IMG/VR virus record: IMGVR_UViG_3300025133_000094
Coordinates: 1 to 64,000 of that record
Source: a virus
DNA: 64,000 bases
Direction: 5' to 3' (one strand)
The notes below the pieces were generated by a model. It made no database searches. It saw only the letters and a program-made list of their open reading frames with translations, and was not told the origin of the DNA. Each line of letters opens with the position of its first letter. The first letter of the stretch is position 1. A program made the position numbers and the translations under genes. Positions 1 to 64,000 of this stretch are shown one piece after another.

Positions 1-954
1 GTAGGTGAACCAGCGTGGCATGGACTGGGAACAGTCATTGAGAATGCACCTACAACTATGGATGCTATGCGTCTTGCTAAGATGGACTTCGGTGTAAAGC
101 TTAGTGATCCTATAACAGCAGCGTATACACGCGATGGAGATGGATTGAGGAACTATACTAATCCAAGTAAGTTCCATGCTACTGTACGAGACGATACTAA
201 TGAAGTATTAGGTGTAGTTAATAAGAACTACAAGATCGTACAGAATAAGGAACTGTTTGAGATAGCTGATGCATTACCTAATGCTAAGGTAGAGACAGCA
301 GGTACTCTGTTCAATGGAGCACAGTCATATGTCTTGATGAAGGATGATGAGTGGGCTGTCAACGGCAACGATGAGATGCATGAGTATCTCTGCCTTATGA
401 ACAGTCATAATGGTACGCTTAGTTTATCTGCACTACCTACCTCAATCAGGGTTGTATGTAACAACACATTGAGCTGGGCTATTAGTGAAGGATCACAGCG
501 TATGATTAAGCTACGTCACAAGGGTGATATGAATGAGAAGATCCTTAGCCTTAAGGATGCACTAGAAGAATGGAAAGAACACAAGGCTGCATTCCGTGGT
601 GTTGTCCAACAACTGGGCACCAAGAGATGGACTGCTGAAGAGATTCAATCCTTCTGGATAGACTGCTATGAGATGTTCGAAGGTGAGATACCAAGAGCAC
701 GTACATCTTATACACAAGAAGAACATAACTCTCGAAAGAAAGCTATGGCTACAATCCAAGGCTTTACTGAGACCTTTGATAAAGAGGTGAGAGAGTTTGG
801 AAGAGACAGTGTATGGCTTGCTGCTAACGCAGTAACCAACTGGCTGCAACACAAGAAGCGTAGAACTACCGAGGCTACCATTGCTAATAAACTTATTGGT
901 GATGCGAGCCGAGACTCTACTCGTGTGATGCGAAAGGCACTGACGCTAGTGTAA
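1..954 (+). CDS. DUF932 / TIGR03299-type phage-plasmid protein, 5' end cut off by the window
   Basis: The reading frame is open from base 1, so the gene starts before the window. Its first visible residues, VGEPAWHGLGT, match the conserved N-terminal signature of the DUF932 (TIGR03299) family, which normally lies about 20 residues from the start. The remainder (LSALPTSIRVVCNNTL near the middle) also fits the family. These proteins are common in phages and plasmids and have no firmly established function. An internal ATG at 58 could be mistaken for the start, but the conserved motif lies upstream of it. A perfect 6-bp hairpin spans the stop codon. Codons are more C-ending than in the block that follows, like the genes after 58.8 kb. 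Confidence 0.85.
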   Translation, partial: VGEPAWHGLGTVIENAPTTMDAMRLAKMDFGVKLSDPITAAYTRDGDGLRNYTNPSKFHATVRDDTNEVLGVVNKNYKIVQNKELFEIADALPNAKVETAGTLFNGAQSYVLMKDDEWAVNGNDEMHEYLCLMNSHNGTLSLSALPTSIRVVCNNTLSWAISEGSQRMIKLRHKGDMNEKILSLKDALEEWKEHKAAFRGVVQQLGTKRWTAEEIQSFWIDCYEMFEGEIPRARTSYTQEEHNSRKKAMATIQGFTETFDKEVREFGRDSVWLAANAVTNWLQHKKRRTTEATIANKLIGDASRDSTRVMRKALTLV

Positions 955-960
955 ACTAGC
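945..960 (+). terminator. Hairpin spanning the DUF932 stop codon
   Basis: GCTAGT and ACTAGC form a perfect 6-bp stem around a GTAA tetraloop that contains the stop codon. No T-tract follows directly, so this is more likely an mRNA-stabilising or processing hairpin than a full terminator. It marks the start of a hairpin-rich non-coding interval. Confidence 0.35.
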
Positions 961-1440
961 AACACTGCTCGCGGACGGTGGTGTATAAAAAAAGTAGAAC
1001 CGTAGCCTTGGACGGCTGGCAAAAGTCCCGAGTGATGGGCGTAACCCATCTACAATCTACGGGGGAGTAGTCAATCGCCTAAGGTACCGAAGCAGGATGA
1101 AACCGCAAGGCACTGCAAATGACTGCTCCCCCACCAATCCACGCTTTAATAGCGGATCAAGAGCCTAGCGAGGTTGAACCCCTACCAATGGGAGGCTCTC
1201 CGCGACAATCTAATGTTACCTTTCCCTTTAGCCCAAGTCGGTCAGCACTTATCTACAGGATTCCAGGTGTAGAGCCTATTGCAAATGTAGATATTTATCT
1301 TAACGGGGTTCTGTACTGGTTAACTTCGACACTGTGAATCGACCGCAATCGAAGAGGTAACAATAATATAAGTAGGGGTGGGCAGCTGGAGTGCACAGTT
1401 AAATATAGAGAAGCAGCTAACCCACCCCGAAATATATTTA
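961..1440 (+). ncRNA. Candidate structured non-coding RNA region
   Basis: No convincing gene is present, but strong pairings are dense. GTAGA (994) can pair with TCTAC (1055). GATGGG and CCCATC close a 5-base loop at 1033-1049. A 13-bp stem joins GGGGGAGTAGTCA (1061-1073) to TGACTGCTCCCCC (1120-1132) with one G-U pair. A two-part stem joins GCGGA and AGAGCCT (1152-1166) to AGGCTCT and CCGC (1193-1203). GGGGTGGG (about 1375) can pair with CCCACCCC (about 1430). I cannot match this to a known riboswitch or ribozyme. It could be a discrete RNA, an untranslated leader with processing sites, or a replication region. The strand is assumed from the neighbouring genes. Confidence 0.4.
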
Positions 1441-1461
1441 TAGAAAATGGGAAGTTTTTAC

Positions 1462-1489
1462 TTGACAAATCAAAAAAGTATGGTATAAT
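1462..1489 (+). promoter_or_regulatory. Near-consensus sigma70 promoter ahead of the RNA polymerase operon
   Basis: A perfect -35 box TTGACA (1462-1467) and a perfect -10 box TATAAT (1484-1489) are separated by 16 bases in AT-rich DNA. Transcription would start at about 1495-1497. This is the best host-type promoter I see in the window. It lies just upstream of the short membrane-protein gene and the phage RNA polymerase, so host RNAP probably expresses the phage RNAP, as in T7. Confidence 0.85.
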
Positions 1490-1495
1490 ATACCT

Positions 1496-1894
1496 ATGAC
1501 TGATCCTGAACATGATCGAATGCCTTTAAGAATATGGCTAGTGATTATAATTTTAATTTTAATGTACATAAAAACCTGTGGAGATGTAATGGGACTAGAC
1601 TATAGAGAAGATGGTAGATTTATTAAAGAAGATGGCGAAGCCCGTAAGCCAAAGAACGATCCGCATAATCCTAAGAATCTAATGAGGAGACAAAGAGACA
1701 AGGAGGGGGATGGCTATAATCAAGCCAAAGAAGGGTGGAGTCCAACAGCGTGGAATGATAGCGGTGCTGGTAAGGGAGACGCACCTAGACCACATGGTTG
1801 TTCGACAGAAGAGTGGGGATTGAAATATGATTTAGCTACCGGAAGAATAACTAAAGAAGAATTCGATAAAGGTATGGAGGAACTCAACTCTTGA
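1496..1894 (+). CDS. Small protein with N-terminal membrane helix and KGDAPRP motif
   Basis: The 132-residue reading starts with a predicted membrane helix (about residues 11-25, I/L/V rich), followed by a charged, soluble part with the motif GKGDAPRP near residue 91. That motif recurs in short uncharacterised phage proteins. The ATG coincides with the expected transcription start of the promoter just upstream, so the message would be leaderless. Alternatively translation begins at the ATG at 1589, which has GTGGAG just upstream and would remove the helix. The 3' end overlaps the RNA polymerase start by 4 bases, implying coupled translation. Function unknown; it may be an early membrane-acting protein. 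Confidence 0.65.
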   Translation: MTDPEHDRMPLRIWLVIIILILMYIKTCGDVMGLDYREDGRFIKEDGEARKPKNDPHNPKNLMRRQRDKEGDGYNQAKEGWSPTAWNDSGAGKGDAPRPHGCSTEEWGLKYDLATGRITKEEFDKGMEELNS

Positions 1895-4332
1895 AGTGGG
1901 CTAATGAAACAGATGTAACTAAGAGTAAAAGGCGGGGTGCTCAAGTAAAGTATGAAGAACAAGTACTTATGTATAGTCGTTCTAAATATTGGGATGAATA
2001 TAATAGAGCACCTGATGAGGGTGTTCCAGAACAAGAGCTTCTTGATTCTTCTGTTAAAGAATTAAGAGATACTTATCAAGAGTGGATAGATAATGCCGTG
2101 TCTTCAACTAAGACACCGTCTTGGGTAAGACCTCTACTAGAATTGGGTGCATCTAAGATGGCCGATATAACTATACGAGCTGTCATGAGATGTTGGTTCT
2201 CTTCTAATTTCTGGGGACATACACTAGAAGATGATACTCATAACGCACCACTAGCTCAGACAGTTGCTAATTTAATAGCACAAGATAGTTCAGATATAAT
2301 ATCTTATCAGAATGCTAAGAGTAATAACAAAAGCGATTGGATGAGTCAATCCAAGTTCATTAAAAACTGGACAGAGAAAAGATGTAAAGCTTTTTCTAAA
2401 AAGATGGGCGAACATATTAAACTTGGTATAAAAGAGAAGCATAACTTTGGGCATAACATGTTACGTATAGCTGCGACTAGTAATATAATAAACATGGAGG
2501 TTCGCTCTGTTAGACGGGGTAGGTTATATAAGAAGTATAGCTTTGTAGAGTTTCATTCTTCTATACTATCTAAACTACACAACAAACATGCGTTACTACA
2601 GACTAGTACTCTAGTCTATAGGCCTATGCTTACGCCTCCTGAATTACATACCGAAGCGTCTAGTGGTGGGTATATACACAGAGATATGCGTAAGCCTGTA
2701 GTACAGAGATATAAATCTAACTACTGGGGTGATGATATTAAGGATCAGAAGTTTTCTGTTCCATCTAGCTTAGTATTAGATGGACTCAATGGTTTAATGT
2801 TAACTGAATGGGCTGTTAATGAGGATGTATTAGAAGTTATGACAAGCATGTTTGAAAATAATATGTGTGTTGCTAATCTTCCTGCCTATAATTTTGAAGA
2901 GTTTATGTATAATGTGGAGTATCCCTCTGATGGTACTAAAGTAGATAAAGCTATATGGTGTCAGCGTAGACAGGAAGCGTGGTCGGACTGGTATAGACAA
3001 GAACAATCTCGTGGACGTATGTTAATTAGATTACAATTAGCTAATGACCTTAAGAAGTGGGGGTATTTTTATCAAGTATATACTCTAGATTTTAGGGGAC
3101 GGGCTTATACTATATGTGAACTGCTTAGTTGTCAGTCTTCTGACTTTGATAAAGGCTTAGTTAAGTTTGCTAATCCTGTAAAGCTTACAGCTAGAGGTCT
3201 TTGGTGGTTAAAGGTTAGCTTAGCTGGGCTCTTTGACCAAGACAAGGGCACACTCGAGTCTCGTGTTAAATGGGTTGATGATAATTGGGATATGATAAAA
3301 CGTATTAACGATAATCCTTATGAGAACTATGAGTGGATAGATCAACGAAAGAAAAAGAATAAATCTTTTCAAAGGTTAGCTGCTATAAAGAATATATGTA
3401 GAGAGGATGGCATGTCTTATTTACCAGTACAGTTAGATGGTAGGTGTAATGGTTCTCAGCATTGGTCTGCTATTATGGGAGATCCTTTAATAGCTGAGAA
3501 AACTTGTGTCATTCCTTCAAAGAAACCTCAGGATTTATATCAGTTTGTTGCTGACTCAGTAACAGACTATTGTTTACTACATAAAACCGAAAAAAAATGG
3601 TGCAAAATTTTTCTGGAACATTGGAATGGCTCTATAGATAGGGCTGTTGCTAAACGTCCTACTATGTGTGACCCATATGGTTTAACATTTTATGGAATAC
3701 AAAAGTATTTAAAAGTAGAAGGTCACCTTGACTGGGTATCTAAAGATAAACAAGGGGGAGCTATAGTTGAATTAGCTAGAGCTATAAAGGCAAGCATGGA
3801 TAAATGTTTAGCCGAACCTAACAGGGGTAAAGAATATTTAAAAGAGGTCGTTGGTATAGCCAATGATTTAAATAAACATATAGAATATACTACCCCTTCT
3901 GGATTTAAGGTTGTTCATTATTACAACCAAGTTAATTCAAGAAGATCGGTAGCTAAGTTGTTTGGGAATAAGGAACTCTCTTTCTTTATACCAACTACAG
4001 ACGTGAACAAACGGTCGGCACTACAAGCAATAGCGCCGAATTTTATTCACAGTTTGGATGCTGCTCACATGTTCCTAACATTAGTTAGGTTGTTACATAT
4101 GAGTGTGTTCAGTCTAAGTTTCATCCACGATTCTTATGGCTGTCATGCTAATTTTGTAGATGACATGAGAGATATACTCAGAGAGGAGTTCTTGAAAATT
4201 CATAATGATAATCCATTAGAAAATTTCAAGAAGGATGTACAGAATCAACTAGGTGTTATGCTACCTGAAGTACCCAAGCGTGGTGCTTTGATTATAGCTG
4301 ACGTTTTAGATTCTGAATACTTCTTTGCATAA
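1891..4332 (+). CDS. T7-type single-subunit DNA-directed RNA polymerase
   Basis: At 813 residues it is slightly shorter than T7 RNAP (883). All polymerase landmarks are present and correctly ordered: DFRGR with R404; motif A LDGRCNGSQHWSA with catalytic D516; motif B R584-x3-K588-x7-Y596-G597, where Y596 corresponds to T7 Y639; IAPNFIHSLDAAHM; and motif C IHDSYG with catalytic D747. It ends in EYFFA, resembling the T7 FAFA foot. The start is a TTG at 1891, supported by GGAGG ten bases upstream and a 4-base overlap with the preceding gene; the first in-frame ATG (1969) would remove 26 residues. It should transcribe the phage's middle and late genes from phage-specific promoters. Confidence 0.97.
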   Translation: MKWANETDVTKSKRRGAQVKYEEQVLMYSRSKYWDEYNRAPDEGVPEQELLDSSVKELRDTYQEWIDNAVSSTKTPSWVRPLLELGASKMADITIRAVMRCWFSSNFWGHTLEDDTHNAPLAQTVANLIAQDSSDIISYQNAKSNNKSDWMSQSKFIKNWTEKRCKAFSKKMGEHIKLGIKEKHNFGHNMLRIAATSNIINMEVRSVRRGRLYKKYSFVEFHSSILSKLHNKHALLQTSTLVYRPMLTPPELHTEASSGGYIHRDMRKPVVQRYKSNYWGDDIKDQKFSVPSSLVLDGLNGLMLTEWAVNEDVLEVMTSMFENNMCVANLPAYNFEEFMYNVEYPSDGTKVDKAIWCQRRQEAWSDWYRQEQSRGRMLIRLQLANDLKKWGYFYQVYTLDFRGRAYTICELLSCQSSDFDKGLVKFANPVKLTARGLWWLKVSLAGLFDQDKGTLESRVKWVDDNWDMIKRINDNPYENYEWIDQRKKKNKSFQRLAAIKNICREDGMSYLPVQLDGRCNGSQHWSAIMGDPLIAEKTCVIPSKKPQDLYQFVADSVTDYCLLHKTEKKWCKIFLEHWNGSIDRAVAKRPTMCDPYGLTFYGIQKYLKVEGHLDWVSKDKQGGAIVELARAIKASMDKCLAEPNRGKEYLKEVVGIANDLNKHIEYTTPSGFKVVHYYNQVNSRRSVAKLFGNKELSFFIPTTDVNKRSALQAIAPNFIHSLDAAHMFLTLVRLLHMSVFSLSFIHDSYGCHANFVDDMRDILREEFLKIHNDNPLENFKKDVQNQLGVMLPEVPKRGALIIADVLDSEYFFA

Positions 4333-4343
4333 GGAGAAGCAAG

Positions 4344-4577
4344 ATGCATATCTTTATTGAGAGCGAAGGAGACATACAACTAGGTGTTAAACACTGTAGT
4401 GAATTAGCTAAGATGCGAGGCAAGAAGTTTATTACTCTTGTCTTTCCTTCAGAGTTATTATACAAAGTGTTTATGAATGATTTAGTTTTAGAGTTTGAGC
4501 AAGATAATAATCTTCCCGGTAACGTGGATATCGAAGCAAATATTATCCTGCCTTTTGAGGAGGGTAACAATGGCTAA
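4344..4577 (+). CDS. Hypothetical 77-residue protein
   Basis: A small acidic protein with AAGGAG upstream of its ATG, following the RNA polymerase by 11 bases. Its last 8 bases overlap the phosphoesterase gene. It alternates hydrophobic and charged stretches (KKFITLVFPSELLYKVF) consistent with a small alpha/beta fold. No family recognised. Confidence 0.7.
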   Translation: MHIFIESEGDIQLGVKHCSELAKMRGKKFITLVFPSELLYKVFMNDLVLEFEQDNNLPGNVDIEANIILPFEEGNNG

Positions 4578-5232
4578 TGTTTTAGTTATAGGTGATTTAC
4601 ACCTACCTGCCGAACGATCGGACTATTTAAAGTTTTGTCGATCGATGAAAAGAAAGTATAAGACAACTACGGTTGTGTTTATAGGTGATATATTAGATCA
4701 TCATGCTATATCTTATCATCAAAAGAATCCTGATAGCGATGGTGCTGTTGAGGAATACACAAAAGCCATGAAGTCCTTACGACAATGGTACAAAGCATTT
4801 CCCGATGCTTATGTATGTATAGGTAATCATGACGAACGGGTGCATAGACTTGCTGCTAGTAGCGGCATACCTGCTATGTATCTAAGAGACTATCCCGATG
4901 TATATGATACACCTGGATGGGACTGGGATTATGAACATCACATTGATGATGTTTATTACTATCACGGAACTGGTGCAAGCAGTGGCTTGTGTCCTGCATT
5001 CAATACAGCTAAGGCTAGGATGCAGAGTGCAGTAGCTGGTCATGTACATTCAACAGCTGGTATACTTTATACCGCTGGTCCTACCGGAGAGAAATTATTC
5101 GGAATGAATGTACCTGGGGGGGTTGACAAAGATCACCCTTTGATGTATTATAGTAGAAACTTTCTACGCAAGCCCGTTAATGGCGTAGGTATTGTTAAGA
5201 ATGGTAAACCTTATTTGGAGGTAATGGATTAA
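4570..5232 (+). CDS. Calcineurin-like metallophosphoesterase
   Basis: A 220-residue protein with the full metallophosphoesterase signature: GDLH (D9, H11), GDILDHH (D40, H44), GNHDE (N86, H87, D88) and GHVH (H158, H160). These residues bind a two-metal centre that hydrolyses phosphodiesters or phosphomonoesters. The ATG at 4570 is chosen because GAGGAGG lies just upstream and the protein then opens directly into the first beta strand; the frame is open further upstream without a ribosome site. Phage members of this superfamily may process nucleic acid ends or nucleotides; the substrate cannot be read from sequence. It sits between the RNAP and SSB genes and touches the next gene (TAATG). Confidence 0.9.
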   Translation: MANVLVIGDLHLPAERSDYLKFCRSMKRKYKTTTVVFIGDILDHHAISYHQKNPDSDGAVEEYTKAMKSLRQWYKAFPDAYVCIGNHDERVHRLAASSGIPAMYLRDYPDVYDTPGWDWDYEHHIDDVYYYHGTGASSGLCPAFNTAKARMQSAVAGHVHSTAGILYTAGPTGEKLFGMNVPGGVDKDHPLMYYSRNFLRKPVNGVGIVKNGKPYLEVMD

Positions 5233-5486
5233 TGAGTGATGCAATTAATGTTGATCAAGAATGGAAAGAAGAAGCTAAAAAATCTAAAGAGAAGCTAGCT
5301 TCTGAAGAAAACCAGGGACAATCTTATGTCTCGTGTGCTGAGGTTGCTTTGTATTTAACAGAGTTAACTAAAGTATTAGAACAAATTACTAGCGGCATTC
5401 GTAGCTCGTTAGAAGAAATGCTTAAGCGAGCTGCTGATAGCAAAGAAAAATCTGATTCAAAAGGAGAAGATAATGATGGCGAATAA
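5232..5486 (+). CDS. Hypothetical acidic helical protein
   Basis: An 84-residue, highly charged protein. A central helical stretch (VALYLTELTKVLEQI) is flanked by E/K-rich segments. The start codon overlaps the phosphoesterase stop, and its own 3' end carries the AAGGAG ribosome site of the SSB gene. Function unknown; the position suggests a replication accessory. Confidence 0.65.
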   Translation: MSDAINVDQEWKEEAKKSKEKLASEENQGQSYVSCAEVALYLTELTKVLEQITSGIRSSLEEMLKRAADSKEKSDSKGEDNDGE

Positions 5487-6009
5487 AGTACGTCCGTTTA
5501 CAACGGAAACACTTGATGTAAGGTGGTCACACCTACATGCACATGATGTAAAATTCGGAGAGGACTCAGCTAACCATAACATAACTGTTGTTGTTGATGA
5601 TACTCTTCAGAAACAACTTGACAAAGCTATGGCAGAAGCTGGAGCTACTAAGATTAACGGTCTTCGCACTGATGATGAAGGCGTTACCTTGCTTAAAGCT
5701 AAGTCTAAGAACTTTGTTAAGAAGGATATTAAAGTATTCCCTTGCCGAGACGCAAGTGCTGAAGCTACTGAGGCTACTCCATATGGTGGAGATAAGGTTC
5801 GACTACGGTTGGCTCCTATCACACTGACAAGAGATAACTCAATGAGTTTCTTTCTTAATGGTTGTCAAATAATTGAGAAGAATGAAATGGGTGGTGAGGG
5901 TGGAGGCTTCGAAGCTACTGATGGTTTCGACGGCTCTACTTACAAGGCTACTACAACTGTAACTACTGCCGATGATGGCACAGATGCAACTGACGACATC
6001 CCATTCTAA
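5473..6009 (+). CDS. Single-stranded DNA-binding protein, gp2.5-like
   Basis: A 178-residue protein with a beta-rich body, a low-complexity Gly/Thr/Asp linker from about residue 140, and the C-terminal tail DATDDIPF. An acidic tail ending in a bulky aromatic residue is the hallmark of T7 gp2.5 and bacterial SSB, through which they contact the polymerase and helicase. The first of two adjacent ATGs is used; both are served by AAGGAG. It lies among phosphoesterase, resolvase and primase genes, as expected for a replication SSB. The body itself is divergent. Confidence 0.85.
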   Translation: MMANKVRPFTTETLDVRWSHLHAHDVKFGEDSANHNITVVVDDTLQKQLDKAMAEAGATKINGLRTDDEGVTLLKAKSKNFVKKDIKVFPCRDASAEATEATPYGGDKVRLRLAPITLTRDNSMSFFLNGCQIIEKNEMGGEGGGFEATDGFDGSTYKATTTVTTADDGTDATDDIPF

Positions 6010-6383
6010 TGGAATGGTCGTTCCCTATTAGCCCTGTGGCTGCAAGTAGACCCCGTGTTTCACGACATGGGGCCTACTTCACCGGGCCTTATAAAAAGTT
6101 TCGTACTGCTATGATAGACATAGTGCCCGATGTATTAGGGGATGGATTCATTCCTTTCGAATCATCATTAGCAGTGGATGTAGAAATTTATGTTAAACGA
6201 CCTAAGAAGACTAAGTTGGCGGCACCTAGGGCTGACATAGATAATTACCTTAAGGCAATTTTTGATGTACTTAACGGTAAATTATGGGATGATGATAAGC
6301 AGATACTTAAAGTATATGCTGTCAAACAATGGGCTGCAGTGGATTCTAATGGTTACTTTACTATAGGAGTTAGCAAGTTATGA
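6009..6383 (+). CDS. rusA: RusA-family Holliday junction resolvase
   Basis: A 124-residue protein, the usual RusA length. It has the N-terminal SRPRV segment (residues 13-17) and the catalytic block PRADIDNYLKAIFD with D76 and D78, followed by WDDDKQ with D95; these are the metal-binding aspartates of RusA nucleases. The enzyme cuts four-way junctions and could resolve branched replication or packaging DNA, the role gp3 fills in T7. It starts within the SSB stop codon (TAATG) and overlaps the next small gene by 4 bases (ATGA). Confidence 0.93.
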   Translation: MEWSFPISPVAASRPRVSRHGAYFTGPYKKFRTAMIDIVPDVLGDGFIPFESSLAVDVEIYVKRPKKTKLAAPRADIDNYLKAIFDVLNGKLWDDDKQILKVYAVKQWAAVDSNGYFTIGVSKL

Positions 6384-6457
6384 CTGAAGGAACAAAAATA
6401 ATTATTCTTGATGATGAGGGTGGACAAACAATTATAGATGACGGGGATGGTGAATGA
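6380..6457 (+). CDS. Very small acidic protein, 25 residues
   Basis: A short frame translating to an acidic peptide (IIILDDEGGQTIIDDGDGE). It overlaps the rusA stop by ATGA, and its own end is also an ATGA. TAGGAG lies about 10 bases upstream of the ATG, inside rusA. The chained overlaps argue that it is translated, but the small size leaves doubt. Confidence 0.45.
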   Translation: MTEGTKIIILDDEGGQTIIDDGDGE

Positions 6458-6489
6458 GGATAGTTAGAAAAGAAAGTAAGGAGAGAACA

Positions 6490-6888
6490 ATGATAAAAAA
6501 TTTAAGTCTGTTGATTACTGCAGTACTTTGTAGTGGGTGTGCCTCGTGGTTTCCTACCAATACACCGAGCAGTCCAATGGATCAAGCAACAGTTGCTTTA
6601 TCAACGACGGCTGTGGCTGGATGTAGTCCTATGTTAAGCTGGTTGGGTGGGATTTGTGCTTTAAGCGGCATGGCTCTACTCGTTTTGACTGGCGGTCGTT
6701 TAGGATGGCGCCCAATCATAGGCGGTGTTCTTTTTATAGTATTAAATTATGCCCTAGCCCTGTATGCTAGTTGGTTCTTTCTGCCTGTAGTGATAGCCAC
6801 GGGTGCTGTATCATTAGCATGGGCAGGTAAAATCGTGTATCGTATAATTAATGACGATGAAATTAAAGTTAAGGAGATATTAAAATGA
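6490..6888 (+). CDS. Putative membrane lipoprotein with several hydrophobic helices
   Basis: From the ATG at 6490, preceded by TAAGGAG, the protein has a short positively charged N-terminus, a hydrophobic signal and a lipobox-like LCSGC with acceptor C17. After a Ser/Thr/Pro-rich stretch come two or three hydrophobic segments (about 49-67, 75-95, 96-118) and a charged tail. A longer reading from 6454 lacks as good a ribosome site and would put charged residues ahead of the signal. The position -3 residue is Cys rather than Leu, so lipidation is probable but not certain. It precedes a tiny membrane protein in the same operon; envelope modification or lysis are possible roles. Confidence 0.65.
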   Translation: MIKNLSLLITAVLCSGCASWFPTNTPSSPMDQATVALSTTAVAGCSPMLSWLGGICALSGMALLVLTGGRLGWRPIIGGVLFIVLNYALALYASWFFLPVVIATGAVSLAWAGKIVYRIINDDEIKVKEILK

Positions 6889-6995
6889 ATGAATTATTGG
6901 GAACAGTATTTTATACCATAGTAGTATTTGCAGCAGGCGCTCTTATCGGCGGTCCATTATTTGGATGGCTTAAGAATAAGATGCCTTGGGGGTAA
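6885..6995 (+). CDS. 36-residue single-helix membrane protein
   Basis: Encodes a small protein with one transmembrane helix rich in small residues (VVFAAGALIGGPLFGWL) and a basic end (KNKM). AAGGAG lies 8 bases before the ATG, which overlaps the previous stop (ATGA). Glycine-spaced helices can self-associate, so a holin-like or membrane-regulator role is possible, but nothing more specific can be claimed. Confidence 0.6.
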   Translation: MNELLGTVFYTIVVFAAGALIGGPLFGWLKNKMPWG

Positions 6996-6998
6996 GTA

Positions 6999-8708
6999 AT
7001 GTCTACGGTAATAAACAAAGAACAATGTCCTGCCTGCGCTAGTCGTGGGCAGGACAACTCTTGTGATAACCTAGCAGTATATGACGATGGTCATAAGTAC
7101 TGCTTTGCTTGTAAGTACTACGAGCATGGTAACACACAGGATGAAAACAAGGAGTGTCATATGACAACAAAGAATTTAACCTTCTTGAGTGGCGAAGTCA
7201 AGCCGTTGATCAATAGAAAGATTAACGAAAAGACAGCTAGACTATATAATTATTATACTCAAATCAAAGACGGTAAACGTTTAGAGATTAGTAATTACTA
7301 CCGAGATGGTAAGGTCGTCGCACAAAAGTTACGAGGAGCTAACAAAGCTTTTCAGTGGAGAGGTGACTCACACAAGCCTACTATGTTTGGTCAACATCTA
7401 TGGAAAGATAGAGGTGGCAAGCGTATAGTTATAACAGAAGGAGAGTATGACTGCATGACAGTTAGTCAACTTTTGGATAACAAGTGGCCTGTTGTTAGCC
7501 TACCAAATGGTGCGGCTGGTGCAGCTAAATCAGTAAGAGATAACTTAGAATTCCTTAACGGATATGAAGAAGTTATTCTTATGTTTGATATGGATGAACC
7601 AGGACGAGAGGCTTCTCAACAGGTGGCTGAAGTATTAGCGCCCGGTAAATGTAAGATAGCTATACTACCTTACAAGGATGCTAACGAATGTTCTCTGAAC
7701 GGTGCTAGTAAACAGATTGTACAAGCTATGTGGGAAGCCCAAAGATATAGCCCAGATGAAATACTACATGTATCTTCAGTAGTAACTAATAGTACTAATG
7801 ATATAAATGTATTTCCATTCCCCTTTGAATCACTTAATACATTCTTATTAGGTCAAAGAGGTGGAGAGATTACACTATGGACTTCAGGTACTGGCTCAGG
7901 TAAATCAACCATACTAAGAGAGATAATTATTCATCACTTAGAGGAAGGAAGATCTGTTGGTGCTATAATGCTAGAGGAATCTCCACAAGAAACTGTTGAT
8001 GATATGATATCATTACTTATAAATAAACCAGTCCGTGCTATTCGTGCTACTAAAATTATGAATGAGCTTCGATTAAAGATGGGTAAAGAACCTATTGAAA
8101 TTGATACTATTAATGATTTATGTGATGAAGAGTATGCTGAAGCTAAGAAAGAGTTAGGTAATACTGAGTTATATATCTATGATCACTTAGGAAACAATGG
8201 ACTACAGAACCTATGTGCTCGTATTGAATACATGGCTGTATCTTTGGGTGTAGATGTGATTGTATTAGATCATATTACTGCCGCAGCTACTGGTCTAATG
8301 AATGATAAGAGTGACTTTGATGGTGGTTCTTCTGAACGATTGCTAATAGATAACATTATGAAACAACTGCGTGGATTAGTTTCTCGTACTGGTATTAGAA
8401 TTGATGTGGTTTCTCAGCTAAAGAAAACCCAGAAAGCTTATGAAGAAGGTGATCGTATCACACTACAGGATCTTAGAGGTTCTGGTTCATTAAGCAGTGT
8501 ACCTAATACAGTCATAGCTCTTGAAAGAGATAGACAGAATCCTGATCCTGTCTTATCTAACACTACTACTATTAGAGTACTTAAGAATAGACTGACTGGT
8601 AGGGCTGGTATAGCTACATGTTTATACTACGATAGAGTTAGCGGAAGAATGGAAGAAATAGATTGGGCTCTCAATGATGATGGTCATGTCTTAATTCCCC
8701 CGCAATAA
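6999..8708 (+). CDS. Primase-helicase, T7 gp4-like
   Basis: A 569-residue protein, close to T7 gp4 (566). The N-terminal zinc-binding primase motif has C10, C13, C22, C35 and C38. A TOPRIM catalytic block follows, with TEGEYD (E147) and MFDMDE. The C-terminal half is a DnaB/RecA-type helicase: Walker A TSGTGSGKST (K302), Walker B VIVLDH, and a sensor-like VVSQLKK. It would unwind the fork and prime lagging-strand synthesis together with the adjacent DNA polymerase and the SSB. A second in-frame start at 7161 could give a form without the zinc motif (separate entry). Confidence 0.96.
   Translation: MSTVINKEQCPACASRGQDNSCDNLAVYDDGHKYCFACKYYEHGNTQDENKECHMTTKNLTFLSGEVKPLINRKINEKTARLYNYYTQIKDGKRLEISNYYRDGKVVAQKLRGANKAFQWRGDSHKPTMFGQHLWKDRGGKRIVITEGEYDCMTVSQLLDNKWPVVSLPNGAAGAAKSVRDNLEFLNGYEEVILMFDMDEPGREASQQVAEVLAPGKCKIAILPYKDANECSLNGASKQIVQAMWEAQRYSPDEILHVSSVVTNSTNDINVFPFPFESLNTFLLGQRGGEITLWTSGTGSGKSTILREIIIHHLEEGRSVGAIMLEESPQETVDDMISLLINKPVRAIRATKIMNELRLKMGKEPIEIDTINDLCDEEYAEAKKELGNTELYIYDHLGNNGLQNLCARIEYMAVSLGVDVIVLDHITAAATGLMNDKSDFDGGSSERLLIDNIMKQLRGLVSRTGIRIDVVSQLKKTQKAYEEGDRITLQDLRGSGSLSSVPNTVIALERDRQNPDPVLSNTTTIRVLKNRLTGRAGIATCLYYDRVSGRMEEIDWALNDDGHVLIPPQ
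7150..7163 (+). promoter_or_regulatory. Internal ribosome site for a short primase-helicase form (4B-like)
   Basis: AAGGAG lies 6 bases upstream of an in-frame ATG at 7161 (residue 55), immediately after the zinc-binding domain. Initiation here would give a 515-residue protein with TOPRIM and helicase but no zinc motif. T7 gene 4 makes the equivalent 4B protein from Met64. The sequence shows the site; its use is inferred. Confidence 0.65.
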
Positions 8709-8726
8709 TATATAAAGGAGAATACA

Positions 8727-10427
8727 ATGATGGAACTTGTATTTGATATAGAAGCCAATGGCCTCGGAGAGGTTGTGGTGGACAAGGGACCCAGACCCGA
8801 AGTTACAAGGGTGTGGTGTCTGGTTATTAAGGACATACACACAGGTAAGGTTCAAAGGTTTAGAGAACAGGACATACACAAAGGTGTAGAGTTATTAAGA
8901 CAAGCTGATACTTTAATAGGTCATAACATATTGATGTATGACTTGCCTGTACTTGAGAGATTCTATGGACCTATAGATGTTTCTTTAATCATGGATACAC
9001 TAGTTATATCTAGGCTTATGTATCCTGATCTAAGGAATCATCCCTTAAAGGGAAACGGTCTAAAGAATTGGGGTATTCATTTAGGCTGCGATAAATCCGA
9101 ATACACCCTAGGCTTTGATGAGTACTGTGAAGAGATGCTAGAGTATTGCGAGCAGGATGTCGAGGTTAATCATAGGGTATGGAAAGCTCAGTCTGCTTTT
9201 GCTCAAAGAAACTGCACAATGATAGGTCTTGAGCATAGAGTTACTGCTATACTATCTAAACAGGTAGAGAATGGAATGGGCTTTGATCTTAAGGCTGCTG
9301 AGGTATTAGAACAAGAGCTTTTAATGGAGAAAGCTGAGATAGGTGATACCCTTAGCCAGATCTTTCTTCCCTTAGTTACCGAAAGGTGGTCTAATAAGAC
9401 GGGAAAGAAATTAAAGGATTCGGTAGAGCATTTTAATCCCACATCAAGGCAACAAATAGCTCGGAGACTTAAGACTAAGTACGGCTGGGATGCCCCCTTA
9501 ACGGATAAAGGTAACCCTAAAGTAGACGAGGCTGTATTAAAGAAGCTCTCATATCCAGAAGCTTCCTTGCTTTGTAGAAGTTTTGATATAACTAAACTTA
9601 ATAGTATGGTATCCGATTGGATATCTCGTGCTTCAATCTCTCGTGATGGTAATATACACGGTGGTATTAATCCACAAGGTGCTGTTACAGGCAGGATGAC
9701 AGCTAGTCAGCCTAACTTACAGCAGGTATCTGGTGACTCCAGTGCTCGTGCTTTATTCGGTCCTACTAAGGACGGATGGGTTCAAGTGGGCATCGATGCT
9801 AGCGGATTAGAAGCTAGGCTGCTCGCTAATAGAATGGCTGTTTGGGATGACGGTGAGTATGGAGATCTAGTTATTAACGGTGATATCCATACACACAATC
9901 AGACACAAGCTGGCTTAAGCAGCAGAGACGATGCTAAGACATTCTTCTATGCTCTGATATACGGAGCTGGAAATGTTAAGATAGGTAACATCATAGGCAA
10001 GGGAGTAGCCGCTGGTTCTTCCCTAAAGAAAAGGTTCCTTGATAACATGCCAGCATTAAAGAAACTTATAGAAAGCTGTGAGTATCAGGTGGCAAAGAAG
10101 GATTCTATTACTCTACTAGATAACCGTGAGGTTCCTTGTAGGTCTAAGCATTCATCTCTTAACGTTCAGATACAGGGAGACGGTGCTGTTATTATGAAGT
10201 ATGCTTTGTGTTATTTACACAGAGATTTAGAAAATAAATATAAAGGGAGGTATGCTCTCATGGCTACTGTTCACGATGAATGGCAAATAGAATGTGAACC
10301 GTCTATAGCTGATGACATAGGAAAGCTGGGTATTGCTGCTATAGTTAGGGCTGGTAAACATCTTGGATGTGTTGTTCCTATGGATGGAGCCTATCGAATA
10401 GGTAACAACTGGGCGGCATGCCATTAA
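8727..10427 (+). CDS. A-family DNA polymerase with 3'-5' exonuclease, T7 gp5-like
   Basis: A 566-residue replicative polymerase. The exonuclease has FDIE (D7, E9), GHNILMYD (D72) and Y140-x3-D144. The polymerase has motif A IDASGLEARLL (D357), motif B R400-x3-K404-x3-Y408 in RDDAKTFFYALIYGAG, and motif C TVHDEWQ (D517). Y408 aligns with T7 Y526. T7 gp5 has 704 residues; the shortfall lies between exonuclease and motif A, so the thioredoxin-binding loop and other parts seem to be missing. Two adjacent ATGs follow AAGGAG; the first is used. The next gene overlaps its stop. Confidence 0.96.
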   Translation: MMELVFDIEANGLGEVVVDKGPRPEVTRVWCLVIKDIHTGKVQRFREQDIHKGVELLRQADTLIGHNILMYDLPVLERFYGPIDVSLIMDTLVISRLMYPDLRNHPLKGNGLKNWGIHLGCDKSEYTLGFDEYCEEMLEYCEQDVEVNHRVWKAQSAFAQRNCTMIGLEHRVTAILSKQVENGMGFDLKAAEVLEQELLMEKAEIGDTLSQIFLPLVTERWSNKTGKKLKDSVEHFNPTSRQQIARRLKTKYGWDAPLTDKGNPKVDEAVLKKLSYPEASLLCRSFDITKLNSMVSDWISRASISRDGNIHGGINPQGAVTGRMTASQPNLQQVSGDSSARALFGPTKDGWVQVGIDASGLEARLLANRMAVWDDGEYGDLVINGDIHTHNQTQAGLSSRDDAKTFFYALIYGAGNVKIGNIIGKGVAAGSSLKKRFLDNMPALKKLIESCEYQVAKKDSITLLDNREVPCRSKHSSLNVQIQGDGAVIMKYALCYLHRDLENKYKGRYALMATVHDEWQIECEPSIADDIGKLGIAAIVRAGKHLGCVVPMDGAYRIGNNWAACH

Positions 10428-10938
10428 AGCTACCGCCTATGTAGCATTCTATGAGGGAAGGATTGGTTCTACTTGGTATGAGAGATTCCTTACTCCTATT
10501 ATTAAATATATTATGGGTTGTAAAGAATTAGAACATGTTGCCATTGTTATAGAGTACGATAAGAATTGTGCTTTTGTTTATCAGGTTAGTAAGATAGGTA
10601 AAAGCAAGTGGATTCGTGCTGATGTTCTTCATAAAACATGGCACCCTCGTTATATTATACGGTTGGGTCAGTGTCCTATAGATTCTGATGCCCTTAATAG
10701 TTTAGAGCCCGTTAAGATGACCCTTATTAGGGTGATATTATACAAAATAATTACCAAGTATTTTTTCTGTAAGATACCTAAGAATATTTGCACTATTCGT
10801 GTGGCAGATATAGCTAAGTTACTTGGTTTTAATATAGGTTACCATGTGTTACCTGATGATTTATACAAGGAGTTAAAAGAAAATGCAAATGATACTGATT
10901 GCTGGAAAGGCGGGAGCTGGGAAAACAACGCTAGCTAA
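10423..10938 (+). CDS. Permuted papain-like (NlpC/P60-type) cysteine hydrolase candidate, probable ATT start
   Basis: The frame reads YVAFYEGR near its N-terminus, then LEHVAIVIEY with H38, and later NICTIRVADIAKLLGF with C123, followed by HVLPDDLYKEL. This order (H first, C later, then P-x-DLY) resembles permuted papain-like phage proteins whose N-terminus reads AFYxG. The first ATG (10513) would cut off that N-terminus. No ATG, GTG or TTG lies in frame upstream of 10513. ATT at 10423 gives M-KATAYVAFYEGR and overlaps the polymerase stop (ATTAA). Possible roles are peptidoglycan or other amide hydrolysis. A conservative reading is 10513-10938. Confidence 0.55.
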   Translation: MKATAYVAFYEGRIGSTWYERFLTPIIKYIMGCKELEHVAIVIEYDKNCAFVYQVSKIGKSKWIRADVLHKTWHPRYIIRLGQCPIDSDALNSLEPVKMTLIRVILYKIITKYFFCKIPKNICTIRVADIAKLLGFNIGYHVLPDDLYKELKENANDTDCWKGGSWENNAS

Positions 10939-11611
10939 TGTAATAGCTAGTGAGGTATTTAAGTGCGGTATGGTTCCTGTTCTCCTTTCTTTCGCTGGGT
11001 CTTTAAAGAAGGAAGCGGAGTCAAGGGGTTATGGAAAGACTGATAATCCAGAGAAGTACCGTGAGTACTGTCAAGAACAAGGGGCTTTAATGAGATCACA
11101 TAACCCAGACCATTGGGTTGATCTCTTAGCTAATGAGGTATCTAATGAGACGGATAAAGAAGCCACGTCTCTAGATGCCGGTAATAAGTTTTGGGAGAGG
11201 TGTATAATAATTGATGATTGCAGGTACAGTAATGAAATAGGATATGGAGTTAAGAATAACTCTATACTTTTATTCCTGTCACCTGGAAAAAGATCGCTGC
11301 CCGCTGCTACTTGGCGGGCTCATGAAAGTGAGGAGTTAGCTCATGCTATAGAATGCAATGAAGAAAACTTACAGGATTTATTTCATCATATTATTTATAA
11401 TGATAAGGATGAAAAGTCATTACGAAAGCGAGTAAAGACTTTAATTCCTATATGGTGTGGGCTTACTGCATGTACAGATTTAAAGAACGATAGCTGTACA
11501 TGTGCTGTGTGTACTGCTAGAAGAGAAGGAACTTTTCCTAGTACTGGTGAAATTATAACAGATCTTATGGATTTGATGGGAGAAGATTGGAGTGATGATG
11601 AAGAAACCTAA
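10883..11611 (+). CDS. Deoxynucleoside monophosphate kinase-like P-loop protein with C-terminal Cys cluster
   Basis: A 242-residue protein. It has a P-loop GKAGAGKT (residues 8-15), later IIIDDCRYSNE in the position of a Walker B/lid region, and overall resemblance to phage dNMP kinases that supply dNTP precursors. The C-terminal part is unusual, with five cysteines (C192, C197, C205, C207, C210) that could bind zinc, followed by an acidic tail. It starts within the previous gene after AAGGAG (10-base spacing) and ends 14 bases inside the exonuclease gene. Together with NrdJ downstream it forms a nucleotide-supply module. Confidence 0.75.
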   Translation: MQMILIAGKAGAGKTTLANVIASEVFKCGMVPVLLSFAGSLKKEAESRGYGKTDNPEKYREYCQEQGALMRSHNPDHWVDLLANEVSNETDKEATSLDAGNKFWERCIIIDDCRYSNEIGYGVKNNSILLFLSPGKRSLPAATWRAHESEELAHAIECNEENLQDLFHHIIYNDKDEKSLRKRVKTLIPIWCGLTACTDLKNDSCTCAVCTARREGTFPSTGEIITDLMDLMGEDWSDDEET

Positions 11612-12335
11612 TAAAGCTATGATTGATGGGGATATTATAGCGTGGAAAGTTGCATTTGTTGCTGATATAGAGGGTGTTATGTCTATAGGTAGTCTTATAA
11701 CAGGACTATTAAATAAATGGACACCTGATTGTTGTGATGGTACGGTTATAGCACTAAGCTGTCCTAAGTCTGATAACTTTAGACGGGATGTGTATCCCGG
11801 CTATAAAGAAAATAGAGAAGATGCGTATAAACCTGAGTTTCTTAAGGATGTCTTTGACTTCTTAATAGAAGAGTATGATTATATGATTCTTCCTAAGTTA
11901 GAAGCTGATGATATATTGGGTATATATGCTAGTAACGGCGATGCTATTGCTGTTACTATAGATAAGGATCTTAAGGGTGTGCCAGGCTGGCATTACAATC
12001 CCGATAAGGATGATGAACCAGTGCTTATCTCTGATGACGACGCAGAGAGGTGGTTCTGTACTCAGTGGATGGCTGGTGATTCTACTGATGGTCTCCCTGG
12101 TTTATGGCGTATAGGTAGAAAGAGGGCAGAGAAATTACTTGACGAGTGGAATGTTGAGGAGTGGCACTCTAATATTATTGCGCTCTATACAGACGGTAAA
12201 CATGTACCGGAAAATAAACATGGCGTTGATGACCTTTGTACAGCTATGGGTCAGTGCGTTAGGATATTATCACATGATGATTATGATAAAGAGACCGACA
12301 CTATAAGATTATGGACCCCTAAAGATGGGTTATAA
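11598..12335 (+). CDS. 5'-3' exonuclease, FEN-family (T7 gp6-like)
   Basis: A 245-residue flap/exonuclease protein with metal-binding acidic blocks: MIDGDI (D10), NFRRDVYPGYKENR, EADDILG, TIDKDLKG and GDSTDGLPG. The last leads into a helix-hairpin-helix (IGRKRAEKLL). Such enzymes remove RNA primers and degrade host DNA, recycling nucleotides into the pool served by the kinase and NrdJ next door. Candidate starts are GTG 11592, ATG 11595 and ATG 11598; the last has GGAG at the best distance (5 bases). Confidence 0.93.
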   Translation: MKKPNKAMIDGDIIAWKVAFVADIEGVMSIGSLITGLLNKWTPDCCDGTVIALSCPKSDNFRRDVYPGYKENREDAYKPEFLKDVFDFLIEEYDYMILPKLEADDILGIYASNGDAIAVTIDKDLKGVPGWHYNPDKDDEPVLISDDDAERWFCTQWMAGDSTDGLPGLWRIGRKRAEKLLDEWNVEEWHSNIIALYTDGKHVPENKHGVDDLCTAMGQCVRILSHDDYDKETDTIRLWTPKDGL

Positions 12336-12350
12336 GAACAAGGAGTATTG

Positions 12351-14255
12351 ATGGATCAGTTTCAAAAGTTCGTGGTAACTAGAAGTTACTGTAAATGGGT
12401 GGAAAACCTGGGTAGGAGAGAGTCTTGGGAAGAATGTGTAGATCGTTATTACAACTACTTCGCAAGCCGTTTTCCTGTGATACAAGGCGACGTTTGGGAA
12501 GAAATTCGACAGTCCACCGTGGACCTAGATGTCTTCCCATCTATGAGAGCACTCATGACCGCCGGAGCTGCGGCAGAGGTAGACGATACGTGCCTATACA
12601 ACTGCTCTTACCTTCCAATAAATACAATAAGAAGTTTTTCTGATATACTATATATTCTGTGCTGCGGTACAGGTGTAGGCTTCTCTTGTGAATCAAAAGA
12701 AATAGAATTATTACCCGTTGTTCCTTCTATTATCAGGAACGATACGGTAGTTATAACAGTAAAAGACTCTAGGCGGGGATGGGCTGACGCATTCAAGGCT
12801 TTGATTTCTACACTATATGGTGGATTCCATCCGACTTGGGATGTATCTCAAGTTCGCCCCAAGGGTGCTAGATTAAAGACGTTTGGTGGACAAGCATCAG
12901 GACCAGAACCACTTGAAAGATTATTCAAGTATGTGGTCAATTTGTTTTACTCTGCTGAAGGACGTAAGCTTACCCCCCTAGAGGTACATGATATAGTCTG
13001 CATGACAGGTGAGATTGTGATAGCTGGTGGCGTTAGGCGATCAGCTCTAATCTCTTTATCAGATCTCGATGATAGATCTATGGCTAAGGCTAAGTCAGGT
13101 CCTTGGTGGGAGCAAGAGAAACAAAGAGCACTGGCTAATAACTCAGCCGTTTATACTAGCAAGCCTACGTTAGAGAGGTTCTTAGAAGAGTGGACTACTC
13201 TTTATGAGTCACACTCAGGTGAGCGTGGTATATGTAATCGAGAAGCTATGAATAATATAGCCGAGATGGCTGGTAGAACAACTTGTGAATGGGGTACTAA
13301 CCCCTGTAGTGAGATTATATTAAGACCTAAACAATTCTGTAATTTATCAGAGGTTGTTGTTAGACCCTATGATAATAGGGCTACCCTTAGAATTAAAGTT
13401 AAACAAGCTGCTATACTTGGAACTATCCAATCAGCTTGTACAAAGTTTAACTACTTGGATTCCGAATGGAAACAAAATTGCGAAGACGAGTGTCTTCTCG
13501 GTGTTTCCTTTACTGGTGTGTTTGATAATAAATTTATGTGTACGCTCGGTGAAGAATTAAACGAAACACTTGCCGAACTTAAGGCTGTAGTTAAATCAAC
13601 TAATGAAGAATGGGCTGAGAAGCTAGGAATTAATCCTTCTAAATCAGTAACTTGTTGTAAGCCATCTGGCACAACATCTTGTGTGGCTAATACATCGTCT
13701 GGTCTGCATCCTAGATACTCTACTTATTATATACGAAGAGTACGGATAGATACACAGAATCCACTCTGTCAATTTATGATTGACTCTGGTATTTCTAACG
13801 AACCTTGTGCTAATAATCCTAATCATACTACTATATTCTCTTTCCCTTCTAAGGCTCCTTACGAGTCAACTACTTATGAAGATTATGATCCAATAAATCA
13901 CCTTAATCTATGGCTTACATATCAGAAACATTGGTGTGAGCATAAGCCTAGTATTACTGTAGATTATACAGACAGTAACTTTCTAGGTGTGGGTCAGTGG
14001 GTATGGGATAACTGGGATTGGGTATCAGGCATAGCTTTTATGCCTAAGGTACATTGTCACGGAGATCAGTTACCGTTTGAAGAAATTCAAGAAGAATTGT
14101 ATATGGAATTAATGGAGGAAATGCCAACCAGTATAGATTGGGCATTACTCAAAGAATATGAACAAGAAGATAATACCATAAGCTCACAATCAATGGCTTG
14201 TGTAGGCGGGTCTTGTGAAGTCATGGATATTATAGGAGAAACTAATGAGAAGTGA
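12351..14255 (+). CDS. nrdJ: Adenosylcobalamin-dependent (class II) ribonucleotide reductase
   Basis: A 634-residue monomeric class II reductase. The active site has NPCSEI with C319 (radical cysteine) and C330 in QFCNLSE; the 11-residue gap equals that of Lactobacillus leichmannii C408/C419. C85 in YNCSY matches the partner C119. The C-terminal tail ACVGGSC carries C617 and C622, spaced like the re-reducing pair C731/C736. It converts ribonucleoside triphosphates to deoxy forms using B12, without oxygen. The ATG at 12351 follows AAGGAG; an adjacent TTG is less likely. It is shorter than the lactobacillar enzyme (739). Host supply of cobalamin is implied. Confidence 0.96.
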   Translation: MDQFQKFVVTRSYCKWVENLGRRESWEECVDRYYNYFASRFPVIQGDVWEEIRQSTVDLDVFPSMRALMTAGAAAEVDDTCLYNCSYLPINTIRSFSDILYILCCGTGVGFSCESKEIELLPVVPSIIRNDTVVITVKDSRRGWADAFKALISTLYGGFHPTWDVSQVRPKGARLKTFGGQASGPEPLERLFKYVVNLFYSAEGRKLTPLEVHDIVCMTGEIVIAGGVRRSALISLSDLDDRSMAKAKSGPWWEQEKQRALANNSAVYTSKPTLERFLEEWTTLYESHSGERGICNREAMNNIAEMAGRTTCEWGTNPCSEIILRPKQFCNLSEVVVRPYDNRATLRIKVKQAAILGTIQSACTKFNYLDSEWKQNCEDECLLGVSFTGVFDNKFMCTLGEELNETLAELKAVVKSTNEEWAEKLGINPSKSVTCCKPSGTTSCVANTSSGLHPRYSTYYIRRVRIDTQNPLCQFMIDSGISNEPCANNPNHTTIFSFPSKAPYESTTYEDYDPINHLNLWLTYQKHWCEHKPSITVDYTDSNFLGVGQWVWDNWDWVSGIAFMPKVHCHGDQLPFEEIQEELYMELMEEMPTSIDWALLKEYEQEDNTISSQSMACVGGSCEVMDIIGETNEK

Positions 14256-14445
14256 ACAAATGAGAGCTAGTTATGCTAGGGTAGAACACAATGGTGCTGT
14301 TACTCCTGCTGATTACTTATTACTCGTAAAAGATTTTGATAACAGGATAACAGAACTGGAGAATACTATTGAAGAATTGGCAAAGTCTTCCTGTAATAGA
14401 GGAAAAACTACTAAAGTTTCTAAACGAAAAATTCCCTCCACTTGA
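14245..14445 (+). CDS. Hypothetical coiled-coil protein, 66 residues
   Basis: Starts 11 bases inside nrdJ after TAGGAG. The middle is a heptad-like helix (FDNRITELENTIEELAK), followed by a basic tail (TTKVSKRK). No family recognised. The following gene overlaps it by 77 bases in another frame. Confidence 0.6.
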   Translation: MRSEQMRASYARVEHNGAVTPADYLLLVKDFDNRITELENTIEELAKSSCNRGKTTKVSKRKIPST

Positions 14446-14566
14446 ATATAATGAGGGTGATAGTATAACTGATTTTAATTCAGCCGCTATTTTTAGATCA
14501 GGTCAAAGAGATATCATAAAGAGAATGAGTCTTATACTAGAACAACAAACAAAACAAAGGAGATAA
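14369..14566 (+). CDS. Small protein with FRSGQRDII motif, TTG start
   Basis: A 65-residue protein containing LEYNEGDSI and AAIFRSGQRDIIKRM, a pattern seen in short uncharacterised phage proteins located near structural genes. No ATG is available before the conserved part. The TTG at 14369 has CTGGAG seven bases upstream, within the preceding gene. Function unknown. Confidence 0.6.
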   Translation: MKNWQSLPVIEEKLLKFLNEKFPPLEYNEGDSITDFNSAAIFRSGQRDIIKRMSLILEQQTKQRR

Positions 14567-14570
14567 TCAC

Positions 14571-15320
14571 ATGGGTATGGAAGAGATGATGGCAGGTATG
14601 GATCCAGCAGCCATGATGGGTGCTATGGGTGGCGGTGCTCCTCCTATGGGTGGTGCTCCTCCTATGGGTGGTGGAATGCCTCCTATGGCGGAAGCAGAAG
14701 AAGCCGGTCGAGGCGGAGATACAATCTTAGCTCATCTTACTCCAGGAGAAGTCATTATTCCAGGAGAAGTAGCCATGGAAATATCTGACATACTTATAGA
14801 ATTTTTAGGTGAAGAAGGGTTAGCTTCACATACCGTGGGAGATCCTACCAACTCTATTAATCCAGAGACAGGCTATCCTGAGTTTGGATGGCTGAGTAAT
14901 ATGTGGAATAAAGCTGTTGGCTGGGCTACAGGAGCTAGAGCTGCAGCTCGCAGGCAAAGAGAGGAAGAGGCTCGTTTAGCACTAGAACAAAAGAGAAAGA
15001 CAGAAGCATTTAGAATCTTTCGAGAAAAAGAAAATAAAAAGGCTAGGCTTGTTCAAGCAGCCTCTTCTAGGTTAGGTAGGCGAAAAGAACAAATACTATC
15101 GGATAGAAAGCAGGCCTTTTCCCAAGCTCAACAAAGATCCGCGGATACTTCTGCTAATATATCAAGAGTTATATCTGAACGTGGTGGCATGGGGGATATC
15201 AAAGGTGGCGGCAGTACTCGCATAAGTAGTACTAGGTCAGGATATAGAGGTTCTCCTAAACCTGCAGGTTTATCTCTTGCTTTACGAGCAGGCTCTGGTC
15301 TAAGAAGTAGGCCAGCATGA
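14571..15320 (+). CDS. Low-complexity structural protein with HLTPGEVIIP motif
   Basis: A 249-residue protein with a Met/Gly/Pro-rich N-terminus including tandem APPMGG units. It then has the motif GGDTILAHLTPGEVIIP, which occurs in phage virion and tape-measure-like proteins. A long basic helical region (about 115-190, A/R/E/K rich) and a Gly/Ser/Arg-rich end follow. The start follows AAAGGAG. Its place just before the portal argues for a head or head-tail component. Exact role unknown. Confidence 0.75.
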   Translation: MGMEEMMAGMDPAAMMGAMGGGAPPMGGAPPMGGGMPPMAEAEEAGRGGDTILAHLTPGEVIIPGEVAMEISDILIEFLGEEGLASHTVGDPTNSINPETGYPEFGWLSNMWNKAVGWATGARAAARRQREEEARLALEQKRKTEAFRIFREKENKKARLVQAASSRLGRRKEQILSDRKQAFSQAQQRSADTSANISRVISERGGMGDIKGGGSTRISSTRSGYRGSPKPAGLSLALRAGSGLRSRPA

Positions 15321-15328
15321 GGAGTATA

Positions 15329-15688
15329 ATGACAATATATCGTTTTAGTAGAGGTGGCGGAGGCGGAGGAACACAGCTTCCTTCACTAGCCGAGAGAAAA
15401 GAAGAATTTATGTGGCAACAGAGCCAAGCTAGAGAAGATCAACGCTTCGCTCGTCAAATGGCTATGGACGAAAGAGAATGGTCTGAGGGTATAGCTGAAA
15501 GAAAAGCCCTTAGAGAACAAAAGGAAGAAGCAGCTAGACTAGCGTCTTTGCAAGTTGAACAAGAAGAAGTAGCAGATGAAGCGGAAGCCCAGGGTGGAGC
15601 TGTAGGTGAGGATATAGATCAAATATACAGCGGTAGTAATATGTGGGCTAATCTTATTAGCGGCGCTGGTTCAGGTCCAAGTATCTAA
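15329..15688 (+). CDS. Small virion-type protein with Gly run and coiled coil
   Basis: From the ATG at 15329 (GGAG five bases upstream) the protein begins MTIYRF, followed by a run of six glycines and a highly charged helix (about residues 20-85, rich in E, R, Q, A). It ends in a Gly/Ser tail. An ATG at 15317 that overlaps the previous stop is also possible. It touches the portal gene (TAATG), so it is probably a head-assembly or connector accessory. Confidence 0.65.
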   Translation: MTIYRFSRGGGGGGTQLPSLAERKEEFMWQQSQAREDQRFARQMAMDEREWSEGIAERKALREQKEEAARLASLQVEQEEVADEAEAQGGAVGEDIDQIYSGSNMWANLISGAGSGPSI

Positions 15689-17271
15689 TGGAAATAAGTC
15701 ATCGCTTTAAAAAGCTAGATGCTTTACGCACATCTAAGTTAGAACGATCTAGGTATTTCGCCGCCTTATCAGTACCAACACTATTACCGCCAGAAGGGTG
15801 GACCGAACAAGAAGCACTGCCTCAGCCTTTTAGTTCAGTTGCAACTAAAGGTGTAACATCGATGGCGAGTAGGATGCTTAGCGCATTGCTACCGCTTAAT
15901 GATATGCCCTTCTTTAAGTTTGAATTAGAGACAGGTGTTGAGCCTGATGCTGATATTTATTCTTATTTGGATGCTTTAAGTTATCAGGTGTTTAATAAAC
16001 TATCATCAGCTAACTTAAGAGAAACTATATACCAAGCATTACAACACCTTATAGTAGTGGGTGATATATTAGTTGTGATGGATGATGATTTTAATTTTAG
16101 ATTAATTCGACTTGATAGGTATGTTTGTAGGCGTGATGTTTATGGACAGATAGATGAACTTATCTTTATAGAGTATCAATCTATACCTGAAGAAGAAGAC
16201 GACCCCACTACTGCTGACTCTTATATGACTGATAGTTCTGAGAAGAAGGGATATAAAAAAATCTATGTTCGTAGTACTCGTAATGAAGATGGTACATGGG
16301 ACATAGAAAAACAAGATGAAGAAGGAAAGATTATAGATAGCGGTGTATATAAGGTACTGCCTTATATAGCCCTAAGATGGTCTAGTGTTGCTGGCGAAAA
16401 CTATGGTCGTTCCCATATTGAAGATAATATTGGCGACATTAAAGCACTTGAGGCTTTCACTGAAGGATTAATATACGGTGTAACGGCTTCCTCTTTATTC
16501 TGGATGGCTGTTGATCCTGCTGGTATGACTGAGTTAGATGATATAACCTCTGTTCCTACTGGAGCGTGGGTTCCAGCCAGACAAGGAGAAGTGTTTACTA
16601 TATCTCCAGCCGAAACTATGTCTCCTCAGATACAAGCAACTCAACAAGGTGTTAACATATTAAGACAAGAGCTAGGTAAGGCATTCCTTATGGACTCAGC
16701 TAGTATGCCACAAGGTGATCGCGTTACAGCAACAGCTGTACGTATGATTGGACAAGAACTAGAGCATGTATTAGGCGGAGCTTTCTCTTCGATTGCTAGG
16801 GAGCTAATGCGACCTATAGTTCAAAGAGCAATGTTCTTAATGATTGCTGACGGTGCTATAGATGAGCGCTTAAAAGAGATGTTCGAAAAAGATGGGCTAT
16901 TAGATATAGAAATAGTAACGGGCTTACAAGCATTGAGTAGAGATTCAGATCTCCAGAAGCTAATGCAGATGGGAGAGATGGTGAGGAACTTACCAGAACA
17001 AGCTATGGCTATGTTCAAATGGGACTCTTATGGTAAGGCTCTTATAACAGCTCTAGGCTTTGCTCCTGATACATGGATTAAGAGTGAGGATCAGGTTAAA
17101 GAAGAACAAATGGCTATGCAACAGCAGCAAGGTGCTATACAAGGGCAGCAACAAGCTCAGGCTGGTGTTAACCAAGCTCTAACTCAGGGTGTTTCTGAGT
17201 TAGCTATGCAAGATATACAAGAAACGGGTGGTCAGGGAATTCAACAAATGATGGAACAAGGAGTAAGTTAA
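15688..17271 (+). CDS. Head-to-tail connector / portal protein, T7 gp8-like
   Basis: A 527-residue protein, nearly the length of T7 gp8 (536). Family-typical segments include PEGWTEQEALPQPFSSVATKG in the N-terminal part, LPLNDMPFFKFEL, YKVLPYIALRWSSVAGENYGRS, and ALEAFTEG in the stem region. The C-terminus is Gln-rich, as in many podovirus portals. It forms the dodecameric ring through which DNA is packaged by the terminase and ejected. Confidence 0.95.
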   Translation: MEISHRFKKLDALRTSKLERSRYFAALSVPTLLPPEGWTEQEALPQPFSSVATKGVTSMASRMLSALLPLNDMPFFKFELETGVEPDADIYSYLDALSYQVFNKLSSANLRETIYQALQHLIVVGDILVVMDDDFNFRLIRLDRYVCRRDVYGQIDELIFIEYQSIPEEEDDPTTADSYMTDSSEKKGYKKIYVRSTRNEDGTWDIEKQDEEGKIIDSGVYKVLPYIALRWSSVAGENYGRSHIEDNIGDIKALEAFTEGLIYGVTASSLFWMAVDPAGMTELDDITSVPTGAWVPARQGEVFTISPAETMSPQIQATQQGVNILRQELGKAFLMDSASMPQGDRVTATAVRMIGQELEHVLGGAFSSIARELMRPIVQRAMFLMIADGAIDERLKEMFEKDGLLDIEIVTGLQALSRDSDLQKLMQMGEMVRNLPEQAMAMFKWDSYGKALITALGFAPDTWIKSEDQVKEEQMAMQQQQGAIQGQQQAQAGVNQALTQGVSELAMQDIQETGGQGIQQMMEQGVS

Positions 17272-17272
17272 T

Positions 17273-18541
17273 ATGGCTAAACAAAGTGCAACGGAGTCTT
17301 TTGCTAGTGCAACCGTTAATGGCAGGAGAGTAAAGACAACAGCTGAGTCTGCATCAGTTACACTTTCTACGACGACCGATAGTATAACCCATGTCGGCAT
17401 TAATACGGCTACCGATAATATCTTTAAAGATATTGTAATAGGTGTAGATCCCGTGACTCTATATACTAATGGAACAGCGGCGGTTGGAGGGGTATGTACA
17501 TTTACATTTGATGCTACGGCTAGTACAACAAGTGGAACTCCTAATGGTAAGTATATTACTCTTACTTCTGCTGATGGAGAGACTCGTACTTATACTATAA
17601 AAGATAATCTTAAGGCAACTTGTGTAGATGGTCTTAGTTTAGCTGGCGTTAATGGAAGTTCAGTTAATGAAGGATGTAACTTTACAAACCTTACTACTGC
17701 TGCTGGCTGTGAAGCTGGAACAACAACTATACTTTTGGATGAAGATCAGACAGTGGGTACTGTAGATGCTGCCGCTAATCAAATCTGTATTGGTGTTAGT
17801 GGCGTGGCTAGTGATGCCTTACTAACTGACTTAATTATAAAAGCTATTAATGGAACTACCGATTCAAGGATTGCTTTTGCAACCTCGGGTAACGGGACAA
17901 CAGGAGTTACTGGTATTACTGCAACTGAAGGAAGCTCTGCTACCCAGATTACTCTTACTATGGATCAAAGAGGTACAGCTGGTAACATTGCCACTGTACT
18001 GACAGAGATAGCTGGTGGCGCTGATATGGTAGCGGTTGTAGGATTTACAGGAGGCTCGGGTACTGACGGAGGAACTGTTAGTAAGAACGAATTTGAGCCA
18101 GGTACTACTGCTTCATTAACAGCTTCAAATTTATTAGCTGCTATTGAAGATACTACACATGGACATAAGGATACAAGATTTACAGTCGCGTTAGGACCGG
18201 GTGCAGGGGTAATAAGTATTACTCAGGTAACTACAGGTACTGCAGGAAACACCGCAATCGCTACTGACTTTAATGACATTTGTTCAGTTAACCCTCCTTC
18301 TTATTTTCTTAACGGAGCTGCTGCTATTCGTCCAAACTTAACGATGCAGTTTTCTCATAACGGAACTGACTGGACTAAGGGAGTTATACTATCTGATGAT
18401 GTAGAATTGGATACTGGTGCTGTTTATTTAACACATTACGATTTCTCAAGTTATTCTGCGCCCTATGCTCGAATAGTTATTAATGAAAATAACGCAGTGA
18501 TAGGTACATCAGGTACTCATCAAGCCTTTTACGCTTATTAA
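17273..18541 (+). CDS. Beta-rich surface or decoration-type structural protein
   Basis: A 422-residue protein with extremely high Thr, Ser, Gly and Ala content and almost no helix-forming stretches. It contains repeated units around GTAGN and FTGGSG, seen in adhesin-like and decoration-type phage proteins. A ribosome site AAGGAG lies in the end of the portal gene. The location between portal and scaffold is not found in T7 and suggests an added head decoration or whisker. The C-terminal 80 residues (NLTMQFSHNGTDWTKGV) look like an independent beta-sandwich. Confidence 0.7.
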   Translation: MAKQSATESFASATVNGRRVKTTAESASVTLSTTTDSITHVGINTATDNIFKDIVIGVDPVTLYTNGTAAVGGVCTFTFDATASTTSGTPNGKYITLTSADGETRTYTIKDNLKATCVDGLSLAGVNGSSVNEGCNFTNLTTAAGCEAGTTTILLDEDQTVGTVDAAANQICIGVSGVASDALLTDLIIKAINGTTDSRIAFATSGNGTTGVTGITATEGSSATQITLTMDQRGTAGNIATVLTEIAGGADMVAVVGFTGGSGTDGGTVSKNEFEPGTTASLTASNLLAAIEDTTHGHKDTRFTVALGPGAGVISITQVTTGTAGNTAIATDFNDICSVNPPSYFLNGAAAIRPNLTMQFSHNGTDWTKGVILSDDVELDTGAVYLTHYDFSSYSAPYARIVINENNAVIGTSGTHQAFYAY

Positions 18542-18543
18542 AT

Positions 18544-20160
18544 ATGAGTACAGATAAAGATATATGTGAGGGCGTAAGTACTACTCTTCAAGCGACCCAA
18601 TCAACAAGGGGGTGGAGTGATGATTCTGATGCAAATTACGGAGGATATACTTCTTTAAAAATTGGCTGGGCAACTACTAGTGGCGGTACTTTCGGTAATG
18701 CTTGGATTGAGTTTGATGTTTCACAATTCGAGAAGAACGTTCAGAATAATGAAGTTGTTGAGGCTGAGTTGCTTCTTACAGTAATGACTGAATGGGGCAG
18801 CACTGCACAAGAAGAACTAACTTTAGCACGATGTACGCAAGCGTTTGTTGAATCGGAAGCCACTTGGGATGAGTACGCTGATGGCGAGAGTTGGGATACT
18901 CCGGGCGGTGATTATTCTACGACAGAAGCTGTGTACACATCGATGACAGTCGGGGATGAGTCGGGCGATCAGAGGGTAGATATCAAAGAACTGGTTGTTG
19001 ATGCAATTGAAAACCGAGACGGTATATTACGGATAATGATCTTTATGGCAGAGTCGCCAGGATATGCAGCTATTGCAAACTATGGTTCTGAAGACCACTC
19101 ATCAAAATTTCCTACCTTGACTGTTACTACTGTCGCACAAAAAACTACTATAGGTCTTCGATCGAATAATTCATTTACTCTGGATATAATAGGCGGAGAT
19201 GATTTAACAACTACAAACTGTATCCTCAGAGAGAATAAAACTACTTTACTTGGACGAGGATCTCGCGCTTACATTCAAGAGGTGCGTGATAACATGGTAA
19301 CTTATAGAAATCTTAGTCCTCCTCCCCATTATCAGGATGAGTGGGCTTTTAATAAAAAAAATCTATGGACTCCTGCTGAACTAGAAGGTCTAGAGACATG
19401 GTTCAGCCCTGAGTCTTTCTATCACGATGTAGATGACGATCTAGTATGTACTAAGCTGCAGAATAGATCGACTATTGCCGACGCTGGTGCGGGTGCGACA
19501 GGAGGAACAACAGCCTCTTTTACGGAAACTTACCGTGGTTTAAATGGGTTAGCATTTAGCTACAACTCTTCGCTACCAGAACTGGCTCCTTATTATAAGG
19601 TAAGAGATGAGACAGACTGGAACGTAGGAACCAGTAATTGGTTCTGCTGTATCTTATTGCAAGGACCTACAACTGATTCAGATGAAATTGAATATATATT
19701 AAGTAAAGAAAATGCCTTCTATTTGAGCCATGACTGGACCTCAACTAATAAGGACGTGACGTTTGGTTATGGCTCGGGGTTAACTGCGGGCTCTCTTACA
19801 GAAGGAGGAGGGGCACAGACGGCGGATTATCTTATATGTTCCTTTGGAAGAAAGGGTGGTTATATGTTTCTTCGAGGTCTTACCGACCTTCGTGAAGACG
19901 AAGCAGTTTCTGATCGTGCTGTCACTGAAGATCTTGATGATCTTTCCGAGCCGTGGATTGGAAAGAAAGACAGCAGTACAGACGGTGGGTTTAACGCAGA
20001 TTTTGCAGAGCTTATTTTTGTAAACGATGCTATTGGCGATGGTGAAGTATCTGATCTTACTAATGTAAAAAGGACAGAGGGATATCTCGCTCATAAATAT
20101 AATTTAACTTTACCTTCAACACATGAATATTATGGGGAAGGTCCTAAAGTAGATGAATAA
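18544..20160 (+). CDS. Two-domain carbohydrate-binding-type structural protein
   Basis: A 538-residue protein. The N-terminal ~200 residues resemble the DNRLRE/CBM96-type beta-sandwich: NAWIEFDVSQF, a strand-rich EAELLLTV, TWDEYADGESWDTPGGD and a closing FPTLTVTT. The C-terminal part (from about residue 275) resembles a concanavalin/LamG-like domain, with GLETWFSPES at its start and EGYLAHKYNLTLPSTHEY at its end. Such domains bind sugars. It follows the Thr-rich protein by two bases and probably forms part of the same head-surface or attachment structure. Confidence 0.7.
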   Translation: MSTDKDICEGVSTTLQATQSTRGWSDDSDANYGGYTSLKIGWATTSGGTFGNAWIEFDVSQFEKNVQNNEVVEAELLLTVMTEWGSTAQEELTLARCTQAFVESEATWDEYADGESWDTPGGDYSTTEAVYTSMTVGDESGDQRVDIKELVVDAIENRDGILRIMIFMAESPGYAAIANYGSEDHSSKFPTLTVTTVAQKTTIGLRSNNSFTLDIIGGDDLTTTNCILRENKTTLLGRGSRAYIQEVRDNMVTYRNLSPPPHYQDEWAFNKKNLWTPAELEGLETWFSPESFYHDVDDDLVCTKLQNRSTIADAGAGATGGTTASFTETYRGLNGLAFSYNSSLPELAPYYKVRDETDWNVGTSNWFCCILLQGPTTDSDEIEYILSKENAFYLSHDWTSTNKDVTFGYGSGLTAGSLTEGGGAQTADYLICSFGRKGGYMFLRGLTDLREDEAVSDRAVTEDLDDLSEPWIGKKDSSTDGGFNADFAELIFVNDAIGDGEVSDLTNVKRTEGYLAHKYNLTLPSTHEYYGEGPKVDE

Positions 20161-20193
20161 TAACTATATATTAACAAGAGTAGGAGGAGCGTA

Positions 20194-20427
20194 ATGACTG
20201 AAGATCCTTGGGGGACTCGCCATCCTGGCTCTAACGGATGGGATCAATATAAACGACTGGTTATTAACGAGCTAGAAAGAACAAATCACAGATTGGATAT
20301 GGTTGATAAAAGACTATCAAAAATAGAAAAGAATATAGTGATACTTCAAACTAAGGCAGCTACGTGGGCTGCAGGTATTGCTATGGTTATATCAGGGGGC
20401 GTAAGTCTCTTGATCAAAATCCTTTGA
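20194..20427 (+). CDS. Coiled-coil plus C-terminal membrane helix protein (XhlA-like architecture)
   Basis: A 77-residue protein with a heptad-rich helix (LERTNHRLDMVDKRLSKIEK) followed by one transmembrane helix (ATWAAGIAMVISGGVSLLI). GGAGGAG precedes the ATG. Proteins of this architecture occur in phages as haemolysin XhlA-type or holin-associated factors, so a part in lysis or membrane contact is plausible; the sequence alone does not prove it. Confidence 0.65.
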   Translation: MTEDPWGTRHPGSNGWDQYKRLVINELERTNHRLDMVDKRLSKIEKNIVILQTKAATWAAGIAMVISGGVSLLIKIL

Positions 20428-20463
20428 CTCTGGGGTACAGAATTATCGTAAGGAGATAAATGA

Positions 20464-21423
20464 ATGGATGAACAAAAACAAGATTACCAGGAGATACCTG
20501 GAGCAACACAGTCTCAAGAGAGACTAATGGAATTGGAAAAGGAAAGTCTTACTATTCCTAAAGAACAAATAGATGCTCAACGAGAGCGTGTAATGTTTGA
20601 GAAGTATGTACAAGACGGCGGCGAACCAATTCCACCTAACTTTAAAACAGCGGGTGATTGGTTTGATTCTCTTAAGGAAGCTCAAGGTAACTATACTAGA
20701 GGGCAGCAAGAGATTGCTTCTCTTAAGGAACAGTATGAAGAGGGCGGGGTTGTTAATCCTAATTATGATCCGGCTATTGAAAGACCGCAGCCTGAAGTAA
20801 CTAGTGAACCAACAAAAGAATTCACTAGAGCAGAAGAGCTTAGGCTAGATCCAGCTAAAATTGAACCACCGGCTGAGGTAACCCCTCCTAAACTAACAGA
20901 AGATATATGGAATAAATGGGCAGCTGAGCTAGCTGTATCAGGCGAGATGTCTGAATCTACTGTAAACGAAATAATGGATACTACTGGCTTTCCTAAAGCT
21001 GTAGTTGATGACTTTATTACGGGACAAAAGGCTAAGCGTAGAGAATCTTTCTCTAAGGCTTCTGATATTGTCGGTAGTAAAGAACGGTTACAAGATATTT
21101 TTGAATGGGCGGAGACAACACTTAGCCTAGAACAACAACAACAAATTAACATGGGACTGTCTAGCCCCTCGTATGAAGTAACATTACGGGGACTAGCGTC
21201 TATGTATAACGAAAGTTCGGCACAAGCTGCTAAAAACCAAGAGCCTACTCAGGTTCAAGGTTTACAGCAAGTGTCTGGATCTGAGTCAGGCTTTACTGCT
21301 TATAGGACTAAGCGTGAATTCACTGCAGACCGCAATAACCCTCGGTTTAAACTGGAGCCCCAGTTCCGACAGGCTGTGGAGCAGAGAATGCTGCGTACAG
21401 ACTTTAACAGTTTGCCTGCATAA
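20464..21423 (+). CDS. Capsid assembly scaffold protein, T7 gp9-like
   Basis: A 319-residue acidic, helix-rich protein directly upstream of the capsid gene. The N-terminal half is disordered and rich in E, P and Q. The middle contains MDTTGFPKAVVDDFITGQKAK and WAETTLSLEQQQQIN, which follow the pattern of T7-type scaffolds. Scaffolds guide assembly of the capsid shell and leave before maturation. AAGGAG lies 8 bases upstream of the ATG; a competing ATG four bases earlier stops after three codons. Confidence 0.88.
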   Translation: MDEQKQDYQEIPGATQSQERLMELEKESLTIPKEQIDAQRERVMFEKYVQDGGEPIPPNFKTAGDWFDSLKEAQGNYTRGQQEIASLKEQYEEGGVVNPNYDPAIERPQPEVTSEPTKEFTRAEELRLDPAKIEPPAEVTPPKLTEDIWNKWAAELAVSGEMSESTVNEIMDTTGFPKAVVDDFITGQKAKRRESFSKASDIVGSKERLQDIFEWAETTLSLEQQQQINMGLSSPSYEVTLRGLASMYNESSAQAAKNQEPTQVQGLQQVSGSESGFTAYRTKREFTADRNNPRFKLEPQFRQAVEQRMLRTDFNSLPA

Positions 21424-21598
21424 AGGAAATAGGGGGACGTTTTAAGTACGAAGCACTCCTCGTTTATTAACGAGGTCGGTGTATAGTGAACTAAACAGAG
21501 CCACACGACGAAAGGACTCGAAAGAATAATCCTTAAGGGTGTTAGTATTTCTATGTAATTTTTTATAATACTAAAACTTTTAAATAAGGAGGAACATC
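21424..21598 (+). promoter_or_regulatory. Leader region of the capsid gene
   Basis: A 175-base gap, the largest inside the late block. It holds a perfect hairpin CTCGTT-TATT-AACGAG (21458-21473), a TATAAT at 21564-21569 with only a poor -35 match 16 bases upstream, and a strong AAGGAGG before the capsid ATG. In T7 the major capsid gene has its own strong phage promoter and processing site; a phage-specific promoter is expected here but I cannot define its consensus. Confidence 0.4.
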
Positions 21599-22978
21599 AT
21601 GGCTTATGATGGACCGGGCGGAACAAATTTTGAAGCGGCAGGAGAAGGACTCGTATATCGAACCTCTACTGCTGCAACAGATGCAGTCTCTGGCTCAAAT
21701 ACAACAGGCGGTAAGCTCTGGCTACCGATTTGGTCGGGAGAAGTAATCCACGCTTACGATCAATACAATAAATTTTCAGGGATGGTAGACTCAAAAACTA
21801 TCTCTAGTGGAACAACAATGGAATTTCCAATCACTGGTACCGTGGGACTTAAGTCTGCATGGGGAGCTGGTGAAGAACTAATCGGTGGTGAGAACGCCGC
21901 AGCGACAACCTTCCAAGTTAAATTGGATAAACGTCCTATGGCTGCTCACTTTGAGTTGGATAACATTGACTTGATGCAAACACAATGGGAATACCGTGCG
22001 GAGCTTGCTCGTCAAGCTGGCATGACATTAGCTAATGCACGAGATAAGCAGATTGCTGTTTATATTATGCGAGCTGCATGTGAAGCTGCGGTTACAGGCG
22101 ATGCTCGGGGACTTACACCTAAGGCACCGTTTGCTTCCGTTGATGAGTATGTACACTTTGGTAATAATGCTGTTACTGGTAACCTTGCTGCAGGTACCTT
22201 CACAGGTGCTGCTAGTACTGCAAACGAGCGAACAAACGCTGCGTTAAAGGTACTACAAGATTGCGAAGACTGGATGGTATATCTTCAAGAGAATGATATC
22301 CCAACAGAAGGTGTTTATCTAGTGATTACACCACAAGCGTTTGCTGATGTTCGTGCTCTTGGTGTAGCTAGAGCTAACCCAACTGAAGCAAGTGATCCAC
22401 TAACATGGAGTCAAGCACGGCCAATCTTTGGTGGTGTTGCTGAAACAGGTGGTTTAGGTAGCAGTCTTGTTGCTAAGCCAACTATTGAAGAGACTCTTGA
22501 ATACATGGGTGTTACGATTTGTAAATCAAATCACGCTCCATTGGGTGCGGGTTCTGGTGCTGTTGGTGATGCACTCGCAGGTAATGACTATTCAATCGGT
22601 ACTGGTACATCTATCGGCGAATTCCGCTATAGTGTATGTGGCCGAGGTGATAAGGGTGGTGCTGATAACGACTCTGAGCCTAATGATGACGGCACAACCA
22701 CTATCTATGGTGGTATCTGTCGTGGTCTTCTATGGCAACGAGGTTGTGTAGCTTCTTTGAGTCTTCAAGGCTTGAAGGTTGATACGGTTGACGACATCCG
22801 TCGTAACACTGTGTTTACAGTTGCTTCAATGATGCAAGGTACGGGCGTTCTACGTCCAGAATGTGCTTGTGCTATTATTGATAACGTTAAGTCAGCACAC
22901 TCTACTATTACAGCTGCGACAACTCGAGCACATGCTAGAAGTTGCTTCGATATTGAAGCTGAACATATCCGAGCATAA
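21599..22978 (+). CDS. Major capsid protein, T7 gp10-like
   Basis: A 459-residue protein with the N-terminal pattern of T7-type capsids (LPIWSGEVIHAYDQYNKF, then TISSGTTMEFPITGTV) and a long central HK97-fold body. It follows the scaffold gene and precedes a terminator and the tail-tube gene, exactly the T7 order gp9-gp10-Tphi-gp11. Longer than T7 gp10A (344), with a Gly/Asp-rich insertion (about 320-375) that may form a surface loop. Several cysteines near the C-terminus could form disulfides. Confidence 0.94.
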   Translation: MAYDGPGGTNFEAAGEGLVYRTSTAATDAVSGSNTTGGKLWLPIWSGEVIHAYDQYNKFSGMVDSKTISSGTTMEFPITGTVGLKSAWGAGEELIGGENAAATTFQVKLDKRPMAAHFELDNIDLMQTQWEYRAELARQAGMTLANARDKQIAVYIMRAACEAAVTGDARGLTPKAPFASVDEYVHFGNNAVTGNLAAGTFTGAASTANERTNAALKVLQDCEDWMVYLQENDIPTEGVYLVITPQAFADVRALGVARANPTEASDPLTWSQARPIFGGVAETGGLGSSLVAKPTIEETLEYMGVTICKSNHAPLGAGSGAVGDALAGNDYSIGTGTSIGEFRYSVCGRGDKGGADNDSEPNDDGTTTIYGGICRGLLWQRGCVASLSLQGLKVDTVDDIRRNTVFTVASMMQGTGVLRPECACAIIDNVKSAHSTITAATTRAHARSCFDIEAEHIRA

Positions 22979-23002
22979 CTTATTGCTTAGATATTAAATA
23001 TT

Positions 23003-23041
23003 GCCTGGGCTCCTCCTTTGGGGGAGTCTGGGCTTTTTTTT
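23003..23041 (+). terminator. Intrinsic terminator after the capsid gene (T-phi-like position)
   Basis: A GC-rich stem of about 14 pairs, including several G-U pairs, joins GCCTGGGCTCCTCC to GGGGGAGTCTGGGC around a short TTT-type loop. A run of eight T follows. The position directly after the capsid gene matches T7's T-phi, which sets capsid expression above that of downstream tail genes. Confidence 0.85.
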
Positions 23042-23054
23042 ATAAGGAGAATAC

Positions 23055-23729
23055 ATGGGATATATATCAAAATTAGATGCCATAAATCACATCCTTATCA
23101 TGGCAGGAGAATCTGTTGTAACACTAGACCAATACACTACAGGTGGTCTTGATGTTAGTACGGCTAATACTGTACTAGATCGTTATATAGAGGACTATAC
23201 TATGAGAGGGCTTGTTGGCAATCGCGTTCTTAAAAAGCAAACCCTTAGTGCTGCTGGTAAGATTGATATAGGTACCGCTTCTGTACTTAGCGGTGAGCTT
23301 GTGTCTTACCACGAAAACACTGAGGGCTATATGATACAGGCCCAGATTAGGGGACAATCTGATGGCAGTGGAGATAGTTATTTATATAATATCACCGATC
23401 AAACTGATCAATGGGACTCTGGTAAAGAATATACTTACGAAGTTACTTATGTTATGGCGTGGGATGATATAGATACACCCCTTCAAAGGGCTATACTCGC
23501 AGCAGCAGCTCGTCAATACCAAATTATTATGCAAGGAGACGCTAACGCTGATCTGTATTTAGAAGGATTAGAAGCTATGTACTCTGCTAAAGCTAGAGCA
23601 TCTAATGTAGACGATAGACGACGACAGATTGTCTCTCAACTTCCCCCATCAGCACGTAGAGCTATGTTAAGATCTGAAGTTGGTAATAATCCGGCTAGAT
23701 TTAGATACTGGAATACGTGGAATGGCTAA
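23055..23729 (+). CDS. Tail tubular protein A, T7 gp11-like
   Basis: A 224-residue protein (T7 gp11: 196) with the family N-terminus KLDAINHILIMAGESVV and later TPLQRAILAAAARQYQ. It forms the adaptor ring between portal and nozzle. AAGGAG precedes the ATG, immediately after the terminator. The last 8 bases overlap the next gene. Confidence 0.92.
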   Translation: MGYISKLDAINHILIMAGESVVTLDQYTTGGLDVSTANTVLDRYIEDYTMRGLVGNRVLKKQTLSAAGKIDIGTASVLSGELVSYHENTEGYMIQAQIRGQSDGSGDSYLYNITDQTDQWDSGKEYTYEVTYVMAWDDIDTPLQRAILAAAARQYQIIMQGDANADLYLEGLEAMYSAKARASNVDDRRRQIVSQLPPSARRAMLRSEVGNNPARFRYWNTWNG

Positions 23730-26700
23730 AAGAAGACAAAAAAGTACATCATACTTCCCAGTTAAAATAGATGTACAGACTTTATCTGGTGGTGTAGGAA
23801 GATCCACGCCATCAAAAAGATTACCCACTGAAGCTGAGAACCTAGACAACATAATAGTTTCTTTAGAACACTCAGCTGAAAAACGCAGGGGCTTAACTTT
23901 AACGAAATGGAAAGATGCAGACGAGGGAACATCCGGAGATGAGAGGGTACCCGGAAGGCTGTCTGAGATAACAGACACTATTGGAGGAGAGGCTAGCTCT
24001 GATAAGGATTTGTGGTTTCACTGGTTCAGGGTCTCAGTCAAGGCTTTGTATCTTATAGCTGTTGATTATAATGCAGTTTATACAATAGAAAACGATATAC
24101 TTATCTCAACTTTATGGTGGGTATTTAAGATAAATGAAAATGGGGAACTAGAACAACAAGCCGTAGATCAACCAGATGAAGAGATGTGGGATTACATAAC
24201 ACACGGCAACGGGACTAGCACAGCCCAAGAATCTCTTAGGGCTGTAGCTGTTGGTTCTTCTATCCTAGTACTTAACACTCAGGTAAAAGCAGGGTTTACT
24301 AGTGATCCCACTACTGATGGTTCTAGTGGTAGCTTATTATATAAAATGGATGGTACGGTACACGATAATCTAGAGGATAAGCAAGGACCTGGTGTTGAAT
24401 ACTTAACATCTATTACTGTTGATCCAGAAGGTGACGCAGAAGCGTGGACTGAGTGGTCACAGTTTATAGCAGGAGATAAGGCTATAGATCTAGAGGATAG
24501 AAAGAATGATACAGAGTTAAATAATAATATCTACCCAGCTGATCCCGGCGCTGGTACTACCTATGATTATTTACGCAAGGGTATATGGGAAGTACATGAA
24601 GATATCTCTGGAATCGTGGGACCTGACATATCAGGAGCAACCCAGAGACGACCTAGCCACGGTATTGATAAAAATGTACTAAATGTCGAGACACAATATG
24701 GTATTGATAAGGATTTTCTTTCTCATACACACTTTCAGGGGGGCACTGTTAACAAGAAAGCTGTTGATACATTTAAGTTTATGAATAATGGCGGTCATGT
24801 GGCTGCGGATGACGCGGCAGCAGCCATTTGTGCTGGCATGGGCGATCATTCCGCATTCAGAGTAACGTGGTATGCTGATCAGCCTGTAGTTGGTGTTGAT
24901 GCTGATGATAACGGTCTGATGGATCCCGGCGACGGTATGGGATGGGCTGTAGTAAGGGTTGCTTTTGATCTGAGCGCAGATAAAGGAACAACAGAAATCC
25001 GCAAAGACAGTATTACCGGAACTATATGGGATCCTGAGGCTGATGTAATGACTGATGCTTCGAATATATTTATTGTTATAAGTACGCTTGATATCGGTAC
25101 TATGGAAAACTTAACACAGTCAGTAGTAGCAGGCATTAACAAGGGGTTTGACCAAGGAGTCACGCACTGTAGGGCTGAGGTAGACTCTGCGCTTACTGGT
25201 TTTACGGTAGAAATACAGTACTACGAAAATCAATGGGTAAAGTCTTACGAAGAAGATGAAGACGGGGAACCTACTGAGGAGCGAAGGTTTACTGATTTCA
25301 TAAAAGCATCAGATTATTATTACCCTAACCCAGAAGAGAAATTCTTAGGACAGGCAGTATCAAAGCTATCAGATCTACGCTTCCCTCCTACTCTAGCTGA
25401 TTTCGCAGCATTCAATGGCGGAGATGGAGTCGAAGAAATGCTTGCTGAGTTGTATCCAGGTGAGGGTCACCTATCTACTGAGGACTTAGACGACAACGGC
25501 GAGCTTGACGACGCAACAGGAAGAGGTAAAATATATTACTTAAGCCAATCTTACTTAGGTCTATCAGAAGGACACTACAGGGTCACAAGTATTGATGACT
25601 TGCCTTACTTAACTAAGATACGTACTCCCGAGATGATGTCTATCATTGACAAGAGGCGTATGCCTAAACAAATAACTATAGGCGGCACTACTAACTGGAC
25701 TATGCGTAATGTAGAGTGGGATGTTAGAAAATCAGGAAGCATAAAAACTAATCCTGGTCCCTCTATCTTTCATGACGGTGACGGCAATGCGGTGCAACGG
25801 CAGATAACAGCCATCTCTTTTTATAGGGGACGGCTGTTCTTAGCTTCAGAGGATATACTAGTATCTTCAAGGATAACTAACTGGGATGATTTCTGGGTAG
25901 AGAATCCTGAGGTTATCACAGTATCAGATCCAGTAGACCTAAGGGTATCGTCTAATGACTATACACCTATCACATATCTACAACCATATAGAAACTTTCT
26001 TTTCATGGCAACTGATGGTAGTACACAGTACGAACTAATGGGTTCAGAGAATCAAATCTCCCCACTAACTGCTGAGATAGCTCCTACCTCGTTCTTTAGT
26101 ATGGCTAGAGATGTTCCACCCGTGCTCTTAAACAACAGTCTATTCTTTTTAGATAAGAAGAAGCTATATATATACTTCGGAGAAAAATCAGAGTCTACTC
26201 AGAATTCAATGGAGATTTCTGTAAACGTTCCTGAGTATTTACCTGAGAATTATAGAACAGTTGCGGTATCTCCCGTGACTGAAGGGTTTTTTATGGTAGA
26301 CGCCGACAACCCTAACCATATTTATTGTTATAAAAATAGGATAGGGGGTGATCAAATCTTACAAAACGCTTACTATCGTTTTATCTTAAGCGATGGTATA
26401 TCTGTGAAATCTTTAGAGGCGGTTGATGATTTACTATACGTAGTGTGGGAGGACACAGTATCAGATGGAGGTGATTCGTGGACTACGGTTAATACAGGTT
26501 ATATAGATTTAAAGAATGAAGAACTACTAGAGCCCCGAATGGATAATCTATTATTACTAGCGCCTGCCGATATAACTAACTTAGCCTTTGATGGTACTGA
26601 TACTACTTTTAGAATAAAGAGTGGCTCTACTGATATGACTAAGATAATGTTATGGGATCCTGATGGAGCTTCAGCGAATAATGTTACAGGGGTGCTACAT

Positions 26701-27219
26701 AATATAACAGTAGAGGTGTTATCTGATGAGACTCTAGCCCCTCTTGGCTGGGTAGAAGTAAAAACAGTGCTACCAGCAGACGATACTAGTGTTACTTCAA
26801 TAGATTTAACCGGTGAATTGACTTCAAAGGGGTGTTATCTAGGTAAACCATATCTATCTACTATAGAATTATCTCCTATATATTATAGGGATACAGAACA
26901 AAACGCAATGAATGGCTCTCTAAGTCTTAGAATGGGACAAATAAGATTCAGAAACTCTGGTGACTTTGATGTTTTTGTTACTAGGAAACAAAGAACCGCA
27001 ACTGAAGATAAGTTTATAATCGATGTAGCTGATATGAGAGCTGTTGATCTAAGCTATCAGCCATACAGGGATCAAGGTATTTTCAAGGTACCGATACTAG
27101 GTTTTTCTCATGACATATCTATGACAATCTCTAGCGATTCTGTTTATCCTTTAGCTATATCCGACTTAGAATTTAGAGCTAAGTTTAAGGACAAACTAGC
27201 TAATCTAGGCTCAATGTGA
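23722..27219 (+). CDS. Tail tubular protein B (nozzle), T7 gp12-like
   Basis: A 1,165-residue protein, longer than T7 gp12 (794). Family features include the start TLSGGVGRSTPSKRLPTEAENLDN, the mid segment FYRGRLFLASEDILVSSRITNWDDFW, and VSDPVDLRVSSNDYTPITYLQPYRNFLFMA. It forms the tail nozzle that carries the fibres. The ATG at 23722 overlaps the end of tail tube A; an in-frame ATG at 23680 would add 14 residues from inside that gene. The extra length lies mainly in the first 600 residues, probably as insertions on the nozzle surface. Confidence 0.92.
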   Translation: MAKRRQKSTSYFPVKIDVQTLSGGVGRSTPSKRLPTEAENLDNIIVSLEHSAEKRRGLTLTKWKDADEGTSGDERVPGRLSEITDTIGGEASSDKDLWFHWFRVSVKALYLIAVDYNAVYTIENDILISTLWWVFKINENGELEQQAVDQPDEEMWDYITHGNGTSTAQESLRAVAVGSSILVLNTQVKAGFTSDPTTDGSSGSLLYKMDGTVHDNLEDKQGPGVEYLTSITVDPEGDAEAWTEWSQFIAGDKAIDLEDRKNDTELNNNIYPADPGAGTTYDYLRKGIWEVHEDISGIVGPDISGATQRRPSHGIDKNVLNVETQYGIDKDFLSHTHFQGGTVNKKAVDTFKFMNNGGHVAADDAAAAICAGMGDHSAFRVTWYADQPVVGVDADDNGLMDPGDGMGWAVVRVAFDLSADKGTTEIRKDSITGTIWDPEADVMTDASNIFIVISTLDIGTMENLTQSVVAGINKGFDQGVTHCRAEVDSALTGFTVEIQYYENQWVKSYEEDEDGEPTEERRFTDFIKASDYYYPNPEEKFLGQAVSKLSDLRFPPTLADFAAFNGGDGVEEMLAELYPGEGHLSTEDLDDNGELDDATGRGKIYYLSQSYLGLSEGHYRVTSIDDLPYLTKIRTPEMMSIIDKRRMPKQITIGGTTNWTMRNVEWDVRKSGSIKTNPGPSIFHDGDGNAVQRQITAISFYRGRLFLASEDILVSSRITNWDDFWVENPEVITVSDPVDLRVSSNDYTPITYLQPYRNFLFMATDGSTQYELMGSENQISPLTAEIAPTSFFSMARDVPPVLLNNSLFFLDKKKLYIYFGEKSESTQNSMEISVNVPEYLPENYRTVAVSPVTEGFFMVDADNPNHIYCYKNRIGGDQILQNAYYRFILSDGISVKSLEAVDDLLYVVWEDTVSDGGDSWTTVNTGYIDLKNEELLEPRMDNLLLLAPADITNLAFDGTDTTFRIKSGSTDMTKIMLWDPDGASANNVTGVLHNITVEVLSDETLAPLGWVEVKTVLPADDTSVTSIDLTGELTSKGCYLGKPYLSTIELSPIYYRDTEQNAMNGSLSLRMGQIRFRNSGDFDVFVTRKQRTATEDKFIIDVADMRAVDLSYQPYRDQGIFKVPILGFSHDISMTISSDSVYPLAISDLEFRAKFKDKLANLGSM

Positions 27220-29303
27220 GTAACAATAATAGCGAAGCCGTCACGTACGTAAAACACGAGGCGGGGCATGATAGCTCTAATTTAGTTTGGACTACATTAA
27301 ATCTCAATACTACTATGGAGTCATTTGAACAACTTGAGATCATAAGAAAGTTTGATATTTCTACGGTTGATGACCTAGTTAATGAGCCTCCTACTGCTGA
27401 AGAGCTAGAGACACTATATACATTACCGAGTTCTTCACCGCCTGTATCTCCTATGTTTAGTTTAGATGAGGATAATGAGAAGATAGTAATGTCTTCTTCT
27501 TTACCTGACTTTATGTGGCTAGATACACTGCACCATAGTCGCGGAGCAGACATACAGCTACCCGTATATGACCCAGCTACCGATGAACTGATTATTAATA
27601 GAAAGACTCCTTCTTTATTTCCTGAGGTTGTATGGATTGCTGGAGCAAAAGTAACGGCTCGTTCTCTTAACGCAGCTAACTATCAATCGATTTCTTTAAT
27701 ACAAGAACTTAGATCCAGAGTCCTTAATCCGCTGGATTTGAACTATGAAAGAGGAGCTTCTTTGGGCACATGTCCATTGGATTCTAATGCGGTAATTCCT
27801 TTGAAGCATATACCATCAGAACTAGGTGGACAAGGTGAGATAGCTATAGACTTATCTGACAAGGAATTGATTGATCTACAAGATGTATATACCTCAAATA
27901 AAGCAAATGGACAAATATTAACTTGGGATTCTAGCATAGCTCCTGCGGGTCAATGGACTAACGATTTTCCTTTATTCAACTCAGTAGATGTAGGGTCTGC
28001 TAATGATTTAGATGTTTTTAGGTGGGATGGTTCTGATTGGGAGTTAGTACCGCTACCGTTAAAAGATTTAGGTGATGTAACAAATGATACAGAAACACTG
28101 GGAAATCTATTAGCTTGGGATAGCTCTACTAATGAATGGATTCTATCTGGATACGTAGCTGCTGATGATCCAGCATACCCTAACCGAAGCGATGGTCAAT
28201 TACTTACATGGAATATTAATAATGATAGGTGGGAAGCAAAGGCACCACCCGCATTTAGTTATGAAGTATTTGATATATCCAACGAATCAATTTTTACATT
28301 AACTGATGTTGGTTTTTACTGTCCTCCAGAGGGAGACTGTACTACCGCAGATGATATAGTTGATGGCGATGTGCTTGCTTGGTTTGGTGGTGTTACTACT
28401 GGAACTTTCCGAGCTAAGAGCCTTGATAATTGGGATCTTAATAACGGGTATAATGGTACTGATGATTCCTCTGTTGGTCCTGATTCTCCGCTATATTCGG
28501 GCGGATATAAAGGACCCTCTCTACATAACTTCTACAAAGATGGTTGGCAGCTATATTGGGACAACGCTATTCCGCAGTCGGATGATACTAATCTTATCAG
28601 GGGAAGTTTCCATGTTGGTCCTCCCTTCCAGGGGGGTTTCGTTAATACGCATACTGCTCAGAATCAAGAGGTTTTAAAATGGGAACTTGGTAACGACAAA
28701 CCCCTGAATGACCCCGATTATATTCCTGATCACTGGATCAATGGAAAACTTAACTTAAATCACTTAGGCGACGTAAATGCATTCGAGCCCGATCCTGGCG
28801 ATATTATTACATGGAACGCCAGTGAGAGTGAGTGGCAATTAACAGCTGGTGAAGCGGGTGGTTCAACTGGAGACGGGTACTATAAAACACATCATGAGTT
28901 TACTATAGCACAGAACGTAGGAACTGATCCTGATCTGCCTGCCATTTGGTCAACAGTCTATGTAGCTCCTTACGATATTAGACTTCACGATTGGAGGTTA
29001 TATACAACAACTCTATCAAAACTTCAGCTAAGTCTATGGAGATGTGAGCACAGTACATGGAATCAGTCAGGTGGTGATGCTGACTGGGATAGAATGGATG
29101 CTGATCTAGCACAAGTTGTTGGATGGGGAATGCAGGGAGGACCTTTTTCGCAGCAGAAAAAAAAATCTAACGCAGCGCTAAATATGGTATATACGGATTT
29201 AACGGAATGGCAATTATTTGTACTGGTATTAGAGCACCTCGAGGGAGACAGCGGGGATATTCCCACCCATGTACACTTTTCTGTTACTTGGGAAATACTG
29301 TAG
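27216..29303 (+). CDS. Tail fibre protein 1
   Basis: A 695-residue protein. The N-terminus (FEQLEIIRKFDIST and, later, FMWLDTLHHSRGADIQLPV) resembles the tail-attachment domain of T7 gp17-type fibres and is clearly paralogous to the next gene. The middle has repeats built on DGQ-LTW-x-WE (for example GQILTWDSSIAPAGQW and GQLLTWNINNDRW), typical of fibre shafts. The end is beta-rich and probably the receptor tip. Start: GTG at 27216 overlapping the tail tube B stop; the ribosome site is weak. Confidence 0.85.
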   Translation: MSNNNSEAVTYVKHEAGHDSSNLVWTTLNLNTTMESFEQLEIIRKFDISTVDDLVNEPPTAEELETLYTLPSSSPPVSPMFSLDEDNEKIVMSSSLPDFMWLDTLHHSRGADIQLPVYDPATDELIINRKTPSLFPEVVWIAGAKVTARSLNAANYQSISLIQELRSRVLNPLDLNYERGASLGTCPLDSNAVIPLKHIPSELGGQGEIAIDLSDKELIDLQDVYTSNKANGQILTWDSSIAPAGQWTNDFPLFNSVDVGSANDLDVFRWDGSDWELVPLPLKDLGDVTNDTETLGNLLAWDSSTNEWILSGYVAADDPAYPNRSDGQLLTWNINNDRWEAKAPPAFSYEVFDISNESIFTLTDVGFYCPPEGDCTTADDIVDGDVLAWFGGVTTGTFRAKSLDNWDLNNGYNGTDDSSVGPDSPLYSGGYKGPSLHNFYKDGWQLYWDNAIPQSDDTNLIRGSFHVGPPFQGGFVNTHTAQNQEVLKWELGNDKPLNDPDYIPDHWINGKLNLNHLGDVNAFEPDPGDIITWNASESEWQLTAGEAGGSTGDGYYKTHHEFTIAQNVGTDPDLPAIWSTVYVAPYDIRLHDWRLYTTTLSKLQLSLWRCEHSTWNQSGGDADWDRMDADLAQVVGWGMQGGPFSQQKKKSNAALNMVYTDLTEWQLFVLVLEHLEGDSGDIPTHVHFSVTWEIL

Positions 29304-31528
29304 TGTTACAGAGACACAATAGACTAATCGCCGTCTATGAAGGAGAGACACTAGAAGAACCAACGGGTTGGCTGTCATTTAGGAATATTCCTATGAGATA
29401 CGGTGAATCAATGCAGGATCAAATAGAAGTTATAAGGGTGTTTGATTACGTTGAAGCCTTAGGTGCTGGTGTTTCTCCTACACAAGATCAGATTAATAGC
29501 ATGTTTTCTTTGCGGAATACGGATTCATCTGGTAGTAGTATGTATACTATTTCTGAGGGTGCCTATTCTATACAGATGTCGGATGATTTAGATGACTATA
29601 TGTGGCTAGGCAACGGTATTCATCACGATCTACCCTTAGATATACAGCTTCCTATAGCATCTAGTGATGATACTATTATCATTAAACACAAAGATTATAT
29701 AGCTACTAGTATTATTCAATGGGAACCCAGTGATTTTATTATTGCTGCTGGTCTTAATACAGGAATAATACAGATACTTTGGACATTCTTAGATATAGAG
29801 GTGTCAGTTTTTTATCCCCATATCTCTACATTTTACATTGGTTTTAATAATGGACTGGCTCGTTTAGGTGAAGATACTATATTAAACGTATCTTCTTTCC
29901 CTAGCGGTATTGGTCCCACAGGTGAACCCCTTGATGGAGATTTAGAAGGCAGTAGATTATATGATGTAGGGGATGTATATAGAACAGTTCCTTTCCCTGG
30001 CTTTCAGGTAGAGTGGAGATCTGCCTTAAATAAATGGATTCCTAGTGTACCGTTTGGATATACAGGAATAGTAAATAAACCAGCCGGTACTATACTTAGA
30101 TGGAAACTATATTCAGGGGGATGGGTAACTGAGCAGATTTTATTAAATGAAATCGATGACGTATATACCAAAGAAGAGCACGATGGTGATGGCATCCCGC
30201 ATGGACCACAACCAGGCGCTTTAATCAATAGAGACAACGCTAATACTTGGACCTTGGGTGGCAATGTAAAAGATAAGCCACCAGATACTTCATGGTCTCC
30301 TGATGAGGGATGGATAGCACCATACGGTAGCTCTACTACATCTAATGATCCTAATAATATAGGACACGGTTATCACATATCCTGGAATTCTGTGAGGAAT
30401 CAGTGGGAATACAATAAGACACTACAAGACGAGTATGATTATTATACTTTTGAATGGAACGAAGAACATTTTGCTATTGGTGATTTAGGTGACGTTGAAC
30501 TGGATTTATCTGTCCCAAAACGGGCCGGTCAGTTGCTTACGTGGGACACGAGTGCGGGCACTTTTACTAATCGTTCGTATAATATGGAATCTTTAGCTAA
30601 CGTACAAGATCCTCCAGAAACTATACCTGATGGCTATGTTTTAATATGGGACACTTCGTTATACCACCCCAAACAAGACCCAGCAGATCCCCCTGAGGGT
30701 ATGTTTAAGTGGGGAGCGCCAATGTCTATGATAGATACTGTAGATACTAGCGTTGCTACAGATAATGATATACTTAAACTTGTTTCTAATGAAGGAACAG
30801 TAGAATGGAGAGTAGGCCCACATTACTTAGGTGACTTAGGTAAGGTATCTATAGCGGGAACTCCAAAAAATGGTACAGATTTAGTATGGAGTGGTGCTGA
30901 GTGGAAGCCACGTTACAATGTGGGAGATCCTGATGACCCTACTTCAGTGTATTATTTAAATACAGAGTTATCGTACTTTATAGTAAGCCCTAGTCCAGGT
31001 TGGCCTGTATCGAATAGAGAAGTTATAATGGATAACAGATATGGACTTTGTGAGGTATTGCGGGATGGTACTATAACGGGATTTTCCATGTTTCAACCAT
31101 TGGAGATAGGTGGCACATACCAAATTACGGGACCTGGTGCATTTGGCGGTACGCTCTATAATAGCGCTGAATTCGATGACTATATAGGATGGAAACCAGC
31201 TGGCTTTTTATTGTATAGAGATGCTATTACTTATGACGGCGATGATGAAGATGGTATTATTAGTACCTCAGCTTTATTAGACCCAGTTGATAAGTTCGAC
31301 GGATTGGCTGATAGGTATATTGATGGTACTTATTCGGGATATAATATGCTTGATGAAATGCAGAGAGAACATTACTCATTCGCTCCTGAGATGGATGGTC
31401 AGTTCTATAAGATGAGCGTATCTGTCAATAAAGGAGATATTTTGAGAGTAGAATATCTTATATCACCAGAGGATAATACCCAAAGGACAACCTACCAAAA
31501 AGCATTTTGCACTTGGAGACTTACATAA
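29303..31528 (+). CDS. Tail fibre protein 2, paralogue of the preceding gene
   Basis: A 741-residue protein sharing the N-terminal attachment layout of fibre 1: MQDQIEVIRVFDYV against SFEQLEIIRKFDIS, and DDYMWLGNGIHHDLPLDIQLPI against PDFMWLDTLHHSRGADIQLPV. The same W-rich shaft repeats occur (AGQLLTWDTSAGTF, DGYVLIWDTSLY, GTDLVWSGAEWKP), while the C-terminal ends differ. The GTG at 29303 overlaps the fibre 1 stop (TAGTG) and gives an N-terminus that aligns with fibre 1; the longer open frame from 29207 lies inside fibre 1 and is rejected. Confidence 0.85.
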   Translation: MLQRHNRLIAVYEGETLEEPTGWLSFRNIPMRYGESMQDQIEVIRVFDYVEALGAGVSPTQDQINSMFSLRNTDSSGSSMYTISEGAYSIQMSDDLDDYMWLGNGIHHDLPLDIQLPIASSDDTIIIKHKDYIATSIIQWEPSDFIIAAGLNTGIIQILWTFLDIEVSVFYPHISTFYIGFNNGLARLGEDTILNVSSFPSGIGPTGEPLDGDLEGSRLYDVGDVYRTVPFPGFQVEWRSALNKWIPSVPFGYTGIVNKPAGTILRWKLYSGGWVTEQILLNEIDDVYTKEEHDGDGIPHGPQPGALINRDNANTWTLGGNVKDKPPDTSWSPDEGWIAPYGSSTTSNDPNNIGHGYHISWNSVRNQWEYNKTLQDEYDYYTFEWNEEHFAIGDLGDVELDLSVPKRAGQLLTWDTSAGTFTNRSYNMESLANVQDPPETIPDGYVLIWDTSLYHPKQDPADPPEGMFKWGAPMSMIDTVDTSVATDNDILKLVSNEGTVEWRVGPHYLGDLGKVSIAGTPKNGTDLVWSGAEWKPRYNVGDPDDPTSVYYLNTELSYFIVSPSPGWPVSNREVIMDNRYGLCEVLRDGTITGFSMFQPLEIGGTYQITGPGAFGGTLYNSAEFDDYIGWKPAGFLLYRDAITYDGDDEDGIISTSALLDPVDKFDGLADRYIDGTYSGYNMLDEMQREHYSFAPEMDGQFYKMSVSVNKGDILRVEYLISPEDNTQRTTYQKAFCTWRLT

Positions 31529-31536
31529 GGAAAAAT

Positions 31537-31749
31537 ATGGATAAAAATAAATTATTACAACAGTTATTAGTAGATTGTCTGCTGTTAGACTTAGAAGACC
31601 CTGATAAATGCACACCCGGTTTATACCAAGTGGTACGTGGTGTCATAAACGATAACAAACAAACCAATGAAGAGATACCTAACGAAACGTTACAGTTTTT
31701 AGAAGATAAACTAAGCAGTGCTATTCCTTTTAAGAAGGATACAGCATGA
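31537..31749 (+). CDS. Terminase small subunit-like protein, T7 gp18-like
   Basis: A 70-residue protein with MDKNKLLQQLLVDCLLLDLE, then TPGLYQVVRGVINDN, the helix pattern of short T7-type small terminase subunits. AAGGA precedes the ATG at 31537. It lies one small gene before the large terminase. It should recognise or regulate packaging of the concatemer. Confidence 0.75.
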   Translation: MDKNKLLQQLLVDCLLLDLEDPDKCTPGLYQVVRGVINDNKQTNEEIPNETLQFLEDKLSSAIPFKKDTA

Positions 31750-31880
31750 GTAGCGGTGAGTGTAAAAAAAGTAAAACAATGCGGCTAAAGAAAAAGTATT
31801 CTCATGGCGGAGGAAGCAATAAAAGTAAGGTTTCTGGTAAGTTTAGAAAGATAACACCTAATAGAAATAAACCCAAATGA
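31746..31880 (+). CDS. Small very basic protein, 44 residues
   Basis: A K/R/S/G-rich peptide (MRLKKKYSHGGGSNKSKVSG) with ATGA overlaps on both sides, inserted between the two terminase genes. The charge suggests nucleic acid binding; it may assist packaging. Too small for family assignment. Confidence 0.55.
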   Translation: MSSGECKKSKTMRLKKKYSHGGGSNKSKVSGKFRKITPNRNKPK

Positions 31881-33562
31881 ATATACCTCAAGAAATGCTA
31901 GATGATTTCCGTAATCATCTTTGGGCATGCTTTAAATATCTAGGACTAGGCGAACCTACTGGAGCTCAGTACGCTATGGCGGACGAGTTACAGAATGGGG
32001 CTAATGATATGCAGTTACAAGCGGGTCGAGGCTTCGGTAAGTCTGTAATTACAGCATGCCTAGCATCTTGGTTCTTGTTGCGAGACCCTAATACAACTAT
32101 CATGGTAGTCTCTGCGACAGGCAACAAAGCTACAGAGTTTATCTCTATGACTAGAAAGATTTTAGATCTAGTACCCTACTGTGAACACCTTTGTCCAGGC
32201 GATCATACTACAGATAATGCTTTTGCCTTTGATGTAGAGTGTCGAACTAAGATAGGGCAGGATAAGTCTTGCTTCGCCAGAGGAATCAGCTCTCAAATAA
32301 CAGGATCACATGCTGATTACGTAATAGGTGATGATATAGAGATCGAAGGTAACTGCGAGACAGCTAATGCTAGAGAGAAGTTAATGAATAAGGTAGCTGA
32401 GTTCGAGCAGATCCGTAATGTAGGCGGTAGAGTCATCTTCTTAGGTACTCCTCAGATAAAAGATAGTATATATAATCAATTAGAATCGGGCTATCCCGTT
32501 GTCAAGTTTCCCGCTGTTATGCCAGATAAGGGCAATATATCGGAGATAGTTAATGTTAGTGAATGGGTTCTGCAGCTAGGAATAGAGGAAGGAGAGCCCA
32601 CACAACCGGAAAGATTCCCTAAAGATGTGTTATTAGAACGTATGGCTAAGATCGGTCCGAAACTATTTGCCCTACATTATAAACTAGATACCACTTTAGC
32701 TGACTTTGAGAAGTTTCCTCTTCGTTTATCTGACTTATTGGTCATTGATGTACATCCAGACATGTGTCCAGAGAAACTAGTATGGGCTAACTCTACACCA
32801 TTGAAGGGAATGCCCTGCTTTGGCCTTAGTGGAGATATAATATACGAACCTATGTGGATATCTGATAAATTTATACCCTATACTCAGACAATAATGACAG
32901 TAGACCCATCAGGACGAGGAGAGGACGAGACAGCCGTTTGTGTAGCTAGTATATGCAATGGCTATGTATACATACACGAGCTTATAGGATACCCTGGCGG
33001 CTATGAACAAGGTGTCCTTAAAAAGATAGCTAGATTAGCTGTTGAATACGGCGTTAAATTGATTAGGGTCGAATCAAACTTCGGAGATGCTATGTATTGC
33101 CAGCTTCTTATACCAGTAGTGAAGCAAGTATCTAGCAGTATAGGGGTAGAAGATTTTAAAGTAACGGGTAGAAAAGAATCTCGTATAATAGGGGCATTAG
33201 AGCCAGTAATGTCTCATCATAGGTTAGTTTTTAATAAAAAAGCTATATCTCAAGAAGCCACACAAAAACAAATAACCCGTGTATTTGATAAAAGAGGTGC
33301 GTTAAGGCATGATGATAGAGTAGACGTGTTAGCCTCAGCAGTTTCTTTCTGGGAAGGATCTTTATCACTAGATGTAGATACTATAATAGCTAAACAAGCT
33401 GCTAAAAATAGAAACGATGTAATACAGTCATGGATGAATGATGACAGACGAATGGGTTTATTCTCTGAGAGACTACAGAATACTATAATGAAGAAAAATA
33501 AACAAAGCCAACAAAATAAGTGGACTAATAACAGACTTTGGAATAAGAGAGGAGGTAGATAA
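31877..33562 (+). CDS. terL: Terminase large subunit (packaging ATPase-nuclease), T7 gp19-like
   Basis: A 561-residue protein (T7 gp19: 586). Walker A AGRGFGKS (residues 49-56), Walker B VIGDDIEIE (149-157), then LGTPQ as the coupling motif. The nuclease domain has VDPSGRGEDETA (D343), RVESNFGD and HDDRVD. It pumps DNA through the portal and cuts the concatemer. The similarity to T7-type enzymes suggests packaging with direct terminal repeats, but no repeat pair is visible in the window. Confidence 0.96.
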   Translation: MNIPQEMLDDFRNHLWACFKYLGLGEPTGAQYAMADELQNGANDMQLQAGRGFGKSVITACLASWFLLRDPNTTIMVVSATGNKATEFISMTRKILDLVPYCEHLCPGDHTTDNAFAFDVECRTKIGQDKSCFARGISSQITGSHADYVIGDDIEIEGNCETANAREKLMNKVAEFEQIRNVGGRVIFLGTPQIKDSIYNQLESGYPVVKFPAVMPDKGNISEIVNVSEWVLQLGIEEGEPTQPERFPKDVLLERMAKIGPKLFALHYKLDTTLADFEKFPLRLSDLLVIDVHPDMCPEKLVWANSTPLKGMPCFGLSGDIIYEPMWISDKFIPYTQTIMTVDPSGRGEDETAVCVASICNGYVYIHELIGYPGGYEQGVLKKIARLAVEYGVKLIRVESNFGDAMYCQLLIPVVKQVSSSIGVEDFKVTGRKESRIIGALEPVMSHHRLVFNKKAISQEATQKQITRVFDKRGALRHDDRVDVLASAVSFWEGSLSLDVDTIIAKQAAKNRNDVIQSWMNDDRRMGLFSERLQNTIMKKNKQSQQNKWTNNRLWNKRGGR

Positions 33563-34248
33563 TGGTGTGGCCAATGATTGCAATGGGTGCTATGCAGCTA
33601 GGCATGGGAATGATGCAAGCAAATGCTCAAGGAGAAGAAGCTAGCCGAGCAGCCCAGCAGCAGAAGGATCAGATAGACTGGAATAACCATATACAGAAAC
33701 TCCAGATAGCTCAGAAGAATCGTCAAATAGCTTCGGCTAATGCAGCTAAGTGGATGAATAATATTCTTATTACAGAGGGAGCACATAAGGCTAATAAGGA
33801 AGAAGAGCTTTACATAAGGAATAACCTAGATAATGAAACAGGATACTTCTCAGCTCAATCAATGGCTCATAATGAACAACTTATATCCGTTTTAAATGAT
33901 CGAAACATATCAGAGGGCGGTACGGCTGAAGTATTAAAGAGAGCCGCTAGAATAAATATGGAACGAACTCAAGAAGCTAGAGAGATTAGTTCTGAAAACC
34001 ACCTTAGAGACTCTCAAAGAAAGATGGAAAACATTCTCAATACAAAGAGAGATTATAATTATAATCAGTCTATTAAATATATGCCAAGTGTGTATCTAGG
34101 ACAATCACCTGAAGCTGCCGGAGGCGCTGCACACTCTTCAGGTATGGCACAAGCCCTAATGGGCGGTGTTCAAGGAGGATTCCAAGGACATATGTACGAC
34201 CAACAAATGGCCTTCTGGAATAGACAACCAGCGGCACCAGGAGGATAA
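33562..34248 (+). CDS. Internal virion protein, T7 gp14-like
   Basis: A 228-residue protein starting with a hydrophobic Met/Gly/Ala-rich segment (MIAMGAMQLGMGMMQANAQG). A long Q/N/A-rich helix (about 25-160) and a Gly-rich end follow. This matches podovirus internal core proteins of the gp14 type, which insert into the outer membrane during ejection. GGAGG lies before the ATG, which overlaps the terL stop. Confidence 0.8.
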   Translation: MVWPMIAMGAMQLGMGMMQANAQGEEASRAAQQQKDQIDWNNHIQKLQIAQKNRQIASANAAKWMNNILITEGAHKANKEEELYIRNNLDNETGYFSAQSMAHNEQLISVLNDRNISEGGTAEVLKRAARINMERTQEAREISSENHLRDSQRKMENILNTKRDYNYNQSIKYMPSVYLGQSPEAAGGAAHSSGMAQALMGGVQGGFQGHMYDQQMAFWNRQPAAPGG

Positions 34249-34250
34249 CC

Positions 34251-35279
34251 ATGAGTAAGAATATAGATGTATTAAGAGACCTAGCTACCAGCGGTAAGAA
34301 AGCCGAAGTACCTTTTGACGTTGAAGAAGCTATAGGTGAATCATGGCTCATGCGTAAGAATGAGTTCATGGTTGATAGCGTCGGACTAGCTCCTGAAGAA
34401 CGCTTTAGTAAGTTTTTGGAAAGAATGGACGGGTATAAGTTTACTTCCAGTACTGTAGATAGTTATCATGATAGCTGGATAGAGCTATTTCCTGGCACTG
34501 CTGAACAAGCTGAAGTATACGCAAAGAATAAACTAGATACAGAGCTAAGAGAACTACCCGATGATGCGTCTAGGGGTGACTGGATACAGCGTAACTTACC
34601 TAAAGTACCTACTAAATGGAGGGGCGAGGTAGCTGAACGCTTTCAAAGAATTAGGGAGAAGAACGCTAATAAAGATTATGAAAGAACTAGAATCACTGGC
34701 GTATTACAAGCTAAGGAAGAACACAAAAAAAATAACAAGAAGTTTCTAGATCCTGACAAGTCTACTCATAGCCACCTAAGATCTTTCACTAATATCCTCA
34801 CGGCAGGATTAATAGAAACGCTAGATGTAGATGATGAGGGAGATTACACAGCTCTCACAGCTAACGGTAGAGTAAAGGGTATGACCCTAGAAAATAATAG
34901 CGATCCTCTCTCTTCTTTCCTTTCTTATCATGATACAGAGCAAGCTATACGAAAGTCTATGGAACGTCAGCAAAAAGAAAGTGCTGAGTTAAGACGTAAT
35001 ACTACCGATAGAGCTACAGGTGTTCTGAGAAGAAACTTAACAAAAATTCCTAGAGAGTTCCAAGCTAACGTTATAGTTGATTGGGCTACTTTACAGAATG
35101 AGGATGAACCTATTGCATATATGCGGGGAGCAATACGTGATGTTGTTTCAAAGACAATAGAAGATGGTAAGATAGATTCACCAGATGAATTGATATGGGA
35201 GTATATAAACATTAGAGACGAAGTATTAAATAGTTATTTAGGGAGGAATATAAATGTTCCAACAAAATCAGCAGAATAA
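34251..35279 (+). CDS. Probable internal virion protein, unknown family
   Basis: A 342-residue, soluble, charged protein with no clear family match. Helical segments dominate (for example YHDTEQAIRKSMERQQKESAELRRN). GGAGG precedes the ATG. It lies between the gp14-like gene and the giant internal proteins, so it is probably part of the ejectosome core. Confidence 0.65.
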   Translation: MSKNIDVLRDLATSGKKAEVPFDVEEAIGESWLMRKNEFMVDSVGLAPEERFSKFLERMDGYKFTSSTVDSYHDSWIELFPGTAEQAEVYAKNKLDTELRELPDDASRGDWIQRNLPKVPTKWRGEVAERFQRIREKNANKDYERTRITGVLQAKEEHKKNNKKFLDPDKSTHSHLRSFTNILTAGLIETLDVDDEGDYTALTANGRVKGMTLENNSDPLSSFLSYHDTEQAIRKSMERQQKESAELRRNTTDRATGVLRRNLTKIPREFQANVIVDWATLQNEDEPIAYMRGAIRDVVSKTIEDGKIDSPDELIWEYINIRDEVLNSYLGRNINVPTKSAE

Positions 35280-35655
35280 TCCATATAAAATAGATGCACC
35301 CCAATACGCCCCCGCTACGGAACCAGTTCCAGCTCTACTTGAAGAAGGTGAGATTGGTTACGGAAACCAGAACTTTAATAATACCTTTATAAATGCTACT
35401 AGCGAAATACTAGAGTCTGGTCAGAAGTTTTGGCAGGATATATGGGCATTAAATCAACAGAGGCTACAACTAAACGCACAAGTTAAGGCTTCGGATTATA
35501 AGGAATGGCGACTAGGGGAGCTAGAACGACTAGCCAATAAGGCCGAGAAGGAGTTGAAGTATAAAGAACACCTTCGACTAATGCAAGAACAAATGGATAT
35601 AATAAATGGAAACTGGGAAAGGGGTAATGAAACATACGGGGGATTCTCACAATGA
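35254..35655 (+). CDS. Probable internal virion protein, small
   Basis: A 133-residue protein. The N-terminal 40 residues are Q/N/P-rich and disordered; the rest is a charged helix (WRLGELERLANKAEKELKYKEHLRLM). GGGAGG precedes the ATG, inside the end of the previous gene. The four-base overlap with the next gene (ATGA) couples it to the 2,481-residue protein. Confidence 0.65.
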   Translation: MFQQNQQNNPYKIDAPQYAPATEPVPALLEEGEIGYGNQNFNNTFINATSEILESGQKFWQDIWALNQQRLQLNAQVKASDYKEWRLGELERLANKAEKELKYKEHLRLMQEQMDIINGNWERGNETYGGFSQ

Positions 35656-38600
35656 TTGACCCAAATCAAGGATTGTTCAAATCCCCCGGATTTGAAACTC
35701 CCGGATTGTTTAGCTTTCCGCTTACACCCGAAGCAGAGATAAAACTTGCTGAGATGAGGGAAGAACATAAAGTAGCATCTACGTATAAAATGCCTTCTTG
35801 GGAATATGGTAATGCTTTCTCTACGGCTCATACTTACCTAGCTCTTGACCAAGCTATAAAGGAAAAGCAGGGTGATAGAGATTTCAGTGATATATGGCAA
35901 AGAGAAGTAAGTAATAGAGGTATTACAGCCGCCGAGTGGATAAAGAATAATCCAGAAGAACTAAGAGAACAAATATCTTTTCTGATGTCACAAACAATCG
36001 AATCGAATTATAGAGATTTAGAGAATCAGTTGGTAGATGATTCTCTAACTACCGAAAAGGATACGTACTTTAGTGGTATGTCGGGGGATTTTGATGATAT
36101 GAAGTATCCCATTAAAGGAAGCGTAGACCTAACCAGCGAAGACAGACCTAATGGTATAGAAACAATTTTTGGTAATGTAACAGAAGGATCTTATGATATA
36201 GGATCGTGGTCTTCTTTCCTAGATGACGAGGGTGCTAATATGCTATCGTCTATACTCAGACGACGTAGGTTAAAGGATGGTCGATTCTCTGGGGATATTG
36301 AGAAATCTACGTCAGCAGCAGTTACCTCTACTATACCGGACACAGATCTATCACCCCTATTCCTAGAAAAAAGTAATTCGTTTTACTATACTATTGATTC
36401 TGCTCTTGGTTTAACTAAGCCCACTCGATATTCATCCAGGAGGACCTTAGACAGAGGTACTCAAGAGTATGATGATGAGATGAAAAGGCGTGGGTACAAC
36501 CCAAATGCTCTTGTGTTTACAGAAGAAGGAGAGAAGCAATTATTACTATGGTCACAGACATTAAATGATAAGAGTATTCCGCAAGATAAATGGCGAGCTC
36601 ATAAAGCTAGTATAGAATCAGAGATTGCGACACAGTATCCTACATTATCCCAAAAGGAAGTCAAGGACTTGTATACGGAGTTAAAGATGTGGGGAAGTAG
36701 CGGAGCAAGCATGGGCAGGAGTAAGTCGGTGTGGATAAAACTTGGAAGGTCTTATGCTACACTTATCTCATCGCAGGTACCAGTTAGAGACGATCCTGCA
36801 GCAGACCAAGATATAAACTTAGCTGAATATGTTGATACAATTATGGAAAAAGTAGCTTTAAGAAATTCTATATTATCTGGTAAGGGCAAAGCATCAGAGC
36901 CAATAGAAGTTAGCATCCAAGCTGTAATGAAAGACATGAGTAAAAATGGAGAGTTTCCCGAGGGCTTTCAATTACTATGGGATGATTATGATGATACTTA
37001 TCTAAAGCAGGGTATGGATAATATGTTAAGTACTTATCCCCTCCCGGTATGGGATACCGATTCCAATGTCAAAAAAGACATTGATTCTGTTATATATGCC
37101 CTAAAAGATGCGACAGAAAAAGCGCGACAGCAGGGATTAGAGACTGAAGAATTTAAAAGATTGATGGGTGTTCAGCCTATTGATCGTCCAGCAGAACTAG
37201 AAAAAATAGAGGCTGAGGATAGACAAAGAGGTGAAGAGATAGCTGCTTATAGTGAGGAAGAGGGAGAGCTCCTTTCAATGGACCGAGAAATGGCAGAGCT
37301 TCTGTCACCAGGATCGATGGACCAGTATGGTCCAACTCTATTCAGCGAGCTTACCGACACTCAGGTTACGAGCGATGTATTTAATTTTAGTCGCTTATTT
37401 GCTGGAGGAGTTACATCTAAATTGGAGTGGAACCTTAACTTTAATACAGAGATAGGCTTAAAGGCTAATATAGATACAGCTGCTACCCTTCGAAAAATAG
37501 TACTTAGTATAGCTGATCGAGATAATAAGGGAAAACCTATTATAGATCAAAGAGTTATCACAAATATAATGACAGCTTTATACGGATACGGCTCTGCATA
37601 CCCCACGGATAAGACGAATGCAAAGGCTATGTATGCAACTGTCACAGACTATAGCGATCCTCGCTGGGAACAGGGGTTAAGAGATGCAATCGATTTTGCT
37701 GTAAACACAGCACCTGAGATAGAGCGTATTATTAATCTAAAAAATAATCCCTTGTTGGCATGGGAAGAGACTATGGTAGAAGAATATAAGGTAAACTTTC
37801 CTGATATGACATTTAATAATATTGATGATGTAGAAAATTTAGTAGTAGATGTAGCTTGGCGTCATAAGGATTACGGAGTACGAAAAAATTATAAAATAAT
37901 GAGGCTATATAACGATCTTAAGAAAGCTGGGGCTGCCTTTTACGAAGAGGCTTCAGGTGCCTCAGCCTTACACAAGGCGCTTCTAAGCTCTCAGAGCCAC
38001 TGGGCCACGGGTACATCAGCTGCTCCAGGTGCATCGATATATAATGGTGTCTGGTATGCCGATAATACCTTAATTGGTAATGAGCATACACCAGCAGGAC
38101 AAGCCCTTATCCAACATAACATGGGAGCTCTTGGAAAAATATGGCGAGATACTGCAGTTTCTCTCTGGGGAGAAGATGCTACAAACAAGGCAGGTTATAC
38201 GACACCCTTCCTTCCTAGTCATCTTTTTGATATTCAAAACAGAACTATGAGATTTGAAGAGATACGGAATCCACTAGAGGCACAACTAGTTACTACCTTC
38301 ATAGTTAATGCTTTACACGGCAAGCAGGTAAAAGGAGACTTGAGGGTTATAACAGACCTTAGGACGTATATAAAGGACGGCCTAACTTTTTCTAATGACG
38401 CTTCGGTTTATGGAGAAGGTACCGACAACCATTCAAAAAGACAAAGGGTATGGATGGCTGTAGCTTCTCTAATACAGTTCTCTGGCTTAATGGGAAGGGA
38501 CGCAACTAAGAGGGATGTTATACTAAACCAAATACTTGGTGCAAAAGATAAAGAAGAGAGAGACATGTATGAAACAGTGGGCTTATGGTTGGCTGTTCAG

Positions 38601-41600
38601 CAAGACGCAAGAACTTCTATGGATAATGCATGGACTGACATATCAAACGGGAAAGAATTCTCTGCATGGGTATCTACTCTAGAGTCGCATACCAATAAGT
38701 TATTAGACTATATGTCATCTGTAGTAAGCGGCAGGGTAGACCCCGATAGTAAGGGTATTAATCCAATGTTTGGTTTCAATACAACCGACCTTTACGCTAA
38801 CTTGGAGCATTTCGGCCACGATGACTTAGGCGGTTGGGGCTTTTTTAATGATAGTAAACTATTGGATTGGATGCAGGGGCAGGGGGATCTACCTGGATCA
38901 TGGGATAGCTACGTTTCTACAGCTCTTCGCTCAGGAATAGTAATACCTCCAATAGGGGATGATTCTATGTGGTCTGATGAATACCGATTCCAGTCAGCTA
39001 ATAAACAGCTTGAAGCAATGTGGAAGGCTGGCATGCTACACTTCTTTACAGAAGAAACGTACAACCAATTAAAAGATAACAACCTAGCACCATACGGATT
39101 AGCAAGAGCCTTACAGGTACACCTAAGTGATAATGATACACGGAGATACGCTAGTGCTATAATGTTAGCAGACATATATAATGATGATGGCCTGAAGTCA
39201 CCCCTAGAATTATTAACAACTTTAAAAATAATCAATCATTCAAAATTTAAAAAGGATTCTCGTAAACACCATCTACAAATCGTAGGTTTAACGGAGGACG
39301 GTGAGCAAATCGTAGTGCCTTCCAATATGAAAGGGATTATAAATTATGCCCAAGATTATCGAGGAGATACTACAGACCTTCTTCCTTTTACTAGTGAGTT
39401 GTGGACTGGCGCTACCCCTTATCAGCACCCATCACAATATATAACTCTTGATCCTGTACCGGATGCCGCGACATTAGCTGGACACCCAGGACATGACGAT
39501 GGTCGGTTCTCGTTGTCAAAAGAAGCGCCACCGATACTGGGTGGGGGACCACCAGCGCTTGCAATAATGTATGATTATACTATAGGATCAGTTGTAGAAT
39601 ATTTTAAATGGCTGGGAGGCTCCTATGATAATGAGTATGAAGAAGAAATAGATTTGATTTCTAAAGAAAACAATGATAGTTTTAAAAATATGATGTTGCG
39701 TAACTTTACTCAAGAAGAGGGATGGGGTCCAACGTATCGAAGTCTAGGTTTCAATAGCCAAGAAGAATGGAGTCAGTGGTTTACCGATGAGGTATTGGTA
39801 CCGTATGTTGCTGATGTTAAAACCGCAGAAGATAATGGTTGGTTAACGGGTATTAATTCTCCTAGTATAGAAGACATGCACTTCAATGTATTAGACCGAT
39901 TAATGAAAAAGATACAAACTGGCGGGGGTCGATTAGGAAATGCTCAACCCGATTTTAATCTATTCGGTTTAAGAGGAATGCTTGGAGGAGAGAAAATAGG
40001 AAATGAGCATACAGATGACCTATTTACTGATCTTTATAAATATGGTAGAAATACTACTCTGTCCATTAATAACACGAGTATGAGCGACCTTACAAGAGAA
40101 GGAGCTCAAAGCTCCATGACTTTAACCCTACTAAATCGGACGGTGGATGGCACTATAGGCGGAAACATAACGCTTCCTTGGACTATAACTGACAACGATT
40201 TTCCGCTAGAGAGTTTACCAGCTCATAGGGGATGGCATCCTTGGGAACAAGGCGGACAGAAAGAGGATGAAGAAATAGAGATACATATAAAGGATCTCCT
40301 AAAGGTACCGGAACTTGAGTGGGATGAGACGATGGAACCTATATCAGACGTAAATAGACTCTTAGAAGAGTCTATGAATGAATCCTTTCCTGCAGTGAAC
40401 GGGGATGTGTTAGGGGTAATGCCTATGCCCAAAGGATTTAAGACACACGAAATTGAAGTGAGAACTTTAGATAAGTTGTATTCTTCTCAAGAACAAACAG
40501 CAGAACCATCGGAAGCTACCAGTATTTATTTCGCAGCTAAAAAAGATAATCCACTTAAGTTTGTAGTAGGCGAACCCGGAGACGGTACGCCTACTCTTAT
40601 CGATCAGATTCTCGAATACTCAGAATTAGATATCTGGGAAAAAAATGTAGGTTACTTCCCCGAGCCTTCTAATGAAAAGACCGCAGCAAAGTTAGCAGAA
40701 ATTAAAGAAACAGCTAATGCTATGGACGAAAAAGTTACAGAGTATAGAAATAATGTATTTCAGCCAGCCTATGCTGAATACTCTCGAATATACCTCGATC
40801 GTCAAGAAAGTGGCAGGACTATACACATGGACTCAGAGCCTGAACTAACAGAATTACAGAAGCAGTACATAGAAGAGGAGCGTGACGGCAAATATGGTAG
40901 GATCATTCCTGGTAAAGAAGCTTCTTGGCACCAAATATGTGACAAGAACGATCCACGGCGATGTTCCGTGAGAATATTCCGCGATCCCGAATATAACAAA
41001 ATATATCAGGAGTGGAGCCTCAGTCCATACAAGGCACACGCCGAGTTACTGGATATGCAGAACCACATATTAAAAATGCAAAGCGAAGTAGAGAATTATA
41101 TTGGAGGATGTGGAACTGACAGTGTTGTTTGTAAGGAATTTTCTAGTGAAGAGGGGCAGCACTATATTAACACGGACATTGTAAGACCTAAGAGAATGAA
41201 ACTAAAAGAGTTTCCTTCGATTCATCCCTTAGAGTGGATGCGTAGCATATTAGAATTTACAACAGAAGAATATTATAATAATTATCCAATGCTAACTGAG
41301 ATGGTAAACGCACTTCCTAACGAAACTCCCGAAGAAAAAGAAAGGAGAGTAATCTTTTCACAAGCGTGGGGTAACTATAGTCCTGCCGAGGATTACCCTC
41401 CATTATACGTAGTACCTCTACCTGAGTCATTATTCAGAAGTACTGAACAAGGAGGGCGCAATGTTTCACAGTCTAAAGTCGCACGGCCAAGCTATACGTC
41501 TAATGTAGGACCAAATTACCCGCGCCCACTACCCGAAGAAAGTATGGGTTTTAACTTGGATCAACGGAGGATATTTACCGAAATGTCCCGACCTTTTGAA

Positions 41601-43097
41601 ACACCCCCTGATGAGGGTCTTCTATCGCAACTCTCACCCACCGGTGGGCGTATAAAGAAATACCCCATTAATTACCCCACTGATTACTATGAAGACACAC
41701 CGATAAAAGAGACTGAAGTAGAGATTGGTCTAGTACCAGGCAAGGCTGATTATCTAGCTTTTGTGGAAGCCGGTGTACTAGGAGGGAAACGTTGGGATGA
41801 CCCCAGCAGGGGAGGTCCCCGTTATGGTGAGTCGTATGGACCAGAACACTACAGAGGGGGAAAAAGTGCTAATACGCCCACATATATAATGATGCTTCCA
41901 AACGTCCCGGGTACAGAGGAATTGGTAGGGACATTCAATCAGCCCGATGGGGAATGGGAACAGACATTCAATCTGCCCTTTGGTATAGGATTTCACGAAG
42001 GATTCCACGTCATGCAAGAGATGGATTATGGCATCCGCGAAAATAACTTCTGGAGTTCCGATCCGGACCAGCAGAGAAAAGACTATTTCGAAAACCCGAG
42101 AGAATGGGGTGCATATACAGCTACTGCGCTGGTAAATTATAGGGATATGTTAGGAGTAAAGCCAGGGGAGCGTATAGACATAGAAGGATTTTTCGAATAT
42201 CTAATGGAGATACTGGGAACAGGGAAGGATCCAGCTACTGGGCAGGAAGGCATGCACACTGAATATATTCTTCCTGCAATAGAGTCGATGCGAGAGATGA
42301 TAAATTCCAGTTGGCAAGAAACTCCTGAGGGGGAAAAAACAAACCCGTATTTAGATATCTTTGAACACATGTTCACCAACACAGACGAATTAGAAAGCCA
42401 GGGCCGACTTTTAAAGACTCAGGCAGAACCAAATAGAGATGAAACACCCCAGTCGGGAGCTCATCCTAGTATGTTAACAGCTATCACTCAAACAGCCCTA
42501 GCCCATCCTGGTGTATACCATGAACTAGGAGTAACTGAAGAAGAGTATGAAACATTACAAAAAAAAGAGTGGGCTTCACACTATGAGTATCTCAAGAAGG
42601 TAGAAGGATCAATACTTAAACCAGCTAATCTATTTGGAGAACCCCACAAAACAGTAGGTATTGGTCACTACTTAGATGGATCAGCTTATGATCGAAAGGT
42701 TGTAAAGGAAGCATTGCCTAAAGTAGACTATGAAAAACTACGAACGGGACAAATATCCTTGGATGATGATCAAGCACTCGCGCTATTCAAGGTAGATGCA
42801 AGAGAGAAGTATCAATTAGCTAGAAGAATAACTACTGGTTTTGATACGTATTCAAATAACCTTAAGACACAGCTTCTATCCGCTACTTTTAGAGGTAGTT
42901 GGGTTTATTCTGATAAGGCAAGAGGACTATTAGCTCAAGGTAAATTCAAAGAATCAGCAGATGAATTCTTAGACTCTCAAGAATATAGAGATGCTTTAAA
43001 GCCTGATTCAAAAGAACCAGGAGTAGCTCCTAGAATGGAAGCAGTAGCTAAGGCAATACGAGATGAAGAAATCTACGAAGAAAAGGAGAGTAATTAG
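35652..43097 (+). CDS. Large internal virion protein with metallopeptidase-like and muramidase domains
   Basis: 2,481 residues, in the position of T7 ejection proteins gp15/gp16 but far longer. Most of the protein is helical and unassigned. A zincin-like site lies at H2115-E2116-x2-H2119 in GFHEGFHVMQE, with a possible third ligand at E2151 (NPREWGAY). The C-terminal ~170 residues resemble T4-type muramidases: VEGS (E2318) then TVGIGHYLDGS, matching the E-G and T-I/V-GIGH signature of that fold. The muramidase probably opens peptidoglycan for DNA entry. The end overlaps the start of the next giant gene by one base (TAGTG). Confidence 0.85.
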   Translation: MIDPNQGLFKSPGFETPGLFSFPLTPEAEIKLAEMREEHKVASTYKMPSWEYGNAFSTAHTYLALDQAIKEKQGDRDFSDIWQREVSNRGITAAEWIKNNPEELREQISFLMSQTIESNYRDLENQLVDDSLTTEKDTYFSGMSGDFDDMKYPIKGSVDLTSEDRPNGIETIFGNVTEGSYDIGSWSSFLDDEGANMLSSILRRRRLKDGRFSGDIEKSTSAAVTSTIPDTDLSPLFLEKSNSFYYTIDSALGLTKPTRYSSRRTLDRGTQEYDDEMKRRGYNPNALVFTEEGEKQLLLWSQTLNDKSIPQDKWRAHKASIESEIATQYPTLSQKEVKDLYTELKMWGSSGASMGRSKSVWIKLGRSYATLISSQVPVRDDPAADQDINLAEYVDTIMEKVALRNSILSGKGKASEPIEVSIQAVMKDMSKNGEFPEGFQLLWDDYDDTYLKQGMDNMLSTYPLPVWDTDSNVKKDIDSVIYALKDATEKARQQGLETEEFKRLMGVQPIDRPAELEKIEAEDRQRGEEIAAYSEEEGELLSMDREMAELLSPGSMDQYGPTLFSELTDTQVTSDVFNFSRLFAGGVTSKLEWNLNFNTEIGLKANIDTAATLRKIVLSIADRDNKGKPIIDQRVITNIMTALYGYGSAYPTDKTNAKAMYATVTDYSDPRWEQGLRDAIDFAVNTAPEIERIINLKNNPLLAWEETMVEEYKVNFPDMTFNNIDDVENLVVDVAWRHKDYGVRKNYKIMRLYNDLKKAGAAFYEEASGASALHKALLSSQSHWATGTSAAPGASIYNGVWYADNTLIGNEHTPAGQALIQHNMGALGKIWRDTAVSLWGEDATNKAGYTTPFLPSHLFDIQNRTMRFEEIRNPLEAQLVTTFIVNALHGKQVKGDLRVITDLRTYIKDGLTFSNDASVYGEGTDNHSKRQRVWMAVASLIQFSGLMGRDATKRDVILNQILGAKDKEERDMYETVGLWLAVQQDARTSMDNAWTDISNGKEFSAWVSTLESHTNKLLDYMSSVVSGRVDPDSKGINPMFGFNTTDLYANLEHFGHDDLGGWGFFNDSKLLDWMQGQGDLPGSWDSYVSTALRSGIVIPPIGDDSMWSDEYRFQSANKQLEAMWKAGMLHFFTEETYNQLKDNNLAPYGLARALQVHLSDNDTRRYASAIMLADIYNDDGLKSPLELLTTLKIINHSKFKKDSRKHHLQIVGLTEDGEQIVVPSNMKGIINYAQDYRGDTTDLLPFTSELWTGATPYQHPSQYITLDPVPDAATLAGHPGHDDGRFSLSKEAPPILGGGPPALAIMYDYTIGSVVEYFKWLGGSYDNEYEEEIDLISKENNDSFKNMMLRNFTQEEGWGPTYRSLGFNSQEEWSQWFTDEVLVPYVADVKTAEDNGWLTGINSPSIEDMHFNVLDRLMKKIQTGGGRLGNAQPDFNLFGLRGMLGGEKIGNEHTDDLFTDLYKYGRNTTLSINNTSMSDLTREGAQSSMTLTLLNRTVDGTIGGNITLPWTITDNDFPLESLPAHRGWHPWEQGGQKEDEEIEIHIKDLLKVPELEWDETMEPISDVNRLLEESMNESFPAVNGDVLGVMPMPKGFKTHEIEVRTLDKLYSSQEQTAEPSEATSIYFAAKKDNPLKFVVGEPGDGTPTLIDQILEYSELDIWEKNVGYFPEPSNEKTAAKLAEIKETANAMDEKVTEYRNNVFQPAYAEYSRIYLDRQESGRTIHMDSEPELTELQKQYIEEERDGKYGRIIPGKEASWHQICDKNDPRRCSVRIFRDPEYNKIYQEWSLSPYKAHAELLDMQNHILKMQSEVENYIGGCGTDSVVCKEFSSEEGQHYINTDIVRPKRMKLKEFPSIHPLEWMRSILEFTTEEYYNNYPMLTEMVNALPNETPEEKERRVIFSQAWGNYSPAEDYPPLYVVPLPESLFRSTEQGGRNVSQSKVARPSYTSNVGPNYPRPLPEESMGFNLDQRRIFTEMSRPFETPPDEGLLSQLSPTGGRIKKYPINYPTDYYEDTPIKETEVEIGLVPGKADYLAFVEAGVLGGKRWDDPSRGGPRYGESYGPEHYRGGKSANTPTYIMMLPNVPGTEELVGTFNQPDGEWEQTFNLPFGIGFHEGFHVMQEMDYGIRENNFWSSDPDQQRKDYFENPREWGAYTATALVNYRDMLGVKPGERIDIEGFFEYLMEILGTGKDPATGQEGMHTEYILPAIESMREMINSSWQETPEGEKTNPYLDIFEHMFTNTDELESQGRLLKTQAEPNRDETPQSGAHPSMLTAITQTALAHPGVYHELGVTEEEYETLQKKEWASHYEYLKKVEGSILKPANLFGEPHKTVGIGHYLDGSAYDRKVVKEALPKVDYEKLRTGQISLDDDQALALFKVDAREKYQLARRITTGFDTYSNNLKTQLLSATFRGSWVYSDKARGLLAQGKFKESADEFLDSQEYRDALKPDSKEPGVAPRMEAVAKAIRDEEIYEEKESN

Positions 43098-46000
43098 TGG
43101 CAAATAGATTATGGAATGTTGCACCGATAGATCCAGTTTTCTCTCATTCGTTTATTAACGAACATTACGAGGAAGAAGTAGGAGAACTAAATAGACTTAA
43201 CAACGCACTTCCCTTTAAAGGCGTGACTCGAAAAGATTATGAGAACTTTAGTATGAGCGCACGACGTGATAGATTTACTGGTGAGTTAGTGAGGGGTCCC
43301 CTAGAGCTATGGGACTCTTTAAGACAGAGTGGTGACATGTATTTTAAAAGAGGATACACAGCTACTCACGCCGGAGCAGAACAGCTATCAGCTTCTTTGA
43401 TGTTACGTACAGAAGAAGAACGCGAAAAACTAAAAGATACTAAGTATCTGAAATACTCAAGTGAGGGTACAGAGTTTCTTAAATCTTTTTCCGAAGGAAC
43501 TGTATGGAACTTTGCCAGAATGACAGGAAGAACGTATACTGACTTAAATGGAAAAACTAGGTGGCGTGTTCCTATTGATCCATTAAACGGCATAGGTGAC
43601 GGATCATGGGGTATGGCTGCTACTCCTGAAGATATATTTAAGCACGAAGCGCCCGAAGGATGGACACCTAAAGAAGCCCTTAAAGAAATGGAAGAAGTCG
43701 ATCCTGATATGCTACAGAAGTATCAAATGTTTTTGGGTGGGGAAGAAGAAGTAAAGAAAATTACTAAGGATACTAGAAATCCTTATGAATTCTTTTATAG
43801 ACTAAACGAAGAGTTACAGAATAGAAATATAGCAGAATCGTTAGCTTATCAGTTCAAACAAAACGAAGAAGCCGGTAAATCTTATATTAACTGGTATGAG
43901 CAATGGGGCAAAGAATTTTTAATTAGTAGTATTATTAACGATCCTGATATGGCAGGATCATTGACTATAGCTGCAGCACTTACGGTAACTACTGGCATCG
44001 GTGGCGTTATTGCAGAGGTAATTCATGCTGGCGCTAAAATAGGTAGGTACGGAAAAACGGCCGATAGGCTGTTAACTTTAGCGGCAGGTGTACATAAAGT
44101 AACAGCGATGGTTCCTAAGGGTGCTATGTTCTTACCAGAAAATTTAGGACCTAGTTTAATTAGGCTGAAGTTTGGCGCCCAAGCATGGAAAACTAAATCC
44201 TTTGTTAATAGGGCTGGGTGGATTACTCTTGGTAATATAGGAGAAGGTACAATTACCGGTGCACTAGCCGAGCTCTCTAATCAAACATTCCAAATAGATA
44301 AACAGAGCATGGATGAGTATCACCAAAAAGAAATCTTAAGGCAGGCTATGTTTGAAGCAGCTATCTCACCTATCATCAACCCAATGCTAGGAAGTGTTAT
44401 GTTCCGTGTACCAAGGCTACCTTTATATACCATGAGTTTTATAAATAGGGGTATTGGAAAACTAAGACCTTCAGCCGGAGCTAGAGGTACTGCAGTAGGA
44501 AACTATTTTAAATCTATTGTGTCTAAAATGAATATCGATCATATAGGACAACGTATCCAAGGATCACGAGATGTTCTAAGAGCCGCAAAAGACTGGGGTC
44601 ATATGCTTGGTCAAGACCCAAAGAAAATAGAAGCTCTTCTGAATGATGAGGGATTAGTACAGATCTTTGCTGCTATTATGAAAGCTAAAGGTATAGATGA
44701 ATCCTTTACTATAGCCCACATTTCAGAAGCTATAGCCGACTTAAGAAAAGCACACGATGAAAATGTAAGGTTAGCCTTAGAAGAGGGCAAGCCCGTACCC
44801 GCTACCTTCTCAGAAATAGAGTTGGGTGCGATGTTAGCTAGAACCGTTCTAGCAAAACAAGGCTTGCAGCTTTCTCAATTAGACGGCGCTACTCAAAATC
44901 TAGTCGGTGATATGGGAATGAGGTTGTTTATTTTAGGAGAGAAAAAAAAGAAGTTTGAAGCAGATAAAATAGAGATGACTTGGGAAGAGTTCGCTAAACA
45001 TATTGAGGATAACGATCCCGAGCTTTTTTGGCGTGAAGGTGTTCCTCAAGAATCTAAGAAATCTGGAGAAACTCTTTTTGAGGAACAGGTTGGCGGGAAC
45101 TGGGGAGCTTTACCCTGGAGAGAAAAACTAGGATGGGCAATGTATGCTGATGATATAGCAGTTGATGCAGTCGCGGCTAAAAAAGAAATAAAGCTGGATG
45201 AGATAAATAAAATCTCTAATGAAGTTGACGCTATAAGAAACGATATAGTGCCTAAGACTGAGAAAGAGATAGACACAAAAAGGGAAGCTGAGGCGGCTAC
45301 TACAGAAAACGTAGAGGAAAGATTAGAAGAAGTTAAGCATGACATAGATGGCGTTATACATGCTACAAATGATGAAAATGCTAAGATACAAGAAGAACTA
45401 GACAAGTTTGCAGACACTCTATTAGTATCGCCCGAGCCAGGTGAGACTGTTGCAGTAATAGATGTCACGGGCGACATAAAAGCCGAGATGCAAGCCAGAT
45501 TGGAGGGTCAGCCGTTTACTAAAGAAGGTTTTACATTAGATGAGAACGGTATATTGTGGGACGATAGGATAGATGCTGAGGCCGTTAGTGAGATTAACCA
45601 GATTATAGAAGAGGTAGCGGGAGATGCTGTAGTAATTCGAGAGGTCGTCATTGATGATCTTAGTGATATTGACGGATTAGACGCTGCTGCTATGATTACT
45701 GGCATGGGTGTAGATAGTCAAGGAAATCTAGTATTTAAAATAACTATATCAGAGCATGTAGCTGGCTTGCTGGTACACGAAAGAGCAGACTTTAGAGACG
45801 CCGGTCGGCAGACTGTAGCACACGAGGTAGGACACGCAGTACATGATCAAATGACCGACGCCGAGATGAAAGAGTTTCTCGCTATTTTAGAGGCTGAGGG
45901 TATAGTTACAGATGCTATGAATCATGGCGACCTAACTCAAGAAGCCTTTGCAGATCTTTGGGCTATGTATATGAACCCTGATGCTACGTTCCATTTCGCT

Positions 46001-49000
46001 GGAATTAATCTTGAAAATCCGGGGATGTCTGCAAGACCTAAAGGACAAGAAGTAAAGAATAGAGCAGATATTCCTGCTATGATGCTAGCTTTCTTAAGAA
46101 AAATTAGAGACAGGTTAAGAATAAAATCAGCTAAGGCAGAGACTGCTGCGGCAGAAGCTTCTACAGTAACCCTAGAAAATCTGGATTCGATTCAACGCTT
46201 CGGAGTTTTATGGGATTATGCTGCAGCTAATGGCTGGGTAAAGGATACCCCAAGTGTACAAATGAAATGGGAGAGTAACTTTGAAGGATTAAAGAACCTC
46301 ATTAAGCAGCAATTACAACGAAAATTAACCCCATCAGAACAAACTCCCGAAGAAGAGAGTCTACGTCGAAGGCAGAAAAGAAATATAAAATTCTTGAGAA
46401 GGTTAGATGTGCTTGGAACGCAGATAGACAAAGAACTAAGAGCCTGGAAGGAGTCAGAACACGGCTACTCCCCAGAGCTATTAGATGCGGAGATTCAACT
46501 AAACAAAGTAAAGAAAGAGCATTTAGATTTAATAAACCAGTTTGAGAAAGAACAGCCAGCATTACACAGCGTACAGAAAATATATAGAGAATCGCTATCT
46601 ATCTTACGCGGTAAGATATTTTTCAGTGAGACAACTATGGGCGATCTCAAAGCTGAAGTCAAGGTAACAGAATTAGATTCAGCGGACGTGGTAATACTTA
46701 GGACTCTACTAGATAACCTACCAGCAAAGAAGAAGATAGTAGTTCCAAAAACAGCCCGAAGCGGTATAAATAACGCTGTTGTTATTCTATCTAACTTCTT
46801 AGCGGGCGATTCCTTAATGTCCGAAGTTAAGTTTAAGGTTATTCAAAAAGAAGTTAATCTTTATCTATCCCGTCAGTTCGAGGGGCTAGCAAAAACAATG
46901 GCTCGTACTAAGGTAGAAGATAAGTCAAAAGAAGTATTTGAAAAGTTTAGTGACTACAATACTATAATGAACGAGCTAATAGTAAAACGTATTCAGAGAA
47001 CAGGGGATAGCATGCTTACTGCTGCTACTATACAAGATAGTTTAGCTTGGCAAGAGAGTAGCTATCGAACACTAGAAGCATATGGAGAAGCGTGGACGAA
47101 GATAGTAAACGGTCTTGATGCTGAAGGAAAAACTGAAATGGCTTTATCTACTTTACTTAGACACTTACCCAGAACAAGTAGATACAGAATAAACCAAACG
47201 GAACTAATAAACGTCGGTAAGCTTAGAAGAGACTCTAAGATAAAGACTTGGAAGGCCAAAGAGATCTTTCACAATGAGACAGGAAGAGCTCGTAAAAGTA
47301 TTTCTAAATTAGATAGAAACGCTTTTGGAGATATTAGAGTAAACATAGGACCTTTAGACTTTGCTAAAAACTTTGCTCATGAGGTAACATCAGATACTAT
47401 GTTAAATGTTCCCTTAACTGCAGACTTTAAAAAGAAAAACATAACACCAGGTACTACATTAGATGGATCTAAAGTAGTTATGGAAGAAACGGTAATGTCC
47501 TTTGAGGATTGGCGACATCACCTTGAACTATGGCATGCTGATCCAGCTGAACCCCATAATAAAACAGATGAGGGAGATGTTATAATAACAGGAACACAGT
47601 TATTAGCTAATCTAGATCCTGATTTTAGAGCAAAGGGTGTGGGACTTGCTAGTATGTTCAGGGGTGCTTTAATAAATCAATGGAAAACTATTGAAGACTT
47701 GAGACGTTTAAATACAGAGACACCTACTCTTAAGTTTAGGTATAAAGACGTAGCTACAGCCCTGAGTGAAAAGGCTGCTGCTGGTAGACTATTGTCTCAT
47801 ATAGAATCAAATGCTATAATTACTGAATTAGCTGAACAAGCGTTTCAACAGTTAGATAAACATAATAACCCTAGTCTATACAATGCTCATGATGTAGCTA
47901 TAGAAGTAATAAATCAAGTAGAGAGCTCCTTTAAGAAAGCAGATAAGGCAGGATATGATATGTTCGGCTTTGTATTAAGATGGGATGATGAAAACGGCCT
48001 ACCCGTACACAGTCCGCATACTGTAGATAAGGATACGTGGATATCCGCTGTTAAAAAACAGGTAGTTAAACGACTAGAAGTAGCTACTCACGGCGGTATT
48101 AAGCCCGATACTCTTAATAGAATATATGATATATTTGGTATACGGGAGCTAAAACCAGACGCTCAAACAAAACTATCTACTCCCCAGTATGAACAATTAG
48201 CTGATATCATGGTAAGCAATCTACACAGGACACGAAGAAATGGGCCGACTATAGATATAGCCGACTTTGGTAATGGCAATAGAGAGTGGCACTCAGCATA
48301 CGATTTAGGGAATCAAATAGTAGATGCTTTTACTAAAGAAGAAATGTATACAACTAAGCAACTGTATGCCTCTAAAGATATACATCCAGATGCTCGGGGG
48401 TCAGAAGCAGAAGTAGGACCGGGAGAAAAGACAGCAGTTCAGCCACCGCTAGAAGGCGATCTTAACTTTGTTACCCGTAGATCTCTATGGGAAATAGATA
48501 GAATAATGAAGAACGGTCTCTTTAGAGAAGGACGAATAGCTTTTGTTTTAAATAGAGATAACTTGACTTCATCTGTGATAAAGGCTTACAATAAGGTAAA
48601 GGAAGAGGGTGGGTTTAGATTTCCCGAGGGAACTATACATGTATCAGATGTGATGCCTGTGTCTCTAATACCTTACGTACAGGGAGACATATTACAACAG
48701 CCTCCTATGACTCAAGAGCAAGTTAAAAAATACCTTCTTAATATTGCTCTCAATACACCGCAGCAAGCCAATACGATTGTCCACGATAAAATTATAGCAG
48801 CTAAAGATAATGTATTAAGGCTAAACCAAAAAGACGGAATGCCAATAGCTACAGAGTTTATTGGCATGGGTGGAGATTTTGGCTACCCTTACCATATGGT
48901 GGGCATGATAAGAGCTATGGAATTGGGATCAGTACACGCTAAAGGTCTTACAAAAAATTCTATAAACTTAGTAAGTAAACTACAAGCTGAGTGGCAAGAG

Positions 49001-52000
49001 AACCACAAGGTAGACCTATCTACAGAAGAGGGGTTAAATAAAGCTAGAAGAGATTTCTTTGATCATAGTACAGGACATGATATGATGTTCTCTGGTCGGT
49101 ATCTTACTTTCATGCAAAGCCGTATGGGCGATCCCAAACTAGCTGAGCAAATGTTTCAAATCGAAAAAGCTGTAGCAGAGTTACTGTATAATGAAGATCT
49201 AGGTGAATATCAATATGATATAAATGTTTTACAAACAGAAACAAAAGAGTGGTATAGAGCTGGTACTCTTCATATATTAAATTTAATTACTGGCTTAAAC
49301 CAAGCACAACGCAGCAGGCTAGGAGCTAAGGTTAAGCCACTCTTAGATATACTTCAGCCACTAAGAGATAACGATATTAATACCCTAGAAGATTGGAAAA
49401 TATTTGAGGATAAAAATCCTAATGATCCTAAGGTAAGAGTTATCCGTGCATTCATGAAGTTACCATTGATGAGAGCTATGTATGGTATGGAAAAAGCAGG
49501 GTGGTTAAAGATTTTCAGAGATTCCGAAGGAACAGATATGCTTAAGAAAGTATATAAGACTCTGGAAATAGAATTAGATTCTACAGATATAGAACATATA
49601 GGAGATATCTTATTCCACGGAGCTATAGAGGGTACTGGTCAACTGATGTATAGAGCTTTGGGATTAGAGTATGAAGGAGAACCAGGAAAATCTCCAAAGG
49701 CAGAGGCTCTTAAGTGGATGGAGATGGATAGAAGTGCAGATACCCTACTAACTACAGTAAAAGATTTACTTAAGTCACATGGTACGGAACTAAGATCTTC
49801 AAGGGATTCTTCTGGACGAGAATTTAATAAGCTTTATCAATTAGATACTCATGAAAAATATCTAAAAGCTTCTATAGAAACACAAGCTAGTGTAGAGTTT
49901 AGAACTAATGAACCTACTGCTGAACAAATCAAAAAGATTAAGGACAAGTATGCACCTCTAAGAGAGATGGAAGATTTCTTAAAGCAAGACGATATACCAT
50001 CAGACTTCGGTCCAGGACATAAGAGATGGAATGAGTATAAACAAATTCCCTATAAGAACTTGATGCCCGAGAGTCAGATAGGTGCCTTTAGAGCATTCAC
50101 TACTCTTAATAGTAGCGGCTATAGAATAGCTATTAAGGCATTAGAGACTACGGCTAGGCATCTTGGGTTAGAGAATTTCAATGCTGATATTTTCCTAGGG
50201 CTAGAGAGATATGTTTTCTATCATAATATGCTTCCTAGTGAAAAAGCAGTTAGAGGCTTTGATACACAAGCTGGTAGCGGCATGAGTCCAATAGGTATTG
50301 GTATAGAAAAAGTACTTACTAATGAAGCCTTATTTAAAGAATGGGCTACCACTGAATGGGCTAAACTAAAAGCCGATCGAAAAGCTAAAGGCGATACCAG
50401 CCCAATGACGATTGCTGAATACGATACTTTAGTCCGGAAATATATAGCTCTTGATCCAGATAGAGCAGAGATCCTAGGCACACAAGAACTTGTAGACGGT
50501 GGCTTAATACAAATGTATAAAGAGAACGGACTAGAGTCTGTTGAAGCTGAAATTGAAATGCTAATGCTTCAGAACGAGTTACTATATCAATCGACATATG
50601 GTCCACCTCAGCTTATTAACTATCACTTAGAAGATGATATAGCAATACTTAATAATCAAACCGCTATGAACTGGTTTAAGAATACCGTAGAGAATGCAGA
50701 TACAAGGGCAAGAGAAAAGGCTAATCAAGAACAACTATTATCTGATTCACAAAACAATGCGTATGCAGAGAAGATGTTAGAGTTAGTACAGCAAGCAGGT
50801 AATAACTTATTAAGATCTCAAGGACCTATTAAGCCTTACGTTAATACAGAGAGGGCTCGTTTAGACGTATTTCCAAATAACAGCGACCCCTTAACGATAC
50901 TGAACCAACAACAGAAAGGTGTTAGAGCCTTTGATCCATTATACACAACAGTTCCTTATACGGATAAACCTAACTTCTTCTTTCTAAAACAGTATCATGA
51001 ACGGAAGATGAGAGAAATCTCACACACACTAGACTTAATAGTAGACGAAAGTTCTAAAGAGCAACATGTACTTGACCCTAACGATTTAGGTTATCCTATG
51101 CCGTGGAAAGAAAAGGATATGCCTAAGCCAGTTAATACTGTTACCAATGACTTGAATAATATTCTCCAACGAACAGATATAAGTCCTAGAACTTCCGAAC
51201 TATTCCACAGTCTAAATAACTTCGCTAAGAGAAAAGGTACTCTATACACCGATGCACTGAGTAAACTGGAAGACGCCTATCCTTATATGTATTTAACAAT
51301 GAAGATGGAAGAAGCCAAAGATAATATAATATTAGCTAAACGTCGTTTCAGAACTGAAATGACTCCGGCTGAGATAACAGCTCTTAGGGCAGAGTGGCTA
51401 GGAGATCTTCATACCTTGAGCCAATTCAGTAGAGATACTAAACTAGCAGAGATAGGACCCCACGCTTTAGAAACCGCAGGAATGGATATAGCTTTTGCTA
51501 ATGTTCCAAGCGAAGCTATAGCTATTATAGATCAGCTACAAAGTATCTATGCATCTGAAGATAAACCAAACGGTCTTTTATTTCAACCTACTATGTTACA
51601 GGGTCCGTTGAAGATGGGATTAACACCGGCTGATATCCGTATCCAAGCTAAGGATGATCAAGGTAATCCAACCGACGAATTAGTATATACAGATCTAGAA
51701 GCTAATCCACTAGCAAACCAGAACATGGATATGTCTATTCTTCTATTCGCTATAGAATATCCTAATTATATCAAACCTATTATAGACGAACATTATCCAC
51801 AGTATTCTGATATAAAAACATTTGAAGATTGGACTCTGTTAATTGATCCTAAGCATAAAGTTGAAATTGAAGCCCTAGCTGCCGAAAGTGTTACAGGAGC
51901 TGACGGTAAAGGATTTGGACAAAGTATTGTATTCGATATGTCTATAATGGACTCACTACACGAAGGCAAAATAGATCCTAATAGAGTCCTTCTTACTATA

Positions 52001-55000
52001 GATGAAGCTAATATTGTTGAGGTAGACGGAGAACAAATTAACTATCAATTAAATCACCTACTAAGTAAAGCTGGCTTTGGCTTCTTTATGCAGAGTCCTT
52101 CGGCTATAAAAGGGAAGACACTTCAGATGACTATCAGTCATAGGGGTGCGCTTAAGATGATGCTAATGTTAGAGAACCACGCTCCCTTTAGACGTATGCG
52201 TGAATCTATGTGGGCTAAGATACCTTACGGTACTGTGGAGACAGCACTGGGTGAGATAGATATATCAAGACCAACAAATGAAATACTACGAGATAAGTTT
52301 GGCCATAATATGAGAGCATCACATGAAGATAATATTGAACTTCACGGAGCTCTATCAGTTATGGCAAAGACTGTGGGCGAAAAGAAACTGAAGCCAACAT
52401 ATGATCCTACTCGTGGCATGAAAGGTTCTAAGCGCTTTGCTATGACGGATTTAGATTATTATTCAGTCAATAAACTTGCAGATAGTGGATTAGTTAGGCC
52501 TTGGCTCGAATCACACATAAGTGTTTTATCTGAAGTTGTTACCTCAGCTAGAAGAAGCGGTTACGAGATGTTTCAAAAAGAACTCTTTACAGAGATTGAT
52601 ACTCTAATTGAAGGAGCTAGAAAGGGAGAACAAGAAAATATCGCTACGGCTATAGCGTTTAGTGTAATGTTCTCTCAAGGAGAACAAACAGGAAACTGGA
52701 CACCAGACCATCAAATGATGCGTGTCTTTATGGATGAAAGAAACTTCAATGAAGGAGAAGTATCTAATGCACTAATGAAAGCAGACCTGCTCTTAAATAA
52801 GATAGCTAAAGCTACCGACTTAGATACTACATGGTTCAATAACCCAATCAACCTCAGAGCTCGTGCTTATATTCAAAATATGACTAAGGCTGATCTGGAA
52901 AACTTTACTGAGGGAGATAATACTTCTAAGCTAACAGGAATGTTTATAGAGTCTTTAGGTGAAACTCCTGACATAGGGCATTATGTAGTTAACGAGTTAG
53001 GCGATGCACTAGACTTATTGGGTGGTGAAGGAGTTAATCTTCATGAATCAGTAGACTATAGAGCTTGGTTAGAGGATAGGGAAAAGGTTATTAATGTTGA
53101 TATAGAGACAAACTTATCCCAAGATAATATCAGTGTAATTACGTTATCTCAAAAAGATACTGGATTCAAAAATACTGTTCGGGGTAAAAAGGTAGGAGAT
53201 TGGGTAACTCCTGACCAAGCTCAAGAACATCTTAACTTTCTTGAAGACATGCAGAACAAGGGCTATAAGGTTGCATTCCACAACGGAGTAAGCTTTGACA
53301 CACGAATACTAGGCAACGTAGCTGGTTCTCGTCATTCTGATGCATCCATGCAAACAGCTGTACAGAATCAAGCTTCTCGTATAGCTATAAGAACCGTAGA
53401 TTCTTTAGATAACGGAAGATCATTCAAAGGAGAAATGGTTGAGTATACAGACAGCGGTAAGATTCGTAGTAAAGGCAATAACTATTATGTTTCATTATCT
53501 AATCTTGCTAAGGCTTTAGGAATAAAACAAACAAAGTCTTTAGAGTTCGGCGGACTAGAAGCTGCTCTATTATTTGAGAGGGTTAGGGGAGAGACAGTAA
53601 CACTAGGATCAGAAGCTAAGAAGGTGGGAATGACTCAGGAACACATAGATGTAATAAACAACACAACAAAAATGAAAGCGTGGAACAAGTTTAAGAAGTA
53701 CGCTGAAGGCGATGCTGAGTTGGGTTATAAGGTGCTTTATGGTGATGGTGATGTTCAAGGCTTAGCGGATATTCGAGGAGAGCTAACTGTCGATTATGCT
53801 CCTGATCCTAAGACTGGAAACGAACGAAAGGTTACTCTAAACGTAGAAGAAATGATGCCTACTTGGCTACTCAGTCAACGAGAGAGTGGTAGGTTTCACG
53901 GTACATTATCTCAGTTTAGTGAATGGGAAAACGTCAACACTATAACGAGAGCTTTGTCTAATACCGACCATACCGCTAGGTCTATGGTTGGGTTTGAGGG
54001 CGAGTCTTTCTTAATAGATAATGGTGGAGAACAGTTAACTGTAAACGCTAAGCAGGCTAAGGCAGCTATAGGTTTAGCGATAGGAGAATGGCAAGCTGAG
54101 AAACACTACGAACCTACCTCATGGTTAGATGATGAGGTACTTCAGTTTACTTATAATAACGTAAAGAGCGCTAAGAAGTTCCGTGAATTTGCGATAGATA
54201 GGGATGATGCTCATCTAGAAAATCTTGGTATTACTATAGAAAAGCTAGTTTTAAATGAATATATAAACAATGAAGACGCTGTTATGTTTAGAGCCATGAT
54301 ACTTAGGCTTAATCAAATAAATCCATTTACAGTTAAAGATATAACAATGGAAACTATACAACGACTAGTAAAAGAAACGAAACCAGGATCAGCGGAGAGA
54401 GTTGGTGATTCTTATAAACTACGTATAGGTGAAGAAGCTACACAACTATTAGGTAAAACCGAAGGACATATGTCTGTTGTACAGATGTTTGCTCATGAAT
54501 TGTCTCACTTAACCCGACTTCGTTTTGTAGATGAAAACAACGGAACTTGGCAAAGATGGTTAGCTTATGCAGAGAGTAATGCTGGTAAAGCCATGATGCT
54601 TAAACTAGTAACTCAATGGCACGGTGGCATAGAGACACAAGCTGTATTAAACGAAGTTGATGGCTATATAAGAGATCCCGAAGAATTTATAGCTGCCCAA
54701 ACATCTTTCTTCTTACTTAACGATGTTCAACATATTCAAGCTGACTTTACCGCAGATGAGTATAAAGCATACTCAGAAAGTGTAGGTATAGTTACACGTA
54801 TTATAAATAACGTTAGAGATATGTTCAGAAAAATCGCAGATGTATTTGTAGAGTTTGAGAAGACTGACTCAGATGCTTATAAAGAAATGGTTTCACTTGT
54901 TACCCATACACTAGGCTATAAGAATAAAGGTCATCTTAAAGCAGTTAGGAAAGGTCAAAGGGACGGCCAGCTTTATTGGATGGATAGAATTGAAGTAAAT

Positions 55001-58000
55001 CGTAAGAAGTATAAATATTCTCTTGATGATCTAAAGACTATGGTCATTAGAGAAAAACAGTTAGAAAAGATACGAGATATATCTGGTATGTGGACTACAG
55101 AACAAGCTACTGAATTAGTTAAACTAAAGGAACAATTACAGTCAGCTGATGCTACTGATAGAAGTGTATTAGGCTTTACTAGAGCCGAGCAATCTGTAGC
55201 TTGGGAGCAGCTTACACACGAATTCTCTAGATTCGAGATCGAAGAAGGTACCCCAAGTGGGGAACGTATACTAGATATAGTAAGAGTTTTTAATGAAGGC
55301 AATAGTAAACAGAAGGCTCAAGCTATGGATTGGTTACTCTCTCAGATTCAAAAAATATATGGTTCAGCTATAACGGCGAAGAGTGGTGAGTTTTTCGCCA
55401 TTGCTGCTAGGAAAGCCGAATCTATTCTACCGGGACTGGCTACCGATAGAATAAGAAGTATGCTAACAAACTTAATGGCCGCTAATACAGGAGCTCAGTA
55501 TACTTGGAATAGCATATCTATTATGCCGGTACTGCTAACAGCTTTACTGGACGATGAGGTTGTTACTACTTTCGCTGACTTTACAAAAGGAGATACTCCG
55601 TCTGTACGTAGAACATTAGATGCCTTTAATAAGTATAGCGATCTTCTAAATGGAGAACAGGGAGAAATACTTAGTCTTATAAATAGTATTGGAGCCAAGG
55701 CTTTAGGAACAGGACCCAGTGAACACGCCGCTGCGTTAATGCAGCATATTAACGAAGCTGTACTAAGGGGTGCTCAGTCTTTAAGGGGAGGCGCACACTT
55801 TAATATCGATGAAGAAATACACCCTAGTGTAAGAAACCATCCTAAGTGGGCTGAGATTAAAGTACATATTCTCGGTGGTGAGTTACGGGGCGATAAAGTC
55901 TTCGGAATGATAGAAGCATATAAAAATCAGATAGAAGCTATTGAATCTAAGGGCATAGAGATTGGAGAGTTTAGTAGAAACTTTATACAAATAGCTCCAT
56001 GGTATTTCTCAAAGAGTTTAATGGATGGCGATAATATGGATATGTTCTGGAGAGAAATGCCTATAGAAATAGATAATCATATACGGCAAGAGCTTGATAA
56101 AAAACACGCAGGTATTGATCCCTTATACTTCTTTCAAGCAGGACTCCTACCCAGAGTAGATACATTTTTAATGGCAGATCTAAAGCAGATGGAAACGACA
56201 CACTTACACATGCTAAGAGTTATAGCCGGTCTTGTTAACAAGAGGGTTAATCCAGATGTTGCTCACATGCTTACGGATCCTGTAGATGAATTATTTGCTA
56301 GACTGGAAAGTGAAAATGTAACTGTTAATACTATGTGGAGAGAGGCTACTAGTAAAACTGTTGGTTTTCTAATGTCGCAGATGGGACGCCAAGATTATAC
56401 ATTCAAGCGTCTTGTTAAGGATCTTAAAATATATAGCCCTGATATAACTAAAGTAGAAATAAATGCTATTAGACTTGCGTATAAAAACGTAATAGGTACC
56501 GATGTAGGATCAAGTCGCTTGTCATCGTTACGTGCTTTAAATAATAAAGCTATACCCTCTAGTGTATGGGCTCCTGGCTCTTTAACATCAGCAGGAGTTA
56601 AAATGAAAACAGAAGGTCTTATGACAGCGGCTGATATGCATACTAGAAATATACTAGTACGAGCATCTGGTGGAGTTTACTTCTCTAACGATTCTTGGTC
56701 TATCCCTAGCGTATTAGATGTTGTTGCGAGAAATGACAAAATTAGATCAGTAGTATCTTTCGATACACCCGCTATCTCAGGAGCATTGCTTAGGGGCGTT
56801 GGTGATAGAATATTTGAACTTAACATGATGCACGAACTATTTGGGATTTATGGCGACTACAGATCTATTATAAACCTGTTTGCAGAAGTTGTAGATAAAC
56901 CCTTTAGAGAGATAACAAATCCAGACGGAACACTTGTTAATACTAAAGAATTGCTGAAGAGTGCTCATATACTTCTAGATAAGTGGAGAGCCTATCGACA
57001 CATTAAACAAGTACCAGATCATCAAAGTAGTATGGAAGCTTGGCTATTTAAGAATGCTCCTAACTTCGTGAAGATTGTATTTGGACCTAGTTTATCTCTA
57101 GCGTCTCTGTCTACCGAACATACTTTAGCTATGATGAGTGAGTTACTTGGAAAGAGAAGTATAGGCGGCTTTGCTAGACAAGCTCTAGGTCCGCTTACAT
57201 CTCTATCAAAAGAAAGAAGAAAACGAATAGCGCGTAGTATGGCTAGTAGCTTAACCAGAATAGATAAAGCTTTTCTACCTGACTCTCAAATGCCAGCAAC
57301 AATGGACAAGGCAGGATTTTTAGATAAGTGGTCAAGCCTTAACATGAGAATAGCCCATCATGTTCATGAGAGTATAGGAATGGCGCGGACAGAGAATATT
57401 AGATTAGAGATAGCTGATATGATTAAGGACGGTAAAATTGAAAACCTAATTAAACTAATGCACAAATCCGGTGACCAAGCATATCTACGAACAGATGAAC
57501 TTTTATCTAACCCCGATCATCTTATAAAATTAGCACGAGAGGCAAAGATAGGTTCTGCCTTTGATACTGTTATAATCACAATGAATAAAACAGGTTTATT
57601 AAATATGGGTACCTTTGCCATGATGCAGCAAATGGTAGTTGAGAGTACTCAAGAATATAATAGATATTACGATACAAATGAAATGCTGATGCTCTTATTA
57701 GAGAATAAGAAAACTATGGATAATGATGTCTTCCGAATGAGAGAAGATATTATCCAAGCTCTTAGAGATGTCGAGACTGCTTATGTACACGATGTTATGG
57801 TGCAGGCTAAACCAATGGATACCTCTACTCGTGGCGGAATGATGGATTATATATTTGAGCTATTTAGAAAGTATCCAGTTCTCTTCTTCCTACAACACGT
57901 TATGAGAAAATCTAGTAGGCATACCCCGATAAGATGGGCTACTGGCGTTATGGCTTTGATGCTTCTTGATGTGTTATATATGATGTTACTACGTATATCT

Positions 58001-58648
58001 ATGGGAAACCGCCCAGAAGATATAATTAAAGCAGCTGAAGACGATCCAGTAGGATTCTTTTTGATGTATGGAAGTCGTCTGCCGATATTTGGACGTTACG
58101 GCGGCCTTGTAGCTGAGGGAATTAACATAGCGTATTCAGGTATAAACAATCAAACGCCCGGTGCCTTTATACCTAGTGCTGCTATTACGGCTCAGACCAA
58201 AGGTATTATTAGAGCAGTAGGAGATCCTACTGTAGCTAACCTTATTAATGCTAGTAGAACAGTTCCAGGAATGGATCCCCTTATACGGATGGCTCTTATA
58301 CACGGACTGGGAGGCAAGGAACTAGAGAAAAAATCTAAAGGCTCTGGTACTTCGCCTAGTAACCAACGTCATGCTACTTGGGGACTCAGCCAAGCCGATA
58401 GTCAGATTACTGATCTTATGTTAGCTACTGAGCTGGTTAAGTATCTTGATGTTGGCGATGAAGCACGATGGCTACCGCAGGTTGCGGCTAACCAAAGAGG
58501 TAACTTATTCTCTGCCAAACCTATGCCCGCTGAGCCCGCAGAAGCCCCTGCTGCCCCTACTATGGAAAGTGTTGGGGAGCCTAGTATGGTGTCAAGGATG
58601 GAACAGCCAGGAGGATCTAAATTAGCTGATCTATTGCAAGATAAGTAA
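43097..58648 (+). CDS. Giant polyvalent virion protein with RNAP-like, exonuclease and peptidase-like regions
   Basis: 5,183 residues from one frame. It starts at GTG 43097, with AAGGAG 8 bases upstream. In order: a hydrophobic Gly/Ala segment near 290-325; a coiled coil about 690-775; zincin site HEVGH 909-913 with E949 in EAFAD; a single-subunit-RNAP motif B R2117-x3-K2121-x7-Y2129-G2130; a DEDDy exonuclease (D3335-I-E3337, H3395-N with D3401, Y3535-x3-D3539); a second HELSH 3800-3804; a hydrophobic helix about 4947-4968; and a Pro/Ala-rich tail. This multi-enzyme build fits the polyvalent proteins that phages inject with their DNA. Most of it is unassigned. A T-tract terminator follows. 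Confidence 0.88.
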   Translation: MANRLWNVAPIDPVFSHSFINEHYEEEVGELNRLNNALPFKGVTRKDYENFSMSARRDRFTGELVRGPLELWDSLRQSGDMYFKRGYTATHAGAEQLSASLMLRTEEEREKLKDTKYLKYSSEGTEFLKSFSEGTVWNFARMTGRTYTDLNGKTRWRVPIDPLNGIGDGSWGMAATPEDIFKHEAPEGWTPKEALKEMEEVDPDMLQKYQMFLGGEEEVKKITKDTRNPYEFFYRLNEELQNRNIAESLAYQFKQNEEAGKSYINWYEQWGKEFLISSIINDPDMAGSLTIAAALTVTTGIGGVIAEVIHAGAKIGRYGKTADRLLTLAAGVHKVTAMVPKGAMFLPENLGPSLIRLKFGAQAWKTKSFVNRAGWITLGNIGEGTITGALAELSNQTFQIDKQSMDEYHQKEILRQAMFEAAISPIINPMLGSVMFRVPRLPLYTMSFINRGIGKLRPSAGARGTAVGNYFKSIVSKMNIDHIGQRIQGSRDVLRAAKDWGHMLGQDPKKIEALLNDEGLVQIFAAIMKAKGIDESFTIAHISEAIADLRKAHDENVRLALEEGKPVPATFSEIELGAMLARTVLAKQGLQLSQLDGATQNLVGDMGMRLFILGEKKKKFEADKIEMTWEEFAKHIEDNDPELFWREGVPQESKKSGETLFEEQVGGNWGALPWREKLGWAMYADDIAVDAVAAKKEIKLDEINKISNEVDAIRNDIVPKTEKEIDTKREAEAATTENVEERLEEVKHDIDGVIHATNDENAKIQEELDKFADTLLVSPEPGETVAVIDVTGDIKAEMQARLEGQPFTKEGFTLDENGILWDDRIDAEAVSEINQIIEEVAGDAVVIREVVIDDLSDIDGLDAAAMITGMGVDSQGNLVFKITISEHVAGLLVHERADFRDAGRQTVAHEVGHAVHDQMTDAEMKEFLAILEAEGIVTDAMNHGDLTQEAFADLWAMYMNPDATFHFAGINLENPGMSARPKGQEVKNRADIPAMMLAFLRKIRDRLRIKSAKAETAAAEASTVTLENLDSIQRFGVLWDYAAANGWVKDTPSVQMKWESNFEGLKNLIKQQLQRKLTPSEQTPEEESLRRRQKRNIKFLRRLDVLGTQIDKELRAWKESEHGYSPELLDAEIQLNKVKKEHLDLINQFEKEQPALHSVQKIYRESLSILRGKIFFSETTMGDLKAEVKVTELDSADVVILRTLLDNLPAKKKIVVPKTARSGINNAVVILSNFLAGDSLMSEVKFKVIQKEVNLYLSRQFEGLAKTMARTKVEDKSKEVFEKFSDYNTIMNELIVKRIQRTGDSMLTAATIQDSLAWQESSYRTLEAYGEAWTKIVNGLDAEGKTEMALSTLLRHLPRTSRYRINQTELINVGKLRRDSKIKTWKAKEIFHNETGRARKSISKLDRNAFGDIRVNIGPLDFAKNFAHEVTSDTMLNVPLTADFKKKNITPGTTLDGSKVVMEETVMSFEDWRHHLELWHADPAEPHNKTDEGDVIITGTQLLANLDPDFRAKGVGLASMFRGALINQWKTIEDLRRLNTETPTLKFRYKDVATALSEKAAAGRLLSHIESNAIITELAEQAFQQLDKHNNPSLYNAHDVAIEVINQVESSFKKADKAGYDMFGFVLRWDDENGLPVHSPHTVDKDTWISAVKKQVVKRLEVATHGGIKPDTLNRIYDIFGIRELKPDAQTKLSTPQYEQLADIMVSNLHRTRRNGPTIDIADFGNGNREWHSAYDLGNQIVDAFTKEEMYTTKQLYASKDIHPDARGSEAEVGPGEKTAVQPPLEGDLNFVTRRSLWEIDRIMKNGLFREGRIAFVLNRDNLTSSVIKAYNKVKEEGGFRFPEGTIHVSDVMPVSLIPYVQGDILQQPPMTQEQVKKYLLNIALNTPQQANTIVHDKIIAAKDNVLRLNQKDGMPIATEFIGMGGDFGYPYHMVGMIRAMELGSVHAKGLTKNSINLVSKLQAEWQENHKVDLSTEEGLNKARRDFFDHSTGHDMMFSGRYLTFMQSRMGDPKLAEQMFQIEKAVAELLYNEDLGEYQYDINVLQTETKEWYRAGTLHILNLITGLNQAQRSRLGAKVKPLLDILQPLRDNDINTLEDWKIFEDKNPNDPKVRVIRAFMKLPLMRAMYGMEKAGWLKIFRDSEGTDMLKKVYKTLEIELDSTDIEHIGDILFHGAIEGTGQLMYRALGLEYEGEPGKSPKAEALKWMEMDRSADTLLTTVKDLLKSHGTELRSSRDSSGREFNKLYQLDTHEKYLKASIETQASVEFRTNEPTAEQIKKIKDKYAPLREMEDFLKQDDIPSDFGPGHKRWNEYKQIPYKNLMPESQIGAFRAFTTLNSSGYRIAIKALETTARHLGLENFNADIFLGLERYVFYHNMLPSEKAVRGFDTQAGSGMSPIGIGIEKVLTNEALFKEWATTEWAKLKADRKAKGDTSPMTIAEYDTLVRKYIALDPDRAEILGTQELVDGGLIQMYKENGLESVEAEIEMLMLQNELLYQSTYGPPQLINYHLEDDIAILNNQTAMNWFKNTVENADTRAREKANQEQLLSDSQNNAYAEKMLELVQQAGNNLLRSQGPIKPYVNTERARLDVFPNNSDPLTILNQQQKGVRAFDPLYTTVPYTDKPNFFFLKQYHERKMREISHTLDLIVDESSKEQHVLDPNDLGYPMPWKEKDMPKPVNTVTNDLNNILQRTDISPRTSELFHSLNNFAKRKGTLYTDALSKLEDAYPYMYLTMKMEEAKDNIILAKRRFRTEMTPAEITALRAEWLGDLHTLSQFSRDTKLAEIGPHALETAGMDIAFANVPSEAIAIIDQLQSIYASEDKPNGLLFQPTMLQGPLKMGLTPADIRIQAKDDQGNPTDELVYTDLEANPLANQNMDMSILLFAIEYPNYIKPIIDEHYPQYSDIKTFEDWTLLIDPKHKVEIEALAAESVTGADGKGFGQSIVFDMSIMDSLHEGKIDPNRVLLTIDEANIVEVDGEQINYQLNHLLSKAGFGFFMQSPSAIKGKTLQMTISHRGALKMMLMLENHAPFRRMRESMWAKIPYGTVETALGEIDISRPTNEILRDKFGHNMRASHEDNIELHGALSVMAKTVGEKKLKPTYDPTRGMKGSKRFAMTDLDYYSVNKLADSGLVRPWLESHISVLSEVVTSARRSGYEMFQKELFTEIDTLIEGARKGEQENIATAIAFSVMFSQGEQTGNWTPDHQMMRVFMDERNFNEGEVSNALMKADLLLNKIAKATDLDTTWFNNPINLRARAYIQNMTKADLENFTEGDNTSKLTGMFIESLGETPDIGHYVVNELGDALDLLGGEGVNLHESVDYRAWLEDREKVINVDIETNLSQDNISVITLSQKDTGFKNTVRGKKVGDWVTPDQAQEHLNFLEDMQNKGYKVAFHNGVSFDTRILGNVAGSRHSDASMQTAVQNQASRIAIRTVDSLDNGRSFKGEMVEYTDSGKIRSKGNNYYVSLSNLAKALGIKQTKSLEFGGLEAALLFERVRGETVTLGSEAKKVGMTQEHIDVINNTTKMKAWNKFKKYAEGDAELGYKVLYGDGDVQGLADIRGELTVDYAPDPKTGNERKVTLNVEEMMPTWLLSQRESGRFHGTLSQFSEWENVNTITRALSNTDHTARSMVGFEGESFLIDNGGEQLTVNAKQAKAAIGLAIGEWQAEKHYEPTSWLDDEVLQFTYNNVKSAKKFREFAIDRDDAHLENLGITIEKLVLNEYINNEDAVMFRAMILRLNQINPFTVKDITMETIQRLVKETKPGSAERVGDSYKLRIGEEATQLLGKTEGHMSVVQMFAHELSHLTRLRFVDENNGTWQRWLAYAESNAGKAMMLKLVTQWHGGIETQAVLNEVDGYIRDPEEFIAAQTSFFLLNDVQHIQADFTADEYKAYSESVGIVTRIINNVRDMFRKIADVFVEFEKTDSDAYKEMVSLVTHTLGYKNKGHLKAVRKGQRDGQLYWMDRIEVNRKKYKYSLDDLKTMVIREKQLEKIRDISGMWTTEQATELVKLKEQLQSADATDRSVLGFTRAEQSVAWEQLTHEFSRFEIEEGTPSGERILDIVRVFNEGNSKQKAQAMDWLLSQIQKIYGSAITAKSGEFFAIAARKAESILPGLATDRIRSMLTNLMAANTGAQYTWNSISIMPVLLTALLDDEVVTTFADFTKGDTPSVRRTLDAFNKYSDLLNGEQGEILSLINSIGAKALGTGPSEHAAALMQHINEAVLRGAQSLRGGAHFNIDEEIHPSVRNHPKWAEIKVHILGGELRGDKVFGMIEAYKNQIEAIESKGIEIGEFSRNFIQIAPWYFSKSLMDGDNMDMFWREMPIEIDNHIRQELDKKHAGIDPLYFFQAGLLPRVDTFLMADLKQMETTHLHMLRVIAGLVNKRVNPDVAHMLTDPVDELFARLESENVTVNTMWREATSKTVGFLMSQMGRQDYTFKRLVKDLKIYSPDITKVEINAIRLAYKNVIGTDVGSSRLSSLRALNNKAIPSSVWAPGSLTSAGVKMKTEGLMTAADMHTRNILVRASGGVYFSNDSWSIPSVLDVVARNDKIRSVVSFDTPAISGALLRGVGDRIFELNMMHELFGIYGDYRSIINLFAEVVDKPFREITNPDGTLVNTKELLKSAHILLDKWRAYRHIKQVPDHQSSMEAWLFKNAPNFVKIVFGPSLSLASLSTEHTLAMMSELLGKRSIGGFARQALGPLTSLSKERRKRIARSMASSLTRIDKAFLPDSQMPATMDKAGFLDKWSSLNMRIAHHVHESIGMARTENIRLEIADMIKDGKIENLIKLMHKSGDQAYLRTDELLSNPDHLIKLAREAKIGSAFDTVIITMNKTGLLNMGTFAMMQQMVVESTQEYNRYYDTNEMLMLLLENKKTMDNDVFRMREDIIQALRDVETAYVHDVMVQAKPMDTSTRGGMMDYIFELFRKYPVLFFLQHVMRKSSRHTPIRWATGVMALMLLDVLYMMLLRISMGNRPEDIIKAAEDDPVGFFLMYGSRLPIFGRYGGLVAEGINIAYSGINNQTPGAFIPSAAITAQTKGIIRAVGDPTVANLINASRTVPGMDPLIRMALIHGLGGKELEKKSKGSGTSPSNQRHATWGLSQADSQITDLMLATELVKYLDVGDEARWLPQVAANQRGNLFSAKPMPAEPAEAPAAPTMESVGEPSMVSRMEQPGGSKLADLLQDK

Positions 58649-58714
58649 TAACGAGGGGCCCAGGTCATCTTGAGCAAGGAAGCTCGTACAGGCGATCCTA
58701 GGGCCCTTAAAAGA

Positions 58715-58739
58715 CAAAGGAGAAATCCTTTGTTTTTTT
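58715..58739 (+). terminator. Strong intrinsic terminator after the giant gene
   Basis: A perfect 7-bp stem CAAAGGA/TCCTTTG closed by a GAAA tetraloop is followed by seven T. It ends the late transcription block. Just upstream (58652-58706) the two GGGCCC blocks can pair over a small inner hairpin GAGC/GCTC, adding a structured 3' end. Confidence 0.92.
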
Positions 58740-58743
58740 CCAC

Positions 58744-58763
58744 GGGAATCGACTATAGGGGTC
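58744..58763 (+). promoter_or_regulatory. Candidate phage RNAP promoter (T7-class-like)
   Basis: The sequence GAATCGACTATAGGGGTCAC includes ACTATAGGG, nine bases identical to the T7 promoter start region, five bases beyond the T-tract of the preceding terminator. It lies upstream of a gene cluster, the right place for a promoter. No aligned set of sister copies was found, so it remains a candidate. The 114 bases downstream to the first gene contain runs of C and G but no gene. Confidence 0.4.
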
Positions 58764-58877
58764 ACGAATTTATCTGGGGTGGTGTATGGATTAGCAGGGC
58801 TGTAGTGCCCCCCGTACCCCCCAGGTTGACGCCTGCCAGGCTGGTGGTATTCGTAGCAGGTAAAAAGGAAAATTATT

Positions 58878-59147
58878 ATGCTTATAATAATAGGGATCGT
58901 AGCGATCATTGGCATCGTGGCAGTAGTACTCACTGTACTGAACTTGGACCATCCTAGTATGAGTCTGGAGGAGGACAGTGATGATCTACGCCGCCGTCAT
59001 AACCAGAAGGTTCGTAACGCTGGTTATACAACGATGAAAATTCTCGTCGAGGACGAGGATCGAAAGTGCTGGTCGTGTGGGCATATATTTGGAACTGACG
59101 ACTCCATGTGTTGCCGACACTGCGAGCACCCAATGGCGAGCGAGTAA
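58878..59147 (+). CDS. Membrane-anchored zinc-ribbon protein
   Basis: An 89-residue protein: one N-terminal transmembrane helix (LIIIGIVAIIGIVAVVLTVL), an acidic/basic linker, and a C-terminal zinc ribbon formed by CWSCG and CCRHC. AAAGGA lies upstream of the ATG. First gene of the region after the late terminator. Function unknown; the topology would put the ribbon near the inner face of the membrane. Confidence 0.7.
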   Translation: MLIIIGIVAIIGIVAVVLTVLNLDHPSMSLEEDSDDLRRRHNQKVRNAGYTTMKILVEDEDRKCWSCGHIFGTDDSMCCRHCEHPMASE

Positions 59148-59251
59148 GCCGAAACTACCGGCGTGAGCCTGGTAGTCTGTCGTGAGTGGTCTCACGGCAC
59201 TGACGAGGCAGACCCTCAGCTCTCTGGTGCTTAGCACCAAAGGAATCCTTT
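59148..59251 (+). other. Short intergenic interval with three hairpins
   Basis: ACTACC/GGTAGT (from about 59153), CGTGAG-TGGT-CTCACG (about 59180), and TGGTGC-TTA-GCACCA (about 59225) are perfect stems. The last lies just before the AAAGGA ribosome site of the next gene. None has a T-tract, so processing or stability elements are more likely than terminators. Confidence 0.45.
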
Positions 59252-59494
59252 ATGAAAAAAGGAAAAAGTAAGAAAGGTAAGCCGAATCCTTCGAAGAGAC
59301 GGCGCACTACGTTGCAGCGAGCCGCGGCAGAAGCCCGTACTCGCATGAACAAGGATCGTCGTATAGCACGTTCGATGCGTTTCAGCGGTAGCAAAGGTTG
59401 TATTCGTTTAACCGAATGGATATATAATAGCCGCCGAGACAGCTTAGTATCTCGAACTAATCGCAAAGCAATCGTCCACGTTCCTGCTGCATAA
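59252..59494 (+). CDS. Very basic 80-residue protein
   Basis: Rich in Lys and Arg, mostly in the first 55 residues (KKGKSKKGKPNPSKRRR), and likely to bind DNA or RNA. AAAGGA precedes the ATG. Arg is coded mainly by CGT and other CGN codons, unlike the AGA-rich late genes. No family recognised; an early nucleic-acid-binding or host-takeover protein is possible. Confidence 0.6.
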   Translation: MKKGKSKKGKPNPSKRRRTTLQRAAAEARTRMNKDRRIARSMRFSGSKGCIRLTEWIYNSRRDSLVSRTNRKAIVHVPAA

Positions 59495-59555
59495 GTAGGA
59501 TTCTAAGGGCATTCCACAACTAACTCAAGGCACTAACAAAAAGGAGACTTTGCCT

Positions 59556-59564
59556 ATGATTTAA
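59556..59564 (+). other. Candidate two-codon minigene (ATG ATT TAA)
   Basis: AAGGAG (59541-59546) is followed after 9 bases by ATG ATT TAA. The surrounding 130 bases have no other gene. It resembles phage lambda bar minigenes, which encode fMet-Ile and act by trapping peptidyl-tRNA. It could be chance. Confidence 0.3.
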
Positions 59565-59627
59565 GGACTGCTAGTACCTATACTTCGGGAGTGTTACACT
59601 AATATCCTTTAATGGAGAATTTCTATT

Positions 59628-61475
59628 ATGAAATCAAAAGATATAAAGACCGCATCAGAGAATGTGGCATCAAAGCTAGCATTACAGCGAGGACGCCTAC
59701 GTTCTTTCTTGTTCCACAGAGGTGGAAAGAAAGTAACGGGCGTGGCTGTGGACCACCTCCTTGGTCTGACCGAGGAAGCATTGTTCGACAACGGTATCGT
59801 CGTGGACAGTGACATGCTCAACGGAGCTGTCGCCCAAGGCGTTACTACAGCAACTCGTAAGATACTACATAAGAACCTATTGACCGAATCTTGGCAGGCT
59901 CGTCGTGACGGCAACGTCTCGACAAACCCTATCGAGTTGACGGGATACTGGAAACCGATCGTCTCACGACGTGACAACCTTAAGCTGCCCTCTGAGTATA
60001 AGGACTTTATGCAGTATCAAAGTAATATAGCAGTTCGTTACAACAAAGACATGGTGACTGCCCTAGTCGCATGGCAAGAGAAGTTTGGTCCTGATGACAA
60101 ACTTGTTCTCTCTAAACGAGATCTTGAGACCATCAATAAGGTAGGGTACGTAGTTATCTACCAACCTTACTACATTGCATGTCGCGTTGCACGTATCTAC
60201 CAAGGCACACAGGGTGCAGGTGGCTACACTAACGGCAAGGGGGTACGCTATAGTACTGAGTTCGCTGAAGGTCGAAAGGTTAATGGCAAGCAACAGGCAC
60301 AATTTATGACTCACATAAAAGCTGAGTATAAGTATAAGAAGGCTCATTCAAAATTCTTAGGTGACAATACACTGGCTAACCGTACTGCGTTCTTACGTAA
60401 GTATGGTAACCCTGGTTTGTTACGTGCGTGTCTCGAGCTTATCTACATTGCTGAGACTAAGAAGTCAACGATGATTATCTGGCAAGACGTGCACACCTCA
60501 TTAGTGTGTCATATCTATGCTATGTTGCGTCGTAAGAACTTACGCAGTATTGTAGACATTAACCATCCAAAGTGGTTCAATCGTCATGATTACTACATGA
60601 ACAACATGTTAAGTAGCTCTCTCGATAGCGCTCCTTTCTTTCGAGCATGTACTCCAGGACAACGTGCATTGTTTACTAAACCATCCTTTGTACCGTTTGG
60701 TCACGGAGCTGGTGCTGACTCTTGTCGGTACTCTGTACTCAACACAGATGATATGCACTGGAATGCCGAAGCTCCAACGGAATTGCGTGACACTATGAGC
60801 TTGAACGAATTGGTTGACGCCATACGTACAGGCACTAAGCAGGTCCGAATTCCTGAACAGTTCAAACTTGCTCTTCGAGCAGCTTGGCCTGGTTGGAGTA
60901 AGAAGAAAGCTATTACTGAAGATATGTACAAGGACAAACTTGTTATAATCTTTGATGATCTTAAGACTGTGTTCGCTGGTTCCTACAATCCATTAGTTCG
61001 GTTTAATAACCGTGCCGTATTGGTGAAAGAGGCATCAGATACTATAGGCAAGCTACCACCTTCATATACCAACAGGTTTGGAATGAAGCTCGTGCAAACG
61101 AGATGGAAGCGAGATCCTAACAGCTCACGCACTATTAAGAACAAAACCACTTTAGCTGGTGTTACTCCCACGCCATTGGATGTTACCTTCGATAAGCGAG
61201 TCGCCTGCACAGGCAGCGAGTTCGCAGTCAGTATGCCTCACTATAAGGATGCTGAAATGAATGTCGGAATCGGTAATGAATTCATCCAAGCTGATAAAGA
61301 CTGCCTAAGTATCCACGATGCTTGGGGTGTACGGCTAGAAGACATGGACTTCTTAATTGAAGTCAGTGCCAGACAGTTTAGATACACGCATGAAGAACCT
61401 ATGCTTAATAGCATGGGGTATGAAGTGCCTGCAACTTTACCACACCTTGGTGATAAATTCCAAATCGTTCGTTAA
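59628..61475 (+). CDS. Putative second, highly divergent single-subunit RNA polymerase-like protein
   Basis: A 615-residue protein with no easy family match. Four landmarks of T7-type polymerases appear in the right order: RVARIYQ (R189; in place of DxxGRxY), IIWQDVHTSLVCHIYAML (D287; compare D-x-S-x-G-x-Q-H-x-x-A-M-L), TKPSFVPFGHG (K351, then H359-G360 where Y-G is usual) and SIHDAWGV (D564; motif C). Spacings 98/64/213 compare with 112/72/159 in the phage's own RNAP. The N-terminal promoter-binding part seems reduced. The Tyr-to-His change in motif B is unusual. The ATG follows ATGGAGA. Early-region codon usage. Alternative: an unrelated protein with chance similarity. Confidence 0.6.
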   Translation: MKSKDIKTASENVASKLALQRGRLRSFLFHRGGKKVTGVAVDHLLGLTEEALFDNGIVVDSDMLNGAVAQGVTTATRKILHKNLLTESWQARRDGNVSTNPIELTGYWKPIVSRRDNLKLPSEYKDFMQYQSNIAVRYNKDMVTALVAWQEKFGPDDKLVLSKRDLETINKVGYVVIYQPYYIACRVARIYQGTQGAGGYTNGKGVRYSTEFAEGRKVNGKQQAQFMTHIKAEYKYKKAHSKFLGDNTLANRTAFLRKYGNPGLLRACLELIYIAETKKSTMIIWQDVHTSLVCHIYAMLRRKNLRSIVDINHPKWFNRHDYYMNNMLSSSLDSAPFFRACTPGQRALFTKPSFVPFGHGAGADSCRYSVLNTDDMHWNAEAPTELRDTMSLNELVDAIRTGTKQVRIPEQFKLALRAAWPGWSKKKAITEDMYKDKLVIIFDDLKTVFAGSYNPLVRFNNRAVLVKEASDTIGKLPPSYTNRFGMKLVQTRWKRDPNSSRTIKNKTTLAGVTPTPLDVTFDKRVACTGSEFAVSMPHYKDAEMNVGIGNEFIQADKDCLSIHDAWGVRLEDMDFLIEVSARQFRYTHEEPMLNSMGYEVPATLPHLGDKFQIVR

Positions 61476-61488
61476 TAACTAGTACGGA

Positions 61489-61515
61489 GGGGGAGGCCAT
61501 ATGTTTGGTCTCCCC
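61489..61515 (+). terminator. GC-rich hairpin after the polymerase-like gene
   Basis: GGGGGAGGCC and GGTCTCCCC pair over an 8-base loop, 14 bases after the stop codon. No T-run follows. It could stop or protect transcripts ending after the polymerase-like gene. Confidence 0.5.
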
Positions 61516-61547
61516 TGATGTACGCAATCAGGAAAGGGATTTCTATT

Positions 61548-62123
61548 ATGACTAAAACAAAGAAATCAAAGTTACGCTGGGCCTCTCTTATATATCCAGC
61601 ATCTATGGCTGATATATCAGGTCACTGTATTCTTGTCTTCGATACGGAACTTAAGAATTATACCATTAGGTTCCTTACCCATGATCTTGACCCTAAGCAC
61701 ATGTATTACTCAGGTGTTACGGAAGAGGTAATTGGTGTAGACGGCAACAGTATTACTAAAGGTGAGATTGGTAATATATGTAATAGAATCGGCTTACGCT
61801 TGAAGCCTCGCTTAGAGATAAATACTTTCGATGTGAGTGAGTATTATACCTTACACTACGGTGATGAGGTGATTGCTACACACAAAGGAAATAAGATGTC
61901 TGTCTCTATTACTGGCAGAAGTACCGTTTACTTCGATGATGTAGGAGAGCCTATTGAAATCACAGTAAAAGGTAAACCTGCTGTTAGCTTAAAGGCAGCT
62001 CGTGCCTCATGGTGGAGCGAAGCAAAGAATTATCCAGCCATACACTGGAAGGGTGATTTAGCTGTGCTTTGCGTTGCTGATGAGATCAACATCGATGTTG
62101 ATGATGATGATGATGCTGCTTGA
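61548..62123 (+). CDS. Hypothetical protein with acidic tail
   Basis: A 191-residue protein from the ATG at 61548, after GGAAAGGG. An N-terminal basic stretch (TKTKKSKLR), a predicted alpha/beta body, and the tail INIDVDDDDDAA. Acidic tails of this kind occur on SSB-like and DNA-mimic proteins, but no SSB fold is evident. The sequence just before its start, ATTTCTATT, is the same as before the polymerase-like gene. Function unknown. Confidence 0.65.
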   Translation: MTKTKKSKLRWASLIYPASMADISGHCILVFDTELKNYTIRFLTHDLDPKHMYYSGVTEEVIGVDGNSITKGEIGNICNRIGLRLKPRLEINTFDVSEYYTLHYGDEVIATHKGNKMSVSITGRSTVYFDDVGEPIEITVKGKPAVSLKAARASWWSEAKNYPAIHWKGDLAVLCVADEINIDVDDDDDAA

Positions 62124-62164
62124 TGACTCGTCTGGGCGAGTATAAATAGAACCTAAGCCTAGAG

Positions 62165-62192
62165 CGTCCGACCCTACGGGGTCGGGGCGTTT
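62165..62192 (+). terminator. Probable intrinsic terminator
   Basis: CGTCCGACCC pairs with GGGTCGGGGCG through ten pairs and one bulged G around a TACG-type loop, followed by TTT. It lies shortly after the acidic-tailed gene, with a smaller hairpin (ACTCG/CGAGT) just upstream at the stop codon. Confidence 0.6.
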
Positions 62193-62499
62193 CCCCTAAG
62201 TGGGCCTATCTACCATGATTTTTTATGAAGGGTGTACCCCGTTCAAGATACAGCCGTATAGGTGTGTAAGGGCTGTATCGCAATAGGTGGGTTAAGAGAA
62301 CAAGGGTGGATATAATATAGGGTATACCTAGGTCTTAGGGTATACGTAAGTATAGCCAGGAGAACCCTAGGGTTCCAGTACAGGGCAAGCCGGGGGACCT
62401 TAGGTCCGCGGCTTGCCCCATCAGCCAGAAATTATGGTCAAGTTCCCTGACTGGCAGGTAACAGTATCATAATAATCACCCTATTAGAAGGAGAATATC
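62193..62499 (+). other. Intergenic region with palindromes and short repeats
   Basis: No gene is seen. It contains a perfect inverted repeat GATACAGCC/GGCTGTATC (62247-62279, 15-base loop), a direct repeat TAGGGTATAC (62318 and 62336, 18 bases apart), a 14-base perfect palindrome GAACCCTAGGGTTC (62362-62375), and a long hairpin GGGCAAGCC/GGCTTGCCC with inner GGACC/GGTCC (62383-62418). GATATAATATAGGG at about 62309 slightly resembles a phage-type promoter. Candidates are operators, promoters or a replication origin. Confidence 0.5.
62232..62246 (+). repeat. Direct repeat GTGTACCCYGTTCAA, copy 1
   Basis: GTGTACCCCGTTCAA here recurs as GTGTACCCTGTTCAA at 62934-62948, one difference in 15, about 700 bases apart. 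Each is followed by A-rich sequence. Possibly a phage promoter or protein-binding site. Confidence 0.5.
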
Positions 62500-62757
62500 A
62501 TGCCAAATGATAAACTTACCCCTAATGACGTGGCGAAAGCCGAAGCAGTCCTTAACGGCAAGGGTTTCACTACCGTAAAGCGGTACACAGACCCTGACAC
62601 CATGGATTTCGATGAGCTGTGCTTCACTCTTAACAACAAGAGTGCTATCGCAGCAGCAACGAAGGCTATGAAACGTAAAGGTTGGACCTCGCATCCGTAT
62701 CTTACACACATTAAAGCGTGTGAGGCGAAGCTAAAGTCCTTACTGGCTAACGGTTAA
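62500..62757 (+). CDS. Hypothetical 85-residue protein
   Basis: Preceded by AGAAGGAG. Two helical halves separated by a strand: LTPNDVAKAEAVLNGKGF and SAIAAATKAMKRKGW. Small, mixed charge, soluble. No family recognised. Stands alone between two long structured intergenic stretches. Confidence 0.65.
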   Translation: MPNDKLTPNDVAKAEAVLNGKGFTTVKRYTDPDTMDFDELCFTLNNKSAIAAATKAMKRKGWTSHPYLTHIKACEAKLKSLLANG

Positions 62758-62771
62758 AGCCCGCATTCAAC

Positions 62772-62810
62772 GGTCCCCCAGGCGGGGGGCCCTTATATGC
62801 TTGCTTTTTT
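62772..62810 (+). terminator. Probable terminator before the structured region
   Basis: GGTCCCCC/GGGGGGCC forms 8 pairs around AGGC, with a run of six T about 13 bases further on. The gap to the T-run is longer than ideal. Confidence 0.5.
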
Positions 62811-62814
62811 CTAA

Positions 62815-63475
62815 GTAACAGCAACACCCTAAGCTTACAGGGGTGTAGCTCTTGAGCTATGCAAACTTCAGCAGCTCTCAGCTGATATCAAAGAGAGACA
62901 ACCCACACTGGGACCCATCAACTGTGGTCGGGTGTGTACCCTGTTCAACAAAGGCGTTCGACAGGGCATGTTGTCATGGACATCCCATGTAACCCCGCTT
63001 TACTTATGTAATGACATGGCGAGGTGTCCGTGACAACATGAAAAACCAAGGTCGCTCCTTGGTCGGTGAGTTGGCACCTGAATACCATCATGGTAATGCA
63101 TTACTATGATGGGGCTAGAGGGCTTCACTCGTTCTAATAGAGTGACATCGATATCTAATAAACTAATGCACGACGGTGCAGTTCGTGGCTGAACAATCTC
63201 TTCAGTAAGGAGATAAGGCACACAGTAGACCATGGTGGTCTGACCAATGTACACAATGTATGAGGTCATCCTCGTGACTGAGGATAAGGTGGTAGGTGGT
63301 TGTAACAAATAATATTGCTCCTCTGCCCTGTAGGTAATAAAAGAATCCTACCGAACACAAACAACAACCTTGTGAGACATGCACGGAGGTGTGTAGTCCT
63401 AGGCTACCTAAACTAGATGCCCTCACATTGTAGTATAACCTCTCGTCTCGTCCACGATACGGACACAATATACTT
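62815..63475 (+). ncRNA. Candidate large structured RNA
   Basis: About 660 bases without a supportable gene on either strand but with at least ten strong hairpins. These include ACACCC/GGGTGT (62824), TAGCTC/GAGCTA (62846), a 16-bp stem 62967-62982 with 63025-63040 (one G-U), ACCAAGG/CCTTGGT (63045), a 28-base near-palindrome (63085-63112), CACTC/GAGTG (63126), TGCAC/GTGCA (63167), AGACCA/TGGTCT (63227), ATCCTC/GAGGAT (63268) and GTAGG/CCTAC (63330). Length and density recall large ornate phage RNAs such as GOLLD and ROOL. The strand is assumed. A packaging or origin region is an alternative. Confidence 0.45.
62934..62948 (+). repeat. Direct repeat GTGTACCCYGTTCAA, copy 2
   Basis: Second copy of the 15-base element, inside the hairpin-rich region and just 5' of its longest stem. 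Confidence 0.5.
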
Positions 63476-63488
63476 AAGGAGGTATCAT

Positions 63489-63680
63489 ATGACGATACAC
63501 ACTACAGATTTCCCCAAAGAGGGAGACAAACCAGTACTTCAGTTCGTTACAGGCTTTACCTGTGACCACTGTGGTAGTACAGACGTAAAGGAAACAGGGC
63601 TACGTAAGAGTAGCTTTGGTCAGTGGTTAGTAACCAAGTGTGGTAACTGTGATGTTACTGTACTGTATAAGACAGAATAA
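63489..63680 (+). CDS. Small zinc-ribbon protein
   Basis: A 63-residue protein with CDHCG and CGNCD pairs 27 residues apart, a four-cysteine zinc ribbon. AAGGAGG precedes the ATG at 63489; the upstream open frame lies in the structured region and is not used. Possibly a nucleic acid or transcription-related factor. Confidence 0.75.
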   Translation: MTIHTTDFPKEGDKPVLQFVTGFTCDHCGSTDVKETGLRKSSFGQWLVTKCGNCDVTVLYKTE

Positions 63681-63691
63681 GGAGATCATAT

Positions 63692-63955
63692 ATGTGTAGA
63701 AAAAATGTAATCCCTAACGGTATGAGATATGATTACCGAGAGGATCCTAATCTAAATGAGTTACAACTAGCTCATATCAGGGGAGAGATAAACCTATATG
63801 ATTCTATTCCAGCTACTAAGCAGGACTGGTATCATGATAAGAAAGGTAACAACCACTATCCTATAGAGGGTACTAAGGTTGATGCTAATCTGCCACCTAT
63901 ATATCTTCAATGGAAAGATGATTATAGAAAGCGGATAACTAATGCCAAAAGATAA
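63692..63955 (+). CDS. Hypothetical 87-residue protein
   Basis: Starts after AAGGAG, 11 bases downstream of the zinc-ribbon gene. Rich in Tyr, Asn and Asp (MRYDYREDPNLNELQLAHIR). No family recognised. The last 14 bases overlap the next gene. Confidence 0.65.
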   Translation: MCRKNVIPNGMRYDYREDPNLNELQLAHIRGEINLYDSIPATKQDWYHDKKGNNHYPIEGTKVDANLPPIYLQWKDDYRKRITNAKR

Positions 63956-64000
63956 GACACTGTCAAATCTGTTGGCATCTTACTATAAACAAGCACAAGA
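63942..64000 (+). CDS. Partial gene running off the window
   Basis: The ATG at 63942 opens a frame (MPKDKTLSNLLASYYKQAQ) that is still open at the window end. It overlaps the previous gene by 14 bases, like many genes here. Too short to assign. Confidence 0.4.
   Translation, partial: MPKDKTLSNLLASYYKQAQ

Follow-up and report, generated by a model that had tools for sequence, protein, structure and literature searches.

Phages of the T7 type are the textbook case in which one phage RNA polymerase (RNAP) takes over from the host enzyme, and phage N4 has in gp2 a helper protein that binds single-stranded DNA. The N4 enzyme RNAPII, which has 673 aa in total and a truncated N-terminal region, transcribes the middle genes and requires gp2 (PMC4496689). 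That one phage can carry several single-subunit RNAPs (ssRNAPs) is already known from the N4-like phages and from Lactococcus phage KSY1 (PMC11476376). The latter has two ssRNAP genes, gp014 and gp033, of which gp033 is barely detectable (PMC11476376).

The window, meaning the whole stretch of DNA analysed here, is 64000 bases long and comes from an IMG/VR virus record of 65181 bases. Besides its main T7-type RNAP it encodes a 615-aa protein (Table 1) that is a highly diverged single-subunit RNAP of the T7 type. A preliminary description of this DNA had proposed such a second, deeply divergent enzyme, and the proposal was borne out by stepwise homology through intermediates, synteny, near-absolute conservation of the catalytic residues and the predicted fold. 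The ORF and the residues named there (R189, D287, K351, H359-G360 and D564) were all found in place, and the residue spacings were right, being 98/64/213 in the second RNAP and 112/72/159 in the main RNAP. The resemblance to the T7 motifs held for their order and for the catalytic residues; the DxxGR element is only partial, reading CRVAR, in which the Arg is kept and the Asp and Gly are replaced.

Table 1 Features of the two polymerases and of the neighbouring gene. Positions refer to the window; fractions denote members of the second-RNAP set or, for the neighbouring gene, slots.
Feature	Positions	Strand	Evidence
Second single-subunit RNA polymerase, 615 aa	59628..61475	+	Homology chain, family profile, fold
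Main T7-type RNAP, 813 aa	1891..4332	+	PF00940 3.2e-77, phrog_414 5.9e-147
R189 (T7 R425), DxxGR element	60192..60194	+	Context ACRVARIY; Arg 22/22
Motif A, IIWQDVHTSLVCHIYAMLRR; D287 (T7 D537)	60474..60533	+	Asp 22/22; hhalign register
Motif B, KPSFVPFGHGAG; K351 (T7 K631), H359 (T7 Y639)	60678..60713	+	Lys 21/22, Tyr 21/22
HYKDA element; H538, D541 (T7 H784, D787)	61239..61253	+	His 16/22; Asp 19/22, Glu in 3
Motif C, LSIHDAWG; D564 (T7 D812)	61305..61328	+	Asp 22/22
Adjacent 201-aa gene, weak candidate for a partner of the second RNAP	61518..62123	+	148-266 aa ORF in 13/24 slots

Searched as a single sequence, the 615-aa protein had no match in Pfam or among PDB sequences, and searches of phage records and IMG/VR with the protein alone gave nothing useful. 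The sole hint was phrog_4756, matched with an E-value of 5e-4 over motif C (residues 538-582). The family is listed without a known function; because it matches the stretch around motif C in two second RNAPs, those of the window and of L131, it may, as far as such matches can tell, be another unrecognised ssRNAP family. Since the single-sequence searches were empty, the main RNAP (1891-4332) served as the starting point instead: its relatives were fetched from IMG/VR, and the sequence upstream of their RNAP genes was read. A homologue of the second RNAP was found in the same slot at 23 related loci, as an ORF of 570-720 aa lying 4-9 kb upstream of the main RNAP and, in the records that read far enough that way, directly after the C-terminal end of a giant structural gene. 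The two RNAPs occupy opposite ends of the window record, so that their neighbourhood there assumes that the ends of the record join; those of the related record G007 do join, with an end overlap of 141 bases. The set used below consists of 22 complete or nearly complete members, including the window and G017 (joined across contig ends), and there are two partial members besides (L011 and L014). The near-complete record G022 has no intact slot ORF, yet its contig ends fall within the slot, and the sequence of G011 does not reach the slot. Scans with the close relatives L130-L133 returned the query loci alone, and no relative was found in the genome contigs searched in order to identify the host. 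Three queries against the 50,697 phage records turned up no second ssRNAP that holds its position across a lineage of T7-type phages, and no cultured phage with this second family; the matches in the records had no more than 26% identity, and almost all of them were annotated RNA polymerases. As a separate observation, T7-type RNAP profiles match a protein of 855 aa in Vibrio phage 2.058.O (101 kb; L150:1741-4308) that is annotated as hypothetical.

The homology itself runs through a chain of intermediates. With phmmer, the window protein matched second-RNAP homologues only among all ORFs of the related loci, the best being L076 (1.9e-9); the L076 group in turn matches L013 (2e-70), and L013 matches T7 RNAP directly (3e-7). 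PF00940 has no match to the window protein itself and matches the homologues L013 (3.5e-30), L014 (3.5e-14) and L129 (3.1e-12). Nearly all members were linked by all-against-all comparison, L138 being tied to the others by slot and motifs only. We also scanned 202 window frames of at least 60 aa with a profile of the 21 syntenic relatives from which the window row had been removed. It matched the second RNAP (2.1e-57, a value somewhat flattered because the profile was cut from an alignment built with the window row in), the main RNAP (1.5e-43) and no other frame; the phmmer result is independent of this profile. In hhalign, a profile built from the seven members closest to the window protein matched T7-type RNAPs with an E-value of 1.9e-12 and a probability of 97.7, and its register placed D287, K351, H359 and D564 opposite D537, K631, Y639 and D812 of T7. 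Judged from these sequence comparisons, the resemblance of the second RNAP to RNAPs is far beyond chance.

Residue counts were taken from a joint alignment of the 22 second RNAPs with T7, N4 and main RNAPs. D287 sits within IIWQDVHTSLVCHIYAMLR, and K351 and H359-G360 within TKPSFVPFGHGAG. Across the family the DxxGR element has its Asp in 18, its Gly in 16 and its Arg in all 22 members, and the equivalent of T7 Y571 is kept in 18/22. The motif B Lys is missing in one member, L138, whose slot protein (L138:2947-5013) may, to judge from this residue, be inactive; this counts against the reading that we prefer below. In T7, Y639 forms a hydrogen bond with the ribose 2'-OH, and its substitution shifts sugar selectivity (PMC4551944). 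At this position the window protein alone has a His, the other 21 of the 22 members having Tyr. His359 is a single codon, CAC at 60702-60704, one base away from the Tyr codon TAC, and no near-identical contig spans it, so that no function should be rested on His359 yet. The altered substrate choice that the preliminary description read from this His would in any case not be a trait of the family. It is a substitution at one site and is not decisive for membership of the ssRNAP superfamily.

AlphaFold2 gave a model with a pTM of 0.60 when family members alone were used, in which the palm was confident and the fingers were poor (a point against the reading preferred below), and a second with a pTM of 0.75 when closer relatives and main RNAPs were added. 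Because the alignment of the second model contained T7-type RNAPs, the first is the independent one. The second model has the motif B helix at 343-358, and both place the motif C region in a beta hairpin (559-568). For both models the top Foldseek matches in the PDB were T7 and mitochondrial RNAPs, with a probability of 1.00, and the first model also matched phage RNAPs in a viral library with a probability of 1.00. The predicted fold thus has the right-hand polymerase palm whose absence the preliminary description had regarded as fatal to its proposal.

The median pairwise identity of the second RNAPs is about 24%, a generous figure because the alignments were global; that of the main RNAPs encoded alongside them is 57%. 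Among close relatives, dN/dS was 0.16-0.18 for the second RNAP and 0.06-0.12 for the main RNAP. By these measures the second RNAP evolves fast, is under purifying selection and retains its catalytic residues, and this argues for an active enzyme. Across this group of uncultured T7-like phages, hardly anything beyond the residues of the catalytic core has been preserved in it. In the tree, the main RNAPs form one clade (100/100), and the long-branched second RNAPs belong neither to it nor among the T7-type references. The exception is the longer second RNAP of L097 (L097:3271-5394), which groups on the main-RNAP/T7 side and, given that position, may be of separate origin. A single group of all second RNAPs was not rejected (p-AU 0.22), and likewise without L097 (0.66). 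N4 joins L024/L037 with weak support and on long branches. A recent duplication of the main RNAP was considered as the source of the second and was unsupported by this tree.

We consider it rather probable that the second RNAP is a compact, N-terminally shortened polymerase which transcribes a subset of the phage genes in the manner of N4 RNAPII. Catalysis would be of the two-metal kind, by D287 and D564, the Lys of motif B and the Arg of DxxGR also taking part. Compared to T7 RNAP, the protein has about 235 residues fewer ahead of DxxGR, the Arg being at 189 vs 425 in T7, a truncation as in N4 RNAPII, and the conserved C-terminal foot is absent. In T7 RNAP the region ahead of DxxGR binds promoter DNA, and promoter opening by the second RNAP would presumably be helped, as for N4 RNAPII. 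Since no other large gene precedes it in the early region, it would be expressed early, probably from host-RNAP transcripts, as far as gene order alone can indicate, and we infer that it would transcribe its genes earlier than the main RNAP or alongside it. Searches for promoter motifs by k-mer counts and a simple EM procedure in the intergenic DNA of five genomes gave none well above shuffled controls, and sigma-70-like sites were no commoner than in shuffles. A second promoter class was not found in these searches, which counts against transcription of a gene subset by the second RNAP.

Several other explanations were weighed. Coincidental motif resemblance in a protein that is not an RNAP would agree with the empty searches of Pfam, PDB sequences and the phage collection with the single sequence; the profile, synteny and structure evidence effectively refutes it, and we give it practically no weight. 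An active polymerase that serves mainly in replication, by making origin primers or as a primase-like or special-template polymerase and not for mRNA, appears unlikely. T7-type RNAPs are able to prime replication, which was counted in its favour. So was the change to His359 at the position that discriminates the ribose (PMC4551944). The Tyr is, however, retained in the other 21 members, the main RNAP could do the priming, and the phage has a DNA polymerase and a Toprim primase-helicase of the T7 type, so that no primase is missing; the primase-like role that the preliminary description had raised is for this reason not favoured. Neither do we think it likely that the protein is an RNAP-derived regulator, which would make little RNA and would set the timing of transcription by binding the main RNAP, the host RNAP or DNA. 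Very fast divergence outside the core, the partial loss of DxxGR in the window protein and the absence of the motif B Lys from L138 would all fit such a regulator. Against this, the catalytic Arg and the two Asp are the same in all 22 members, and the Lys is present in 21/22, at about 24% identity; a family that had given up catalysis would hardly be expected to keep them.

The position of the second-RNAP gene directly after the giant structural gene might suggest that its product is made late or packaged in the virion, and that it enters the cell together with the DNA, as the N4 virion RNAP does, to transcribe the first genes. This seems very unlikely to us, as the two genes are about 1 kb apart and have two small ORFs between them, the second RNAP is not fused to a virion protein, and small early-type genes lie between it and the main RNAP. 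The giant ORFs (2481 and 5183 aa, 35652-58648) occupy over 1/3 of the record and have essentially no Pfam or PHROGs match; when these two proteins were searched for a hidden virion RNAP, neither a vRNAP nor a family-profile match was found.

On the other side of the second RNAP, an ORF of 148-266 aa lies within about 130 nt downstream in 13 of the 24 slots. These ORFs resemble each other weakly (leave-one-out E-value of 0.025 for the window copy), and the adjacent gene is therefore taken as a lead only, a weakness that counts against the helper in the preferred reading. The 201-aa product has an acidic tail. The downstream ORFs occur mostly in genomes with more degenerate second RNAPs, and several of them share an 'RFFPxD...Y' stretch and a C-terminal stretch like 'F..HF.GC'. 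Further along the early region, 62124-63416 is mostly non-coding and rich in short inverted repeats, and 58400-64000 has 12 terminator-like sites, most of them on the minus strand, where shuffles give 3.7. A more elaborate scheme would be a lineage-wide programme of two ssRNAPs in T7-like phages, with the second enzyme a minimal RNAP that has a dedicated, fast-evolving partner gene and its own promoter set, and in which the Tyr to His change seen here loosens ribose selection so that deoxynucleotides are also incorporated; we hold this scheme to be quite improbable.

We found no position-conserved second ssRNAP across a lineage of T7-type phages, and no paper on this phage lineage, in the literature searched. 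The evidence suggests a two-polymerase programme of gene expression not yet described in T7-type phages, and a lineage that keeps a second ssRNAP at one fixed position would represent an alternative design for a transcription cascade. At one end of the family (L073, L013) the motifs are close to canonical, and at the other the sequences go undetected by Pfam; the family thus charts how much an ssRNAP can shed with its active site preserved. Such ssRNAPs escape standard annotation. They are natural compact RNAPs, one of them with a changed ribose-discrimination residue, and are open to direct testing.

Among known systems, the T7-type RNAPs (PF00940/phrog_414, including those of T7 and LUZ100 and the 813-aa enzyme of this phage) have DxxGR, motifs A and B, HxxD and motif C in the same order as the second RNAP, and share with it the catalytic Arg, Asp, Lys and Asp and the predicted palm and fingers. 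Unlike them, the second RNAP has a partly degenerate DxxGR and His for the motif B Tyr, is without a Pfam match alone, and co-exists with a T7-type RNAP. The likeness to N4 RNAPII lies in a compact ssRNAP with a truncated N-terminus, encoded in the early region of a phage with another ssRNAP; that other enzyme is a 3500-aa virion RNAP in N4 and an ordinary T7-type RNAP here. N4 RNAPII consists of two chains (gp15-gp16), whereas the second RNAP carries all motifs on one chain of 615 aa, so that the comparison with N4 RNAPII in the preliminary description is plausible in size and N-terminal truncation and fails in the number of chains. With the N4 virion RNAP (phrog_2206) it has the ssRNAP superfamily in common, but it is a separate ORF and not a part of a giant virion protein. 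Both KSY1 ssRNAPs match the second-RNAP family profile (5e-22 and 6e-25). KSY1, an elongated phage related to phi29, has its genes in another order and is one genome, not a case of a slot shared across a lineage; what is new in the present case is a second ssRNAP throughout a lineage, beside the T7-type RNAP.
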